From: Heliocybe sulcata
Lineage: Eukaryota; Basidiomycota; Agaricomycetes; Gloeophyllales; Gloeophyllaceae
Assembly: GCA_004369045.1 (NCBI GenBank)
Contig: ML213507.1
Location: forward strand, 859,993 to 923,992
Length of the DNA: 64,000 bases
Reading direction: 5' to 3'
Part shown: piece after piece, positions 1 to 64,000 of the stretch
Layout: every line of letters starts with the position of its first letter
Position numbering within the stretch: position 1 is the first letter of the stretch
Position numbers and translations under genes: made by a program
Notes under the pieces: generated by a model
Seen by the model: only the letters and a program-made list of their open reading frames with translations
Told to the model about the DNA's origin: nothing
Databases searched by the model: none

Positions 1-727
1 CGACGCGCGCTGCTGTTCGCTCAGCATGTGCTCCTAGAGCAGTTGGACTTGTCTACGGAAGGCAATGGCTCGCGACTCCGCCTGTGCGAACTTTTGAGTC
101 AGACGCGACGAGTGGCTCTTCTGAACCTGCCCGACATCCTCCCAGACCCGTCGTCAAAGAACCAAGTAAGTCGGGGGGAGACGCGATGGCTAAGTTCTGA
201 TTTATTCTTTTGGATGACAGCTGAAGTCCCGGATGCTCCTCAAGAGCCCCGTTTGCTCAGTAATTCAGAAATGAAGGAGAAGGTTGATCAATTCCTCTCA
301 GGGCGGAGGTGGAACATAGAACGCAGAAATAAACCCGTGAAAATCGCGAAACGTTTCCATTTCCCGACCTACGACGATGCGATCGACTTCACCAACGTCG
401 TCGCAGAAATTGCGAAGAAGGAGAACGTACGTGAACATCGCCATATGTTGTCCATTATTAGTTCAAGTTCTCAACTGCGTTGCTGCGCTGTAGCACCACC
501 CTGCTATCTTGACAGAGGCGCAATTGGTTACGGTCCAGACATGGACTGACCACGGCATTTCGGTATCCCAGGAGGGCGGCCGAAAGCGAGCGAATGGCAT
601 TACCTTGCGAGATGTGCGGCTTGCGAGTCTCGTTGAGAACGCGTTCGTGGAGCAGTTTGTGGCGAATGGACGATACAGCGAGCCAAGAATGAGACCGCCA
701 TATGAGCAGCCATTTGAGGAGATGTGA
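1..727 (+). CDS. Pterin-4a-carbinolamine dehydratase-like protein, 5' partial
   Basis: The start codon lies left of the window. Exon 1 reads in frame 3 (3-165). It encodes an Arg/Ala-rich stretch with few acidic residues, compatible with a mitochondrial presequence. Proposed exons: 3-165, 221-426, 518-727. The core resembles the PCD/DCoH fold: a W-x-I-x-R segment, FHFPTYDDAIDFTNVVAEIA (fits the family's F-x-F-x-D/T-x(2)-A-x(2)-F pattern), then VTVQTWTDHG followed by ITLRDVRLASLVE, the usual C-terminal helix. Family members dehydrate 4a-hydroxytetrahydrobiopterin or act as DCoH/RimM-like accessory proteins. The second junction is uncertain (donor 427 GTACGT with acceptor CAGAG at 517, or donor 431 with acceptor 515). 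Neither choice restores the family's His-His-Pro motif, so catalysis is doubtful. An apparent open frame from 28 to 549 reads through both introns in the wrong frame. Confidence 0.6.
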
Positions 728-1145
728 GTGTCGTCATTGCTGTACTGGCTTGCATGGCGATTTATGAACAAAAAAGCGCAGGGAGTGAGGAGGCAAAAAA
801 GAAGCCTGAAGCTTCAAGTGAGCAGTGAGTCCGTGCCAGCTCGACTATCCCGGCGGATGGGAATTTGAGGTTTATACGCCTCCTTAACATGTCGTTGATG
901 CTCCATGTTATTACTGCTGCACTACACTCTAAGATACTAGTGCATACCGACCAGCTCTTATACTCGGGGACGCCATTGCAAACTTCTCAGTCTGCTTACT
1001 GCGAGGTATTGCTGTGCCACATTGACCCCTAACCTTGCCACCTCATATCACGTGCGCGTCAATTATCTATGACTTCAAGCTTCAGCCTTGGGCACTCTAG
1101 CTGTAGCTTTTCATCTTGTATCCGGCGCTCCTGCAGAAAATCAAT
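728..1145. other. Intergenic region
   Basis: About 420 bp holding the 3' flank of the PCD-like gene and the 5' flank of the CCHC protein gene. I see no ORF with coding character, no RNA gene and no clear TATA element. Confidence 0.6.
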
Positions 1146-2291
1146 ATGACCCGCTACACGAGTATCGGATATAAACGCAAATACCTTGAAGCCGGTTTTG
1201 GCGACGACGCGGACGATGTCGACGCCGCCCCTCAGGATGAATCTTTTGCAGCGGAGGAGGGCACTACTGCTAGCGTTCCTCAGGATTTGGGCTCTGTAGA
1301 CCCGCCGAAGAAGAAACGGAAGCGGAGCAAGAAGCCAAAGGTGGCTAAACTCAATGTTGAAGAGGTACAGGGTACAGAAGGAGTTGAAGCACAGGGGAAA
1401 GAGCGAGCGCAAGAGCAGACTGGGGAGAGCGCGCAAGGTACCGCTGAAGTGCGGGAAAAGAAGAAGGCAGGCCAAGGCAAGAAACAGAAAAGACTGGGTG
1501 CGTCTGGATCCCTTTGCTAGCAGGTTGGCGCGATTTGACGTTTGCCTTAGATGCGAAAGCTCGCTCCGACCAACGACGGCAGAGACGCATCGACGAGCGG
1601 TACGCGAACACGACGTGTCTAGCTTGTAGAGAGAAGGGACATATGGCGAAAAAATGTCCGAAAGCGAAGACGGAGGATGGGAACGGTCAGCAGGGGAAGA
1701 GTGCTGTGGGTATATGCTATAGGTACATCCTATCGCCAACTTCACGAGAGACATTAGATATTAACCTGTATTATGTAGGTGCGGCTCTAGAGGACACAAC
1801 CTGTCTAAATGCAAGAAAGCCGTGGACCCAGAGAACCCTCTGCCCTTCGCCGCCTGCTTCGTCTGCTCAGGCACGGGCCACCTCGCCTCCGCCTGTCCGC
1901 AAAATAAGGAGAAGGGTGTATACCCGAACGGCGGCAATTGTAAGCTGTGCGGAGAGACCTCGCATCTGGCGAAGAATTGTCCCCTAAGACAGAATGGTAC
2001 GAATGGTACGCATATACCCTATGCGGTCCCACAATCAGAGTTAATGGGTATCTTCGTTATGTAGATGGGGCGAAGAACACTAGCGCGTCGCTCATCGGCA
2101 CTGGCCAGCAGGCCGGCGCCGACGAGGACGACTTCCACATCATTAAACGCCGCACGGCCGAAATTGATCTCGAAGAAAAGCAGGCGGAGAGAGCGAAGCG
2201 CCTCGCCAACGTCAAGGCCGGCGTGCACTCGGGCGTTGTAAAAGCGTTCGGGAAGACAGCACCCGCGCAGAAGAAGGTGGTGTTCTTTTAA
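1146..2291 (+). CDS. CCHC zinc-knuckle protein, ZCCHC9-like
   Basis: Exons 1146-1497, 1551-1722, 1779-1996, 2065-2291 join in frame to 322 aa. The N-terminus (MTRYTSIGYKRKYLEAGF) and a Lys/Arg-rich low-complexity region with a likely nuclear signal (PPKKKRKRSKKPK) precede four CX2CX4HX4C knuckles: CLACREKGHMAKKC, CYRCGSRGHNLSKC, CFVCSGTGHLASAC, CKLCGETSHLAKNC. The second knuckle is split inside an Arg codon by intron 2. The fourth has SH in place of the usual GH. The acidic/basic C-terminus ends in KKVVFF. This layout matches the eukaryotic ZCCHC9 family, nucleolar RNA-binding proteins linked to rRNA metabolism; the exact role here is inferred. It is not a retroelement Gag: it is intron-rich and stands alone. 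Confidence 0.85.
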
Positions 2292-2753
2292 ACTGTTGGG
2301 AGCCTCGGGGATTGTGGTGGCTAGGAATTGAGGTGGTGATACGAGTACGCAGGTACGCCGTTGATGTCACGAGCCAAACTATCGGGGCTGATCATCGCGG
2401 CAGGTATATCAGACAGGGTTCTTCGTGCAGATAGGCTATGTATGGGTGTGAAGTCCGCGGGCCTCATTGACCGAGGGCCTCTGCTATTGGCTCGTATCTA
2501 GCCGAGCCGTGGGCGGCTATCTGGGCTTGTGGCTATTCACACACCAGTTCAAGGGAAGACGCAACTGCGGCCTGGCGCTTACTATGCTGTTCAGTGGCGC
2601 CCATCATCATCTCATCTGTTCGTCAGCAATAGCCACGGATGTCTATTACAGAGACCATCAGCCGCGGTGTCTCATTCTCCTATTATATTACGACTGCGAG
2701 GATGTCATCGTGCCCTCTCGTCTGCCGTTAGCGCACGCCACCTTTATGCCTTC
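2292..2753. other. Intergenic region
   Basis: About 460 bp between two plus-strand genes. Open frames across it lack coding character and contain no recognisable motif. Nothing else is seen. Confidence 0.5.
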
Positions 2754-3633
2754 ATGTCCTCCTCGTCCCTACTCACGTCCAGAACTTCCTCTCCGAAGTG
2801 TTTGAAGCGGTTGTGGATACATAAGTCGCTGCCTCCCGTGCCACCGGAAGGGTCTGATTCGTATACGGGTCAGGCGGAGGGATATTCACATCTACAGGGC
2901 ACCGCCTATGAAAATGTGAGCATCCTAACATTGAGTTTCCCATCCACTCTCAATGAAGCGGGGGCAGCCATATGCGATAGACGAGTGTCCACGGACCCCC
3001 TCGAGCGTGCTTAGCCAGGACTCGCCCGGCGGGAGTGTACAGTCCCCTGCCAGCGCATACAGCGACGACTCTTTCGAGGGCGATATCCGGCATCCACTAC
3101 TATGCGCAGAGGAAGATGACTCGACTATTACGTTTGCGACGCCACCCTCCCCGGACGACATCTGCATCGTGGCTGCGCGCCCGATCCCGACGCCGATATA
3201 CGTCCCCCCGCCGGACTTCCGCGACAGGGCGCTGCTCACGCCCATCTCGGAGCAGACGGAGATCGAGTCCATCTTGGACGTGCATCTCGACTACTCGGCG
3301 GACCGGGACGCGGTAAGGGAGACGGAGGACGCCGAGGACGACCGCGGCTCGCTCGCGCGGACGCCCAGTTTGTCGGAGTCGATGTGCACGGCGAGCTCGG
3401 AGGTGTCTTGTGGGTGTGTGGTTGGTGGGAAGACGTCGTGTGGGAGTCTCAGCGTGAGTACGCCGGCGACGGAGGTGTCGCATTTCAGCGAGGCGGTGGT
3501 GGAGCATGGCAGCGGGAAGGTGCTCAGGCGCGTGGATAGGAAGTGGTATCGGCCGCGAGAGCTCGGGCTGCCGGGGGTGGAGGAGAGGGATTTGCTGGAT
3601 AGTGATTGTAGTGATGAAGAAGGGTACTATTGA
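2754..3633 (+). CDS. Hypothetical protein, low complexity, acidic
   Basis: Two-exon model 2754-2915 and 2959-3633 (278 aa). The intron has a good donor (GTGAGC), an internal CTAAC branch-like site and an AG acceptor, and it preserves phase 0. The product is Ser/Thr/Pro- and Asp/Glu-rich, with short runs such as TPSSVLSQDSPGGSV and ATPPSPDDICIVAARPIPTP. It ends in an acidic tail (LDSDCSDEEGYY). No membrane segment, signal peptide or catalytic motif is visible. The Arg-Lys-Trp-Tyr-Arg-Pro-Arg-Glu patch near the C-terminus (RRVDRKWYRPRELGLPG) is the most ordered-looking stretch. A start at the internal ATG 2953 is possible, but the upstream exon joins cleanly. Function unknown. Confidence 0.55.
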
Positions 3634-3860
3634 TGGACACTGTTGGACTGTTGCGCTTTGGAGTGGAGACTGTATGCTAAGTTATTGCCATTCATCGTAG
3701 AGCTTTGTGTATTTGATACAAAATCATCTATTACGCCGATTGTGATTGCATGTATTGTGTGATCGATAGGATAGCGACATGAGGGTAGAGCTCACAGAAC
3801 GAGCTGTCGACAAAAGATAAAGCAAAGGGTACAGGAGAGCATGCGGAGACGGGGAAAGCG

Positions 3861-4952
3861 TCAGGAGATGTCTTCGTACTCCTCGTCGATCTCGAGGTAC
3901 CTCCGGATATCGGCCGGCTCGATGGCGTTTTGCCTGCAGAAGTGGGACAGGAGCATCGAATAGTTGTCTGCACATACATTTGCGACTTGTCAGTTCCAGT
4001 CGGCAGCTCAAGCCGAGGATCATGGGACAGATGATACGGTTGAGAGATGCACACGCACCGGTCCAGCGAATGGCGGCCTCTTTCGCGAGCACGAGCGCTC
4101 TCTTCTTTTCCTCGATCTTGACAGGATCGCATGCGCCGTATTGTGCCAGCTCATCTTCGAGAGTCTGCAGCTCTTTTTTGAGGTCGGAGAGGTTCTGCAG
4201 GGCGGCTGTGCGCTCCTCCTACCAGGCAGTCAGGTGGTACCGAGAAACGGAGCAAAAGCAGCGTACACTTTCGAGGCGCGCGGCACGCTCTTTCTCAATG
4301 TTGGTGCGGAGCTCGGCGAGCTGCTTTTGATGCGCGTCACGGGTTTCTTTCACAGTCTCCAGGCGGTTTTGCAGCTGCGGAGGTGGGGTTAGAGGTGGGT
4401 TTTTCTTTGGAGGCTATTGCTACTGACGACAGTGCCGCGTTGTGAGGGAAAGCTCCAGAAGACTGTATACGGTGATAGGGTTAGTTTGAGCGCATATAGG
4501 GAGACTTGAACAGAGATCAGACGTACAGTTGGAGGATCCGACTTTGTCGGAAGATACGTGACCGTCGTCTACGAGCGACTGGAGGACTTCCTTGACTGAT
4601 TGGGATACTGTGCATTATATCGGGAGTGGTGTAAGTCAGCACCAGGGTAGAGGCAGTAGAACCGACCGATGCCCTTCATTTTAGGTCCGAGTTTCTCCAG
4701 CTCCTTGAGCTGACGGGATGCTTCAGTGAGGATGTTCCGATGTAAGCGAGATTATCTACCTGAAAGAAGTCTTTCTGCAGGGAGAGTGTCATTTCATGGT
4801 TACGGTAGAATGAGATGAGGCTTTGTGCATACCGTCTCATGGAATATTTCGAGCAGTCTGACGCGTTTTTCTTCTGCGGACAGTCCTCTTGGCGCCTATC
4901 AAACACTGTAGTAAAGCGCCAGAGCCACTGTCAACATGTAGACACGTACCAT
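3861..4952 (-). CDS. MND1: Meiotic nuclear division protein 1 (Mnd1)
   Basis: Nine exons join in frame to 204 aa, the length typical of Mnd1: 4950-4952, 4895-4833, 4774-4760, 4709-4667, 4607-4527, 4462-4428, 4374-4267, 4218-4059, 3967-3861. Mnd1 forms the Hop2-Mnd1 coiled-coil heterodimer that stimulates Dmc1/Rad51 strand invasion in meiosis. Family landmarks: APRGLSAEEKRVRLLEIF at the N-terminus, KDFFQ-LKELEKLGPK, VSQSVKEVLQSLVDDG, the FFWSFPS motif, then a coiled coil rich in Leu/Glu/Lys and the conserved KEAAIRWTDN segment. The first exon is only the ATG, immediately followed by GTACGT. The third is 15 nt. Expression is probably meiosis-specific; no regulatory element was identified. Confidence 0.93.
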
Positions 4953-5643
4953 ATCGGAGCAAACAAGTAACTTGTGGGCTGTGGAACGTCGAACGACTGA
5001 TCATGAGAGAAAAGCTGAGCGCGTCGCGTCACTGTCATGTGACCGTGGAAGACTTTTGTGATTGGTCGGAGCTTGTTTTGGCGTCATGTCAACTTGCACC
5101 TTCGATGCCACATCGGACGCTTCCTTGTCAGTACGAAACGGGACCGTGGTCTTCCCTTTCAAGCTTTTGCTCTACGGCCTGCGAATGAGCTTGCATTGAA
5201 TCAGTAAGTATCTGAACGTTAACGCTGACTCTTGCAGTTGCGACGTATCGCACCGTTGATGCATCCAGGCTGCGAGGTAATACGACCGGCTTGGAGTCCA
5301 CGGATAGTGGGATGGCGGAGCACGTCCTGGTCTGGATATATGCGGAGTCGAGGGACAAGAAGGCAGCTCCTCGCTCCGCATACATCGAGACTAATTAATG
5401 TTGCCTCACACCACCGATGTCAAGCCAGAAGGCGCATATACCCACTTCAGGCAATTGCCATCGTTCGAACACGATCGAACACGATTGTTGAGTGCGTTCT
5501 CTTTCTCCAAACAACGCGCAAACAAACACAGGTTATATCTCCCTAAGCTTCACGCCTCTCCGTCTTTTCGACCACACTTATTGCGCCCTGCCTTATAACA
5601 GCATTCCGCGCGATATTTGTCTTCTCTGGACCTTGGCACTGCC
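4953..5643. other. Intergenic, divergent promoter region
   Basis: About 690 bp between the divergently transcribed MND1 and the repeat-bearing membrane protein. A weak TATA-like CTTATAAC lies about 45 bp upstream of the plus-strand ATG. No gene with coding character is seen. Confidence 0.5.
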
Positions 5644-8600
5644 ATGGATTCCACTGCGGTTTCATTCTCGGTCTTGGACATCGTTCTTCTTGTTCTCCTC
5701 ATCATCTCCCTCCTCGGTCTCATCGTCCTCGGCGTCGCCGTCTTGAAGTTTGTCATCAAGCCTTCGACCAAGAAGACTCAGCCTACTCTCCCCCCTCCCG
5801 TTACGCTTGCAGCTGTCCCCGCTGCCATCAAACCTGTCAATGAATCAACCCCCACCGCTGCACCCGCAGTACGCGGCGGGTTCGTCCCCGCCGACGTCGT
5901 CCCTCCCAGTGCCGATGTCATTCGGAATCAACTCGAGCTCATCAAATGTGACAACCACCAGTTCGTCGATAATTCCCTGCGGGACAGTGGTAAGCAATAC
6001 GTTACATCCTTCTGCCCTCATGCTCACGCCCGACGCTTCCAGTCGCGGAAAAAGCTATTCAAGGACTACACTCGAACCGTTCGACGGAGGTTACGTCTGT
6101 ACCTTGCGCATATAGTGACCGCGGCAATTCGAAAAATGTTCCCGATGGTCACTCGGAGAACACCAAGGCTTCCGCACTCCCTGTTGCCTCTGTTCTGTTT
6201 GCCTCCCTACCGCCAGCGGAAGGTGAACGTAATGGTATGACGGATGATCCCACGGAAAATTCGATGGTTCAGAACACGATAGAAGTTCGTGTCCCTGATT
6301 GTAGCGTCGACGTTGTCTAACTGCGGCGCATAGATTGAGTCCAAAGCCACGGCTACATCTCTATTGAAGGTTGATGTTGACAGCACAGATGGATCACCCG
6401 TCAGCAATTATCATTCGGAGAGCTCGACGGCATCTGAATTCCCTCATGCGGCCGTATTGTTCGCATCTCCATATCAGGTGGAAGACTACCATGTTAGTAA
6501 GGTTAACGGTCACTTGGGATGCATTGTTCAGAATTCGGCTGAGGTGCGTACGCTGCTCGTTACCGAGCCGGCCTTTGTCTAATATATGAATGCAGATGAG
6601 CAGCCTTAACTCCGAGGAACTCGTATACCTCAACTTCGTCGCACTCTTCGAAGAATCTTCCATTGCTACTGGAGACGCCGTAGTCGTCGAAGTACCCATT
6701 ATCCAGGAGGAAGTCTCCCTGGTTGAGCAAGTGACTATCCCCGTCGTCTCTCCTCCTGTGGCCCCGGCGCCTCCCGTCATTGATGATGAACTCGACATTG
6801 TCGAGTGTGTGCATCTACTGTTCCCTGTGCCGGTGAGCTTGTTCTGTTTTGGTATTGAACCCTATTCGCTCATGCACACACAGGACTATACTATATTCCC
6901 TGGCACCGCCCTGAACGTACTCGATGCATCGCCCGATGTTGGCGAACTCGATATGTTCAATTATCTGAACCTTCTGTTTCCTGATCAAACTATCGCGCAA
7001 ACTATCACTGAGCCCGTACAAGCTACTATTGAAGACACATATACCACGACTACTGCGAACGATTTCCCGGCCCAGCTCGACTCGTTCGAAGCTATGAACC
7101 TGCTGTTTTCCATCAATGTGAGTGTTTCGTACTGCTTGGTCTCCCTGTCCTGCTCAACCTCTCGTAATAGCACGCAGAGTCGGCGACCGCTATCGCTGAC
7201 GCTAAAGGGGCCGACGACGAGCTCGACTTGTTCGACGCTTTAAACATTATGTTTCCCATCTTGGCTACCGCCAACATCGAGGAGGATGAAGTTGAACTGG
7301 ACCTGTTTGATGTTTTGAACGATCTGTTCCGCGTTGTGGTGAGCTCTTTCTTATGCATCTCTGGTACTGCCTTCTGATCCGAGCCTAGGATGAACTCCCG
7401 GATCAGGGTATCACGCGGCCTCAGGTGCAAACGCTACCAATCATTGTCGATGTCGAAGAAGAGCTCGACGTGTTAGAGGACCTGAATGTTCTGTTCCCTG
7501 AAGTGGTGAGTACTCGTAAGGTAGCATCGATATTTCTTTCTTAACTACCCGCAGGGTGAGGGTATGGCGACGCCGCCGCTACAGCCTGCGACCGATGCGG
7601 AAGAGGATGTCTCCGACATTGACACCCTGGGAATGTCGCCTGAGAATCCGATCCTACTGAACGATCTTGACGATGAGCCCATCGCAGAGGAGGCCACGGA
7701 GATCAAGCCTGAGGTTAGGCAGGAAGAAGACCTGCAGGAGAGCGAGGATGCGCTTGAGCGGAAGCCATTCATGAGCAACATCAAGATTTCGACCACCGAC
7801 GGGCGTTCTGAGCTGACCGAGGCAAGTCAAACTTCAGAGTACTGTGTTACTGCAGGATAGCCACTGCTCGGTGCTGACCTAGCCATGCGAACAGACTCTC
7901 CTTTCTGGGCTGATGTTTGATTTCGGTCCCGAATCGTCGCCCTTCATCGGACGCGGAGAAGTAAGTGAACCGTGGCTGTCCTGCACTTATTGTCTCATCG
8001 TCTCTGTCACAGATCATCGCTGCTCCTGTGGCTTCTACACCTACGCGGGACCTACTGGGGTCGCCGCTGCAGCTGCAATCTCCGGCAACGTTCAATGCTT
8101 CCAGACGGCGGCACGATCCCTTCGGAACACCCGAATGCTCATCTCTGGCTGACGCTGGATGTCTATCTCGACTTCATCATCAGGACGACACCCTCGCCAC
8201 CCTTCGAGAGGAGTCGCCATCGATTGGGAAGTCATTCGCTGAGACGGCATATAACGAGTCGATTACCGTTGGCAATGGTATCCTTCCCGAGTCTCATGTC
8301 AACCCAAGATCGGTCGAGTATAGTTGGGACCTTTCCTCTTCACTATCCCGCTGTCGCCAGCGGACGAGTAGCGCCAATGGGTCGCCACGCTATGAGCCTT
8401 ATAGGTCTTCGATGCCTACTGCACGGGCTGCCGATGTGAGATATACGGGCCATTCAAGGCGGGACACTGGTGGTGGGGCGGTGGGTACACCGCCAACGCA
8501 GCAACAGCTGCATATGCATCCCATGGCACAAGGAACACCTTCCGACGTGGGGAGCAGATCCTCTGTAGCATCGGTAATTTCGGTTCACTCGGTTGCGCGA

Positions 8601-10313
8601 CCGGCACCGCCGACGCCGTCGAAAATGAGGGCCCTCGGCCGGACGCGCTGGGCACCCACGTTTACAAGGCGGGTTTCGGAGTTGAGGAGTCCGAGTCTGT
8701 CTTCCAGGTCGGGTGAGAGAAGGGACAGTGGAAGGTCGAGTGGTAGTGGAGTCAGTTCATCCTTCCTCACTGCCTAAACTACTGCTGATGGGCATTGCTT
8801 AGTTTCCACCTGTCCGGTCCCGTGCTTCTCTAACATCATACGAGGCTCGCACACCTCAATGGAACTTTAACGGATCTATTGGGGGCAGCGGAGGGATCCC
8901 TTCGAGTCCCTCCTATTCAAGGACAGGGCAGTCCAGCGCATTTGAAGAAATCTCACTGCGATCGACCTCACCGCCTCGGCCTGTGGTGCCCTCTCCGGCC
9001 TCGGATGTATCCCACGTGAGTTGTCCGTATCTGCAGCCTATGTATGGATCACCACGGTCTCCTGTGGCTTCCCTCCGACGACCGTCGGCGCCATCTCCAG
9101 GCTCGTCTTCATCTGGATTAAGTCAGAGATATCTTCCGGCGCTCTTGTCCTCCACCTCATCACAAGCGTTCGCCCGTGCGGTCTTCTCGAGTCCGAGTCG
9201 CTCTAGTCATGCGTGGTCACCTGCGACAGGGCGAGGGCGACCAACTGCCCCTTCTCCTGAGTCAGTCTCGTCTGAACCGAGTCGAAGGTATCTGCCAGCA
9301 CTTGTGTCTACCACTTCTCCTTCAACCGACACCGACATTGATGCAAGAAGCCCAAGCCAGTTCAGCTATGTCTCGACGCCTCGTACGGGAGAGATCCGCT
9401 GGCAGCCGAGTCCCGAGCTCCCACCACCGCAAGGGCCCTCATCGCCACAGGAGCCCCCTGCCCGCCCGTCGACTCCTGTTTCTGGTACGATGCCCTCTCC
9501 CGACTCCCGGCCTACATCGCTCAGGCTACGCCCTGAGTCTGCCTACTCCATTGATGACCAGTTATTTTTCCGGTACGATGCGGTGCGAAGACCGGATAAG
9601 GCTTGGCTAATTGACGCTTACCGGTTTGCGTTCCGCCTGGAGCGCGCCGCCCGGGGAGAACGAGTGTTGCCTGATTACGGGGATGATACTCTCTACAAAC
9701 TGGACGGTCGTTTAACCGGTCAATCGAGGAGGGTAAGAGCGGAAGTTAAGCGGCAGGAGTTTATGGACCTCGAGGATGGTCGCCGTGCGGTGCGCCGCGC
9801 CACCAGGACGATGGGAGCTTTCGGAATAATGGAAGGTGATGGTCGTCCTGAAGAGTGGGGAGAGGCTGCGGAGGAAGATGAGGTGGAGTCTGACTTGGAC
9901 GGTCTGTCCGTCGACAGCCAGGCATCTTCCTGTTCGAGCCAAGAGCCTGGCGGTTTCCCGGAAAGTATCCTTTGCTTCCTGAGGCCGAAGAATGCGGAAG
10001 AAGAACCGAATCTGGCTGTCGCTGAGGCGTTTAATGCCGGGTTGGAATGGGCTCTCAAGGCGTATGACCCGGAGTGGGATCCTCCTCAGCATCCCAACAA
10101 AGTGAGTCTTCTTTCTTGACCTCGTAAGATAATATTGACAATCGTCCGCTAGAATATCCAGGAGTATATGTATAAGTTCTGGCGGCGCAAGCTGAACGAG
10201 CTAGCTGAGAATCCTGTGGAGCATACGTTTGATCAAGTGCCGGTGAGTGTTGCATCTTTCCAGTCGTCCTTGCCGTCGATTAACTTAGCTGGTCTTAGGA
10301 TCTGCCAGCGTAG
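5644..10313 (+). CDS. Single-pass membrane protein with reiterated ELDxxxxLNxLFP motif, unknown function
   Basis: Thirteen exons give 1339 aa: 5644-5989, 6043-6284, 6334-6543, 6596-6832, 6884-7117, 7180-7338, 7389-7505, 7555-7821, 7895-7960, 8013-8750, 8803-10101, 10153-10242, 10299-10313. The ATG sits in a strong context (GCCATGG). Residues 12-34 form one hydrophobic helix with a short Asp-containing N-terminal tail and Lys on the far side. No cleavable signal is evident. The next ~450 residues are acidic and carry at least seven copies of a motif close to ELDLFDALNIMFP, mostly placed at exon ends. The remainder is Ser/Pro/Arg-rich and disordered-looking. Then comes an ordered ~150-residue C-terminal region (from about LFFRYDAVRRPDKAWLIDAY) ending in YMYKFWRRKLNELAENPVEH. 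Every intron after the first is phase 0. Intron 8 appears to be GC-AG. No family recognised. Confidence 0.75.
6614..7499 (+). repeat. Array of ELDxxxxLNxLFP-like coding repeats
   Basis: Seven copies in the membrane-protein gene: 6614-6655 (EELVYLNFVALFEE, divergent), 6788-6826 (ELDIVECVHLLFP), 6944-6982 (ELDMFNYLNLLFP), 7073-7111 (QLDSFEAMNLLFS), 7219-7257 (ELDLFDALNIMFP), 7294-7332 (ELDLFDVLNDLFR), 7461-7499 (ELDVLEDLNVLFP). Four of them end within 2 codons of a phase-0 splice donor, which suggests growth by exon duplication. Confidence 0.85.
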
Positions 10314-10605
10314 CACGAGTGCCGTGTTCTTTTCTTGGTGGACCAGTGAATTAGTGAATGGTTGTCTGCATGAACGAATATTCTTCCTGATGTGTAGCAG
10401 TATCTCTGTATCTCCCACACTCGTCTGTCTCGGATTCATTCTGTACTACACCTTCTATTTATCATTTCTCTACGTATATCATTACAAGCAGCATCCCAAT
10501 AGCGGGCGTTTGGGGCAAAATAGCGACATATCTGGAAATGACAATCGAGTTGCTTTCCTTAACCGGTTGAAATTCGATGGTTGTTCTTTGCGGCCATAAC
10601 CTGCA

Positions 10606-12266
10606 ATGTCCCTTTTCGTCCGGCGACCACCAACACCCTTTTCCCGCTCCAAGCGCCGCTACCACAGCACGCCCATTGCATGCGCCGGCGGAAGGCCCTC
10701 AAAAACGCTCACAGGCAGGTCAACACCAGGCAGGCGAAAATCTTTCGTGCAGACGGTCGAACCCAGTCTCGAGTTACCAGAGTTGGAATTATGGAGGGAG
10801 ACATTTCCGTACAGCGCTATGGGCCTGAAGGACAGGGTGTCGGTGAAGAACCCAGCGACTGCGGATAAGCTGGCGAAGAGCTTCGTCTACTGGAACTGGA
10901 ATAAGATGGATGAGAAGAAGGAGCCGTCGAATGTGAAGGAGTACGCTGAGGAATCAGAACAGCAGGAAGCTAATGCAGACCTGGAATCGGAACTAGAACC
11001 AGGTAACGGAAAGGGTAAAGTTATAATCGAGGCGTTCCCTGGTGAGTCGAAGTGGCTCGTGTCTCCATTCAACACGCTCATGCATATGCCTTCAGGCCCT
11101 GGGGCTCTCACGCGTGCACTGATGCGGCTGCCCGAAGAGCGCGTACGGAAGCTTATTGTGCTGGAGGACGACGAGCTGTACTATCCCTGGCTAAAAGTAT
11201 GTTCTCCTCGCGCTCTAAGACTCTTCTACTTATCTCCTCGTCTCAGCTCCTTGAAAAAGTCGACCCTCGCGTGCACGTCATCGACAAATCCGGCTACTCA
11301 TGGGAGACGTACGAAGTCATCGAAGAGCTTGGCCTGCTCGACGACGTCAAGAAGCAGCCCTGGGAGCAAGTGCACGACGACCTGCACTTCATCTCGCACA
11401 TACCCACGAACATCATGGGGGAGCAGCTCGTTTCCCAGTTTTTCCGGTGCATCCCCGACCAGCAGTGGCTGTACAAATTCGGACGCGTGCCCATGAGCAT
11501 TATCCTGGGCGCGCGGATGTGGAAGGTGTGTGGTCCCCTCGTATGGTACGCAATGATGTCCAACCCTAACCTCATCAGCGCATCTCCGCCGCCCCCGCCA
11601 CGCAAGACCGCTGCAAAGTGTCCGTCATTGCGGAGGCGACCTCCGCATTCGCCGCGTCGCTCCCGCCGTCCCGCCTCCTTCCCTACGAAGAACACTTTCA
11701 CCCGGCGTTTGTGAGGGAGAATCGCACCGGCAAGGAGAAACATCATGGTCCGCTCATCAGCATCAATACCCTGCCGCTCGCGCAACAGGTAAATTGTGTC
11801 TGCCTTAAGCATGGGCGTCAGCATAATTAAACCTATTTTCAGGTCATCGACACATATTCCTTGGAAAAATGGGACTTCTGCTTGAGACGTCTTTTTGTGC
11901 TAAAGCGCACCGCTATTGGCAAAGCAGTGGCGTAAGTCCCGCTTTGTCTTCTCGTCGCTGCCCTTTAGGATGCTTACTAAATTCAACGTAGCTCCCTAGC
12001 TCCCGGTGCGAACACCCTGATCAAGTACCTCTCTGATGAGAGCAGCTTACCCCCGAAAGAGCGGTTGGACCTCACTAAGGCCATCAACGAGATGACGGTC
12101 AGAGACTGGTCATTAGTCCTCAAAGCCTTCGAGAGATGGCCGTTCGCCCCGGAGGATCTATTGATCTCTGACGGGTTCAATGACGATAGGGACGATGGCA
12201 AAAGGTAAGTAGAATTTTACTTTTAAATCTTTGGTGTATGGTTCTGACTGCTCTGATAGGTTTTAG
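10606..12266 (+). CDS. Mitochondrial transcription factor B (rRNA adenine dimethylase family)
   Basis: Exons 10606-11041, 11096-11196, 11247-11525, 11579-11788, 11843-11931, 11992-12204, 12260-12266 give 444 aa. The N-terminus (MSLFVRRPPTPFSRSKRRYH) is basic and hydroxylated, a plausible mitochondrial presequence. The Rossmann core shows KVIIEAFPGPGALTRALMRL, equivalent to the family's E-x-x-PG-x-G-x-LT SAM-binding loop, with intron 1 inserted exactly in the Gly of this loop. LIVLEDDELYYPWLK follows as the second SAM contact. Fungal Mtf1/TFB1M-type proteins melt mitochondrial promoters with the phage-type RNA polymerase and/or dimethylate small-subunit rRNA. The sequence cannot tell which activity persists. 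Intron 1 is 54 nt and stop-free, so the unspliced message stays open. Confidence 0.85.
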
Positions 12267-12497
12267 GAGCCAATCGACCCTCGCGTCACCGCGCTAGGCT
12301 GAGCAAGCGTGGGCAAAGTACCTATCCACGGGCGTAAACTCTTCCCCGTCAACATGGCTGAAGTACAGAAGCGAGGTTGAGGGTGCACCACAATACGCTC
12401 ACGCGTTATAGAATACAATCGGCTAATAATAATATGAATGGCCCTATACCCAAACCAACAGATGATGAACTCCCTGCTCTCTTTCGACGGCTCTGCG

Positions 12498-15400
12498 TCA
12501 CGCCTCTACTGGCACTGGTGTCGCTTCCTCCGCATCTAGACTTAGACCCTCTGAAGCAGGCGAGAGCGGCCATTCGATCGGCTCTGGGGATCCGGTCTCG
12601 GTGATTTGCGTCTGCAAATATGCGTCAGAGGCTTGTAACCACTGATTAGACGGGTAGACAGGAACCTCTTCTAGCGTGTCTCCGTGACTCGGATCTGCGT
12701 CGTCAGCTTGTACTTCATCAACTGGGGTCTCGCCATCCATGGTCGCATCGGTCAATTGGGAGTCAACGGCGTCAGTCTGCGCCTGGGTCTCTTCCTGGGT
12801 GGTCTGCGTATCCTCTCTCTCCGTAGACTTCTTCTTGCGGCCACGTTTCTCGATCTTTTCGGATGCTGGAGCCGGTGGTAGACCGAACAGAGTAGTCTGT
12901 TTCTTCTCCTTGGGTTTGACCTTCGTCCCTGATGGCGTGTTGTTAGTGCAAGTTACGAGGGAAAAATCAAGCGGCAGGGAACTCACTCTTACTCGTGTCC
13001 GTCTCCGCGGCGTCGACTTTTTCGAAGAAGCTCTCGCTCTTGTGGAGAGACGAGTTCTGGGTTGAGTTGCGTGCGAACGGGTTTCGAGCAGCGGTTGCTG
13101 CGCTGGGCTTCTTAGCAAACGGATTAACCTCTTCCAATTCCAGAGTCCCTGTCAGCATTAATCACAACGACAGCAATCCAGCATGCACTCACTTGATTTA
13201 GGACCAGCAGCAGAGGCAGGGGCAGGCTCCACCAACGCCCGTCTCTTGGGAGCATTCTCGACCTCAGGAGACATGGCCTCCCTTTCATCGGGCTCGTCTT
13301 CTGAGCGCTTCCGTTTCCCAGCGGCCGGCAAATCGACCTGCGTCTCTTCGTCGTCGGTAACAATCGTAGAGGTCCTGTGGCTGTCATTCGCTTTTGCGGG
13401 AGCAAGACCGGGTCTCGCAATTGCGGGCGGAGGGCCGAAATCCTGGAAGGGGTTATGTCTCTTTGTCGACAACCGTTCTTCTGGAAGCCGAGGCGGAGGG
13501 ACTGGCTCCGAGTCATTCATCCACCGCTTGCGCTTTTCTCTGGCGCCTTCAAGCCGGTCGTCACTCATCCGATCCTCCTTCAGAGCCTCCATCTTCTCTC
13601 GTAGACCGACAAGATGGTAGAACCCCGCAACTTTGATCGCCATGTCGAAGGAAGGGATGTGGTGCAGCATTCCAGTTAGTTCCAGTGCACGCGGCAGTTT
13701 GTCATTCTTGCAAGCGTGCTGGATCAACTGGATGAGCTCCTTATCCAGAGCTAGTTCTCGCCGTGAGATTTCGTCGGAGGTGAGATCATCGCCTAGGGCA
13801 TCCCGCTTTATGTTCAGGAGCATAGACTCTCGTGCAATGCTGACAGGTGCCCGTCAGATAATGACATGTCGCAGATCGCTTGACTTACTGCTCTTCCAGA
13901 GGTCCTTCTTTGGGATCCTTTCTCCTGAACGGATACCTGAGCGGTAGTTCTTGGATAAGGGGTCTAGGGAACCCTGGGTATTCTTGCCGTCCCTGTCTCA
14001 AGCTTCAGGCTGGACAGACTTGTCAAAACGGACCTGTCCTTACCTTGAGGATTAAGCACATGATGCTATCCGCAGTAACGCCAACAGGCCAGTACGACTC
14101 ATCCTTGCCTTCTCGGCGTTCTAGCGTATTTGTATCCAGTGAGCGTACCCACGACGCCCGGAGTGGGATTCGGAAACGAGGCATGGTGTACAAAACACCT
14201 TTGGAGTCGTAGATGGCTGGAGCCTAATGAACTGTCAAGGGTAGTGCAATCGTGTCAAGTAGTATCTGAACTCACACCCTCCTGTGTAATACCGATCCAC
14301 TTTAAAGTGGAGCCCTTTGGGATGGGGAGCTTCTGCTTCTGCAGGACGCTGAACTCATCGAACTCCCACATGGTGCCGAGTAAGTTTTGCGAACCTAAGT
14401 AGAACTATGAGACGGAATTCACTTCCTTTTGCTACCGCTTACCGTCTATTGTCGTCGCCCCATCTCTTGTTACGACGAAAACGAACTCAGTGCCCGCAAC
14501 CATGGTCACAAAATCTCCGTCGAGGCCGATACTGATTCGCTCGATGCCACTTCCGGTGAGGAACGTGATTTCATGCTGGTTCGTGGCGACCACGACATTG
14601 CCATATCCCTGCAATTCGCCGTCGGACATGACGCGTTGAGACTTTGTCGCGCGGGGGCCGCCCGCCGACACTCCAATGGCCCTGACGTCCTTGGGGAGTT
14701 CGTACGTCCACTCGCCCTGGGAAGCCCAGGTGCCGTAAGGCTTGTACACGACATGTCCCAGGTGGTCGTTCTCCGATGGGCACGCGAAGAGCGCCCCTCG
14801 CTCCCCTAAAGCAAATTTGAGCGTGTGATATGGTTTCAACAGGGAAGGACTGACCGAGCGACGCCAGGTCATACTTGAAGTGGTCCGTAAAATGCATTCC
14901 TTTGCGAGCCGTCTTGTCGTGGAATTCCACGTTGACGATGTGGTGGGTGTCCTGATCCGTTGCCTCGATGACCCCAATCATGTTGTAGTCTGAAATATAC
15001 GGTATGAACGCATGGTGCATGCTGTGAGATATGGTTTCTTACCGAGATATCTCTTCTTGTTCGTCCAAGGTGTCGACCCCGGCTGAAATGCAGGTTGCGC
15101 TTTTGTGACGCTCACTAGGGAAGAAAGTTCAGAGATGACGAGTGACGAAGAGTCATTTCTATTACCCATCTCCTTGACAAGACCATCCTTTCTGCTCCTT
15201 TGCTCCTCCGGTTCGTCCTGCAAACCGTCGCCAATGTCGTCCAAGATCCAATCATCATTGTCAAGGTCGACCTCAGGCTCTGGCTCAGCACCGTCCTTGC
15301 CCTTGTTATCATCCACAGCATCATCATCGAATAAGGAGGGGGCTGCCTTCCTCTGCATCGGGACTGTCGTTACGGACGTAGCACCAGAACGCTTCACTGG

Positions 15401-16734
15401 ATCTGGTGCAGACGGAGGAATCGGTTGGGGCCATCGTGTCAGGATACCCTCGCTGTCAGTCCATGCGAGCAGGTTCTGGGTTGGCGACCAAGCCAGCTGT
15501 GTCACGGTTGCGTTCGGTGACGGTGGATGCCTGGCGAGAAGTTAGAAGAGCAAAGAACCTGAGCTGCAGTCTTACGGACTTGTAAAGCACCCTTCTGTTC
15601 TGCGTTGACCAGATGAATATCCCTGCTTGTGACGATGATGCAAGATACAGCCCGTTTGCAGAGAGTGCTAATGCTGTAACGTCTCCTAGCATTGAATCGT
15701 CAGAGAACGTGGACGACTTTGCCCATGTGCTACGGGAGATGGTGACAATTTCTGCAATGATACAGCTTCAGCCATATCCCACCTACCCTGCCAAAGAAAC
15801 ATACCGTGTGTACGAGTGGCGGCATAGAAGTACTGTCCTGATGTGTGCCAAATTACCGAGCAGTCATGCGCGAATTCCGGTGATCTGCGCAGTCATTAGC
15901 ATATTGGTTAGATGACTAGGATATTGAAGGCGACGGACTCGGGATCTGAGACAGCGGGTATGACACCCTCGATGATTTTCTCTTGCTTTGGCTCATCCTC
16001 AGACACATCCCATACAATGACCTTCCCATCAGCTCCAGACGTAGTCTACAGACTGGTCATTTGGCATGTCTTAGCGACGTCAATGAGGGCACGTACCAGT
16101 AATGACCCGGACGGGTGCCATGTAATTCTCCGTACACACTTGATATGCCCTGACAGCAATGAGATCTTGAGGGGATCTTCCAGATCAATCAACTTGACAT
16201 CCAATTCCCTAGAGCAGACTTGAATCCTGAAGGGCAGAATTTATACAATGATAACTCACTCCGAGGATACTGCAACCCGTTTGCCCTTGGGATCAATGGC
16301 CAAGGAACGGATAGCCGCTCCGTTTCCACTGGTAACAAGGCCCTCCATCACGGTCTCATCTTTGAGATATCGCCGAACCTCAGTGTCTTCACTTCCCGAC
16401 AGCCAGCAATCCTCCTATCGGAAACCAAGGACGTTAGGGCATATAACGATCGTCGCTGGTCCGAGTTTGCCATGCGTACCCCAACCGCAATCGCTGTTAT
16501 GCTCTCGCCAGCTTCAACTGCTATACCCGGCTCCTGGTCTGCCCCTTCTTTCGTATTCCAGACGCGCACGAGCGTGTCGTTGCCACCAGTATAGGCCAAC
16601 CTGCGGCGGGTCAATCACATTCGATATCGCGACCATCGTTTGCTGAGTGTCACTCACGAGCCATCTCTGGAGAACGCGAGGTAGGTCGTGCCCGGACCGT
16701 GAGCTGAGTTCTGCAAGACTTTGCTGCTGGACAT
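12498..16734 (-). CDS. CTF4: Ctf4/Mcl1/AND-1, replisome scaffold
   Basis: Seventeen exons (16734-16658, 16600-16480, 16414-16260, 16208-16097, 16045-15939, 15884-15805, 15751-15580, 15530-15166, 15114-15043, 14989-14855, 14805-14443, 14394-14276, 14223-14044, 13992-13889, 13839-13193, 13148-12987, 12928-12498) join to 1133 aa. Ctf4 links the CMG helicase to DNA polymerase alpha and other replisome clients. The N-terminal third is a WD40 propeller ([37 protein letters not shown]). An acidic linker leads to the SepB/trimerising propeller ([51 protein letters not shown]) and the helical bundle ([20 protein letters not shown]). The C-terminal tail is Ser/Pro-rich with a KKQTTLFGL motif at residues 999-1007. 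Two donors are the uncommon GTCCGT. Confidence 0.93.
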
Positions 16735-17395
16735 GCTAGCGTTGACTGAGTGCTGAACGCGTGAACGAAGACGCGTGAGGTCAGACGCGTCGCGCTAAAC
16801 GCGGGGTGTAACGCTCCGTCACGAGTCACGTTCGGTTGACCACCCGAAGAAGCGTGAAAGAAAATCACGTATGTTTTCTGTTCCTTGCTAGCCTCCTAAA
16901 CTGTCTCGGAAGACTCTCAGATGCTCATCAATTAGTCTTGGTGGCAAGCGGTCTGCATTCTATGATGTAACAGTACTCGCGTCTCAACACCACTTCTTGC
17001 CAGCCTTCTGCAAATATTATGCAGTACGGACACAAACGGGAAAATCAGGTGGACTCGGACAGTGAAATAGCCAGCCTGTTACGGCAGATACTTCGTGGCA
17101 ACCGCATCTCGTGAAGCTCTGAAGTCTGGGAACAGTTATTGCTCGCGTCAAGTAGTTTGAAACGCCGGCTTGGAAGATGTGGATATGGCTCTCACGTTTT
17201 GATGGGGCATCTATCTCAACTCCTCCGTAGCGGGCTTCTCGGCTACACCAGCCAATCATATGCGAGCTCCCCATTGAGCATAATCAGGTCAAGAAATTGA
17301 AGAAGCGGCTCATCGGCTCAGCACTAGATCGATGGACGTACACGCGTATCACGCTCATGAGCCCGTTGCTTGTCTCCAGTACCAGGGTGCGAGCC
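16735..17395. other. Divergent intergenic region between CTF4 and the desaturase gene
   Basis: About 660 bp between divergently transcribed genes. No coding or RNA feature is seen. The start codons face away from each other, so it probably carries both promoters. Confidence 0.5.
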
Positions 17396-19286
17396 ATGCT
17401 GAGGACACTCTTCGCTGACGGGCCAGAGTACCTTGAGCGCAAGAAGCGGCCCTTTGCACCACCGAAGGTAGGCAGTTGGAGGATGCAAGCATGGCATTCG
17501 AGCTAACTTGCCGTTAGATCAGCCTCGCGGAGGTCCATGCTGCTATTCCTCCTCATCTTCGCCAGCGATCCACTTTGAAAGGACTCTACTATGTCTCGAG
17601 GGACGTCTTCTTCGGCGTCCTGTTCTACACTCTCGCGCTGTATATCGACCCAGCCGCCGACTACGTCTCCGCGACCTTAGGCCATGGCTCCACGTTCTCT
17701 GCCAGTCTAAAAGCAGCTTTCTGGCTGAGCTATTGGTTCTGGCAAGGAGTATTGTTTACCGGGTTCTGGTGCCTGGGTATCTTTTCCACTTGTCAGGCGA
17801 TCTGACTCGGGCTAAGATATATATCATCAGCTCATGAAGCGGGCCATGATACAATGTCTCCGCACAAGTCCGTTAACCAGATCATCGGCTACTCACTGCA
17901 TACGGTACGTATCACCTCAGAATCATCCCTCAACTCATACTCTATCCTGCACGCAGTTCCTCCTTGTGCCTTACTACTCCTGGCGCTCCACCCACCGCTC
18001 TCATCACGTTCGTACATTTCCTTTTAGCCCTCCCCCATGCAGAGGCATCAAGCTTCCAACTTCCGTTTATTCGTCCCCCTTTCCTGTGGCTCTGACATGT
18101 CTCTCTCATTGAGCAGAAAGGAACTGCGTCGCTCGAGCGCGACGAGAACTATCTCCCCAGGACACGCTCCGACTACAACCTCCCTACCCTCTCCAGGGCT
18201 CGCCTAGCAGACTACCGCGAGGCTTTCGAGGATGCGCCTCTCTACATCCTACTTCGTATGCTCCTGATGCAGGCCGTGGGCTGGCACGCCTACCTCTTGT
18301 GGAACGCACTAGGTAATAAGAAGTACCCGCCGGGCACCAATGTGAGTGGATGACTGTCTTGGACGAGGTTCCCCTGCCGAATCCCGGTCTCTGCCGGACA
18401 GCACTTCAACCCGAGCTCTCCGCTATTCAAAGCGCACGAGCGACAGCAAATCATAGCCTCAAATATGGGCATCGCAGCCATGGCAGGTGCACTCGCTCTG
18501 TACGCCCATTCGCATGGTCTAGGAGCGTTCATCAAGTTGTACTTCATACCGTATCTGGTCAGTATCCTTCAGACCCTTGAACCAACAAGCGAATTGTCCG
18601 AGTAAACCCATATCATCTTCCCAGCTGGCGAACCACTGGGTCGTCTTTCTGACCTTTCTACAACATTCGGACCCGACTATCCCGCATTACCGCGGGCAGG
18701 CGTGGTCCTTCCTCCGAGGCTCCCTCGCAACCGTCGACCGGCCTCTGCTCGGATGGATTGGCAGGTTCTTCATGCATAATGTAACCCGCCCAGTTTTCCA
18801 TGTCTGTGGTTTCAGGTGATCCTGATGTACCTGGATGGTAGATCTCGCATGACCACATAGCGCACCACCTGTTCTCTAGGATTCCTTTCTGTGAGCCTTC
18901 ATCCGCGCGAGATATCAAAATGAGACGTGTTGATTGTCCCTCGGCAGACAACCAACCCGAAGTAACAAAGCAGCTTATACGCGTCCTCAAAGAGCATTAT
19001 AACTATGACTCCACCGTATGCAGTCCATTCTGGTCGGCTGTCCTAGGGTTGCTGATTCCCACTTATTTTCTCTCGTTGGCTCACACTTACTCGCACTGCA
19101 CACCCCGGACCCTTTCGGCAGAATACCTTCCGTGCCCTCTACCGCTCGTTCACTGAATGCTGCTTCATCGAAGATGAGGGTGACATCGTGTTCTACAAGA
19201 ACCAGGATGGCGTACCGCAGCGAGAGCTCAAGGAGGAAGACGAGGACGTGGATTCGGGGTTCGAGAGTAATGCTAGTGTTGATTAG
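17396..19286 (+). CDS. Delta-12 fatty acid (oleate) desaturase
   Basis: Exons 17396-17467, 17518-17776, 17831-17904, 17957-18007, 18117-18341, 18402-18557, 18625-18780, 18842-18890, 18948-19015, 19122-19286 give 424 aa. This ER-membrane di-iron enzyme converts oleate to linoleate on phospholipids. The three histidine boxes are HEAGH (112-116), HRSHH (148-152) and HDHIAHH (334-340). Hydrophobic segments lie between the boxes (FFGVLFYTLALYIDP, ALALYAHSHGLGAFIKLYF). The N-terminal GPEYLERKKRPFAPPKISL matches the fungal FAD2 pattern, which favours ATG 17396. An in-frame ATG at 17357 would add 13 residues. The C-terminal tail is acidic (KEEDEDVDSGFESNASVD). Delta-12 rather than omega-3 specificity is inferred from overall similarity and is not proven. 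Confidence 0.9.
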
Positions 19287-19456
19287 GATCTATATTGTAT
19301 GTGAATGTCGTGGTACATGACACATGTGGGTAATTGTGCTTTTCCAAAGATTATCTTTCTTAGAACTATCGATGATTTCTGCATTTTGCGTCATAATTTC
19401 CCAGCTGTCTGGCGTAATCATACCAGTACAATGAACAATGTCGTATCATAACGAGC

Positions 19457-22400
19457 CTAATCATGCACCTCTAGAGGCGATTCTTCCTCGTCCGTTAGAT
19501 CACTCTCCTCCCCCTCCTTGCTCTCCGCCAGCGCTGCCTTCCCCGCCTCATCTTCCATACTGCCTTCCGGTTCAGTCCTTCCATCCGCTTTCTCATTTTC
19601 ATCTTCACCAGTGACGAGAATGTCCTTGACTTTTGGGTCCTCCTTGCTCAGCACGCCCTCCTCACTCGAAAGCGGGGCACCAGAGACAAACGCCTCCGCG
19701 AGCGAGCCCACGGTCGAAAGCGCCATCTCCAGTACGGACTCCACGCGTTTGCGTAGGACCTCGTGCGTGCTTGTTACTGTCTGTACATCAAGGTTCCGAT
19801 CAGACCTTGTTCTGCGGCGCAGAGCAAAATGCAAATCTCGCGGCACGCACCATAGTGACAAGATTGATGCGAGCGTCCGCTTCGTCGAGGGTGACAAGAA
19901 GTGACGCGTCCCGGTCTCCGTCCTCACCCTCCTCATCGGGAGCTTGGCCTGATTCGTCCGGCATGTGGAGTTCGACGTCGCCGAAATGCGCCTCTAGGAA
20001 CATGGCCAACCGCTGGATCCGCGTCACATCCGTTTGTTCATTGTCGGCGTCTGCGTGAGGGTGCGCATGCCCATGCGAATGCGAGTGGGTGGTGACTGAA
20101 TGTAAAACGTGGTGAGACGGATAGAAACAAGGATGAAAGCAAAGAGGACATACGCTTCACCGATGCAGGACTCTTGTCAATGCCCGAGACAAGTGCCAGG
20201 GTCGAGTCCGCAATCATGTCGTTGCTGGCGCTCGAGTCCCACTCAAGGGTGAGCTCATGCTCGTTCGTATGCTTCACATCAACCACACCCATAACCTGCA
20301 GCACATCAGCTGCCGTCTCTACCGTTTATTAGATGTTACCCACCCGCATAGTAGGCACCCCATCCCTATCCAACCCCTCCTCCACCTTCCCAAACATTCC
20401 CTCCAAATGCCACCGGACAAGCTCCCATCCGACGCCCAGCGTCATCTTCTGCCTCTGCGTCACGACGCACGTCGACAAACCAGCAAAGTCGCGCAGGTCT
20501 CGTGGATCGAGGAGCGTGTACGAGTAGTCCTTCGAGACGAGCAGCCCGGAGAGCGTGTCGCCTGCTTGGGGCGGCTTCATCGCAAGCGCGCCGATGGCCT
20601 ACAAAGACGTCGTACGTGAAGGCGGTATTATGGCTTGCAAAGGCATAGACGCGTACCTTTGCGACTCTTTCCCCACGGAAGGTCAGCTCGACGGTTTCCA
20701 GATTTCGAGGGGTGTGGATCTTGACCTCCTCATCCCGGTCTTTGTACCTTGATTGCAAGGCAGCTCGCAACCGACCCATGTTGTTCACTTCGCCATGCAC
20801 GAGAACCTGTGGCAATTGTGAATCACAAGAAGACAATACGGGTTCTGTATTGGACGTACCACATGCTGGGCTTTGACCATCTCAATGAACTCTGAATTTT
20901 GCGAATAATCCACATGTGCGCTGAACGAAATCTCGTCCACTGACATCTTCCTCGGGATGGGATTGCCCTTCAACGAAGTGATCTCTGTCGGCTCAAGCAA
21001 TATATCCTATCAAATCCATCAGTACTGATATTCCGAAGAGAACTGACCAGCGACAGGCTATGCACAGGCACACCACATACAAAGACTCTCCCACAGAGAC
21101 AAACTTAAGACGCGCACAGGGATGGGGCAAATATATTCTTTATTCCACGACGAATGTACATGATGTCGTACGGTGGCCCGGCCATAGCCATATCGCCCAC
21201 TCACCCTAGCCAGTGTCCCCTCAATTGAGTACCCAGTGACGATCAGCCCGTTCCTCGGGTCCGGCGCCATGAGCTCCAGCAGTTCGCGGCTGGCGCCATT
21301 GTTCATGAAACCAGGGCTAGCGAGCACCACGCACGGAGGGCCCTCGGCGATCTTGCGCTCCCAACCTCGAGTCTGCGGCACATTGGAGATATGCCTATGA
21401 ATCGGGTAAGATCAAGACTGCACCATTTGGCTAAGGGACTCACTTGAAGACGAAGGGGTTGTCACGTTTGGCAAATCTCGACCGGATATTTGCGTTCATA
21501 GTATGGATGTAAGTTTGGTAGACAGCCATACACTTGCGAGCAAGATTGGATGCATAGTAAATAGGCACATTGTGTAGGTCCGGATGCTTCTTCCAGTATT
21601 CGTCCAAGACAAGCAAGAGTTCCTGAGCGCGGCCCAGTGCGAAGACAGGCATCAAGACATGACCACCCCGCCGGATAATCGAATGAACGAGTTCAGTAAA
21701 CCGAGCTTCTTTTGCATCTCTTGCTTCGAGAGTCTGCACGCCGAATGTACTTTCTACAATGAGTACGTCCGGCCGAATGGGAGGTAGTTCCGCTTTGACA
21801 AGGTGCCGGTCCTCTTCTCGAGAATAGTCGCCAGTGTACAATATTTTCAGGCCAGCAATGTCAATCAAGAACATGCATGCGCCTAGAACATGACCAGCGT
21901 GGTAGGACGTGAAGGAGATCCCGGGACAGACGTTGATTAATTGATGGGCAGACACCGGGATGATGGAGGCCAGCGACATGGTGACATCCATTGGAGAGAA
22001 TAAAGCATCGGATGAAGAGGAGCTGCGATCGCATAGGTCTTCACCCACATATTCACAAGTGACAGGCTTACCTCATTCGGACGAAGTCTTGCATCATGAA
22101 CTTGTGCACGGCTTTCGTGGGGTGGGTCATGTACACTTTTCCTTTACCGTCTCTGAAATTAGTCTGAAAAATAACTGAGTTACTGAGCGGTTCCGTAGTA
22201 GGACAGCGTAGATCAATACCTTTTCCATGATATACGTTAGGGCAGCTGCATGATCCATATGGAAACTGAGCCAGATGCTGAGCATGCACCCTTAAATAAT
22301 TCAGCCGCTTTCCACTTACTGGGTGATGAGGAGAGCATCAACTTCACTCCAATCAAGCTCGTCTATGAACGGGAGCGAAGCCATTCCACTGTGCCCCAAG

Positions 22401-22516
22401 TGCACGCCAGCATCACACACTACAGTCTTGCCCCGGTACTGCAGAACGCAGCATGAGCGACCAACCTCCTGGCCAGCGCCCAGCATTGTAATACTGAGAG
22501 TAGGAGTGTCGGCCAT
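19457..22516 (-). CDS. YSH1: Ysh1/CPSF73, pre-mRNA 3'-end endonuclease
   Basis: Eleven exons (22516-22320, 22265-22220, 22163-22072, 22022-21444, 21394-21205, 21006-20860, 20806-20657, 20598-20344, 20295-20154, 20095-19851, 19780-19457) give 788 aa, close to yeast Ysh1 (779). It is the metallo-beta-lactamase/beta-CASP nuclease that cleaves pre-mRNA before polyadenylation. The zinc-binding HFHMDH motif is at residues 66-71, with the first His codon split by intron 1. Other landmarks: FTSYHAGHVLGACMFLI, ILYTGDYSREEDRHL, PDVLIVESTFGVQ, the beta-CASP LASPGFMNNGASRELLELM, and FSAHVDYSQNSEFIE. The C-terminal domain carries a His-alternating insertion (residues 603-613) and a Glu-rich tail ending ESPLEVHD. 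Confidence 0.95.
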
Positions 22517-22652
22517 GGCGGTGTGGATGGAAGAGAGGAAGAAGCGTTCACCGTCAACAAGCGCTCGAATCACAGTTACGTAATACATGCAACTTTTGTG
22601 CATTTGATATTCAATATTCAACCCTCGCGGTTACCCTTCCGTTCTGCCGTTC

Positions 22653-22961
22653 ATGTCGAAAGGAACTAGAAAGCATGCAAAACCCGGTATCCTAACTCCT
22701 CAGAAGGCCTTTGCGCTGAAGGCGGCCAAGAAGGATAGACGAAGCAAGAAACTGACTCGAGAGCAGGCAGCGGAGGCTCGAATCCACCTTGACAGCCATG
22801 TTCAAGCGATTTATGGGGTACGTCGAATATAATGTGATTATGCTGGCGTGGCTCATTCATATGTTGCCTACTAGGTGAATGCGAAACCAAACGTTTCGGC
22901 CGCTCCGCGTTTGGCAGACGATTCGGTCCATATCTTGACTTCTGGCATTCAAGGTCTATAA
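22653..22961 (+). CDS. Small basic hypothetical protein, divergent partner of YSH1
   Basis: Two exons, 22653-22817 and 22875-22961, join in phase 0 to 83 aa (donor GTACGT, acceptor CTAG). The N-terminal half is strongly basic (MSKGTRKHAKPGILTPQKAF, then KAAKKDRRSKKLTREQAAEA), probably helical. The C-terminal half is neutral. No motif recognised. The ATG lies 136 bp from the oppositely oriented YSH1 ATG, so the two probably share a promoter. The basic composition suggests a nucleic-acid- or ribosome-associated role, but this is only inference. Confidence 0.55.
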
Positions 22962-23247
22962 CTTACGTCCCTCCGGAGTGATGGGAGCAATGTTCTGTTC
23001 AAGATGGATTAACATCGCATATGCATGCATTGATATCTACTATGATAACAGCGGTATCGTAAACTATCTAACTACACCCGGAAGCGTCCATCCTAAAGTT
23101 GATTCGGGAATAGCCAACCCAGTGATACAAGCGATTCCCAGAGCAGAATCGAAAAATACATAGGAGCGGAGACGATCACAGTACAGAGAATACTTATACT
23201 CTAGCAACGAAAACTCGAGAGCAGCGGTCATGATTTCAGCAACGTCT

Positions 23248-26200
23248 TCAATTCATGTCTTCCCAGTTGGGCTGCGGCGGCCTGATCGACAGCTTGCCCA
23301 TCTCCTTTCTCTGACGTAAATTCTTGACTTCCGTGTTAATGAGATCTCGCAGGCGCTCGAGATCGACGCTGCGCTCTGCTCGAGAACCCATGAGCAGGTT
23401 CCGCCAGATGCCTGCTGCAGCGACGGAATTGTCGATGGCCAGCTGCAACGGCCTGTGAAGGCGAACCATCTTCTGCATGAGATGGTCTGGACTAGGATAT
23501 ATGGCATCTGGCCAAGCGATCCGGATGGCAAACCACCATCCCAGCGGCTAAGCAAGAGTCGATCAGTTCATCGAGGTCAGCGGCGATAGCATGGAACTTA
23601 CACGACCATCCGGTAAGCATCGTTCCGGAAAGGTATCGTATGTCGTCAGAGTCCCGTCAGGCAGCGAAAACCTGTGTATATGGTCAGAACATCTTCTCTT
23701 AGATGAAAACGTCTTCCCATACCTATGGACGACCCAATGGTTCTCATCCGAGCGATGCTTGGCGAGCACGATCAATAACCTAGGAATGCCCTCTAACCCA
23801 AAGGGCCCCCAAAGATCACGGAGCATGGCACAAGCATCGCCATGGCGGCCATTGTAGACGGCATTACTTATAGCGTCCGCCATATTTGGGGGCACAAAGA
23901 GACGATCCACGCGGCCCTGCGGGGAGTCCGTCATCTTGCTCCTCACATACCGCTTGTACGTCTGCGTCGACCAGATACTCAGGGCCACCTCATCAACCTG
24001 GTGCCCGCGAGTGGTGCTGTTCAGCGCCGCATCCAGCTCGGACATGGGCCACACGATGGCCCAGCTCAACAAGCGCTGGTGTACTCTCTGCCAGGGCGGC
24101 ATCGGCGCCTCGCCCCCATACGAGTTCTGCCACATATCCTGTCGACCATCGCGAGGAACAGGCGGCAAAGGCGGAGACGGTTTCCTCGTGTACGCTCCAG
24201 TATTCGTGTTTACATCGGTCATGTCGGGCAACCCCGACTCAGTAATCGCAGCATGGCCGTCTGGGTCCTCTTCATACTCCCCGCCATCCCTCGCGACTTC
24301 CCAGGTTTTATGGGAAACCGCGGACTGGCTCCCGGTTGGCTTTACCCGAAGTTTATACAGCTCTTCTTCGAGGTACTGCTGCCCGGGAGAATCGTCGCGG
24401 CCAACCATGAACTCGCTCGTCGGCTCTCGCGTCTCCGTGTCCTGCCCAGGGTAAGCATTGTGCAGCTCGTCGTCATACTCGTCTTCTTCCCTGATCCCAT
24501 GAGTAGAGCCATCGTGGTGGTGCATCGAACCCGGCATCGTGGGCCCTGCTGTCGATTGACCAATCATCTCGCTTTCTGGGATCTGGAACATCGAAGCCCC
24601 AGTACCAGTCGGTTGAGCCGTCTGGATGTTGACTGTCTGCGTTCTCGGCGTCTGGCCGTATTGGTCGAGTTCCGATTGCGTGTACTGGTGGTCCCGACGA
24701 TAGCTTCTACCGTCATCCACGTAGGAATCTCCTCTTGCAGACTTGAGACTGTCGATCTTCGGACCCAAGCCCTCCAGCCTCTGTTGCATAAGAATCATTC
24801 CCTGCATGAGTTCCTTGGCCCAATCAGGTGGCTCCGCCTGGAGGGAAGTCAGCCCTGACAATCAAACCTTCGCTAAATCCCACTTACCGTGGTGAGCGTA
24901 GGTACATAATCCGATTGCATATGAACTTCTGGGTCGTGATTGTGAAAGGACTTGCGGTACTGAGCAATAGACTGCCGCGAGGTAACTGAGCCAATCACCA
25001 CGCGAGAACCTCATTGAGCGCCCACCTCTGTATCATACTTCATTCCCAACTTCTTGATCCTCTGCCTCACCGCCCTCTGCACCGCCTTCTTCGTGATATC
25101 ATGTAGATTAGGATCCTCCAAGGAATGCAAAAGCACGCAGAGCTCCATGTCGTGGAAGTGAGAGTTATGTATGTCCGTTTGCATATTGGTCAACGCCATG
25201 GACGTCATGGACATCCTACGAGACAAAAGATCTCTGACTTTCTCAGCATCACCCTCGTCCATGTCCATAGGAGACTGAGGACGCGACTGTCTAGGTGTAA
25301 CACCGCCATCGTTCGCTGCGGAGCGATTAGCGCTTGCCCGCGATCCCGCCACCGATGGCTGCTTCTGATGCCCCGGAGACATGCCACCATTCATCATTGC
25401 CACATGGAACAGGTCCTCAGTCGTTGCTGCATGCCGATGTGGAGAGAATGCCCGATTCGGATTCAGCCCGGACATGCCTGACAGATGCGAGCGAACTACA
25501 TGAAAACGCGAAGCACTCAGTAAGTAAATAAACTCAGATAGAGATGAAAAAAGCCCGACCTCCGTTCATCTCGCGAGTCTGGCTGCGTGGCGACTGCTGT
25601 TCTCGAACAGGGCTCATAGCTCGCGGCGACATGCTCGCCTTCGCAGCACCATTTGTCTTGGGTTTGTAGTTGGAAGGTGAATCAGAGGGGGAAATAGAAG
25701 GCGCCTTGGATAGCGGCTTCGGCGACTTTGCGCCATCAACAGCGCTGCCATTCGCGTAGCCATTCCTGCCATTCTGCGAGCGGGGGGACAACGGGCGCCC
25801 GTTCTCGGTAGGTGCTCGGCTCCCCGCATTGGACGGTGCTTTGCCCGGCTATAATGAGACTCCGGTGAGCACGGTGTCGAAGACGGGAATAGACAGATGG
25901 GGACTGACATTCCCTGTGACTGTTGCATCGTCCCGCTCCGATCCTCGCGCCGAGCGGTCATTGGTACGTGTCTTGTGGGAAGAGCTGGAAGGCGGTTCAA
26001 TATGAATCACCACGCTCGGCGCACGCGGAGAAGCTACAGACCCTGGGAGAGGGACCTGCGCAGCTTGCGCGGGAGTACTCTGGAACCAAATGTTAATCAG
26101 TGTTATACATTGCAAGGCGTCGCGCATACTTGAAACCCATTGTATGGTCCACCGCCGATACCGCTATCGCGTAGGGGTCCAAAGTTCCCGAAAGACGGGC

Positions 26201-26651
26201 CGGAGCCATAAGATATATAACGCGGCCCTGGCTCGTCCTCCGGACCAGGCTCGCGCTATACAGCGTTCAGCTGGCAGTTATGGAAGTGACATGAATACTA
26301 ACCTCTGCTAGAGCCGACTCTCCTCTTTCCTGGACATTGGAGTCCACATCCTCGTCCCGAGCGCCCATCTGCGAACCACGGAAGCTCTTGCCTAGGAAGG
26401 ATGCGATCAGTCCAGCGCGTAATTTTAAGAGACCTGAAATCCCAACTTCTTGGGCTCAGAGGTTCCTCACCGTCATGAATCGACGGCGAGAGCTCATCGG
26501 GATCTGAAAGCATCTCTTGATTGGACATGCTCTCCAGATAAAGGAGCACTACACATAGCGTTCAGTTCCTATTACCAGGTTTCACGCGACCAGACGCAAT
26601 ACCTTTCTCATCGGGAGCTGGACGTTCATACTTCGATAAGATATGAAGCAT
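23248..26651 (-). CDS. Large protein with putative catalytically inactive Ulp1 (C48)-like C-terminal domain
   Basis: Eleven exons (26651-26603, 26548-26471, 26391-26303, 26255-26130, 26079-25909, 25848-25560, 25477-25026, 24971-24888, 24837-23723, 23671-23602, 23547-23248) join to 940 aa. Residues ~1-450 are Ser/Pro/Arg-rich and disordered-looking, with a helical patch (EKVRDLLSRRMSMTSMAL; DITKKAVQRAVRQRIKKLG). Residues ~447-470 form a short coiled coil (WAKELMQGMILMQQRLEGL). From ~700 on the protein looks globular. HWVVHRFSLPDG (His813), TTYDTF (Asp830, 17 residues later) and LAIDNSVAAAGIWRNLL (Ala886) align by eye with the His, Asp and DCG-Cys positions of Ulp1/SENP proteases. The nucleophile position is encoded GCA (Ala). 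The domain call is inference. Otherwise the gene is of unknown function. Confidence 0.6.
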
Positions 26652-27924
26652 TAAAGCAAGGATTATTGATCACACCTGGTGTGCTGGACCTCATAAGAAT
26701 GGGCCGGATGGTCGCCTCGCCGTCCATCATTCTCGACATGACTCTTCCGCTCGTTCAAGTAGATGAATATACACTTAGTTCCTTCGTGAAACACAGCCTT
26801 AAGAATAAAAAAGAGAGCAGAGTCCGAAGAGCGTCGACAAGAAGAGCACAGTGAGAGCAGACGAACACAGCTAGATCGGTAGGTCGTCAGATATAGGTTT
26901 CCGGGGTATACAGCGAGCAGAGTTCCGGAGCAGGTTCAGTCAGAATGGCACGCTGCTGCCTCGAGGCACTGAAGCGCCACAGAGCCAAGTCGAACATGAC
27001 ACAAACACCCGTAAATAACCTTCAGAACCATGCCATCATCAGGCACTCGCGTATTTCTGGCCTTCTTCCATCCCGCCGGGCACTGTGCGCTTCTGGGTCG
27101 TCGTCGTCGGTCGACTCGAGCGCGTCGGTACTGTGCACGTCGTTGATTGTCATTCAATTAGCCTCCGTTGTCCCACCATCTCTATGAAATTGAGACAACG
27201 GAAGCTAATCGATGCGCTTTCGCCTGAATAAGGACAAGCCACTGGAGAGATCGAGAAAACCATTTATGCGACCCCTAGCTGCTTAATGAATTTGATGCGT
27301 CCAGGCTGATAGTCGGTGACGTTGCCCAAAACTCGTAACGGCCGCCGACGTAGAGATGGAGTGGCAGCCTCGCGTCACAGAATGGCTAGCGAGGAGAGGG
27401 AAGTAGAACGACGTGTGCAGTCGGCCTGGATGAGGGAAGAACTGAAGCAAATATTCTCCGTGACTTCAAGTACATACTGGTGGCGCAAATTACGGTGTAC
27501 GTATGCCAATGCCATCATATTCGCAGGCAGATATGCTTCTGCCGTACCGTGAGCGACGTGCTCGCAGAATAAAATGTCGCCGGATGTCCTCACAGGAAAC
27601 ATACGCATAAGCTCACAGTATTTAAAAGCAACCAGGGCTACAATGCAAGTAGTACATCCACATCTACGTATACATATCCGGCGCATACGCATGGATGTAT
27701 GTACCAGTGCGAGACAACATAGAAGCAACCTATGACCGACACCACCCCCAGGGCACCGCCGGGTACCAGCATGAGTCAACCGAGTGGCGTACCGGAGACG
27801 CCATATCGAGAATACTTAGTGATAGTGATACGAGGAAACAAGCAGACCAAACGGGGAAAACAAGCAGCAGGAATCCAATCCGTGTGTCTAAGAGCTCTAG
27901 GAGACATCAGTTGAGAGCGCTCGC
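26652..27924. other. Intergenic region
   Basis: About 1.27 kb between the start of the Ulp1-like gene and the 3' end of the glycopeptide-like gene. Apart from the inverted repeat at 27157-27209, I see only short non-coding open frames and no RNA gene. Confidence 0.5.
27157..27209. repeat. Imperfect inverted repeat, 16-bp arms
   Basis: Left arm ATTAGCCTCCGTTGTC (27157-27172) and right arm GACAACGGAAGCTAAT (27194-27209) pair at 15 of 16 positions around a 21-nt spacer. A transcript could form a stable stem. It is not adjacent to any stop codon of the called genes, so a terminator role is unclear. It could also be a MITE-like remnant or a protein-binding dyad. Confidence 0.75.
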
Positions 27925-28944
27925 TTAGAAGCTGCCCTCAGCGAGGCGCCTGCGGTGCTCGCGCGTCGCCCGCTGCAGAGCACGCTTGCTCTTGTTCTTG
28001 CAAGTGCCGCGGTTGGGCGTCGTGCCCGAGACGGATGGGGACGGCGCGGCAGCGGCGACTACGCTAGAAACAGCCACCGACGACGTCGGCGCTGCGGACG
28101 AAGAAGCCTGCACTTTGCTTGACGAAGGGGCGGGGGCGCTGCTAGAGCTGGGAGCGGGCTCTGCGGAGGAGATGGCGGCGGGCTTACTGGAAGAAGGGGA
28201 GGCAGCGGCGGAAGAGGAGGAGGAGGGGGAGTCGGAGGAGCCGTCGGGGCAGAAGGTGATGAGGAGGTTGACGTTGTCGGCCTGGCAGGCGACCTGGACC
28301 TGCGTGTCGTCGGGGACGAAGAACGCGGTGTTGCAGTTGGCCGTCGTGCAGGTGGCGCCCTGGCCTTGGCAGCCGCCTTGGTACTCAAAGGCAACCGGCA
28401 CGTTGAGGGCGTGGCTGGGGAGGGAGTGAGACAAGATGAGCAGAGAGATGAAGATGACTCACGGAGTAATGAGGGAGATGTCGGTGCTGGATCCACATCC
28501 GGCGCACGTCGGGTTGCCCAGGGTCATCTCCAAGAGAGCGCATTTCTCGCCGTTAAAGCCACACTCTCCTGTTTGGAGGTAGCTGGTGCAGTAAAGTCGT
28601 TAGAAATGCTGTGATTGCGGGAAGGGGTAGCAGACTCACGCAATACCGGAGCTGAAGGCACCATTGCTGGTGTACGGCTGCCCGGTCGAAACGACGTTGC
28701 CGCCTTGGATCAATTGAGGCTAGCAAAGGAAACCGTGTTAACGGATGTGATCGACGAAGGCTGCAACACGATCGGTGCTCACTGTTCCTTTACCACACCT
28801 AAATTCGCAGGACAATCAGCGTCCACAGAGTCACAATATCGGGTAGAGGACGTACTTGTTGTCGAACGAGATGGTGTGGGATTCGGCGTTGGCAACCGCA
28901 GCGAAGGCGAGAGCAGCGAGGGCGGAAACGAACGTGAAGGCCAT
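27925..28944 (-). CDS. Secreted Cys-rich 'glycopeptide' family protein
   Basis: Five exons (28944-28856, 28798-28783, 28719-28640, 28582-28463, 28414-27925) give 264 aa, including a 16-nt microexon. Residues 1-20 are a classic signal peptide (MAFTFVSALAALAFAAVANA). The mature N-terminal domain carries paired cysteines (CGKGTPQLIQGG, GECGFNGEKCALLEM, TCAGCGSS, GGCQGQGATC, VQVACQADNVNLLITFC) and resembles the thaumatin-like-fold proteins annotated as glycopeptides in mushroom genomes. A ~70-residue Ser/Ala/Pro linker, a likely O-glycosylation region, follows. The C-terminus is unexpectedly basic (KNKSKRALQRATREHRRRL) and does not look like a GPI signal. Function unknown; a cell-surface or extracellular role is inferred from the signal peptide. 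Confidence 0.8.
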
Positions 28945-29469
28945 TGGGGCAGTGAGGGGTTGTGATAAACGAAAGTGAGGTCGTCGATATAAGAGAGACC
29001 GTGAAGACACGTCGAAACCTGCAGGGAACCGTTCCTCTAGCTGGACAAGGTGCACGAGAGCGGTGTGAGGCTTTGCTTTTGAGGGACCTTCCTACCCGCG
29101 TGGCGCGGAGAACGCCGAGACGTAACTTTCACCCAGGTTGATCTTCATTTCACTCAGAGCGTGCGCTCATTTTTAGAGTTGGCCGTTAATATACTAGCAG
29201 GTACGATTAGGATTCCGGTATAACGTTAGGTATCGTGTGCAGCTGTGTTGCAAAGGCATGCCACATGAGGCGAGCCACAATCGGTTGGGAAGAAGTCTGT
29301 ACGGACGGCTTGTTCCCACGCTGTGGGGGCAGTGCCAAGTCTCGACTCATGACGTCGCCTCCGCCGGCACCGACGAGCACCGACGTCGGCGACCCATTCT
29401 CGTTCGTGCGCGTGACCAGTCACGTGAGGATGCACTCGAGCCACTTATCGACGGCGAGCTTGGCGTCAG

Positions 29470-29490
29470 CGCTCAGCGCTCAGCGCTCAG
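29470..29490. repeat. Short tandem repeat (CGCTCAG)x3
   Basis: Three perfect direct copies of the 7-mer CGCTCAG in intergenic DNA. Probably a slippage product with no evident role. Confidence 0.8.
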
Positions 29491-30187
29491 CATCCAGTTT
29501 GCTGGAACAGACACAAGCATCATTTTTCGTCCATACAACTATATTGAAGGCATCGACGCCAACTCCTTCCGTACTGCTCTCGTTCCCCATCGCTTCGTGA
29601 CGGCTCTCCCTTGTATACGTCGGAAGAACGTCCCCTTCGAGGGATACAGCACCTGGTGTAGGGACTGGACGTCAGTCTCTATGCTTGTATGCTACGCGGA
29701 AACATTAATGGGTCTTGCTTGCGTATGCCCGCCGGCTTTTGTTCCGACATATGTGAATTCGTCCACTATTAGACAAGGAGATCGAAACGGTTTGCTTCCA
29801 GAATCTGCTTGTGATTAATTAAGATTATCTTTACTCACAATGAATTATCACTGTCGATCAGATCAGATATCCGTCATCTTGTAAGTCCGTCCTGCGTATA
29901 CGATCTAAGCTAATGTTAGCCGTTTACAGCAGTCAGCAGTTAGTCTCCATGTTCCCGGGACAAAACGCGTCTGATCACGGCCTGCTCGAGCAAATTGATA
30001 TTTCTCCAGCAATTTTGCGTGCGACGCACTGTGGATAGTTGTATGTTAAACGGGCTTTCCGTGTCAAACACACTACACGACTGTCATATGCCGGTCTTCC
30101 TGCAAAGATCCTACACCGGCGAAATAGGAACAGTCTGATCTGTCGACTGCGATCTCCTTCTCGTGAGAAGGCCGCTTCTATTTCCTC

Positions 30188-30193
30188 TATAAA
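30188..30193 (+). promoter_or_regulatory. TATA box of the GH76 gene
   Basis: TATAAA 41 bp upstream of the GH76 ATG, implying a very short 5' leader. Confidence 0.5.
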
Positions 30194-30234
30194 GTCTCGG
30201 TTTGCAAACAGGCTGCAGCGTTAGGCTACTCGAG

Positions 30235-31978
30235 ATGCGTCTTTTATACCTCATCTCCGCGATCCTTCCTTTCCTGTTGGTCGTCCAGGCGCGGCCGTAC
30301 CGCCGCGCACAATGTACAGCTACCCTCGACAAGGCCACTGTAAGCTCTTCGTAACTGGAAGAATGAGCGCATAACAGAATCCCGTCTAGGCTGTCGCGAA
30401 GCGACTGCAATCCGCGTACTTCGATCCCATCCTCGGGCAATACACAAATGGCGAGCTATGGACCGACGCAGTAAGCCCTTGTTCCTTTGCAGCTTCCCGC
30501 ACCTAACAACACTTTCCTTGTTGACTGCAGAATGCTGTGGAAGACCTCCATAACCTGATGCTCGCCGCCGACTCTAACGACTTCTTTGCGGTCGCGGATC
30601 TGTCGTGGATTGGAAGAGCTGCTTTGTTCCCCTTTACGGACTGGAACATTTTCCTGGGCGGGAGTAATGATGATGCTCAAGTAATACTCAGTCCATCTTG
30701 ATACATTGATTATGGTTAAGTACTGATGGTGGGCGGCAGTGGCTGATCCTAGCATACTGGAAGATTGCGGATTATAAAGCAGCCAGGGGGTTGGACTATA
30801 GCGCATACACGGTATATTTATTTGAAACATGCTGCACCTACTATTCATACTTACATGCAGTTTCATAGTCTAGCGCTGCGAAGATCTACGAAATGGTCGC
30901 CGGCCAGTGGGATGATACAAACTGCGGTGGCGGAGGTGCGTGGTAAAACAAAGGCTGAACCGTGCCTCTGATAATGCTATGCAGTATGGTGGTCTACTGA
31001 GCACACGTATAAGAACGCCATTACGAACGAACTGTTCTTGCTAACATCAGCGTCTGGGTATTTGAGATTCCACAATCAGACGTATTTGGATAATGCTCAG
31101 AAGGTATGTGCATCTTTTCGTGCCATTCTCTTCCACTCCCTCGATTACGGTAACTGAGCACTGATATTATAGGAATGGGCGTGGCGTGAGTGTGGTCCAT
31201 TCTATCCATGAGCTGTACCGACGTCTGGGTCGACAGTGAGCCAAAGTGGCATGCGCAATTCTGACGGATTGTTCAATGACGGCATCGACCTCAACACCTG
31301 TCAGAACAACGGGCAGACGACCTGGATTTACAATCAAGTAGTAAATTTACTGCGTTGTACTCCCCTCCTTTCTGATATTGTGTCCGATCAGGCTGTCGTG
31401 GCGTCCGGTCTCGGTGCCCTTGGCGTCGCAACTGGTAATACGTCTCTCTTTGACCAGGCCGAAGTCAGCTTGGACGCGACCATGGCTCATTTAACGGCGG
31501 ACGGCATCCTGAAGGAGTCGTGCGATGACCCCGCTGCGTCGAGCTGCGACCATGATCAGGTGTGTGCACACCCCAAGTATCCTCAAAGATCCCTTCTTGA
31601 ACTCATGGAAACCCAACGGCAGCAAATATTCAAAGTAAGTGCTCTTGCCCATCGAGCCCTTTTGCATTATTCTGAACCGTTATAGGGCATCTGGACGAAA
31701 CACGTGCAATACTACCTCGATCAAGCCAACTCCGCATCGCGCACGGCGAAGTACAGCTCCTTCCTTGGCGCGCAGTATAACGCCATTATGACAAACGCGG
31801 CCGACGCGGAGTTGGATATCAGGAATGTGTGGTATGCACCCGACCAGGGCGGCAGCATTACCAGTCCCGAGTCGAGCACGAGCGGGTTGGCGGCTATTGT
31901 GGCTGACGCGAAGGTGAGTCTTGCGTCTCGTTTGATGGGATTAATTTTTATGTAGTGTTGCAGTATGGGCCATGCTGA
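30235..31978 (+). CDS. Glycoside hydrolase family 76 (alpha-1,6-mannanase-like)
   Basis: Twelve exons give 376 aa: 30235-30339, 30390-30470, 30531-30680, 30740-30811, 30869-30935, 30985-31103, 31173-31185, 31237-31337, 31392-31559, 31623-31634, 31686-31913, 31964-31978. An N-terminal signal peptide (MRLLYLISAILPFLLVVQA) is followed by the (alpha/alpha)6 barrel family core. The adjacent Asp pair in GGSNDDAQWLILAYW (Asp109-Asp110) matches the catalytic DD motif of GH76. Further landmarks: GGGVWWSTEHTYKNAITNEL, LFNDGIDLNTCQNNGQTTWI, and YNQAVVASGLGALG. Fungal members include secreted mannanases and the Dfg5/Dcw1 wall cross-linkers. No C-terminal GPI signal is present, which favours a secreted form. 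Exons of 13, 12 and 15 nt are notable. Confidence 0.88.
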
Positions 31979-32388
31979 GGGGTGGGTCAGAACGGGAGGC
32001 CAAGTGGACAGATAGTATGAGAAGATCTGTCGCCGGAGAAAGATTTTTGAATGTGCAAATGAACAATTAGCTCTACTGGTAATCAGGACGGGACTTGGAA
32101 AAGTGCAGGAGGGCGCACTGGAAGGCAAGTGGACGCACGGGCGTGAAGCCGCGAAATAAACACGCACGAGATGAGACCCGGAAGTACGTGCGGAGGCAAA
32201 ACAGGGCGGCGCATACTAACCAGAAATATGGGACAAGCGGCTTGAGCATCGTGCGAGATTCCCGGACATGCTATTCACGCAGTGCAGGGTATGAACACAG
32301 TGCAATTGGTTTAATTTATCTATGAATTCAAATACTAAACTAGAACGATACAATAACAAATACATATATCCCAGAGCACAGTCGAACT
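31979..32388. other. Convergent intergenic region
   Basis: About 410 bp between the 3' ends of the GH76 gene and the minus-strand VTT-domain gene. Probably holds both polyadenylation regions. No gene seen. Confidence 0.5.
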
Positions 32389-33887
32389 CTAATAATCATG
32401 TTGCCCAGTTCTGTAGGCATATGGTGGTAAAGAAGGAGCATAAGGTGCCTCACTTCCACTGTGTACGGGTGCAGGAGCGGGAGCGCCGTATGCCTCGACA
32501 TCTCCATTGAAAGGCGACAATGAATCGATACTTGACTGCGAGTCTGACGGTTGATGATGCTTCGGGAGTTGCGAAGCGCTCTTCTGCATCGCTTGCCTAA
32601 GGAAAACATCAGGACAGGGCATCCATCTGGTCATCATCTGACATACCGAGCTTTCCTCCGGGCATAGATGATTTCTTCTTTCGCAGCTGCGGTCTTGGCA
32701 CGCATATAGCGCATCGCAAACATTGTAACAAGAATCGTGATGACGAGCACGATTGCGGTAGCGAGCTTCGTCTTGTTGGTGGTCGTGCCTGCACACGGGG
32801 TGAGCACACGAGCAGAATCGTCCATAGAAGGAAGACGTTACCATCGCTGGATTGCTCTAGCAGCACGCCCATGTAGACTGTCGAGAATTGTTTTGGGAGC
32901 GAGAGGATGGCAGCCAGAGTGAATGTGAGGAAGCCGATACCGCATGTCGAGAACAGCGCCGTGGTGACTGTCAGACAGCATGAATAAGGTATCTTCGATA
33001 AAGGTAGCATAATGCACTTACGATGCCCGGGTATAATGCTATACCTGCACACCAGGACTACAATGAACCCGCCATCTCTGATGGCCTTGGCCAAAGCAGC
33101 ATATCTGATGGAGCTCTTCTCCATTTTCTCCGCTCGTGCTTGGCACAAGTACTTGAACGCGCTGTAGCCATGGGAGGTCAGCTGGAACTACGCCATTCGA
33201 CGTCGGTAGAGGAAACATACAAGTAATTGCCCCACTCTCCCAAGAGAGTCCCTAAGGCGACTATACCGAAGCCTGGTCCGACACCCCAGACAACACCACA
33301 CAATACGGCTACGATCTCATGGCCGAAGAGCTGTCATAATATCGTCAGGGTTAAACCCAGACTTCTATCCCGAGGCGGAGACCTTACCGGTGGGAAGGAC
33401 ATGACGAATAATACGGCGACTGGAATTAACCAGCCAGCTGTAAGACTGGATGAATGGTGAGCTGTCGTTCGTCATGCGATGCCAGTATGCTCACTCGTGC
33501 ATCCAGTCCGCAGCAGGCTGCAGCCAGTGTATGATTTGAGTGTGGAATATGAGAGAGAGGATCACGAGCACGACGAGCAGGAGTATCAGCGGAAGGTACA
33601 CTGTAAGAGGTGTGTCATTCTCCAGTAGATTTGGAACGCAGAAGGCCGGGGGACGTACAGAAGCGTTTTCCTTCCTTCCAATAATCCCAGCTCTTGTATT
33701 TGCTCCAGTCCACGAGCCCATTGTTCGAGAGCTCGGCATATTCACTGGGTGTCGGACTCGGAGTGCGAGTGAGAGAGCGGTCGCCGAGGTGAATGGTAGA
33801 TGGCATTGCTGAACTCGGGCCCATATAGTTATGCATTGGTAATGCGTCGAATCGTGGGGGTGCACTTGTAGCGAAGGCGGAAGTCAT
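32389..33887 (-). CDS. Tvp38/VTT (SNARE-associated Golgi) domain membrane protein, copy A
   Basis: Eight exons (33887-33659, 33600-33495, 33445-33388, 33330-33221, 33161-33022, 32967-32842, 32788-32647, 32596-32389) give 372 aa. A cytosolic Ser/Pro-rich N-terminus ends in GLVDWSKYKSWDYWKEG. A transmembrane helix, then the VTT core follow: LFGHEIVAVLCGVVWGVGPG, GTLLGEWGNYL, FKYLCQARAEKMEK, ILSLPKQFSTVYMGVL. A second hydrophobic helix (LATAIVLVITILVTMFAM) precedes a basic segment and a Pro/Tyr-rich tail (PYAYRTGQHDY). VTT/DedA-type proteins, including Tvp38, TMEM41B and VMP1, localise to Golgi/ER membranes and several are lipid scramblases. Copy B (38860-40351) has seven exons of identical length, so they are recent paralogues facing opposite ways around the GGT gene. 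Confidence 0.85.
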
Positions 33888-33935
33888 CTTGAAGAGCGGT
33901 CGGGTTTAGTGATCCTGTTGACGACTGTGATCGTG

Positions 33936-34000
33936 TTTATATGGCAGACAGAAGCGGTTGGCGATCCCTGAGGCGGTGATATGGGATACATCGCCCGGCT
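33936..34000 (-). promoter_or_regulatory. Conserved promoter block upstream of VTT copy A
   Basis: On the minus strand this 65-bp block begins AGCCGGGCGATGTATCCCAT and ends CTGCCATATAAA. It contains the TATA box (TATAAA) 49-54 bp upstream of the ATG. It matches 38741-38804 (copy B) with two substitutions and one single-base indel. Confidence 0.8.
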
Positions 34001-34978
34001 CGCCAGGACCTCAGAAGTCCATTACATCTGTATTACCGGACTTAAGTTTGCCCAGAGATGGAGAACCTTGAATGTCTGAAACAGAAATAGATCATAACCA
34101 CCGCCCGACCAAGATCGAATAGGAGCAGCCATTGCTAGGGGCATGCTATCCGAAGCTGTGCACGTCAAGCTGTGGATCAGTCACAGGTCGAACTTCCACG
34201 CAGTAAAAGACCTAACTTGTCAGGACTCAACATATTAGCTCGATTGCACACAGTTCGACGTTGATCCTGTGGCTATGAGCACACTACGATGCGCTCGCAC
34301 TTGGTCTTGGCTTCTGCACTTCCGTGCCAGTCTTCCACAACGTTGTTGCTTGCCATAACGCTGTGACATTAGCCGCATGCGACACCGCAATACACTATTG
34401 ATTGTGGCACTGCTTCGACTGCGGGCCTGAGAATTCTCGGGTGGACGTCCCAGCGATTGGCTGAGCGTCGATTAACGAGAAAGCAGCGTGGAGGTGCTTA
34501 CCCGCGAATGATGAACCCTATTCAAGTTCTCGTCAGCCATAAAGGTAATCCCCCGCGAACACACACAAAGGTTTACTACAGTATTTCCGAGCCGATGAAG
34601 TCGCCGGCCGTCCGAGCTTTCCGCAGCAGAGAAAGCCATATCGCATAGAGATTCCGACACATTCACCGGTGCAGTAGACGACTCTGACCAGGATGACAGT
34701 TGCCTTCCTCCGCATGCAGCAGCATCGAGGTATTGTGGGCGAGAAACAAGCTGTGCGCCACTGCAGGGCGGGCCACGCGTGCGCTTCCGCATCAGGCAGT
34801 CAAACTACCATATCAGTCCATCAAGACTGTCCATTGCAGTCTCAATCTTAGCCTGATAGTCGTAAAGTATGTCAATGTCATCTTCTGAAGAAAGAGAATG
34901 ATAGTCAATATATAATACATATGCAGTCCAACAGCGTCTATCTCCAACGCGGCCATCTAGCGTCGCGTTCATGCATCC
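34001..34978. other. Intergenic region
   Basis: About 980 bp between the copy A promoter and the 3' end of the minus-strand GGT gene. Only short open frames; no recognised gene, RNA or mobile element. Confidence 0.5.
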
Positions 34979-37506
34979 TCAATACCCTGCGGCGACCCCA
35001 TTCTTCCTTGAATCACTCGCCGCTACACATCCCGACATTCAGTACCAACGCAGACCATATAACAGACAACGCACCGTAAATCGTCCCGGTCACATTCATC
35101 ACCGCGTTCACCACCGCTGCCACCCTATTAATATCCGCGACTACGCTGCCAGTCAATACGTTGTTCGACCAAAAGAAGACAACTCGAAAGCACGCAGCGA
35201 CTCACCAGTCACATTATGCCCCCTCTCCCTCAACCCCGTCACCCCCTCCTCCGGGTACACACTATCCACCTCCGTCACCAGCGGATACAACTGGTCATGC
35301 ACCCTTCCAAACTCCACCGCTTCCCCCACGTCCATTCCATAGTCGAGGATGTTCACAAGAGTCTGGAAGAGAGCAGGGAAGATGCGCGACCCGCCGGAGC
35401 CCCCAAGGGCGAGCAGGAACGCGCCGGAGGGGGACTCGACGATGGTGGGCGTCGTGGAGGAGAGCGGACGTTTGTAAGGCGCGGGGTAGTTGTCTGCCAG
35501 GTCGCGTACGGTTCGTTGTCGACCGGTCATCCGTTAGCGCAGACAGAAATCGGGAAGACGCGATGACGCACAAGGCGACGGCCACAGCCCGAACGCATTC
35601 GGCACCCCCGGCGTTGAGAAGTCGTCCATCTCGTCGTTCAAGATCACACCCGTCACCGGGTCCATAACTTGGCTCCCGAACACGAGGTTAACTGTGGAGG
35701 TAATGGAGACGGCCATGCCGTCTTTGTCCACGATGGACGAATGGCTCTGTAAGGGAAATTCAGAAAGCGGCATGGGGCGAGGGAGAGAGGAGATCGCACG
35801 GTACCGTGGTCGATCTTGACGTCGTAGACGGGGTTGTAGTACTCCGGCGGGTGGGTCATGTCCTACATCCACCCCTGTCAGCATTGGCGTCTTGCTAGGT
35901 GACATGCGAGATGGCACGCACATCCGTCACGTTGCCCACAATCCTATCCGCATACGCGGCCGTGAAGATCTCGTCGATTCGGGCCGTGTCCTCTGTGAAC
36001 GCGGGGTCTGACACGTTCGTCCTGGATACATCCAGCACCATAAGCATCGCTTTTGTATTCCACCAACCCCGCAGATCCCGCGGGGAGAGGCAATGCCACT
36101 CACCGCGCTGCAAAGCCGACTGCCCGGCCCAACAACCACCACATCAGCAGCAATCCCCGAATGAGCGAGACGAAGTCGCGCACATTTCATAATCTCCGTA
36201 ATCCGATGTGCACTCAGACTGCTGACCTCCTGCCCCAGCCCCAGCCTCTCCGCCAGCCGGAGCATAAACAACAAGACGCCTCCACTCGTCGGCGCGTGAG
36301 CCGTGTACACTTTCATTCCCTTGTATTCGCCTTCGCGTCGACGGCGCACAGAGTTCAACAAGACACATTCCATTAAATAGACGCGCACGTACCTTGTAAA
36401 GCAGGTCTAACTATAGGTTTATACGAAGCAAAATCGTCTGCGCTGAGTACGCCCCCGGTAGCGCGGATCTTGGTGACAAGATGAGGGGTAAGGGAGCCGT
36501 TGTAGAACGCCGACGGGCCCTCGTCTGCTATCGTTTGAAGTGTGCGCGAGAGGTTGGTGCGATGGATGGTGTCCCCGGCATTGAGGATTGTGCCGTTGGG
36601 CGCGAAGATCGCGGACCAGTCGGCGTTCTGGATCATGAGGTCTTTGAAGAAGGGATACTACGACCGCACAGATCAGTCATTCCAAAGTGTCACGGTCAGT
36701 CTGAACAGCTTACATTCATCCTCTTCCCCAATTCCTCCTGCACAACCCAACCCCTTGCCAGTCTCGCACTCGGCTCCACTAACCTCCTCCACTCCAGACT
36801 CCCCCACCTCCTCCATGCCTCCTCCAAACCCCTCAGCTCGCCTGGGACACCTACGGCTAAGCCGCCAAAAATGGCCAGAAGCGGGTTCCCGACGAACATA
36901 GAGGAGTTAGCCAGTGCTGGTGCGGTCTCGCGGAAGTCGACTGTCCAGACGGACGACGAGGCGTTTGAGGAAGACGGAGGGAGACGAATGGTCATAAAGC
37001 CGCCGCCGCCGATGCCTGAGCTGATTGAGTAGTAAGTAGGGGGTATAGGAACGGAACTGAGACACGTACGAGAACATGTTAACAACGCCGATGCAGAGCG
37101 TGGTGGACACGGCTGCATCGACGGCATTCCCTCCATCCTTGAGCACATCCACGCCCATATTTGAGCATATCTCGTTCTCTGACGCGGCGGCGCCGTGACG
37201 AGCCTTGATCAAGTACGCCGGGTTGCGGTGGTGGGCGACATCCTGGCTGATAAGCGTCTCGACGCCCGCGTTCTCATACCTGTACTCGTATACAAAGAGC
37301 TTGAGCGTGTGGAAGGAATAGTATAGCGAGAACAGGGATAGGGAGATGAAGAGAAGCCGCTTGAATGTCGATTGAATGAACTTATGGGGTCGAGGAGGAG
37401 GTGGTCGAGCGTAAAAAGGCAGTGTGGCTTCTGGTTTGGATGCAGACGTGATTTGAGAGTGATTTAGGCTTTGGATGGCGCCATCAGAGACCTTGGACTT
37501 TGCCAT
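34979..37506 (-). CDS. Gamma-glutamyltransferase (gamma-glutamyltranspeptidase)
   Basis: Eleven exons (37506-37070, 37020-36714, 36657-36393, 36330-36184, 36119-36104, 36021-35922, 35862-35800, 35746-35572, 35493-35206, 35140-35075, 35022-34979) give 635 aa. A type II membrane anchor (residues ~50-72, [18 protein letters not shown]) places the enzyme in the vacuolar or secretory lumen, where GGT cleaves the gamma-glutamyl bond of glutathione. Landmarks: KHGAAASEN-type segment ([18 protein letters not shown]), [51 protein letters not shown]. The autoprocessing/nucleophile Thr445 ([14 protein letters not shown]) is the last codon of exon 7. [16 protein letters not shown] and [14 protein letters not shown] follow. 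The C-terminus ends [12 protein letters not shown]. Exon 5 is only 16 nt. Confidence 0.93.
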
Positions 37507-38740
37507 CGTCGTCGTCGTCGTCGAGCAGAGCGACGCACGAGACTCAGTGCCTATGACACAGTACTTGGGCGAGAGGGCCGATCGAATTCACTACGGACGG
37601 CTGCGCGAGCCAGCTGCGCAATATACCGTAGCGCGGACTGCTCCGAAGCGTTCTACATATGACTTCGGCATCAGTTGCGGATGTCGAGCATGGTACCGTT
37701 CAGGTCACGTCTCAAGGGCTTTTTCATCTTTTTCTTGCTCTTCGAGACATAGTTTTCCTTGAGACATGGCCATGGGCGACAAACCCGGAAATCGCAGAAT
37801 ACTTCCCCACCGTCGCACAGTCTCACGCAGTCATCTAAATGTCCGTAGCGATGTCTGACCACGGCCGTCTCGCTTACATTAGACAGGCCTTCTCCGATAG
37901 CCCGGTGTATTACTTATGGGTCAGATAACCGGGTGGCAACGGAATATTCCGTTCAATTGTTGTCGCGGTCGTACGCGGTGTGCTGCGGTGTGCCCTGCTT
38001 GTCCTCCTCCAACCCGTCCCAGCTGCATTGACTTCACCTCGCAGGGGCGAATATAGTGTTGTCCCTCCTCTCTTTGCTGCGGAAAGCTCGGACGACATTA
38101 ACAATGGCGACTTCGTTCGCTTGGACATGATAGACCTTTGTGTAAGTTCCCGAGACAATGTGTCGGACTTTGGGAAGCTGTAAAATGAACTGTTAGGAAT
38201 GGCGGTTCTTGTGCGAGCTCCAGCTTGGTCGGCTTTCAGCTTCCTTGTCGGTCGGCGTGCGGAACTCTCAGACGCGCAGTCTGAGCACTGCCACGACTAA
38301 CAGTGGATCGCCGCATGTCGCGCCAAACTTTCACAGCTTTATAGCCAGCACCAAGGAGTATGCGAGCAGCGAGGGTACTGAAATTAGGGCCCCGAATGGC
38401 TGTCCCAGGACTTGGATGTGGACTATAGTGCCAGAGCATCGCAGCGTGCTTCATAGCTGTGGAATCACCGACGACCGGTGCGCACTCCAGGACGTAATAC
38501 GAGGGATTCTAGTCCTGACGGGTCAGTTCGATTACTGCGTGGAAGTTCGACTGCGACTGATTCACAGCTTGATGTGCACAGCTTCGGAGACTATGCTTCC
38601 GCCTTGACATCGGTACTCCCAGTCGACCCCGCTCGGGCGGTGATTGGAGTCTATATTTGTTGCGGGCGTTCAAAGTTATCCACTCAAGGGCATACTTATG
38701 TCCGGCATTTCAGATATAATGTGATTCCGAGGTACTGGTT
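37507..38740. other. Intergenic, divergent promoter region
   Basis: About 1.2 kb between the divergently transcribed GGT and VTT copy B genes. Several short open frames exist, but none begins with ATG in good context and shows family similarity. No other feature seen. Confidence 0.5.
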
Positions 38741-38804
38741 AGCTGGGCGATGTATCCCGTATCACCGCCTCAGGGATCGCCAACGCTTCTGTCTGCCATA
38801 TAAA
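38741..38804 (+). promoter_or_regulatory. Conserved promoter block upstream of VTT copy B
   Basis: 64-bp block beginning AGCTGGGCGATGTATCCCGT and ending CTGCCATATAAA, with its TATA box 56-61 bp before the ATG. Nearly identical to the inverted copy at 33936-34000. The shared core includes ATCACCGCCTCAGGGATCGC. Confidence 0.8.
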
Positions 38805-38859
38805 ACGCAATTCACAATTCTTGGTTATCAACACAACCACTACCCGATCGCTTTTGAAG

Positions 38860-40351
38860 ATGACTTCCGCCTTCGCTGCACGCTCTCCCTCCGGATTCGA
38901 GGCACTACCTATGTCTAGCTATGCAGCTCCCACTTCAGAAACGCCATCAACAATGCACCGCAGCGACCGTAATTTAACTCGCACTCCGAGTCCTACACCG
39001 AGTGAATATGCGGCGCTCTCGAACAATGGACTCGTAGACTGGAGCAAATACAAGAACTGGGACTATTGGAAGGAAGGACATCATTTCTGTGAGCCTTCTA
39101 GATCCCCGGTCTCTACCCGTCTCTGGAAGTAACCCATGTCCGGACCTCACAGGGATCCTCCCGCTGATACTCATCCTTGTCGCGCTTGTGATACTGTCGC
39201 TCATATTCCACACTCAAATCGTGATCTGGCTTCAGCCCGCCGCGAGCTGGATGTATAAGTAAGCATGCTGGCGTCGTAGGACGAATGGTAGCTCACCATT
39301 CTTCCAGCCTCCCAGCTGGCTGGTTAATCCCAGTCGCTATACTCTTCGTCATGTCTTTTCCACCGGTAAGCTGTTCTTACGATGGGAGTTTGAATTTTAT
39401 CTTGACAACATGAACGCAGCTCTTCGGCCACGAGATTGTGGCCGTGTTATGTGGTGTTGTCTGGGGTGTCGGACCAGGCTTCGGCATCGTCGCGTTAGGG
39501 ACTCTCTTGGGAGAGTGGGGCAACTACTTGTACGTTTCCTCTCTGGATATCAGACGGCGTAGTGCCGGCTGAGCTGACATGGCTACAGTGCATTCAAATA
39601 CATGTGCCAAGCGCGGGCAGAGAAGATGGAAAAGAGTTCCATCCGATACGCTGCTTTGGCTAAGACTATACGGGATGGTGGATTCGTAGTGGTCCTGGTA
39701 TGCAGGTATAGTGTCATACCTGGGCATCGTAAGTGTACTATTTTGCATTCGGCGAAGTTCCCTTACTAATTCTTTCTCGCAGTGACTACAGCACTGTTCT
39801 CGACATGCGGAATCGGCTTCCTCACATTTACTCTAGCCGCCATCCTCTCGCTTCCAAAACAGTTCTCCACAGTGTATATGGGTGTGCTGCTAGAGCAATC
39901 CAGCGACGGTAAAGTCTTCCTTTCTCAATACTTTTCCTCGTGTGCTCACTATGTTCGCAGGCACGACCGGCAAGAAGACGACGATTATCACCGCCATAGT
40001 TATCGCCGTCACGACCCTCGTTACGATACTTGCCATGCGGTATATGCGCGCGAAGACTGCAGCTGCGAAGGAAGAAATCATATATGCCCGTCGAAAAGCT
40101 CGGTATGTCAGATGACGATGAGATGGTTGCCCTGCTCTGATCTTTTGGGTAGGCAAGCGACACAGAACAACTCTTCCCAATTCCCGAAGAATCATCATTC
40201 GCAGTCCAGTGTGGACTCGTTGTCGCCGTTCAACGGAGATGTCGAAGCATACGCCGCTCCCGTGCCTGTAGCGCCGCAAAGTGGGAGTCAGTCGTTCTAT
40301 AGTCCTGCTGTACCTCCATATGCCTATAGGCCCGGGGCACCTGATTATTAG
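38860..40351 (+). CDS. Tvp38/VTT domain membrane protein, copy B
   Basis: Exons 38860-39088, 39153-39258, 39308-39365, 39420-39529, 39589-39728, 39783-39908, 39961-40102, 40153-40351 give 369 aa. The first seven exons match copy A in length exactly (229, 106, 58, 110, 140, 126, 142 nt). Same architecture: disordered N-terminus ending GLVDWSKYKNWDYWKEG, VTT core with LFGHEIVAVLCGVVWGVGPG and ILSLPKQFSTVYMGVL, second hydrophobic helix, Pro/Tyr-rich tail. Divergence is concentrated in the N-terminal 35 residues, the second-helix exon and the tail. Both copies keep full reading frames and splice sites, so both are probably functional. Their shared TATA-containing promoter block suggests common regulation. 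Confidence 0.85.
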
Positions 40352-41072
40352 ACTTCGACCGGGATATGGGACTCGGTGTGAGGAAGTAGTGCGGACGCGC
40401 GGATTGTCGTGTACCTCTCTATTCAGCATCCCAATTTGTAGATACATTCAACGCTTAACGTTCAACATTGAACTACTGTATCGTGTTATATCTAGCTATA
40501 CTGCTCGGATAAATTCCCGGCGTACCCAACCCAGAGAGCAGGCAGTCAATTTTGATGCGCCACATCAGCCACAAAGGAAGATCGCCGGCCCGCTGCGGCC
40601 ATGAAAGTAATAGCCACAACATCAAGTTCGTCAGTTTGACCAGGTACGAATTGATCAGTAGTGGCAGAATAAGCAAGAGCCGTGAACTAGGGACAGTGAT
40701 GTGAATGGGATGAGGCCCGATTCCATGTCTCATTACTCCGATGTTGCGCAACTTCCGCCAACGCTCTACCTCAGGACCCAGGGACGGCGTGCAGCAGTGA
40801 GTCACCCATTGCCTCAAGTCTATCGCCGATACCTAGGGACGCGGGAGTATGAGAAAATTCATCAAGAAGGACGGCAGTTATCCCCGAGGAATTCTTCTAG
40901 GATCGCACACAAAAACCCGAAGGCGAAATAAAACGCCGAGCAGGTCAGTACTCTTACGCTTTACCGTCTCACATGCGCTTGATGTCTCATATAAACAGGG
41001 ATGCTGGCATACCTATAAATTGCCCTGCGCGTTGGCAAATAGCCAACTTCGTAACCCGGTCTTTCGTTCGTC
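40352..41072. other. Intergenic region upstream of phospholipase B-1
   Basis: About 720 bp between two plus-strand genes. Two TATAAA elements lie at 40990-40995 and 41014-41019. The second is 54 bp before the PLB ATG and is the likelier core promoter. No gene seen. Confidence 0.5.
41014..41019 (+). promoter_or_regulatory. TATA box of phospholipase B-1
   Basis: TATAAA centred about 57 bp upstream of the ATG at 41073. A second TATAAA lies 24 bp further upstream. Confidence 0.4.
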
Positions 41073-43094
41073 ATGGTCGTCCTCCGACGTCCAGCAACTG
41101 CCGCTCTCTTCACCGTATCTCTCTTTCTTACTACTCACGCCCAACCAGCCGCAACTCTCTATACCCCAGCCTTCGCACCCTGCCCTCCCACCTTCTCCTT
41201 GTACCGCCTCGCAGGTCCTGCATCGAACCAGACTCTAAACCCCGCTGAGCTCAGCTACGTCTCCTCCCGTAAGTCCACCGTCCTCCCGGGCGCCTGGGCG
41301 TCCTACCTCTCCAACGTTCAAGCCGAATCCTTGCCGCTGCCAGCATACGTGTCGTCCATCCTGAACGGGACGCACGGGATCGATGCGTACCCCACGTTAG
41401 GGGTGGCGGTGAGCGGCGGGGGGTGGCGCGCGGCGATATTTGGGGCTGGTGTGCTCAACGCACTGGACGGGCGAAACGCCTCGTCCGTGGGTGCGTGTAC
41501 AGGCGGACTTTTGCAGGGCGCTACGTACCTCACGGGTCTGTCCGGGGGCTCGTGGCTCGTCACCTCGTTGATGCAAGCGAATTTTCCTACCATCCAGGAT
41601 CTCGTTTATGGTCAGGGAGAGTTTGGGGGGTGGCTGCCTCAGTATAACCTCGCTGAGCCGACGGAGGACCTTGGTTATTATGAGGGATTGGTTGCGGATG
41701 TGCTGGGCAAGTATGAAGCGGGGTTTCCTGTTACTATGGGGGATATCTGGGCTCGGATATTGGGTAGGCATTTTTTGAATGGGACGACGGAGGCGAACTT
41801 TTATGAATATGATGTGCCGCATGGGGCTGGGATGACGCTGTCTGGTGTTGCTGAGACGTGAGTTTCTGGTTAGGATTTTCAGATGTGACTGGCGGACTGA
41901 GTAATGGCAGGTCTAAGTTTGCCTCGTTCAAAGAACCTTTCCCTATCGTAGTCGCCGACTCGAGGTCAGATGCCGGTAACAGGTCCAACATTGTCGCAGG
42001 TGCCAGTATCCCACTCACCAATCCAATTTACGAGTTCACCGTCTGTACGTCAAACAACTCTGCTGCTCATCCAGGCAGCTTGCTGATGGTGGTGTAGATG
42101 AGATGGGCTCGTACGACCCTATTTTATCGGCTTTCACTCCTGCTAGGTATCTTGGAACAAGGAATGATAGTATCTGCGTGACTGGTTTCGACCAGCTTGG
42201 ATTTGTGCAGGCTACATCTTCTAATATCTTTTCTAGCTATAACACGACAAACGTAAGCGCTTGTCTTCTACCTCTACACCAGCCTATCATACTCACCTTG
42301 CTGCTAGCTCACATCTATTCTCAACCTTCTGGACCCGAGCCTCGATCTTAATGAGCTGGAGCCTGGTATTGAGCTGGACGCTTCAGTCTATCCGAATCCA
42401 TTCTACGGTCTTGCGAGGGATACGTACATTGACTCGAATCAGACGTACCTAAGTCTGGTTGATGGTGGATTTGATAACGAGAGTATACCGTTCCAACCGC
42501 TTCTTGTGAAAGCGAGAGGGGTGGAGGTTATTCTGGCAGTGGACGGGGTGAGTAACGATCGCATCACGGGAATGTCGGATATCTAATTACGGGTGCGATG
42601 TAGACGGCCGATGTCAATGGCTTTGCTGCAGGAAGTTCTCTTATTGTGCGTTGATATTTTTTATCCTGACTACTGGACTCTAACCGTGCGTCCAGGTGTC
42701 GCAAAACCGTACCAAATTATTTCCATCGGCTTACTCCTTCCCTCCTGTCCCGAGCAGTGTCGAAGACTTCATCGCCGAGAACTTGACGACTCACCCCTCC
42801 TTTTTCGGCTGCAACTCTTCCGCGCCTACGCCACTTATCATCTACCTCCCCAACGGCGCTCCTCCACCAGGGCAACCTGCCATCACAAACACTTCTTCGG
42901 GCCAGTTAGAGTACAGCTTGACCGAGGTTCAAGCTATGCTAGACCAGACTCACGCCATAGCCACCATGGCAGGCGTCGACGACGACTGGCCAGCGTGTCT
43001 CGCTTGCGCGGTAGTCGACAGAGCTCGGGAGAGATTGGGCGCTGCCAGGGAGGGAATTTGCAGCACGTGCATGGAGAGGTACTGCTGGAGCTAG
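41073..43094 (+). CDS. Phospholipase B / lysophospholipase, secreted form
   Basis: Exons 41073-41857, 41911-42044, 42098-42252, 42308-42547, 42604-42645, 42696-43094 give 584 aa. The protein starts with a hydrophobic signal segment (ATAALFTVSLFLTTHAQPA). The cPLA2/PLB catalytic domain follows: SGGGWRAAIFGAGVLNALDG (oxyanion region), GLSGGSW with nucleophile Ser157, and SFKEPFPIVVADS. The Asp motif region ends in LSLVDGG (catalytic-dyad Asp). The C-terminal Cys-rich part (FFGCNSSAPTPLIIYLPNG, WPACLACAVVDRARERLG) ends abruptly at RYCWS, so there is no GPI signal. The enzyme hydrolyses acyl chains of phospholipids and lysophospholipids outside the cell. A paralogue lies at 60858-63069 with the same six-exon layout. 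Confidence 0.92.
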
Positions 43095-43337
43095 CGCAGG
43101 GTCTTCTTATACCTCGGTACCGACGTATCTAGCTTTAGAGCTTGATTTCATGATGGGTGTCGTGCGTTGATAGGTGATAGGCAAAGTGATCATGAACGGT
43201 CCTGGAAGCTCGAAGTGTGGCACTGCCGTTCCCGCCCGATTGCATCTGAGGCTGAGCTTCTTGATAAGATAAGCCGAGAGATCAGATCCTGACGTGGCTG
43301 CAGGTTTCATTGAACAACGTTGTCTGCTACCACTACT

Positions 43338-44820
43338 ATGCCCGGCGATGCTCTGACCGACTGGGACCTTATATCGTCTTATGCGGGTCTGTTGAGTTTG
43401 GCTGTGGTGTCCATTTATGCTGGAGCGTTTGCGTCGCTGCCGGTGAGTGCACCTCATCCTTCGCACTGCGACGAGAGTGCTGGAACCTGAAGCAGCATGT
43501 AGTCGAAAAGCACGAAGAAAGGGAATAAGGGAGAAGTTTCGGCTGTGGAGGGTAGTGAGGATGAGGACGAGGATATACAGGAGAGGTTGTCTAGCGAGGA
43601 CGCTTGGATGTTTCCCGTAGTAAGTCCTACTACATTCACTCGCGAATACATATAGAATTGGCACGCAGGTAGGCTCTGTAGTCCTTTTTGGACTCTATCT
43701 TGTCGTAAGATACTTGGGCAAGGAGTGGATAAATTGGCTGCTTGGCTGGTACTTTGCAATAGCCGGTGTAGGCAGCGTCTGGAAGGTGCGCTGCATGACA
43801 TATGGTCCGACGCACTCAACGTATCTTCTATAATTCAGGCATCGACGGCGCTTTCAAGAGCTGCGCTCGGCGATACACGCTGGAAGAGCTTCGACAAGGT
43901 CAAGCTCCTGCTCACAAAAGGGTCCACAGATTTCCTCTCCCTGTCTATCCGCACCCCCTCCCTTGCCCTGCTGCCCCCCTCGTTCCTCCCCTCCCTTCTC
44001 TACACCTTCGTCCCCTCCCTCCGAAAATCCGCATTACTATCCAACATCCTCGCGCTCTCCTTCTCCTACAACGCGCTCGCGCTCCTCAAACTCGACTCCT
44101 TCCGCACCGGGTGTATCTTACTCGCCGGTCTGTTCGTCTACGACGTCTGGTGGGTATTCGGGACCGAAGTGGTGAGTCACCATCGTCCAATCCCAAATTA
44201 TATCGTTCCTGTTCCTGAGACCCGTCTGTGGAGATGGTCAAAGTGGCTACGACGCTCGACGTGCCCATCAAGCTCCTCTGGCCCAAATCCACGATATTCT
44301 CCACCAGCCGCGGGTTCACGATGCTCGGGCTCGGCGACGTCGTCATCCCCGGCATATTCGTCGCCCTCGGGCTGCGGTACGACTACCACCGCGCCTCTCC
44401 TGCCCCGGGCCACCACGCGGGCTTTGCGAAGCCGTACTTTTACGCGAGCTTGGCTGCGTATGTGATGGGGCTGGGAACGACGATGGGCGTGATGCATGTG
44501 TGGCGGGCGGCGCAGCCGGCGCTTCTTTACTTGAGGTGTGTTGGTGCTATTATGAAACTGCTCTTTTGAATTCAAGACTGACTGTGCGCTGAAGTCCAGC
44601 GTGTATAGCGTCGTTCTTTGTTACTGCTACTGTACGTGGGGAGCTGAAGGAGGCGTGGGCGTGGTCAGACGACCCTGAGGAAGTGGAAGGGAAGGAGAAG
44701 ACGGGCGCTGCGGACGAGGGAGGGAAAGATCATGAGGTGATCAGTGGAGGTGAGGGCGGGGAAAATGGGTATACGGACGGAAAGAAGAAGAGGAAGAGCA
44801 AGAGGAGAAAGGCTGCGTGA
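43338..44820 (+). CDS. Signal peptide peptidase (intramembrane aspartyl protease)
   Basis: Exons 43338-43442, 43503-43619, 43669-43785, 43839-44171, 44234-44535, 44595-44820 give 399 aa. SPP (family A22) cleaves signal-peptide remnants and tail-anchored substrates in the ER membrane. Catalytic Asp215 lies in FVYDVWWVFGTEV and Asp259 in MLGLGDVVIPG; the QPALLYLSPA segment is the conserved PAL motif. Several hydrophobic helices are evident (LLSLAVVSIYAGAFASLP, VGSVVLFGLYLVVRYLG, NALALLKLDSFRTGCILLAG). An acidic loop (SEDEDEDIQERLSSED) separates helices 1 and 2. The cytosolic tail is long, acidic then strongly basic, and ends KSKRRKAA, which could act as a dilysine-like ER retrieval signal. The last acceptor is AAG. 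Confidence 0.93.
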
Positions 44821-45125
44821 TGCGGTATGATAGGGAGGTTTTGTTGACGTGCCGTAATACTAATAGGCATGAAGGCACATAAGTTATTCGCGTTGCAGAC
44901 ATTCTAGCGCGAGTGAGGGCGCGATTGTTCGGGTACTCGCGGAAGCAGTCAAGTGCGCGTCAAGTTCCGAAGCGCTCACTGCGATGAAGAACATGAAGAG
45001 CCAGGGAGTATACCCAGATTACTCGATTATGCCGTGAGATCGCACAACGCTAAGTACTTATCTCAAGTGATGTACTTATCTAGACTGCACAAGGTCGGTA
45101 CTGCGACGGTCCTCACCGAGCGGGT

Positions 45126-45153
45126 CCAATCACCGATGGGCTCACTATAAAAG
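45126..45153 (+). promoter_or_regulatory. Orphan CCAAT/TATA core promoter
   Basis: CCAAT (45126-45130) followed 15 bp later by TATAAAAG (45146-45153), a textbook core promoter arrangement, yet no downstream coding gene is recognised before the assembly gap. Confidence 0.4.
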
Positions 45154-45256
45154 ACGCCAGACGCCTCGCGAGTTACACGTTTCCCGTCCGAGACCGCAGA
45201 GACGGGCGGGGGAACCAGCTCCGTCACACTTGCTTGGTCGTACCGATGAACTGCTT

Positions 45257-45275
45257 GTGATTAATCGTTAATCAC
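45257..45275. repeat. 19-bp palindrome GTGATTAA-tcg-TTAATCAC
   Basis: Perfect 8-bp arms around a 3-bp centre, embedding ATTAAT half-sites. A dimeric DNA-binding site is possible, and chance occurrence cannot be excluded. Confidence 0.7.
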
Positions 45276-47200
45276 TCTTGCGTGGTGCGTCTTGGATCCT
45301 CGCGACGTGCCTTTGGTCCTCCGTCGGGTGATGAGTGCCCTTGAGTGTCTGCGTTCTTTGCACTTGCATGCGGGAAGGGAGAGATGCAGGTAGCAACTGA
45401 GAGTGGGTCCTGGAGGCGGGATCTGCGTCCTCGAGGCGGAGAAGGAGATGACGGCCTGTGCTTAGGGAGGCTTGTGGTGCATGTGTTTATGAGGAAGGAT
45501 AGCAGGGTGAGCGTGATTGGGTTTGGCGGTGAGGTAAGTGATTTAATCTGCTGTATAGTGAGTGGTTGTCGTGAGCCTTTTACAGGTGAGCGACGAGCGC
45601 GGATGGAAGTGCGTACGTCAGTCTTGCGTCAGAGGTCTACACATGGGGATCGACGGTACCTGCGCGGTTGAGGATGGATCGGTTTCGCAGTGTGTTGCAG
45701 GGAGAAGAGCGAGTCGAAATGCGGATGAGAATCACGATTCACAGCGCAGTATGAGCCGGCGAATTCATGGCGTGTTTGGACTGAGGGGAATTAGAGGACG
45801 GCCGATTCAATAGACAGGAGAGCAGCCGGTCGGCACAAGGTATTGAGACCGAACAGGAAGGCCCACTGCAGTGCGGGAACCGAGGTTGCCCCGGGAGCGT
45901 AGAGGGACAGGGTGTGTTATCAGATTCAGATGTACGTACGCGTACTTGTTCGGAGAGGAATGGGCGGCGGGTCGGTTGCTGTTGTTAGCTCTGAGATCTG
46001 AAGTGTAGTGCCATTGAATATTGATATTGGCAAGCGGACTCGCGTCTCCAGGGGTGTAGACAGTCGCGTGAGTCTGCAGCGAACGAGTACTGAGTGGTGA
46101 GGAGAGGAAAGCGCCGATGGAGACGGGGAGGATCTAAGCACGTCCGCTGGTACGGGCCCGCATGGACATACGAGAAGCCAGTGGAAGTCGGGCCGGCGGG
46201 GGGAACTTGAACGCTTAACATTCATCGTATAGCCACGAGCTGGTATTAACGGAGGTGGGAGTGCAGATCGGCTGGTTCAGGATGGGATGGGCGATGGAAG
46301 GAGTGGACGTGCGAAGGGGGAGGGAAGGGCCGGGATTACGGCTGCGAGGGCCGTGCGTGCCATCACCGGTGAAGTTGCGAAGAGACAGCAGAGTGGGGGG
46401 TGGCGCGTATACGGTATACGTGAAGGCGTGGTGTGGCGTCCTACTAGCTGCTTGTTTCTCACTTTGAGGGAAGGCTGAGACGAATAGTTCCTCGGGGATC
46501 CGGATGGCCGAGGTAGGTATACAAATAGCTGGAGGAGAGGTACTCGGCAGACGTCGGAGCTCAGGGCAGAGAAGCAGCTTCAAGTTCTTGTCCGCCGGGA
46601 GAACATCAAAGTACTTGTCTGATGTCAAGAACAGGCATCAGGTGACTCCTCTAGCTCTGGGATATTGCAACGAGCACTTGGTATGTACGAACATGTTGGT
46701 GCGTCATAAGCGAGGATCCCTCTGTTCTCGGAAGTCGAGGACGTGCACTAGTCCGCAAACCCGGAGATGGCGACGCTCACACGCGCTTGTGCTGGGGATT
46801 GCGGCATAAGAAGTCTGAAGATGATGTGGAGACCGAAGATGCACCGTGCAGTGTGGACGCCGACTGGCAGGTATTTCCGTGCGCGGGTGGCGTACGGTTT
46901 GTCGCTATATTGAGATGAGGTTCGTCAGCAGACCGAGGTGGGGTATGAAATACCTGATGAGTGGCGGGACTTGGTTGACGAGGAACCGAGGTAGCAGGGA
47001 CTATAGGCTGGATGCGATCAATAGCAGCGTGGTCTGACAGAGGCAGTCGCGTTTCAGAGGCCTGCACCGGAGGGAACCGAATATACGTGATCGCTGTAAA
47101 TGCCGACCTAAATTGAGATGTGGACTTTGATATATAATATTCACCGGAAATGGCAGGTTATTTTTTATATATGTTATATTGTGTATAGGAATTTATATAT

Positions 47201-47720
47201 NNNNNNNNNNNNNNNNNNNNNNNNNNNNNNNNNNNNNNNNNNNNNNNNNNNNNNNNNNNNNNNNNNNNNNNNNNNNNNNNNNNNNNNNNNNNNNNNNNNN
47301 NNNNNNNNNNNNNNNNNNNNNNNNNNNNNNNNNNNNNNNNNNNNNNNNNNNNNNNNNNNNNNNNNNNNNNNNNNNNNNNNNNNNNNNNNNNNNNNNNNNN
47401 NNNNNNNNNNNNNNNNNNNNNNNNNNNNNNNNNNNNNNNNNNNNNNNNNNNNNNNNNNNNNNNNNNNNNNNNNNNNNNNNNNNNNNNNNNNNNNNNNNNN
47501 NNNNNNNNNNNNNNNNNNNNNNNNNNNNNNNNNNNNNNNNNNNNNNNNNNNNNNNNNNNNNNNNNNNNNNNNNNNNNNNNNNNNNNNNNNNNNNNNNNNN
47601 NNNNNNNNNNNNNNNNNNNNNNNNNNNNNNNNNNNNNNNNNNNNNNNNNNNNNNNNNNNNNNNNNNNNNNNNNNNNNNNNNNNNNNNNNNNNNNNNNNNN
47701 NNNNNNNNNNNNNNNNNNNN
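47201..47720. other. Assembly gap (520 N)
   Basis: A run of 520 N. Both edges are extremely AT-rich (left edge ends GTATAGGAATTTATATAT; right edge starts ATATATGTTCTC), unlike the rest of the window. Confidence 1.
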
Positions 47721-49217
47721 ATATATGTTCTCATTTTAACAATATGTGATATATCAAATAGATAATCATGTATCCAATTGCACGGATATTTCAACCGTGA
47801 CTTCCCGATATTGGGCCACATTTACAGGGCAGTCATATATTCGGTTACTGAAGTGCTGGTACGCAGCAGATGGGATTCGCATTCCGTTCCATCTCTGTTC
47901 ACTGGCGCGAGTCAAGTGACAGCTAGCCTCCATAGGTATGATGCCAAGCCGGTATGGGCGTACTTGTGGACAACAAGGGCGTCTTCTTGTTCTCTCACAA
48001 TTAGTTCACTCGGTGCGTTCTTCTCATCATAAGATCCGACCGCATGTTCTCATGAGATCGCAGGCACCGCAGTGCGCGTAAATATCTGGGCCGCGTATTG
48101 GCTGGATGCGGGAGTGGCGGTGAGATCGCGAGCGGGAAGAGAACCCGGAAAGTTGGCTCGACGGACGGAAGACCGAACTGATGTGGGCGCCGGTCATAAA
48201 TATTAATTACCAAATGTCCTCTAGGGGCCCTCATTAAGGTTGTTGGGATGGAGATGAAGCGGCGGCCAGTAGATGGGTTGGTGAAGATGGACCCGGTGAG
48301 AGTACAGTGGACGGACAGGTGTACGGCATGGCATGGGTGGGCCTAATAATACAGGACTAGTACCGTCTGGCACTCCACTGGAGCAAGGATGAATTTGATA
48401 GAGAGCAAGGTACTTCACGTCACCGAGCATTGAGAAGAGGACTGATCGTGCATGTAGATCCGGAACTTCTAGAAACTGAACAGGGGGGTGGCACAGACCT
48501 GCCTCTACTGACCGCTGGAAAGAGCAGGTCTGAGCCAGCAAGCCTGTCATCAGTCACCGGTTCACGCCACTACAACAATGCTGATGGAGACCCCGTACAT
48601 ATAGCGTCCGGTGTAGGGGGGCCATGACATTTCGAGGGCAAATAAAAAGTGGATTTGTGATGCGACATCCGGGGTTATGAACGAGTGCGATGAAACGGAG
48701 AGGCCGTGATCGAGGCGTCCGGACACAGCCGGCACCTTCCTCATTCGGTCCCGAGCTCGGTCTGATGGGGGACCCTGATCACCGTGTCCTTCTTGGCTTT
48801 CATCAGGTACATGGCATCATTACCTAACATACGAGCTGCCTTCATGGCGACTTTGTCTGCGGAATGCAGGGAAACGGCGACGGTGGCGAGACGTCTCTGA
48901 GAGAACAGCATTGAATGTGTCGGTCAGGCGATGAATAGACAGAAACGGGGGGAGTGCAAGTGCAAGTGTAATCGGAGTCGGGCCGTTGGCCCAGGAGAGA
49001 GACGCCGAAGACTTGACCCCAGCGTTGGAACAGATCTTCCGTGCCCTGCCGCTTTTTTTTCCGGTGTCGCGTCTGCTTCAAGGTCAATAAGAGCCGCTTA
49101 CGCTCTTACCAACGCCGAAACCGCTGCCGCCATCGCTGCCCCCGTCGACGACCGGTTACCAGCCCGACTTGGGCGCCTCCTATTACGTCCGTGAGTGTCC
49201 CCCCGTCGAGACTCGCC
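47721..49217. other. Gene-poor stretch right of the gap, upstream of the GATA gene
   Basis: About 1.5 kb. No supported gene. The last few hundred bases are likely promoter and 5' leader of the GATA factor; a TC-rich stretch containing an 8-T run lies at about 49041-49070. Confidence 0.5.
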
Positions 49218-52200
49218 ATGTCCTCAATTCCTGCGGGCATCCTGTCCTACGACGACAACAAGCTGCCCTGGTCCACCGCCGCCCGCCCAACCGTCAACAC
49301 CGCCGTGCCTTCACAACCCTCCTCATCTACGCCAGTCGAGGCTAGTCCTCAGTCGGCATCAATCTCGGCTACCAGCTCCCCATGGTCACAGTCTGCACCG
49401 CTCTCCTCATCCAGTTCACAGCCCAATTTCATGTACCGCACGACATCTCCCACTCAGTCTAATGCCACCAACATGTCCTCCCTCAGCAACCCTGAATGGA
49501 GCAGCCTCTTTTCACAACCACTTAACCCCAGCGTCTTTGCCGCCCTAGCGGCGAATGGCGTTCTTGGTCCTCCTCAATCACCAGGCGGCGACCCCTCCTC
49601 TGCGCCATCCGCCGCCCATCGCTCTGGCCAATTCCCCCCTTCTTTCACTCGCTCGCAGAATGCCGGCATCCTCGGCATGGGCCCGCCCGACCTTCATGTA
49701 AATACTGCATCCTGGCCCTCTACTTCCCCCGTCAACCCCAACTTTCCCCACCGCGCCTCCTCTGGCAACTCGAGCTCAGGCAGGAGCAGCGCCGCGAATT
49801 CCAAGGGCAAATCGCCTGTCGGATTCACTCCCATCCAGCCCAGAGACCACCAATCACAACCCGGTCCCTACGCGCGCTCTAGACATCCCTCAGGTACGCA
49901 TGAAGCTATTTTCTACTGTAGCAGCACGGCGTCAAGAGATCGACCATTGACGTCCATCTCTTTGCCAGGTGATGATGGCCCATACCCACTCGGCCTATCC
50001 GCACAACAGTTTGCCAACTATCAGGTCGCATCGGAACGGTCCACTGCTGGGCTTCCCCCATCACTATGGATGTCACCTACCTCGTCCGCCGGCTCAGTGA
50101 CGCCCGGGATCCCCGGATACAACCCCATCAATCAAATGTCGATACCAACCTCCATACCCGAATCCGGGCCCTCTTCTTTCGTCGGAAGCGCCGCCTCGAG
50201 TCTCTCCACGTACGGCAATTCACAGCTTTCGAGCCCGCAGACTGCGAGCTCGAAACCGTCGCCGATATTCACTGACCTGTTTTCGGCGTCGATGTCGAGC
50301 AAGGACACGAGTGCGTTTCCGTCGCCGAAGATGCCGGGCTCGCCGGATTTGAAGGCGGCGCAGCTGGCGGCGGAGGAGGTGGATCCGGAGGAGATGGCGA
50401 AGAAGGATCCGCTGGCGACGCAGGTGTGGAAGATGTATGCGAAGCAGAAGGCGACGATGCCGCATGCGCAGAGGATGGAGAATTTGACTTGGAGGATGAT
50501 GGCGCTGGCTTTGAAGAAGAAGAAGGAGGACGAGGCGAGGGCGGCTCTCGGAGGCGTCGCGACGCTAGGTGAAAGCGCCGAGGATGTCGAGTCTGCAGAA
50601 GGAGAGGGGATGCATGAGGAAGAGCGGGGGCGGAGGCCGGAGAAAGGCAAGGCGAAGGTGACTGTTGTTGGTTTTGATGGGACGAACCAGGATGGCGCGG
50701 AAGACCCCACCGAGTGCGTGATATTCCTCATATATTGCGCGATAGACAGGAGGTGTTGATGTCACGGTGTAGCGAGGTGCCCATGGACTGGCGCGCGATG
50801 AGCAGGTCGCGCTCGCGTGTGCCGATGGATTGGACGCCGACGAACCGCTCGCGCTCGCGGCGGCGGCCCGCGTTCGACGTCAGTCTGCCGGAATATGGTG
50901 GTTCGGGCGGGACGTCGGCGGAGGGGAGCCAGTACAGGTTCCCGACGACGGGGGAGAGCCCGCCGGCGGGCCCTGGGACGTCGCCGAATATCCCGATTCC
51001 TGGGAGGAGGAGCCCGCCGCATGCGAGTCTGCCAAGCCAGCTGAATTACCCGGGGCCGTTCTTCCCGAATGCGAATGCGCCGCCTGGGGCGCCGCCGTAC
51101 CCGGACCATAATGCGCCAAGGTTCCCGCATGCGGGGCATCATCAGAGTTTGTCGGCGTTTACGAGCCCGACGGTGCAGCCGGCGAGTTTGCCGGCGTTTG
51201 GGCTGCATGGGCTGGGGCGGCTGCCGGCGACGGGGACGGATGGGCGGGGGTTCCCGAGGAGGGTGAGGAAGACGAGTTTTGATCATACTGTGGCGAAGGA
51301 GGGGATATATGGGGTTGCTGGGCGGCATCAGTTGAATGGGAGGACGCAGGTTGTGGATAGTTTGGTTGGGATGAAGAGGAGGGCGGATGCGCCGCATGTG
51401 GAGAGTATTCTGCGCGCGGATCCGTCGAATATCGATGGGTCGCTGAGGCCGGATACGATATTGGAGCATGAGCGGCTGGATCGCACGAGTCCGTTCCCGA
51501 GCTCGGCGTTCAACTTTACGTTTCCTTATGATGGGTATCTGGATGGGCAGGGACAGCATATCGCGCATCATGATTTCTCGGCTGTGCTTCCGCACTCTGA
51601 GGGCGGGAGGGCGGCGGATGGGGCGTTCCAGCACCGTAGTGCGCGGTCGCCGGTCAGCGGGGCGCCGTACTCTCCGACTGGGGAGTCGCCGCTTATCGAT
51701 AATGGAGGAGGGCTGTCGGCTGCTGCTGTTGCTGCGTCTGCGGCGATGGCGGAGGGGTACCAGCTTAGTGCTGCGAATCTGGCTGCTGTGGAGGATTCGG
51801 GGATGGATTATCAGCAGATTATGAGTCTGATGTATCCGAACTTGGATAATCCTGCTGCTGGGCTGCCGTCGCATCCGTATACGCATGTGGACCCGACGCA
51901 GATCTTGCCTGTGGATGTGGAGGGCGGGGTGTTCCAGTCGTTCCATCCGAGTCCGTCTAGTGATGGGTGGGGGAATGGGGTGAATTCGAGCTCGAATGCG
52001 TCGCCGGAGCCGTACAATACGTCTAGTGCGTCGTCGCCTCGGGGGCTGGAGCCGGCGAGTGCGAATAATGCGAGGCTGCCGGGGCGGAAGGTGTCCGCGA
52101 AGCGTGTTGGCGGGGACGCGTCGAATACGGCGGCGGCGGCGCGGGCTGTTGCAGCTGCGCAGCGGAAGAAGTCGATGCCGAATCTTGGGGGGGCGAATAG

Positions 52201-52825
52201 GTCGAGCAGTAGTACGCCGGAGAGGGGCGGGGAGAATGGGGCGGGTGCGGGGCAGAGTGGGAAGGAGGGGGATGGTGACCAGAGCCCGACTGTTTGTACG
52301 AATTGTCAGACGACCAATACCCCTCTGTGGAGGAGAGACCCGGATGGGCAGCCCCTGTGTATGTTTTGGCTTATCTTTATCCTTTGGCGTGTTCTAACCT
52401 TTTGTGTGTAGGCAATGCGTGCGGTTTGTTTTATGTATGTCATGAGTGTATTGAGTGTGTGGTGTCGCCTGACTGTGATTGTGTAGAAACTCCATGGTGT
52501 TGTTCGTCCCCTTTCTTTGAAGACGGATGTTATCAAGAAGAGGTGAGTTTGAATGGTGTTGGAGGCGATGGTGTTGCTGACTTGGTGTAGGAATCGGGCG
52601 CCTGGGACGCCCAGCGGTACGACGCGCAAAGGCCAGACGCTGCCCAAGGTTGCGTCGAACTCGACACGTCCCCGGTCCTCGACGACTGGCCACCAGCCTA
52701 TTGGTCTTGCGAGCCGGGCTGGTGCCCCGAATTCAGCGGGCACGCTTGCAATGAAACGACAGCGACGGACTTCCACGAGCCTGACGACTGCTACTGGCAA
52801 GTCGGAGGAGGGCATCGGGGCATGA
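49218..52825 (+). CDS. AreA-like GATA-type transcription factor (nitrogen regulator family)
   Basis: Exons 49218-49893, 49969-50713, 50773-52358, 52412-52434, 52487-52542, 52591-52825 give 1106 aa. A disordered Ser/Pro/Asn-rich N-terminus precedes a block starting [16 protein letters not shown] (from residue 372) and [18 protein letters not shown], characteristic of the DUF1752 region found in fungal AreA/Nit2/GAF-type regulators. A repeated VPMDW(R/T) with SRSRSR follows. The single type IVa finger is C982-x2-C985-x17-C1003-x2-C1006 ([20 protein letters not shown], then [19 protein letters not shown] and TDVIKKRNR). The finger is cut by three introns, one through the third Cys codon. This family activates nitrogen-catabolite genes; the specific role here is inferred. 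Intron 1 (75 nt) has no stop, so retention would stay in frame. Confidence 0.9.
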
Positions 52826-53315
52826 GCGACGATGATCTAATATTTATTTATTCTTTTTCCTATGCTTTCTATCTCTGTGACCACTATTGCCCCGTCGTTG
52901 TAGCTTGGCCTGCTTTGGTTTCACTCACATGTTGTTCCCCCTTGTCTCAGCGGCAATTTGTATGATCAATACCGGTAGATAAGTTAGCTGGGCATAGAGT
53001 ACGAGTACTCGTCTTGTTGTTTTCCATGTATTGTTGACGAATCTAACATCTGGTCTTGGAGAGAAGTAATTAAGCGCCCTGGTTGCTTGGAACCTCTCGC
53101 GTGGAAGAGGAATAGCCGGGTCGTTACCACCGCCAGGGTCGTCCTGAACGCCCACTCGATTAACGGGCGTGGACTGTCTCGAGTGTAATTGTCCGCCCAC
53201 CCTGGCTTCCCTTTTCCATCCTACGCAGCGCCAGCCGGCACCGCCATCAGCGTTCCCGACAGGTCTCCGGCATGGCGCCCAGGGGGACTCACCGCACCGG
53301 GTATCGCGGACTGAA
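52826..53315. other. Intergenic region
   Basis: About 490 bp between two plus-strand genes. The frame upstream of the Arf-GEF ATG (53316) stays open for ~150 bp without an ATG, so an upstream 5' exon is possible. Confidence 0.4.
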
Positions 53316-56300
53316 ATGGACTTTGAGCACGCCCTGCGCGCTGGCGGCACTGTTGTCTTGAAGGAGGGCATTGATGTGAACGCGTTGGGCATGGACGCGA
53401 CGCCATCACCGAAGCATTCCTTTTCCTCTCCGCAGGTGCCACGCTCGTCTCGTACCATCTCGCAGCCTGCCACGCCTGGCGTTATACCAGCGACACCCTC
53501 TCCGGCTGGCAACAACGTTGCGGGGCCTTCATCCAAGACACGCTCGTCGTCGCCTTCGTCGTCAAATGAAGTGTTCTTTGACGTAGAGGACTCGGACCTG
53601 CAGACCAAGCGGCGCTCGATTTATCGGTCACCAGGCACGGCCAGCAGTCCCGACCTTGCCACGCTCATCAAGAAAGCGAAGGAGAGGGGCGGAGGCTTCA
53701 CGGACCGCAGAGGCAGGAAGGACTCTCCGAAAGACCCGCTTCCCCCATTACCGAGTTTACATCCTAATCGAATCACGCCCTCCTACCGACCTCGCTCTTC
53801 GACCTCGTCGTCTGTGGAAATGAGTGCCCCCGTCACCCCTGTCAAAGGCAAGGGCCGTGCTGATATGTCTACCGCGAGGAGTCCAGGCAGCCCTGACTCG
53901 CAGTGGGTCTTGACCAGCCCTCGGTTAAAGAGCCCTGGGAAGGATGCCGGGAACCAGAAGGTGAGAAGCCCATGCACTCATCTTACGACTTGAGACTGAA
54001 AGAAGCGTCGGCGTTCAAGAATGCCATGTCATCCGTGCGCGCCAAGACGAGCGCGCTGCTCGGCAAGATGTGGGGTGGCCAGGGAACTATGAGGGAGCGG
54101 TCGGTGAGTTGCACTTCATATGTCACTCTCGACCATGACCGACCGTCTCCAGAAAACCGATGCCTCCTCCACTAATATTCCGAGCTTCGATTCAAAAGGA
54201 AGCAATCTTTCCTCTCCCCCAATGCCGCCTATACCGAAAGAGTACAAGCGCCCGACAGTGGCATCCCCCGTCAACGACGTATTCATGGAGTCACGCCAAA
54301 GCTCGTCCGATCGTAGTAAACCATTACCTCCGATATCCACCCTGCAATCCGCCTTTGGTGATGACGCGGACGACGCTTCAATGGTAATCATAGACTCGTC
54401 AACGCTGCGCAAAGTACGTTCGCCGTCACCCGAGAGGACCATCAAGAGCAAGCCTCTGCCAAGGTCTCCAGGGCACAGCAAACGCAGAAGTATGAGCGTC
54501 GGGGAGGCGGAGCTTAGGCAAGTCATGGCGTATGCCTCGTCACCCACCCCCCTGCCTACCGTGGACGACAAAAAGAACGAAGACGGGCTAGGCTGGGATC
54601 CCTCTGTATACGACTTTGGTGATCTATCCCAGTTCGATTCCCATGCATCACTTGATCTCCAAGATCCTGCTCGCACAGTGAAAAGATCGTCTGGTCTGGC
54701 GCGGTCCAAGACGGAAGCTACCAGCATAGCCAGAACGTCTACGGAAACCGAGAGACCTCACCCGAAACAGTCATCTTCTTGGCCCATGCGGCTCGATACC
54801 CCGGCTGTTACACTAGATACCCCTGCACCTGGCACCCCTACCCTCACGTTAGAACCTGCGTCTCTGGGCGAAAGCTCGGGCTCAGGCCCTCTGTCCCCAA
54901 CGTCCACCCTCGGGCGTACATCTATTGATACTGCTAATGCCCCATCTCGCTCGGGAACACACGGCACCCCAGCACGTTCGCGTTCTCGCTCCGGATCGAG
55001 TCCTATGGGTCCCGCGCGACACTCGCAGGGACCACGATACGGTCCTCGCATGGCTCGGTCAAGGGACTCTGGGTTGTCGGGGTCGTTGCTCCAGCATGCT
55101 CATTCCTCCTCTCGAGACTCTTCGCGTCTGCGCTCTCAGCATCGGTCCACGGCCTCGAGCTCGGAGCCATCACTCGTACCGTACCCACCGCACCCTCGTG
55201 AGCACGATCGCAGTGTTCGTCATGCGCCGTCCTCACTTTCGATGAGCTCGTCCTCAGCTCTCACGGCAAGCTCGCAGGTCGACCTCCCTGGCCGTCCCTC
55301 TCTGCACCGGTATCCTTCAGCCGAGCAGTCGCCGGCCCGAGAAGACGATGTTGTCGATCTTGAAGCTCGTGGGCAAGAGCTGGCTGCCAAGTGTTGGGCT
55401 GAAGATGAAGAGTTTTTGCACAAGGAGAAGATCGCTGAGTGGCTTGGTGGACAGTGCGTGCGCTTTGCTGTGTGTCTTCTGATAAGGGACCGATCGTGAA
55501 TTGCAGCGGGCGCATCAATAATATTGTCTTGCATCATTACATGGATAATTTCGACTTCTCTGGTTTGAGATTGGACAATGCTTTCAGGTAGGAACCAAAT
55601 GATTTCAGATGCAAACATGCTAATAGCTGATGTGTAGACGCCTTTGCGGAAAGCTATTCTTGAAAGCAGAGACGCAGCAGGTCGACCGGATATTGGAAGA
55701 GTTCAGTCGACGATATTGGGAGTGCAATCCGAATACGGTCTACGGCAGTGCCAGTAAGTGAACTCTTTCATCGCGAGGGTTATCAGCTGATGGATTCTTC
55801 TCAGATGTTGTTCACGCCGCGTCGTATTCCCTGTTGCTGTTGAATACTGACCTCCACGTGGCCGAACTGACGTCCCGGATGTCGAGAAATCAGTTTGTTC
55901 GCAACACCATCGCCGCAATCCAAATGCAGTTGCAGCCTAACCGTTCTGTCGGAGTATCGACCCCAGACCTCGTCTACGACGACAACAGCAGCATGCGCGG
56001 CGTTGGCTCGGACAGTAGTGACGCTGCCAGTACCCTGCAATCCCGACCCAAGCGAAGTGGTAGTATTGCAAGCTGGAATAGCATTACTGTTGATGGATAT
56101 GTGTCGAATGTCAAGAATGTCGGCTCTGGTTCGACGAGCCAGATCGATGCTTCGCCTGCCAAAGAGCCGCCTTCCAAAGAGTCCTCTCGCAACGATAGTG
56201 TCACGTCCGTGGCTCTTCCGCCTGCGCCGGAATCGAGAGCGACCAGTAGCAGTTCTGTTGTCTACGATCGCAGTTGGGAGAACGAGATGGAGAACCTATT

Positions 56301-58035
56301 GAAGGTCGGTCGATGTGATGATGGCATCCACTTCATGCTGATCAGTGCTACTGTAGGAAATGTACAACGCTATCAAGAGCCAGCAGATCCTTCAGCCACT
56401 GGGTAGCAGCCTGATGGTCCGTGGCTCGGCATCGTCGCTTGGTCCTGGTTCGCCCATGCTGCGCAATCGAAGTGTTCGAACCCAGAATGATCGCCTGATG
56501 ACTCTGAAGCGAGGTAGCATTCGTGGCCTGACGTCCCTCATTGGCGTTCAAGCGAGTCCCTACAGTAGTCACAGCAGCCTTGACGGCCGTACAAGTCCAT
56601 CGCCTAGTTATGCGACGTCAACGCACGAGGTAAGTGTCGGTAATAGTAGCCTGAAGGGCCTCGTTGACCATGCTATCCAGGATCGGAGTGCTACATTCTT
56701 GACACCTGCTCTGGGTTTCGCTTCCAATCTTTCGCATACAATCATCCGGGAAACCCAAGAGGATGACGACCGAAGCGCACAAAGCCAAGACACCCAGTCC
56801 ACCAACATTAGCATCACGGACGAAGAGCTAGCTCTGTTGGGTCCACCATGGGCGAAAGAGGGTATGCTTTGCCGGAAGCAATATTGGGAATCTTCTCAGA
56901 AGCGAGCCAAGTCAAGAAACTGGATGGATGTCTTTGTTGTCATTCAGAAAGGCGAGCTTAACATGTTTACGTTTGGCGAACATGGTGGAGGTTCCCATAA
57001 TGTGGTTGGTGGTGGTAACTGGCTGGTATGTGCCGTTCACTGTTGATGCGTACAATCCGTTTCTTACCAGCGTAATCCAGGAAAACGCCAACTCCGTTGG
57101 GTCCGTGATGCTAGCCCACTCTCTGGCTCACGCATTACCGCCTCCGGGATACAACCGGCAGCGACCTCACTGCATGGTCCTCACTCTGTCCAATGGCGCT
57201 GTGTACTTCTTCCAAGCTGGTACAGAGGAGCTCGTCAATGAGTGGGTCTCGACTTGCAACTACTGGGCTGCAAGGACGAGCAAGGAACCTCTGTCTGGCG
57301 GTGTATCCAATATGGAATATGGCTGGAATAGGGTGATGGATCCCATCAGTCGTGGCCGCTCGGCATCCGAGGACGAACTGAACAAGGAGTCTGATTCCTT
57401 GAGTGTCCATAGTTCGCATAGCAAGTACGGTCGGAAGAGCGGAGCAGCCACTATGCGGGCTGCGCCATGGGGCGAGCGCATCTTCATCAACGACTGGAAG
57501 CAGCCTATGCCCCCAAATGTCGCGAGCACTCACGACGAGGAGACGCAACTCGAGGCTCTGCAGAAGCACGTCAACTCGCTGAAGAAGGATCTCAAGCAGC
57601 ACAATGAACTTCGCGAACTGATGACGGCCTTGGTAAGTCCTTATCGTCGTCGTTTTCCGTTTCACCAGCTGAGTACCATTGTAGTATCAACCTCGGTCCG
57701 CCAACGCCACGAAAGCCATGACCAATTGGGAGAACAAATCCAAATACTTGCTTGCAGAAATCGTGAAATATTCGTCGTACATCGACTCTCTGCAGGCAGC
57801 CATGGCTCTTCGCCTGAAGAAGAGAGGCGAGAAGGCACTCGAGCGTGCGCTGGTTAATACTGACCCGGACGACGAGGAAGATGCAGACGTGAAGGGGAAA
57901 TGGAACCCGGAGGAAGCGACCATTGAAGAGGACGACGAGCCTCCTTCCGCTGGTCTGGATGCCTCCAGCCTTTCTACGACTCAGTCCCATCGCAGGGAGA
58001 GGGCTCTGGTGGACGCCAGCGATGATGAATCATGA
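53316..58035 (+). CDS. Sec7-PH domain Arf guanine-nucleotide exchange factor (EFA6/Syt1-like)
   Basis: Exons 53316-53960, 54020-54103, 54153-55453, 55507-55587, 55638-55753, 55805-56304, 56357-57025, 57081-57632, 57685-58035 give 1432 aa. The long Ser/Pro-rich N-terminus leads into a Sec7 domain from about residue 640: KIAEWLGG, YMDNFDFSGLRLDNAFRRLC, LKAETQQVDRILEEFSRRYW (the Glu of AETQQ is the catalytic finger), YSLLLLNTDLHVAE. A ~250-residue insertion precedes the PH domain (about 1070-1215; WAKEGMLCRKQYW, NWMDVFVVIQKGELNMF, HCMVLTLSNGAVYFFQAG). A C-terminal coiled coil follows (ALQKHVNSLKKDLKQH). This order matches EFA6/PSD and yeast Syt1/Yel1, which activate Arf GTPases at the plasma membrane. 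The start codon and exon 2 acceptor (54019) are the least certain parts. Confidence 0.88.
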
Positions 58036-58889
58036 AGCTGTTGTATATGTGCTTTTTACACACTCACTAGTATTTCCACCATTTCTGTTGGCATTTCTTA
58101 CGATATCCTTGTATTAGAACGCTCGTTACAAGTCTCGGGCCTATTTTTTTAGCTACCATTGCGATTCGGGGTCTTGATGTTTGGTCAGTAGGAATGCTAG
58201 CTCCAGCGCTAGCTAGCTAATATACAGCTGAGCGAAGGGGGTATGATGGTCTGGACAATGCAAACCAGCTCGACGCGGAGTAAACTCACGGGATGACTCG
58301 GCCTGAAGCGGCCCGGCAACAGATATTTGCTGGTTCTACTTTGCATTCACCGGCTCCCAGGCGTATCCTTGGACTGGTCACCGTGTCTCGAGGAAGTCAG
58401 CATACCACCATGCCAGTGAATATTAGGGCATGCACCTAACAGGCGCGTTGCAAAATCGGAGTATCTACTGGTCGTCAAGCTCGTCGAAGCCACACGGAAG
58501 CAATGTTCTGCAGGAACAGAGAATCCAGGACGGCCCCGAGGTCTATTCCCGTGCCCATCCTCACATGGTTTCAGTTCTAAAGGCATCATTCGAGACGTTG
58601 ATGTTTCTCCTGGTTGATGTTCAAGATCGATCAGAGAACTTCGATGTGGCCTCCAGCTCCAGGTCAGACTGGGGATGGTCACCAGGTTCCGGCGAATCGC
58701 TGAACGGCGGTTAATATTCACGTACCCACCTTCCACGGATGCACCATTCTCAGCGAGGATACGCCGAGCCTTTGAAAGCGTCGAGAAGTCCAGACGTCAT
58801 GTATTCTCGTTGCTATACATGTTCGGAGGTATATAAGAGGTGCTGCGGGTTACATGGCACTGACCGCCTACCAGTGTGCCGACTTAACG
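58036..58889. other. Intergenic region upstream of the mannanase
   Basis: About 850 bp. Contains TATATAAG at 58830-58837, about 53 bp before the mannanase ATG. No gene seen. Confidence 0.5.
58830..58837 (+). promoter_or_regulatory. TATA box of the GH5 mannanase
   Basis: TATATAAG about 53 bp upstream of the chosen ATG (58890), consistent with a strongly inducible secreted enzyme gene. Confidence 0.45.
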
Positions 58890-60647
58890 ATGAAGTTCCT
58901 CACTAGGTGTATCCTCTCAGGAAGCGCCCTTCTGGCATCCATCGGGGCTCAAGCAGCACCCACTGCGAGCGGGTTCGTTACCACGTCCGGACAGAGCTTC
59001 ACGCTCAATGGTGCTCCATACACGGTCGTTGGGTAGGCTTAACCATATACGCGTACGTTTTGGATCATGATTCTGACGGCCAGACTAGTGCAAACTCGTA
59101 CTGGGTGGGCCTTATGGGTCTGTCCACTACACAAATGGACCAGGCCTTCGCCGATATCGCAAGGGCCGGCGCAACTACCGTGCGGACATGGTGCAATAAT
59201 ATGAATGTTCTCACTCGTCCTCTCCAATCTGATGCATATATGCAGGGGTTTTAACGATGTCACCTCGCCGACCAGCACAGCTTACTATCAGCTGTGGACG
59301 AACGGAACGCCCACTGTGAACACGGGCTCTACGGGTTTAGGCAACTTTGGTATTGTTTTCTCCAGCTTGATGGAACAGAGTCATTGAGCTAGATGCAATT
59401 GTTAGACAATGTTATTGCGGCTGCCAAGGCCCATGGACTTCGTCTGATTGTGACCCTGTCTGTCATCTCATCAATCCAGTCTGATGACTATCTAGCTAAC
59501 TCGCGATGTTATAGGACAAACAACTGGTCGGACTACGGCGGCATGGATGTCTATGTCAACGAATTGATCGGCCAAGGCCAGCCTCATGATTACTTCTACA
59601 CCAATTCTGCCACTCAGGTACGCACCAGAATCAGTATGAACAGAGTAATAGAACACTGAACCCGGAGACAAGGCGGCGTACAAGAATTACGTCCAGACGT
59701 TCGTGTCTCGCTATGTGAACGAGCCCACCGTCATGGCATGGGAATTGGGTGAGAGACATATTCAAACCGACTCTGCGGGTGCTGACAGTAGCCAACCCTT
59801 CAGCCAATGAGCCGCGATGCTCGGGATCCACTGGGTAAATGACTGCGATCCTACGACTGCAATGCCTTTTGGCTAACCACCTTTCCAGCACTACAAGCGG
59901 TACCTGCAACACCACGACCATCACAAACTGGGCCAGGACAATGTCGGCCTATATCAAGTCGATAGACTCTAATCACTTGGTCGCCATTGGTGACGAGGGT
60001 TTCTTCAACGAGCCCAGCAGTCCCCTGTACCCATACCAGTGCGTCCGAGACGATCTCTTGCGTACCACATGTTGAATCCGAGTGGTAGGGGAACCGAAGG
60101 TATTGACTTCAACGCCAACTTGCAAATCTCGACTCTTGACTTCGGCACTGCTCATGTGAGCCGAACCGTTGAGCGGGACACTCCTTTAACTGTCACTGAT
60201 CCGTGATTATCGTTTTTCTAGCTGTACCCCGTGTCCTGGGGTCAAACCTCTGACCCTACCGGTTTCGGCGTTCAATGGATCAGCGACCACGCCACCTCAC
60301 AGAAGACGTACAACAAGCCCGTCATCTTGGAGGAGTTCGGAGTGACCACTAATATGACTGGCACTTACACTCAGTGGTACTCCACCATCCTGAGCTCTGG
60401 TTTGACCGGAGACCTCATCTGGTAAACATTGAACCCCTCTGGTATCTGTATCTGGTGCTTACTTCGTTGGCAGGCAAGCCGGCTCTTACCTGTCGTCTGG
60501 TGCCACGCCGAACGATGGTTACACGGTGAGTAGTCTAGATTGCGCTGCTGTTCTCTTTCGCGTCTAATGCACGAATAGGTGTATCCCAACACGAGCACTT
60601 ACGCTCTGGAAACTGAGCACGCGGCAGTGTTGAGGGCTCGCAAGTAA
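58890..60647 (+). CDS. GH5 subfamily 7 endo-beta-1,4-mannanase
   Basis: Twelve exons (58890-59032, 59089-59190, 59246-59349, 59406-59457, 59515-59617, 59673-59748, 59804-59834, 59889-60038, 60089-60155, 60222-60421, 60474-60525, 60579-60647) give 382 aa. A signal peptide (MKFLTRCILSGSALLASIGA) is followed directly by the catalytic (beta/alpha)8 barrel, with no carbohydrate-binding module. Landmarks: ANSYWVGLMGLS, ATTVRTWGFNDVT, LTNNWSDYGGMDVYV. The acid/base Glu196 lies in WELANEPRC, and the nucleophile in VILEEFGV (Glu313/Glu314). HLYPVSWGQ is also typical. The enzyme hydrolyses mannan backbones in plant cell walls. An in-frame ATG at 58854 would add 12 residues ahead of the signal peptide; the shorter start gives the better signal. 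Confidence 0.92.
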
Positions 60648-60857
60648 GGCAGGATCTACTCCTGGATATACCCTCTAACCCATTATGCGGTAGTCTACTG
60701 CTTAAGTAGCGCAAACTCCTAGCCATTTTCAAGCACCAATATTGTCCATCACCTGTTCCGTGACCATGACGGCAATTAAGACATTACACAGTCGACGATC
60801 GGATGTAATGCACTGAACCCGAATAATGATGTCACATCCATGGAACCAGACCGCTGT

Positions 60858-63069
60858 TTACATCAATAGTGCTAACCAGATACCCAGCGCAGCAGATGGC
60901 AGTAGAGCAAACGATGACAATGTCGCAGAGCGCGCTGCATTAGTATTTGAACTCGTACCTGCGCCCCATGTGCTATTCGACCCGCCATAGCAATACGTCG
61001 CAAAACAGGTATCGCAAATCCCGCTTCGTTGCGCATTAATCCGCGCCCTCGCTCTATCCACAACAGCGCAGGCCAGACAGGCGGGCCACTGACTGTCGAT
61101 GCCCTCAAGGGTGGCCATCGTAAACGTCTGGTCGAACATCGCCTGTACCTCTGCATCAGAGTACTTGAGTTGAGTAGTGGACGTGTTTGTAACGGGCGTC
61201 TGGCCATGTGGCGTGTAGCCGTTTGGCATGTAGATGAGGAGAGGTGTGGGTGCGGTGGAATTGCATCCGAAGAAGGTGGGATGGGAGGTAAGGTCTTGTG
61301 CATTGAAAGCGGACATGTCGGTCGGGACTGGGGGAAATGAGTATGCTTGCGGGTAGATGTTCATGGTGCGGTTCTGCGTGGCCTGAGAGTCCTCCGTCAG
61401 ATGCGAAGCTTACAGGGAGACATTACTCTGGGACGTACTATCAATGCACTGCCATCAGCGTAGTTATTCGTGTCAGCCGTCTACGAGGGATAGATATTAG
61501 TATCTACCGACTGAACGTTCCGTGCAAACGTTTACCGCATCGATGGCAAAAATCACATCCACGCCTCTGGTCTTCACCAATAGCGGCTGGAGCGGTATTG
61601 TCTCCCCGTCTTCACCGCCATCGACGAGGCCCAAATACGCCTGATTCGAATCTAGATACGTGCCGCTTCCGACGCCGTAAAATGGGTTAGGGTACGTCGC
61701 AACGTCAAGCTCCATGCCTGGCTCTGGAATCGTCTGGTTCAGGAGTTGAAAGAAGGGACCCATTGAGGAGTTCATTAGGATCTCGGTCTGAGGGGAAGGA
61801 GGTTTGTCAGTACGAGATGGTTGGACCCTCGTAATGCAGGGGAAAGGCATCATACCGTCACGTTCGCCTCATTGAAAAGCTCCGAGGACGATGCCTCGAT
61901 GAAAGAAGCTTGATCAAAGCCGGTCACGCAGACCGAGGTGTTAGTTGTTCCCAGATACTGCATCGGCGTGAAGGTAGCCAGCACTGGATCATAGGAACCA
62001 AATTCATCTACGTCGTGGTTCAGCGGTGTTCAGCCGCGGATATGAGTGTGGCACACGCACAGACATTAAATTCATAAAGAGGATTCGTAAGGGGAACCAG
62101 GTCGCCTTCGTCAGATATCCTATTGGAGTTGTTCTGAGAGGTTGACACGGTGTCGGCTACCACGACCGGAAACGGTTCGCCATATGTTTTGAACGTCGAC
62201 CTGGGATACCGGATCGGCATCAAGGCAAGTCTGTCTAAGAAAATTCCGGCTTACGTGTTCGCAATCTGGGAGAATAGTAACCCAGCCCCATGGGTCCCTG
62301 TGATGTCGTCGATATTATCCGAGTTCGTGCCATTCACGAAATGCCTCGCTAACGCTCTCGCCCACACATCCGCAATTGTGACCGGAAACCCGGCATCATG
62401 TTTGCTCTTGACCTCGGTTACTACCGCGGTGTCATACACCCCGTCCTCCACCGGATCGTCGCTCGGCTCGAGCAAGTCATAGCTGGCCAGCCACCCGCCC
62501 CACCCGTTTGAGTCCGAACTGAAGTTATAACCAAATGCGAGCTCCTGGATCATTGGAAAGTCCGCTTGAACGAGTGAAGTGAGCAGCCACGAGCCCCCAG
62601 ATAAACCAGAGATATATGTCGCGGATTGCAATAGGCCGCCGGTTCCCGCCTGCGCAGAGGTTTGATTGCGTCCATCGAGCGCATTGAGAACGCCAGCACC
62701 GAATATCGCGGCTCGATACCCTCCTCCGCTGGTAGCGATCCCTAGTGTCGGGTACGCGGAGGCCCCGTTCTCTCCGTTCAGAATCGAGGCGACATAGGAC
62801 GGAAGAGAGTTCTCTGTCGCCTGGACGTTCGCGAGGTAGGCTTTCCACGCGCCTGGTAGGATATTTGATTTGCGCGAGGAGATGTACGCAGACTCTCCAG
62901 GGCTGAGCGTTTGATTCGAGGTGCCGACTGATCGGTGTAGACTGAAGCCATCTGGGCAAGCACCTACGGACGGGGTGTAGGCTCTTGCGGCTGCTGTCTG
63001 TCCTACGACTGCTGCAGGCAGGCCGAGAGCGGACAGAATGCCAAGTCCAAGGAGTGCTCGAGGTGCCAT
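60858..63069 (-). CDS. Phospholipase B / lysophospholipase, GPI-anchored form
   Basis: Exons 63069-62255, 62200-62061, 62007-61862, 61787-61536, 61480-61439, 61382-60858 give 639 aa with the same six-exon layout as the 41073-43094 paralogue, including an identical 42-nt fifth exon. The signal peptide is MAPRALLGLGILSALGLPAA. Catalytic motifs: TSGGGYRAAIFGAGVLNALD, GLSGGSWLL (Ser157, same residue number as the paralogue), LGLVDGGEDGE. The C-terminus continues past the Cys-rich region with a Ser/Thr/Asn linker (GGSNSTWGAGTSSNTNAARS) and a hydrophobic tail (LLPSAALGIWLALLM), a typical GPI attachment signal. This copy should stay on the plasma membrane or wall, while the other is predicted to be secreted. 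The gene converges with the upstream mannanase. Confidence 0.93.
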
Positions 63070-64000
63070 CGCAGGTCACAGTGCCAAGCTGAGACAGGCT
63101 ACAGACGAGGAGCAGTGCCGCCGACCGCCGGAGAGCAACCAGTTTTAATGCTTCGGCGTGCGGCTGACACAAAACGTCCGCTGAGGGTACTGACGTCAAT
63201 CTATTTGTGATGCAGACCCGCGAGGGAACTTCCACTCGCAATCCTTACCGGGACCGAGGGTAAGCGCAGCAGTGTCGGTTAATCACACGCTGTACCATCA
63301 TATCTTGAGACCTAACTTCGCCAATTAGCAGGTTCCAGGATCGCTCATCAAGAATAATGATAGAAGTCGACGGCCTCCTGATCGCGTCCCACGAGCAGTG
63401 CAAGAGCACGTTGGCAAGACCGTACCGTGTAATCGTTGATGACGCTTTCTGTGAGTTATAGATGTGCCGGTATTCCCGAGTTCCTGAGACGAGCGTCAGG
63501 GAGATGCCTGGAACTGTCAAAGTACTCCAATCGCTGTCGTCTTGCCCAACATACAAGCCGGGAGTGCACCACGAGCTGACGGCGTCTCTGGGTAACGGGC
63601 CTGAGATAATGAATCCAAATGGAAGCATGGAATTTGTGAAGCCGCTGGAAGCCCTGATACTCGTTCCTAGTAACTCGGACGAGGAATCAGAACTTCTTCT
63701 ACTTCCTGTGCCTTGCCCGGTGGCCGCAGAGGACGCAGAGGACGGTGCCGGACGGATGATTCGTGGACCAGGCAGCTCGGACGTCGAGCTGTGCGGCCCA
63801 GGATTACACTTTGTTACGAGTCCCGAGTTTACGAAGGAAGAGTCTTTACCGGGTCGATGCCGAACAATGCAGATCCTCCCACGATAATGCCGAGAAACTG
63901 TGGGAATTAAAAGTGTAGTCTCGATAACACTTTATTGAAACTCCGGTTGTAGTCGAGACTACAGTTTTTGATTTGTAGTGCCACATTTCAGTAATCTGCA
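63070..64000. other. Right end of window, no confident gene
   Basis: About 930 bp. A minus-strand frame (about 63245-63845) has Ser-rich, secreted-protein-like composition but no supported start, stop or family. A short hairpin (TGTAGTC-ga-GACTACA, 63950-63965) sits near the window end. Confidence 0.4.

Follow-up and report, generated by a model that had tools for sequence, protein, structure and literature searches.

The locus considered here, in the basidiomycete Heliocybe sulcata, raises the question of what a short repeated motif does in a protein that was originally predicted to belong to a novel membrane protein family. The window is the whole 64,000-nucleotide stretch of contig ML213507.1 that was analysed, and coordinates below refer to it. 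A gene at 5644-10313 is plausible, and the motif repeats in the encoded protein are real.

Gene model and protein architecture

Positions 5644-10313 can be read as 13 exons, which give 4029 nt translating into 1342 amino acids and a stop codon. The features of this gene model are as follows.

Exon 1, 5644..5989, + strand: carries the start codon; the N-terminal hydrophobic segment lies at about residues 8-38 (gene model, hydropathy)
Exon 2, 6043..6284, + strand: first member of a duplicated exon pair (DxxxxxxVxxxHSExxxASxxPxAxVLFAS)
Exon 3, 6334..6543, + strand: second member of the pair with exon 2 (exon-exon alignment)
Exon 4, 6596..6832, + strand: doubtful copy at residues 273-285 and sound copy ELDIVECVHLLFP at 331-343
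Exon 5, 6884..7117, + strand: copies ELDMFNYLNLLFP at 366-378 and QLDSFEAMNLLFS at 409-421
Exon 6, 7171..7338, + strand: copies ELDLFDALNIMFP at 440-452 and ELDLFDVLNDLFR at 465-477
Exon 7, 7389..7505, + strand: copy ELDVLEDLNVLFP at 504-516
Exon 8, 7555..7821, + strand: acidic linker
Intron 8, 7822..7894, + strand: GC-AG type, 73 nt
Exon 9, 7895..7960, + strand: 66 nt
Exon 10, 8013..8750, + strand: Ser/Thr/Pro-rich, basic, disordered-looking
Exon 11, 8803..10101, + strand: Ser/Pro-rich part with a 48-residue duplication, after which the C-terminal region begins at about residue 1121
Exon 12, 10153..10242, + strand: portion of the C-terminal region
Exon 13, 10299..10313, + strand: final four codons and stop

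Eleven of the 12 introns in this model are in phase 0, the sole exception being the first junction. The highest in-frame coding score among the 13 exons belongs to exon 8; the modelled frame of exon 1 is not favoured by the coding score, and exon 13 is the least certain exon of the model. A branch-like CTNAY site is absent from four of the 12 introns (5, 7, 11 and 12). All four introns that follow motif exons start with GTGAGY versus two of the eight others (Fisher p 0.06).

The two halves of the gene are joined most weakly at intron 8. An improbable alternative is that the gene model is wrong and two genes have been joined at this GC-AG intron, which would account for its GC donor, for a stop at 7860 in the unspliced frame, for an ATG at 7913 in frame with exon 9, and for a reverse frame that outscores the modelled frame of exon 9 as coding sequence. 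However, intron 8 possesses a branch-like CTNAY site 18 bases before its end, and the modelled frame is the top scorer of the three forward frames in exons 8, 9 and 10. An intergenic gap of ~50 bases, moreover, is very short and counts against two separate genes.

The composition of the protein agrees with the architecture that had been predicted, namely one N-terminal membrane helix, an acidic region and a long disordered segment. There is a single hydrophobic segment, as 19-residue hydropathy windows above 1.6 are confined to residues 1-42 and the top window starting beyond residue 50 reaches 1.33. Net charge is -1 before this segment and +3 just after it. Residues 267-518 carry a net charge of -49, and the protein includes a run of 182 residues free of Lys and Arg, which was found in 0 of 5000 shuffles. 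Residues 641-1090 consist of 40% Ser, Thr and Pro and look disordered by composition.

Motif copies and exon duplication

Six sound copies of the motif [EQ]LDxxxxx[NH]x[LM]F are present, starting at residues 331, 366, 409, 440, 465 and 504. Seven copies had been claimed, and each was scored against a profile built from the other six of those seven. Six stood, each outscoring 500 of 500 shuffles, and the seventh (273-285) did not: its score of -13.2 bits was equalled or beaten by 500 of 500 shuffles, and it can be aligned only with a one-residue gap. L2, D3 and F12 are invariant in the six copies, E1, N9 and L11 occur in five of six, and the hydrophobic positions are 0, 3, 6, 9 and 10. The description of the motif as amphipathic was not borne out: the six sound copies have helical moments of 0.14-0.42 and the doubtful copy has one of 0.07, not above their surroundings, where all 12-mers of residues 267-600 average 0.25.

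The motif was also said to end mostly at exon borders, which is true of four of the six sound copies. These four end exactly two residues ahead of the border in exons 4, 5, 6 and 7, whereas the other two sit inside exons 5 and 6, away from the border. A shared two-residue offset at four exon ends arose in 0 of 200,000 random placements. From these exon borders it appears that the motif multiplied with its phase-0 exons, and the common offset together with a further duplicated pair, exons 2 and 3, upholds the proposal of amplification via symmetric exons. Exon-wise amplification of the motif is thus well supported. The pair formed by exons 2 and 3 (alignment score 59, 0 of 400 shuffles) was absent from the original prediction, as was a 48-residue stretch that occurs twice in exon 11, at residues 968-1015 and 1021-1068.

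When all pairs among exons 1-9 were compared, six of 36 passed z 2.5 (2-3, 4-6, 4-7, 5-6, 5-7 and 6-7). Pair 4-5 fell below this value, and the score of pair 5-7 was matched by one of 400 shuffles. Local alignments of pairs 4-5, 5-7 and 6-7 span 13-15 residues, which is the motif only. Comparing the interiors of the 12 introns in all 66 pairs showed little kinship, with a best z of 2.6 and intron pair 2-3 outside the best ten, so the intron sequences hold no clear trace of exon duplication.

Codon identity among the copies is 0.53 at third positions and 0.86 at second positions. Given this codon drift, the motif residues look as if they are held by selection rather than recently copied, an argument carried by just six copies in one gene. 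Identical codons are used in 55 of 102 same-residue pairs (0.54 versus 0.40 expected), an excess that shows some residual common history. The excess fits a rival explanation that we regard as fairly unlikely, in which exon duplication in an acidic, disordered protein under loose constraint left the repeats behind as an inherited by-product, with no specific binding and at most a contribution of bulk charge. Multiple separate internal duplications within one gene do suggest a duplication-prone region, and a motif that both fits six copies and exceeds shuffles was not found among those tested. A by-product would nevertheless leave the invariance of L2, D3 and F12 despite codon drift to be explained, as well as the local alignments that end at the motif. 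Because motif positions are kept while these alignments stop at the motif, it is reasonable to view the motif as a putative docking site.

Relatives and known docking motifs

Searches for relatives of this putatively novel protein returned no family. The whole 1342-residue protein matched 0 Pfam-A families at E values up to 10, in a search where HMMER filters discard most weak matches, and Pfam gave none for four of six motif units, the remaining two being shorter than 20 residues. No significant family was found in NCBIfam for the C-terminus or the array, or in PHROGs for the C-terminus. In the PDB, the C-terminus had two matches that were not significant (best E 1.4) and the array had none. 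A second copy of the gene was sought in the fungus's own genome and not found, and viral contigs and prokaryote genomes, which are long-shot collections for a fungal gene, held no relatives. Literature searches gave no match for the motif letters, no comparable case among lineage-specific Agaricomycete membrane proteins and no lead among septal pore cap proteins. By title, they gave no similar case for symmetric exons in fungi, or for tandem linear motifs among the best 8 of 97 matches.

The tested docking motifs include none that fits all six copies and also exceeds shuffles. The FFAT core is EFFDAxE-like with an aromatic residue at the second position, and such a residue is found there in 0 of the six copies. 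The Atg8-interacting motif has the core [WFY]xx[LIV]; three of the six sound copies contain it next to acidic residues, and the doubtful copy contains it as well. The protein might therefore be a selective-autophagy receptor with several such motifs, yet this is very unlikely: the core is missing from the other three sound copies, its regional count is equalled by 144 of 1000 shuffles, and the most constant residues (L2, D3, N9, L11 and F12) fall outside it.

LD motifs are short and hydrophobic with acidic residues, and they dock in helical form onto folded domains (PMC7703752). The Heliocybe array resembles the paxillin-type LD arrays described there, with multiple short motifs, an early Leu-Asp and acidic neighbours. 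However, the LDXLLXXL consensus of that source fits 0 of the six copies in strict or relaxed form, the LD hydrophobic spacing is 0, 3, 4, 7 rather than 0, 3, 6, 9, 10, and the protein, unlike paxillin-type proteins, is without a Pfam domain such as LIM.

Ligands of alpha-alpha-hubs have the same general form, a short hydrophobic motif with acidic residues that binds to a folded helical domain (PMC7948954). With h as a bulky hydrophobic residue, and with patterns as defined in that paper, the hub and acidic-activation pattern hxxhh occurs in all six copies, but 700 of 1000 shuffles reach its count. The ETO-TAFH pattern [DE]hxhh occurs in five of six copies, and residues 267-518 contain it 10 times (shuffle mean 3.2; reached by 0 of 1000 shuffles), an excess partly built in because patterns within a repeated motif are repeated along with it. 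The other hub patterns as defined there are found in one copy (TAF4-TAFH), one copy (RST) and none (PAH2) of the six.

The presence of hxxhh in every copy would also suit a membrane-tethered transcription activator whose activation domain, the acidic motif array, is freed by proteolysis, a reading to which we assign a low probability. A strict activation-domain rule (a 39-residue tile whose charge is -9 or lower and which has sufficient W, F, Y and L; PMC10550315) picks out 21 tiles within residues 430-488, and a looser rule picks out 53 tiles, grouped into seven runs that lie between 272 and 543; however, 207 of 500 shuffles of residues 267-640 do as well under the strict rule. Having no Pfam match, the protein has no recognised DNA-binding domain, and it differs from acidic activators in being a membrane protein. 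An N-terminal anchor would also demand cleavage near the anchor.

Upa1, a fungal membrane adaptor on endosomes, offers a further likeness in that its PAM2 and PAM2L motifs are short with a key Phe, PAM2L being acidic (PMC9249222). In the form given in that source, the PAM2 core LNxxAxEFxP and FxxP are each found in 0 of the six copies.

A profile of the motif had five PDB matches, none significant. The best (E 0.39) was a segment of the CNOT7/Caf1 nuclease, EEELDFFEILRLFFPV, which resembles the motif across 16 residues; this E value is of chance size and the segment belongs to a nuclease subunit. The lead was rejected as chance-level, and the one CAF1 match above the cut-off in the fungus's own genome is partial, spanning profile positions 25-126 only and missing the resembling segment.

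A candidate membrane-anchored scaffold

The reading that we prefer, and hold to be about evenly balanced between right and wrong, is that this gene, found once in the fungal genome, encodes a membrane-anchored multivalent docking scaffold. Judging by its flanking charges, the N-terminal segment would anchor the protein with its bulk in the cytosol. The hydrophobic segment is followed by the acidic six-motif part, then by a basic part rich in Ser, Thr and Pro, and finally by a C-terminal region that matches no domain. Having probably multiplied together with their phase-0 exons, the motifs may each serve as a short linear binding site in which Leu, Phe and Asp touch one partner groove, and several copies could provide the avidity to gather the partner at a membrane.

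A more specific and doubtful proposal is that ELDxFxxLNxLFP is an undescribed motif class that a single receptor domain, dedicated to it, reads in mushroom-forming fungi, the number of sites on a membrane scaffold being tuned by phase-0 exon duplication. If the motif is not kept in relatives, this would be an ordinary fast-evolving disordered protein. If it is kept, copy number and exon borders compared between species would show the exon-by-exon growth of a multivalent binding strip in a fungal gene, and the putative partner could be fished for with the motif.

In weighing the scaffold, helical moments at background, an hxxhh pattern no commoner than in shuffles and residual codon sharing were counted against it. 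The six above-chance copies, the residues kept despite codon drift, the precedent that LD motifs and alpha-alpha-hub ligands set for this general form, the 182 residues without Lys or Arg and the single hydrophobic segment were counted in its favour.

The gene model and the predicted protein

A gene on the forward strand of the window is plausibly real as modelled. Its parts discussed below are as follows.

5644-10313 (+), gene of 13 exons
6043-6284 (+), exon 2
6334-6543 (+), exon 3
6833-6883 (+), intron 4
7555-7821 (+), exon 8
7822-7894 (+), intron 8
7895-7960 (+), exon 9
8803-10101 (+), exon 11

When the model was rebuilt, the 13 exons joined to 4029 nt, encoding 1342 residues and a stop, and the introns were 49 to 73 nt long. 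Introns this short, like neighbouring genes such as one for an AreA-type GATA factor, are in keeping with a filamentous fungus. Phase 0 is used by 11 of the 12 introns. At the rate of 40% (215 of 534 introns) given for one Fusarium species in PMC5677156, the chance of at least 11 in 12 is 0.0003, a figure to be read with the caution that introns copied along with exons are not independent. A phase-0 bias is absent in the basidiomycete gene family covered by PMC3584928. Codon usage was scored after training on ten other open stretches in the window, some of which are unproven as genes and two of which overlap. Among the three forward frames, the modelled one scored best in 11 of the 13 exons, the exceptions being exons 1 and 13; with the best reverse frame added it was best in nine, losing in exons 1, 4, 9 and 13.

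The link between the two halves of the gene depends on intron 8, which is of the GC-AG type. It is possible that the locus holds two genes split at this intron, since the reading frame stops at 7860 if the intron is not spliced and exon 9 has an in-frame ATG at 7913. Such an arrangement, however, would leave an intergenic gap of only about 50 bases. Intron 4 (51 nt) preserves the frame and is free of stops, and therefore could be retained in some transcripts.

The protein has one strongly hydrophobic segment, at residues 8-38, whose top 19-residue window scores 3.35, versus 1.33 for the best window starting after residue 50. Charge in the flanks of a membrane segment indicates topology by the positive-inside rule, and since the net charge is -1 before the segment and +3 directly after it, the bulk of the protein is predicted to be cytosolic. 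Net charge is -49 over residues 267-518 and -71 over 267-640, and a run of 182 residues (253-434) lacks Lys and Arg, a length reached in none of 5000 whole-protein shuffles. The stretch at 641-1090 is basic, and Ser, Thr and Pro make up 40% of it; it has 24 [ST]P pairs versus 15.2 in shuffles (4 of 1000 reach 24). The C-terminal region, from about residue 1121, looks different in character from the part that precedes it.

No significant match to the protein or its tested parts was found in Pfam, NCBIfam, PHROGs or PDB. CNOT7, the best match of the motif profile, was at chance level (E 0.39). The protein is thus at most a candidate for a novel family, since many fungal genes that lack a Pfam match have orthologues in relatives. 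In the species' own genome (GCA_004369045.1; 31,634,890 bases in 51 contigs), queries with the acidic array, motif pieces, C-terminus and N-terminus returned this gene only among the best candidates scored, along with a weak N-terminal match elsewhere (E 0.18).

Motif copies and internal duplication

Seven copies of a 13-residue ELDxxxxLNxLFP-like motif had been claimed for the acidic array encoded by exons 4-7. Six of these, at residues 331, 366, 409, 440, 465 and 504, are sound, scoring 14.3 to 27.7 bits each against leave-one-out profiles that were built with the seventh included; when residues 191-530 were shuffled 500 times, no shuffle matched the score of any of them. The seventh, at 273-285 in exon 4, is doubtful: it scored -13.2 bits, was equalled or beaten by all 500 shuffles, and aligns to the motif only with a one-residue gap. 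Among the sound copies, L2, D3 and F12 are constant, E1, N9 and L11 occur in five, and F5, L8 and P13 in four. A pattern derived from these same copies, [EQ]LD-seven residues-[LM]F, fits all six and was matched in 0 of 1000 shuffles.

Internal duplication in the gene is of three separate kinds, as seen in the motif exons, the pair formed by exons 2 and 3, and a repeat in exon 11. Exons 4, 5, 6 and 7 each end exactly two residues past a copy, and when four exon ends were placed at random in residues 285-518, none of 200,000 trials gave one common offset of 0 to 5 residues. Six of the 36 pairs among exons 1-9 exceeded z 2.5, five of them within exons 4-7; pair 4-5 fell below this value. Two sound copies are internal, one each to exons 5 and 6, and may reflect past intron loss or doubling within the exon.

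Exons 2 and 3 are a duplicated pair (local score 59, reached in 0 of 400 shuffles) whose alignment spans 30 residues and ends in VLFAS. The introns that follow them, 2 and 3, carry GTTCGT and GTGCGT donors, which no other intron of the gene has. In the Ser/Pro-rich part of exon 11, residues 968-1068 contain a 48-residue tandem repeat with RPxAPSP and RYLPAL, which scored 101 versus a maximum of 56 in 500 shuffles, the stretches having been picked after the repeat was spotted. The original prediction was thus right that motif repeats are borne by exons but missed the duplications in exons 2/3 and 11. A search of the gene's introns for traces of duplication gave no clear one.

Between the six copies, codon agreement is 0.62, 0.86 and 0.53 at positions 1, 2 and 3, and 55 of 102 same-residue codon pairs are identical, with 0.40 expected if codons were independent. 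From these values, which come from one gene only, the copies look old with some common history remaining, and the constant residues look to be under selection.

Comparison with known docking motifs

In general form, the array resembles LD motifs and alpha-alpha-hub ligands in having short hydrophobic sites within acidic, flexible sequence. LD motifs (PMC7703752) are short hydrophobic docking sites in an acidic context that engage folded helical domains; the ligands treated in PMC7948954 are hydrophobic sites of the same kind and also bind folded helical domains. Specific patterns (h, bulky hydrophobic residue) were tested on the six sound copies, and their counts in the region were compared with 1000 shuffles. 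None of the copies fits the LD, FFAT, PAM2, PAM2L, PAH2, clathrin-box, LxxLL or FxxLF pattern; FxxLF is present in the doubtful copy at 273-285. One of six fits the TAF4-TAFH pattern, one the RST pattern, and three the Atg8 core. The NES pattern hxxhxxhxh fits five and hxxhh all six, with region counts matched by 253 and 700 shuffles, respectively. The ETO-TAFH pattern [DE]hxhh also fits five, its count being matched by no shuffle. Three of its ten sites lie outside the copies, and the excess comes partly from repetition of the motif. Under the activation-domain rule of PMC10550315, residues 430-488 qualify, but 207 of 500 shuffles gave an equal result.

The motif had been described as amphipathic, which is unsupported because the helical moments of the copies do not stand out from their surroundings; its hydrophobic residues are spaced near every third position. 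If the copies serve as docking sites on a membrane-anchored protein, they would make it a multivalent scaffold. Judged from sequence, the chances that the protein is such a membrane-anchored docking scaffold are about even.

Neighboring genes in the window

Other features observed in the window are listed below.

11247-11714, next gene downstream, with an rRNA adenine dimethylase match just above the cut-off
23563-24861 (-), open frame of 432 codons that matches no Pfam family at E 0.01 or below; the opposite strand has an open frame of 353 codons
41073-41861 (+), PLA2_B (lysophospholipase) gene part
49017-52411, two open stretches matching GATA_AreA and a GATA zinc finger
62251-63075 (-), PLA2_B gene part

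The PLA2_B parts are on opposite strands and about 20 kb apart. The two stretches at 49017-52411 are probably one gene, that for the nitrogen regulator AreA.
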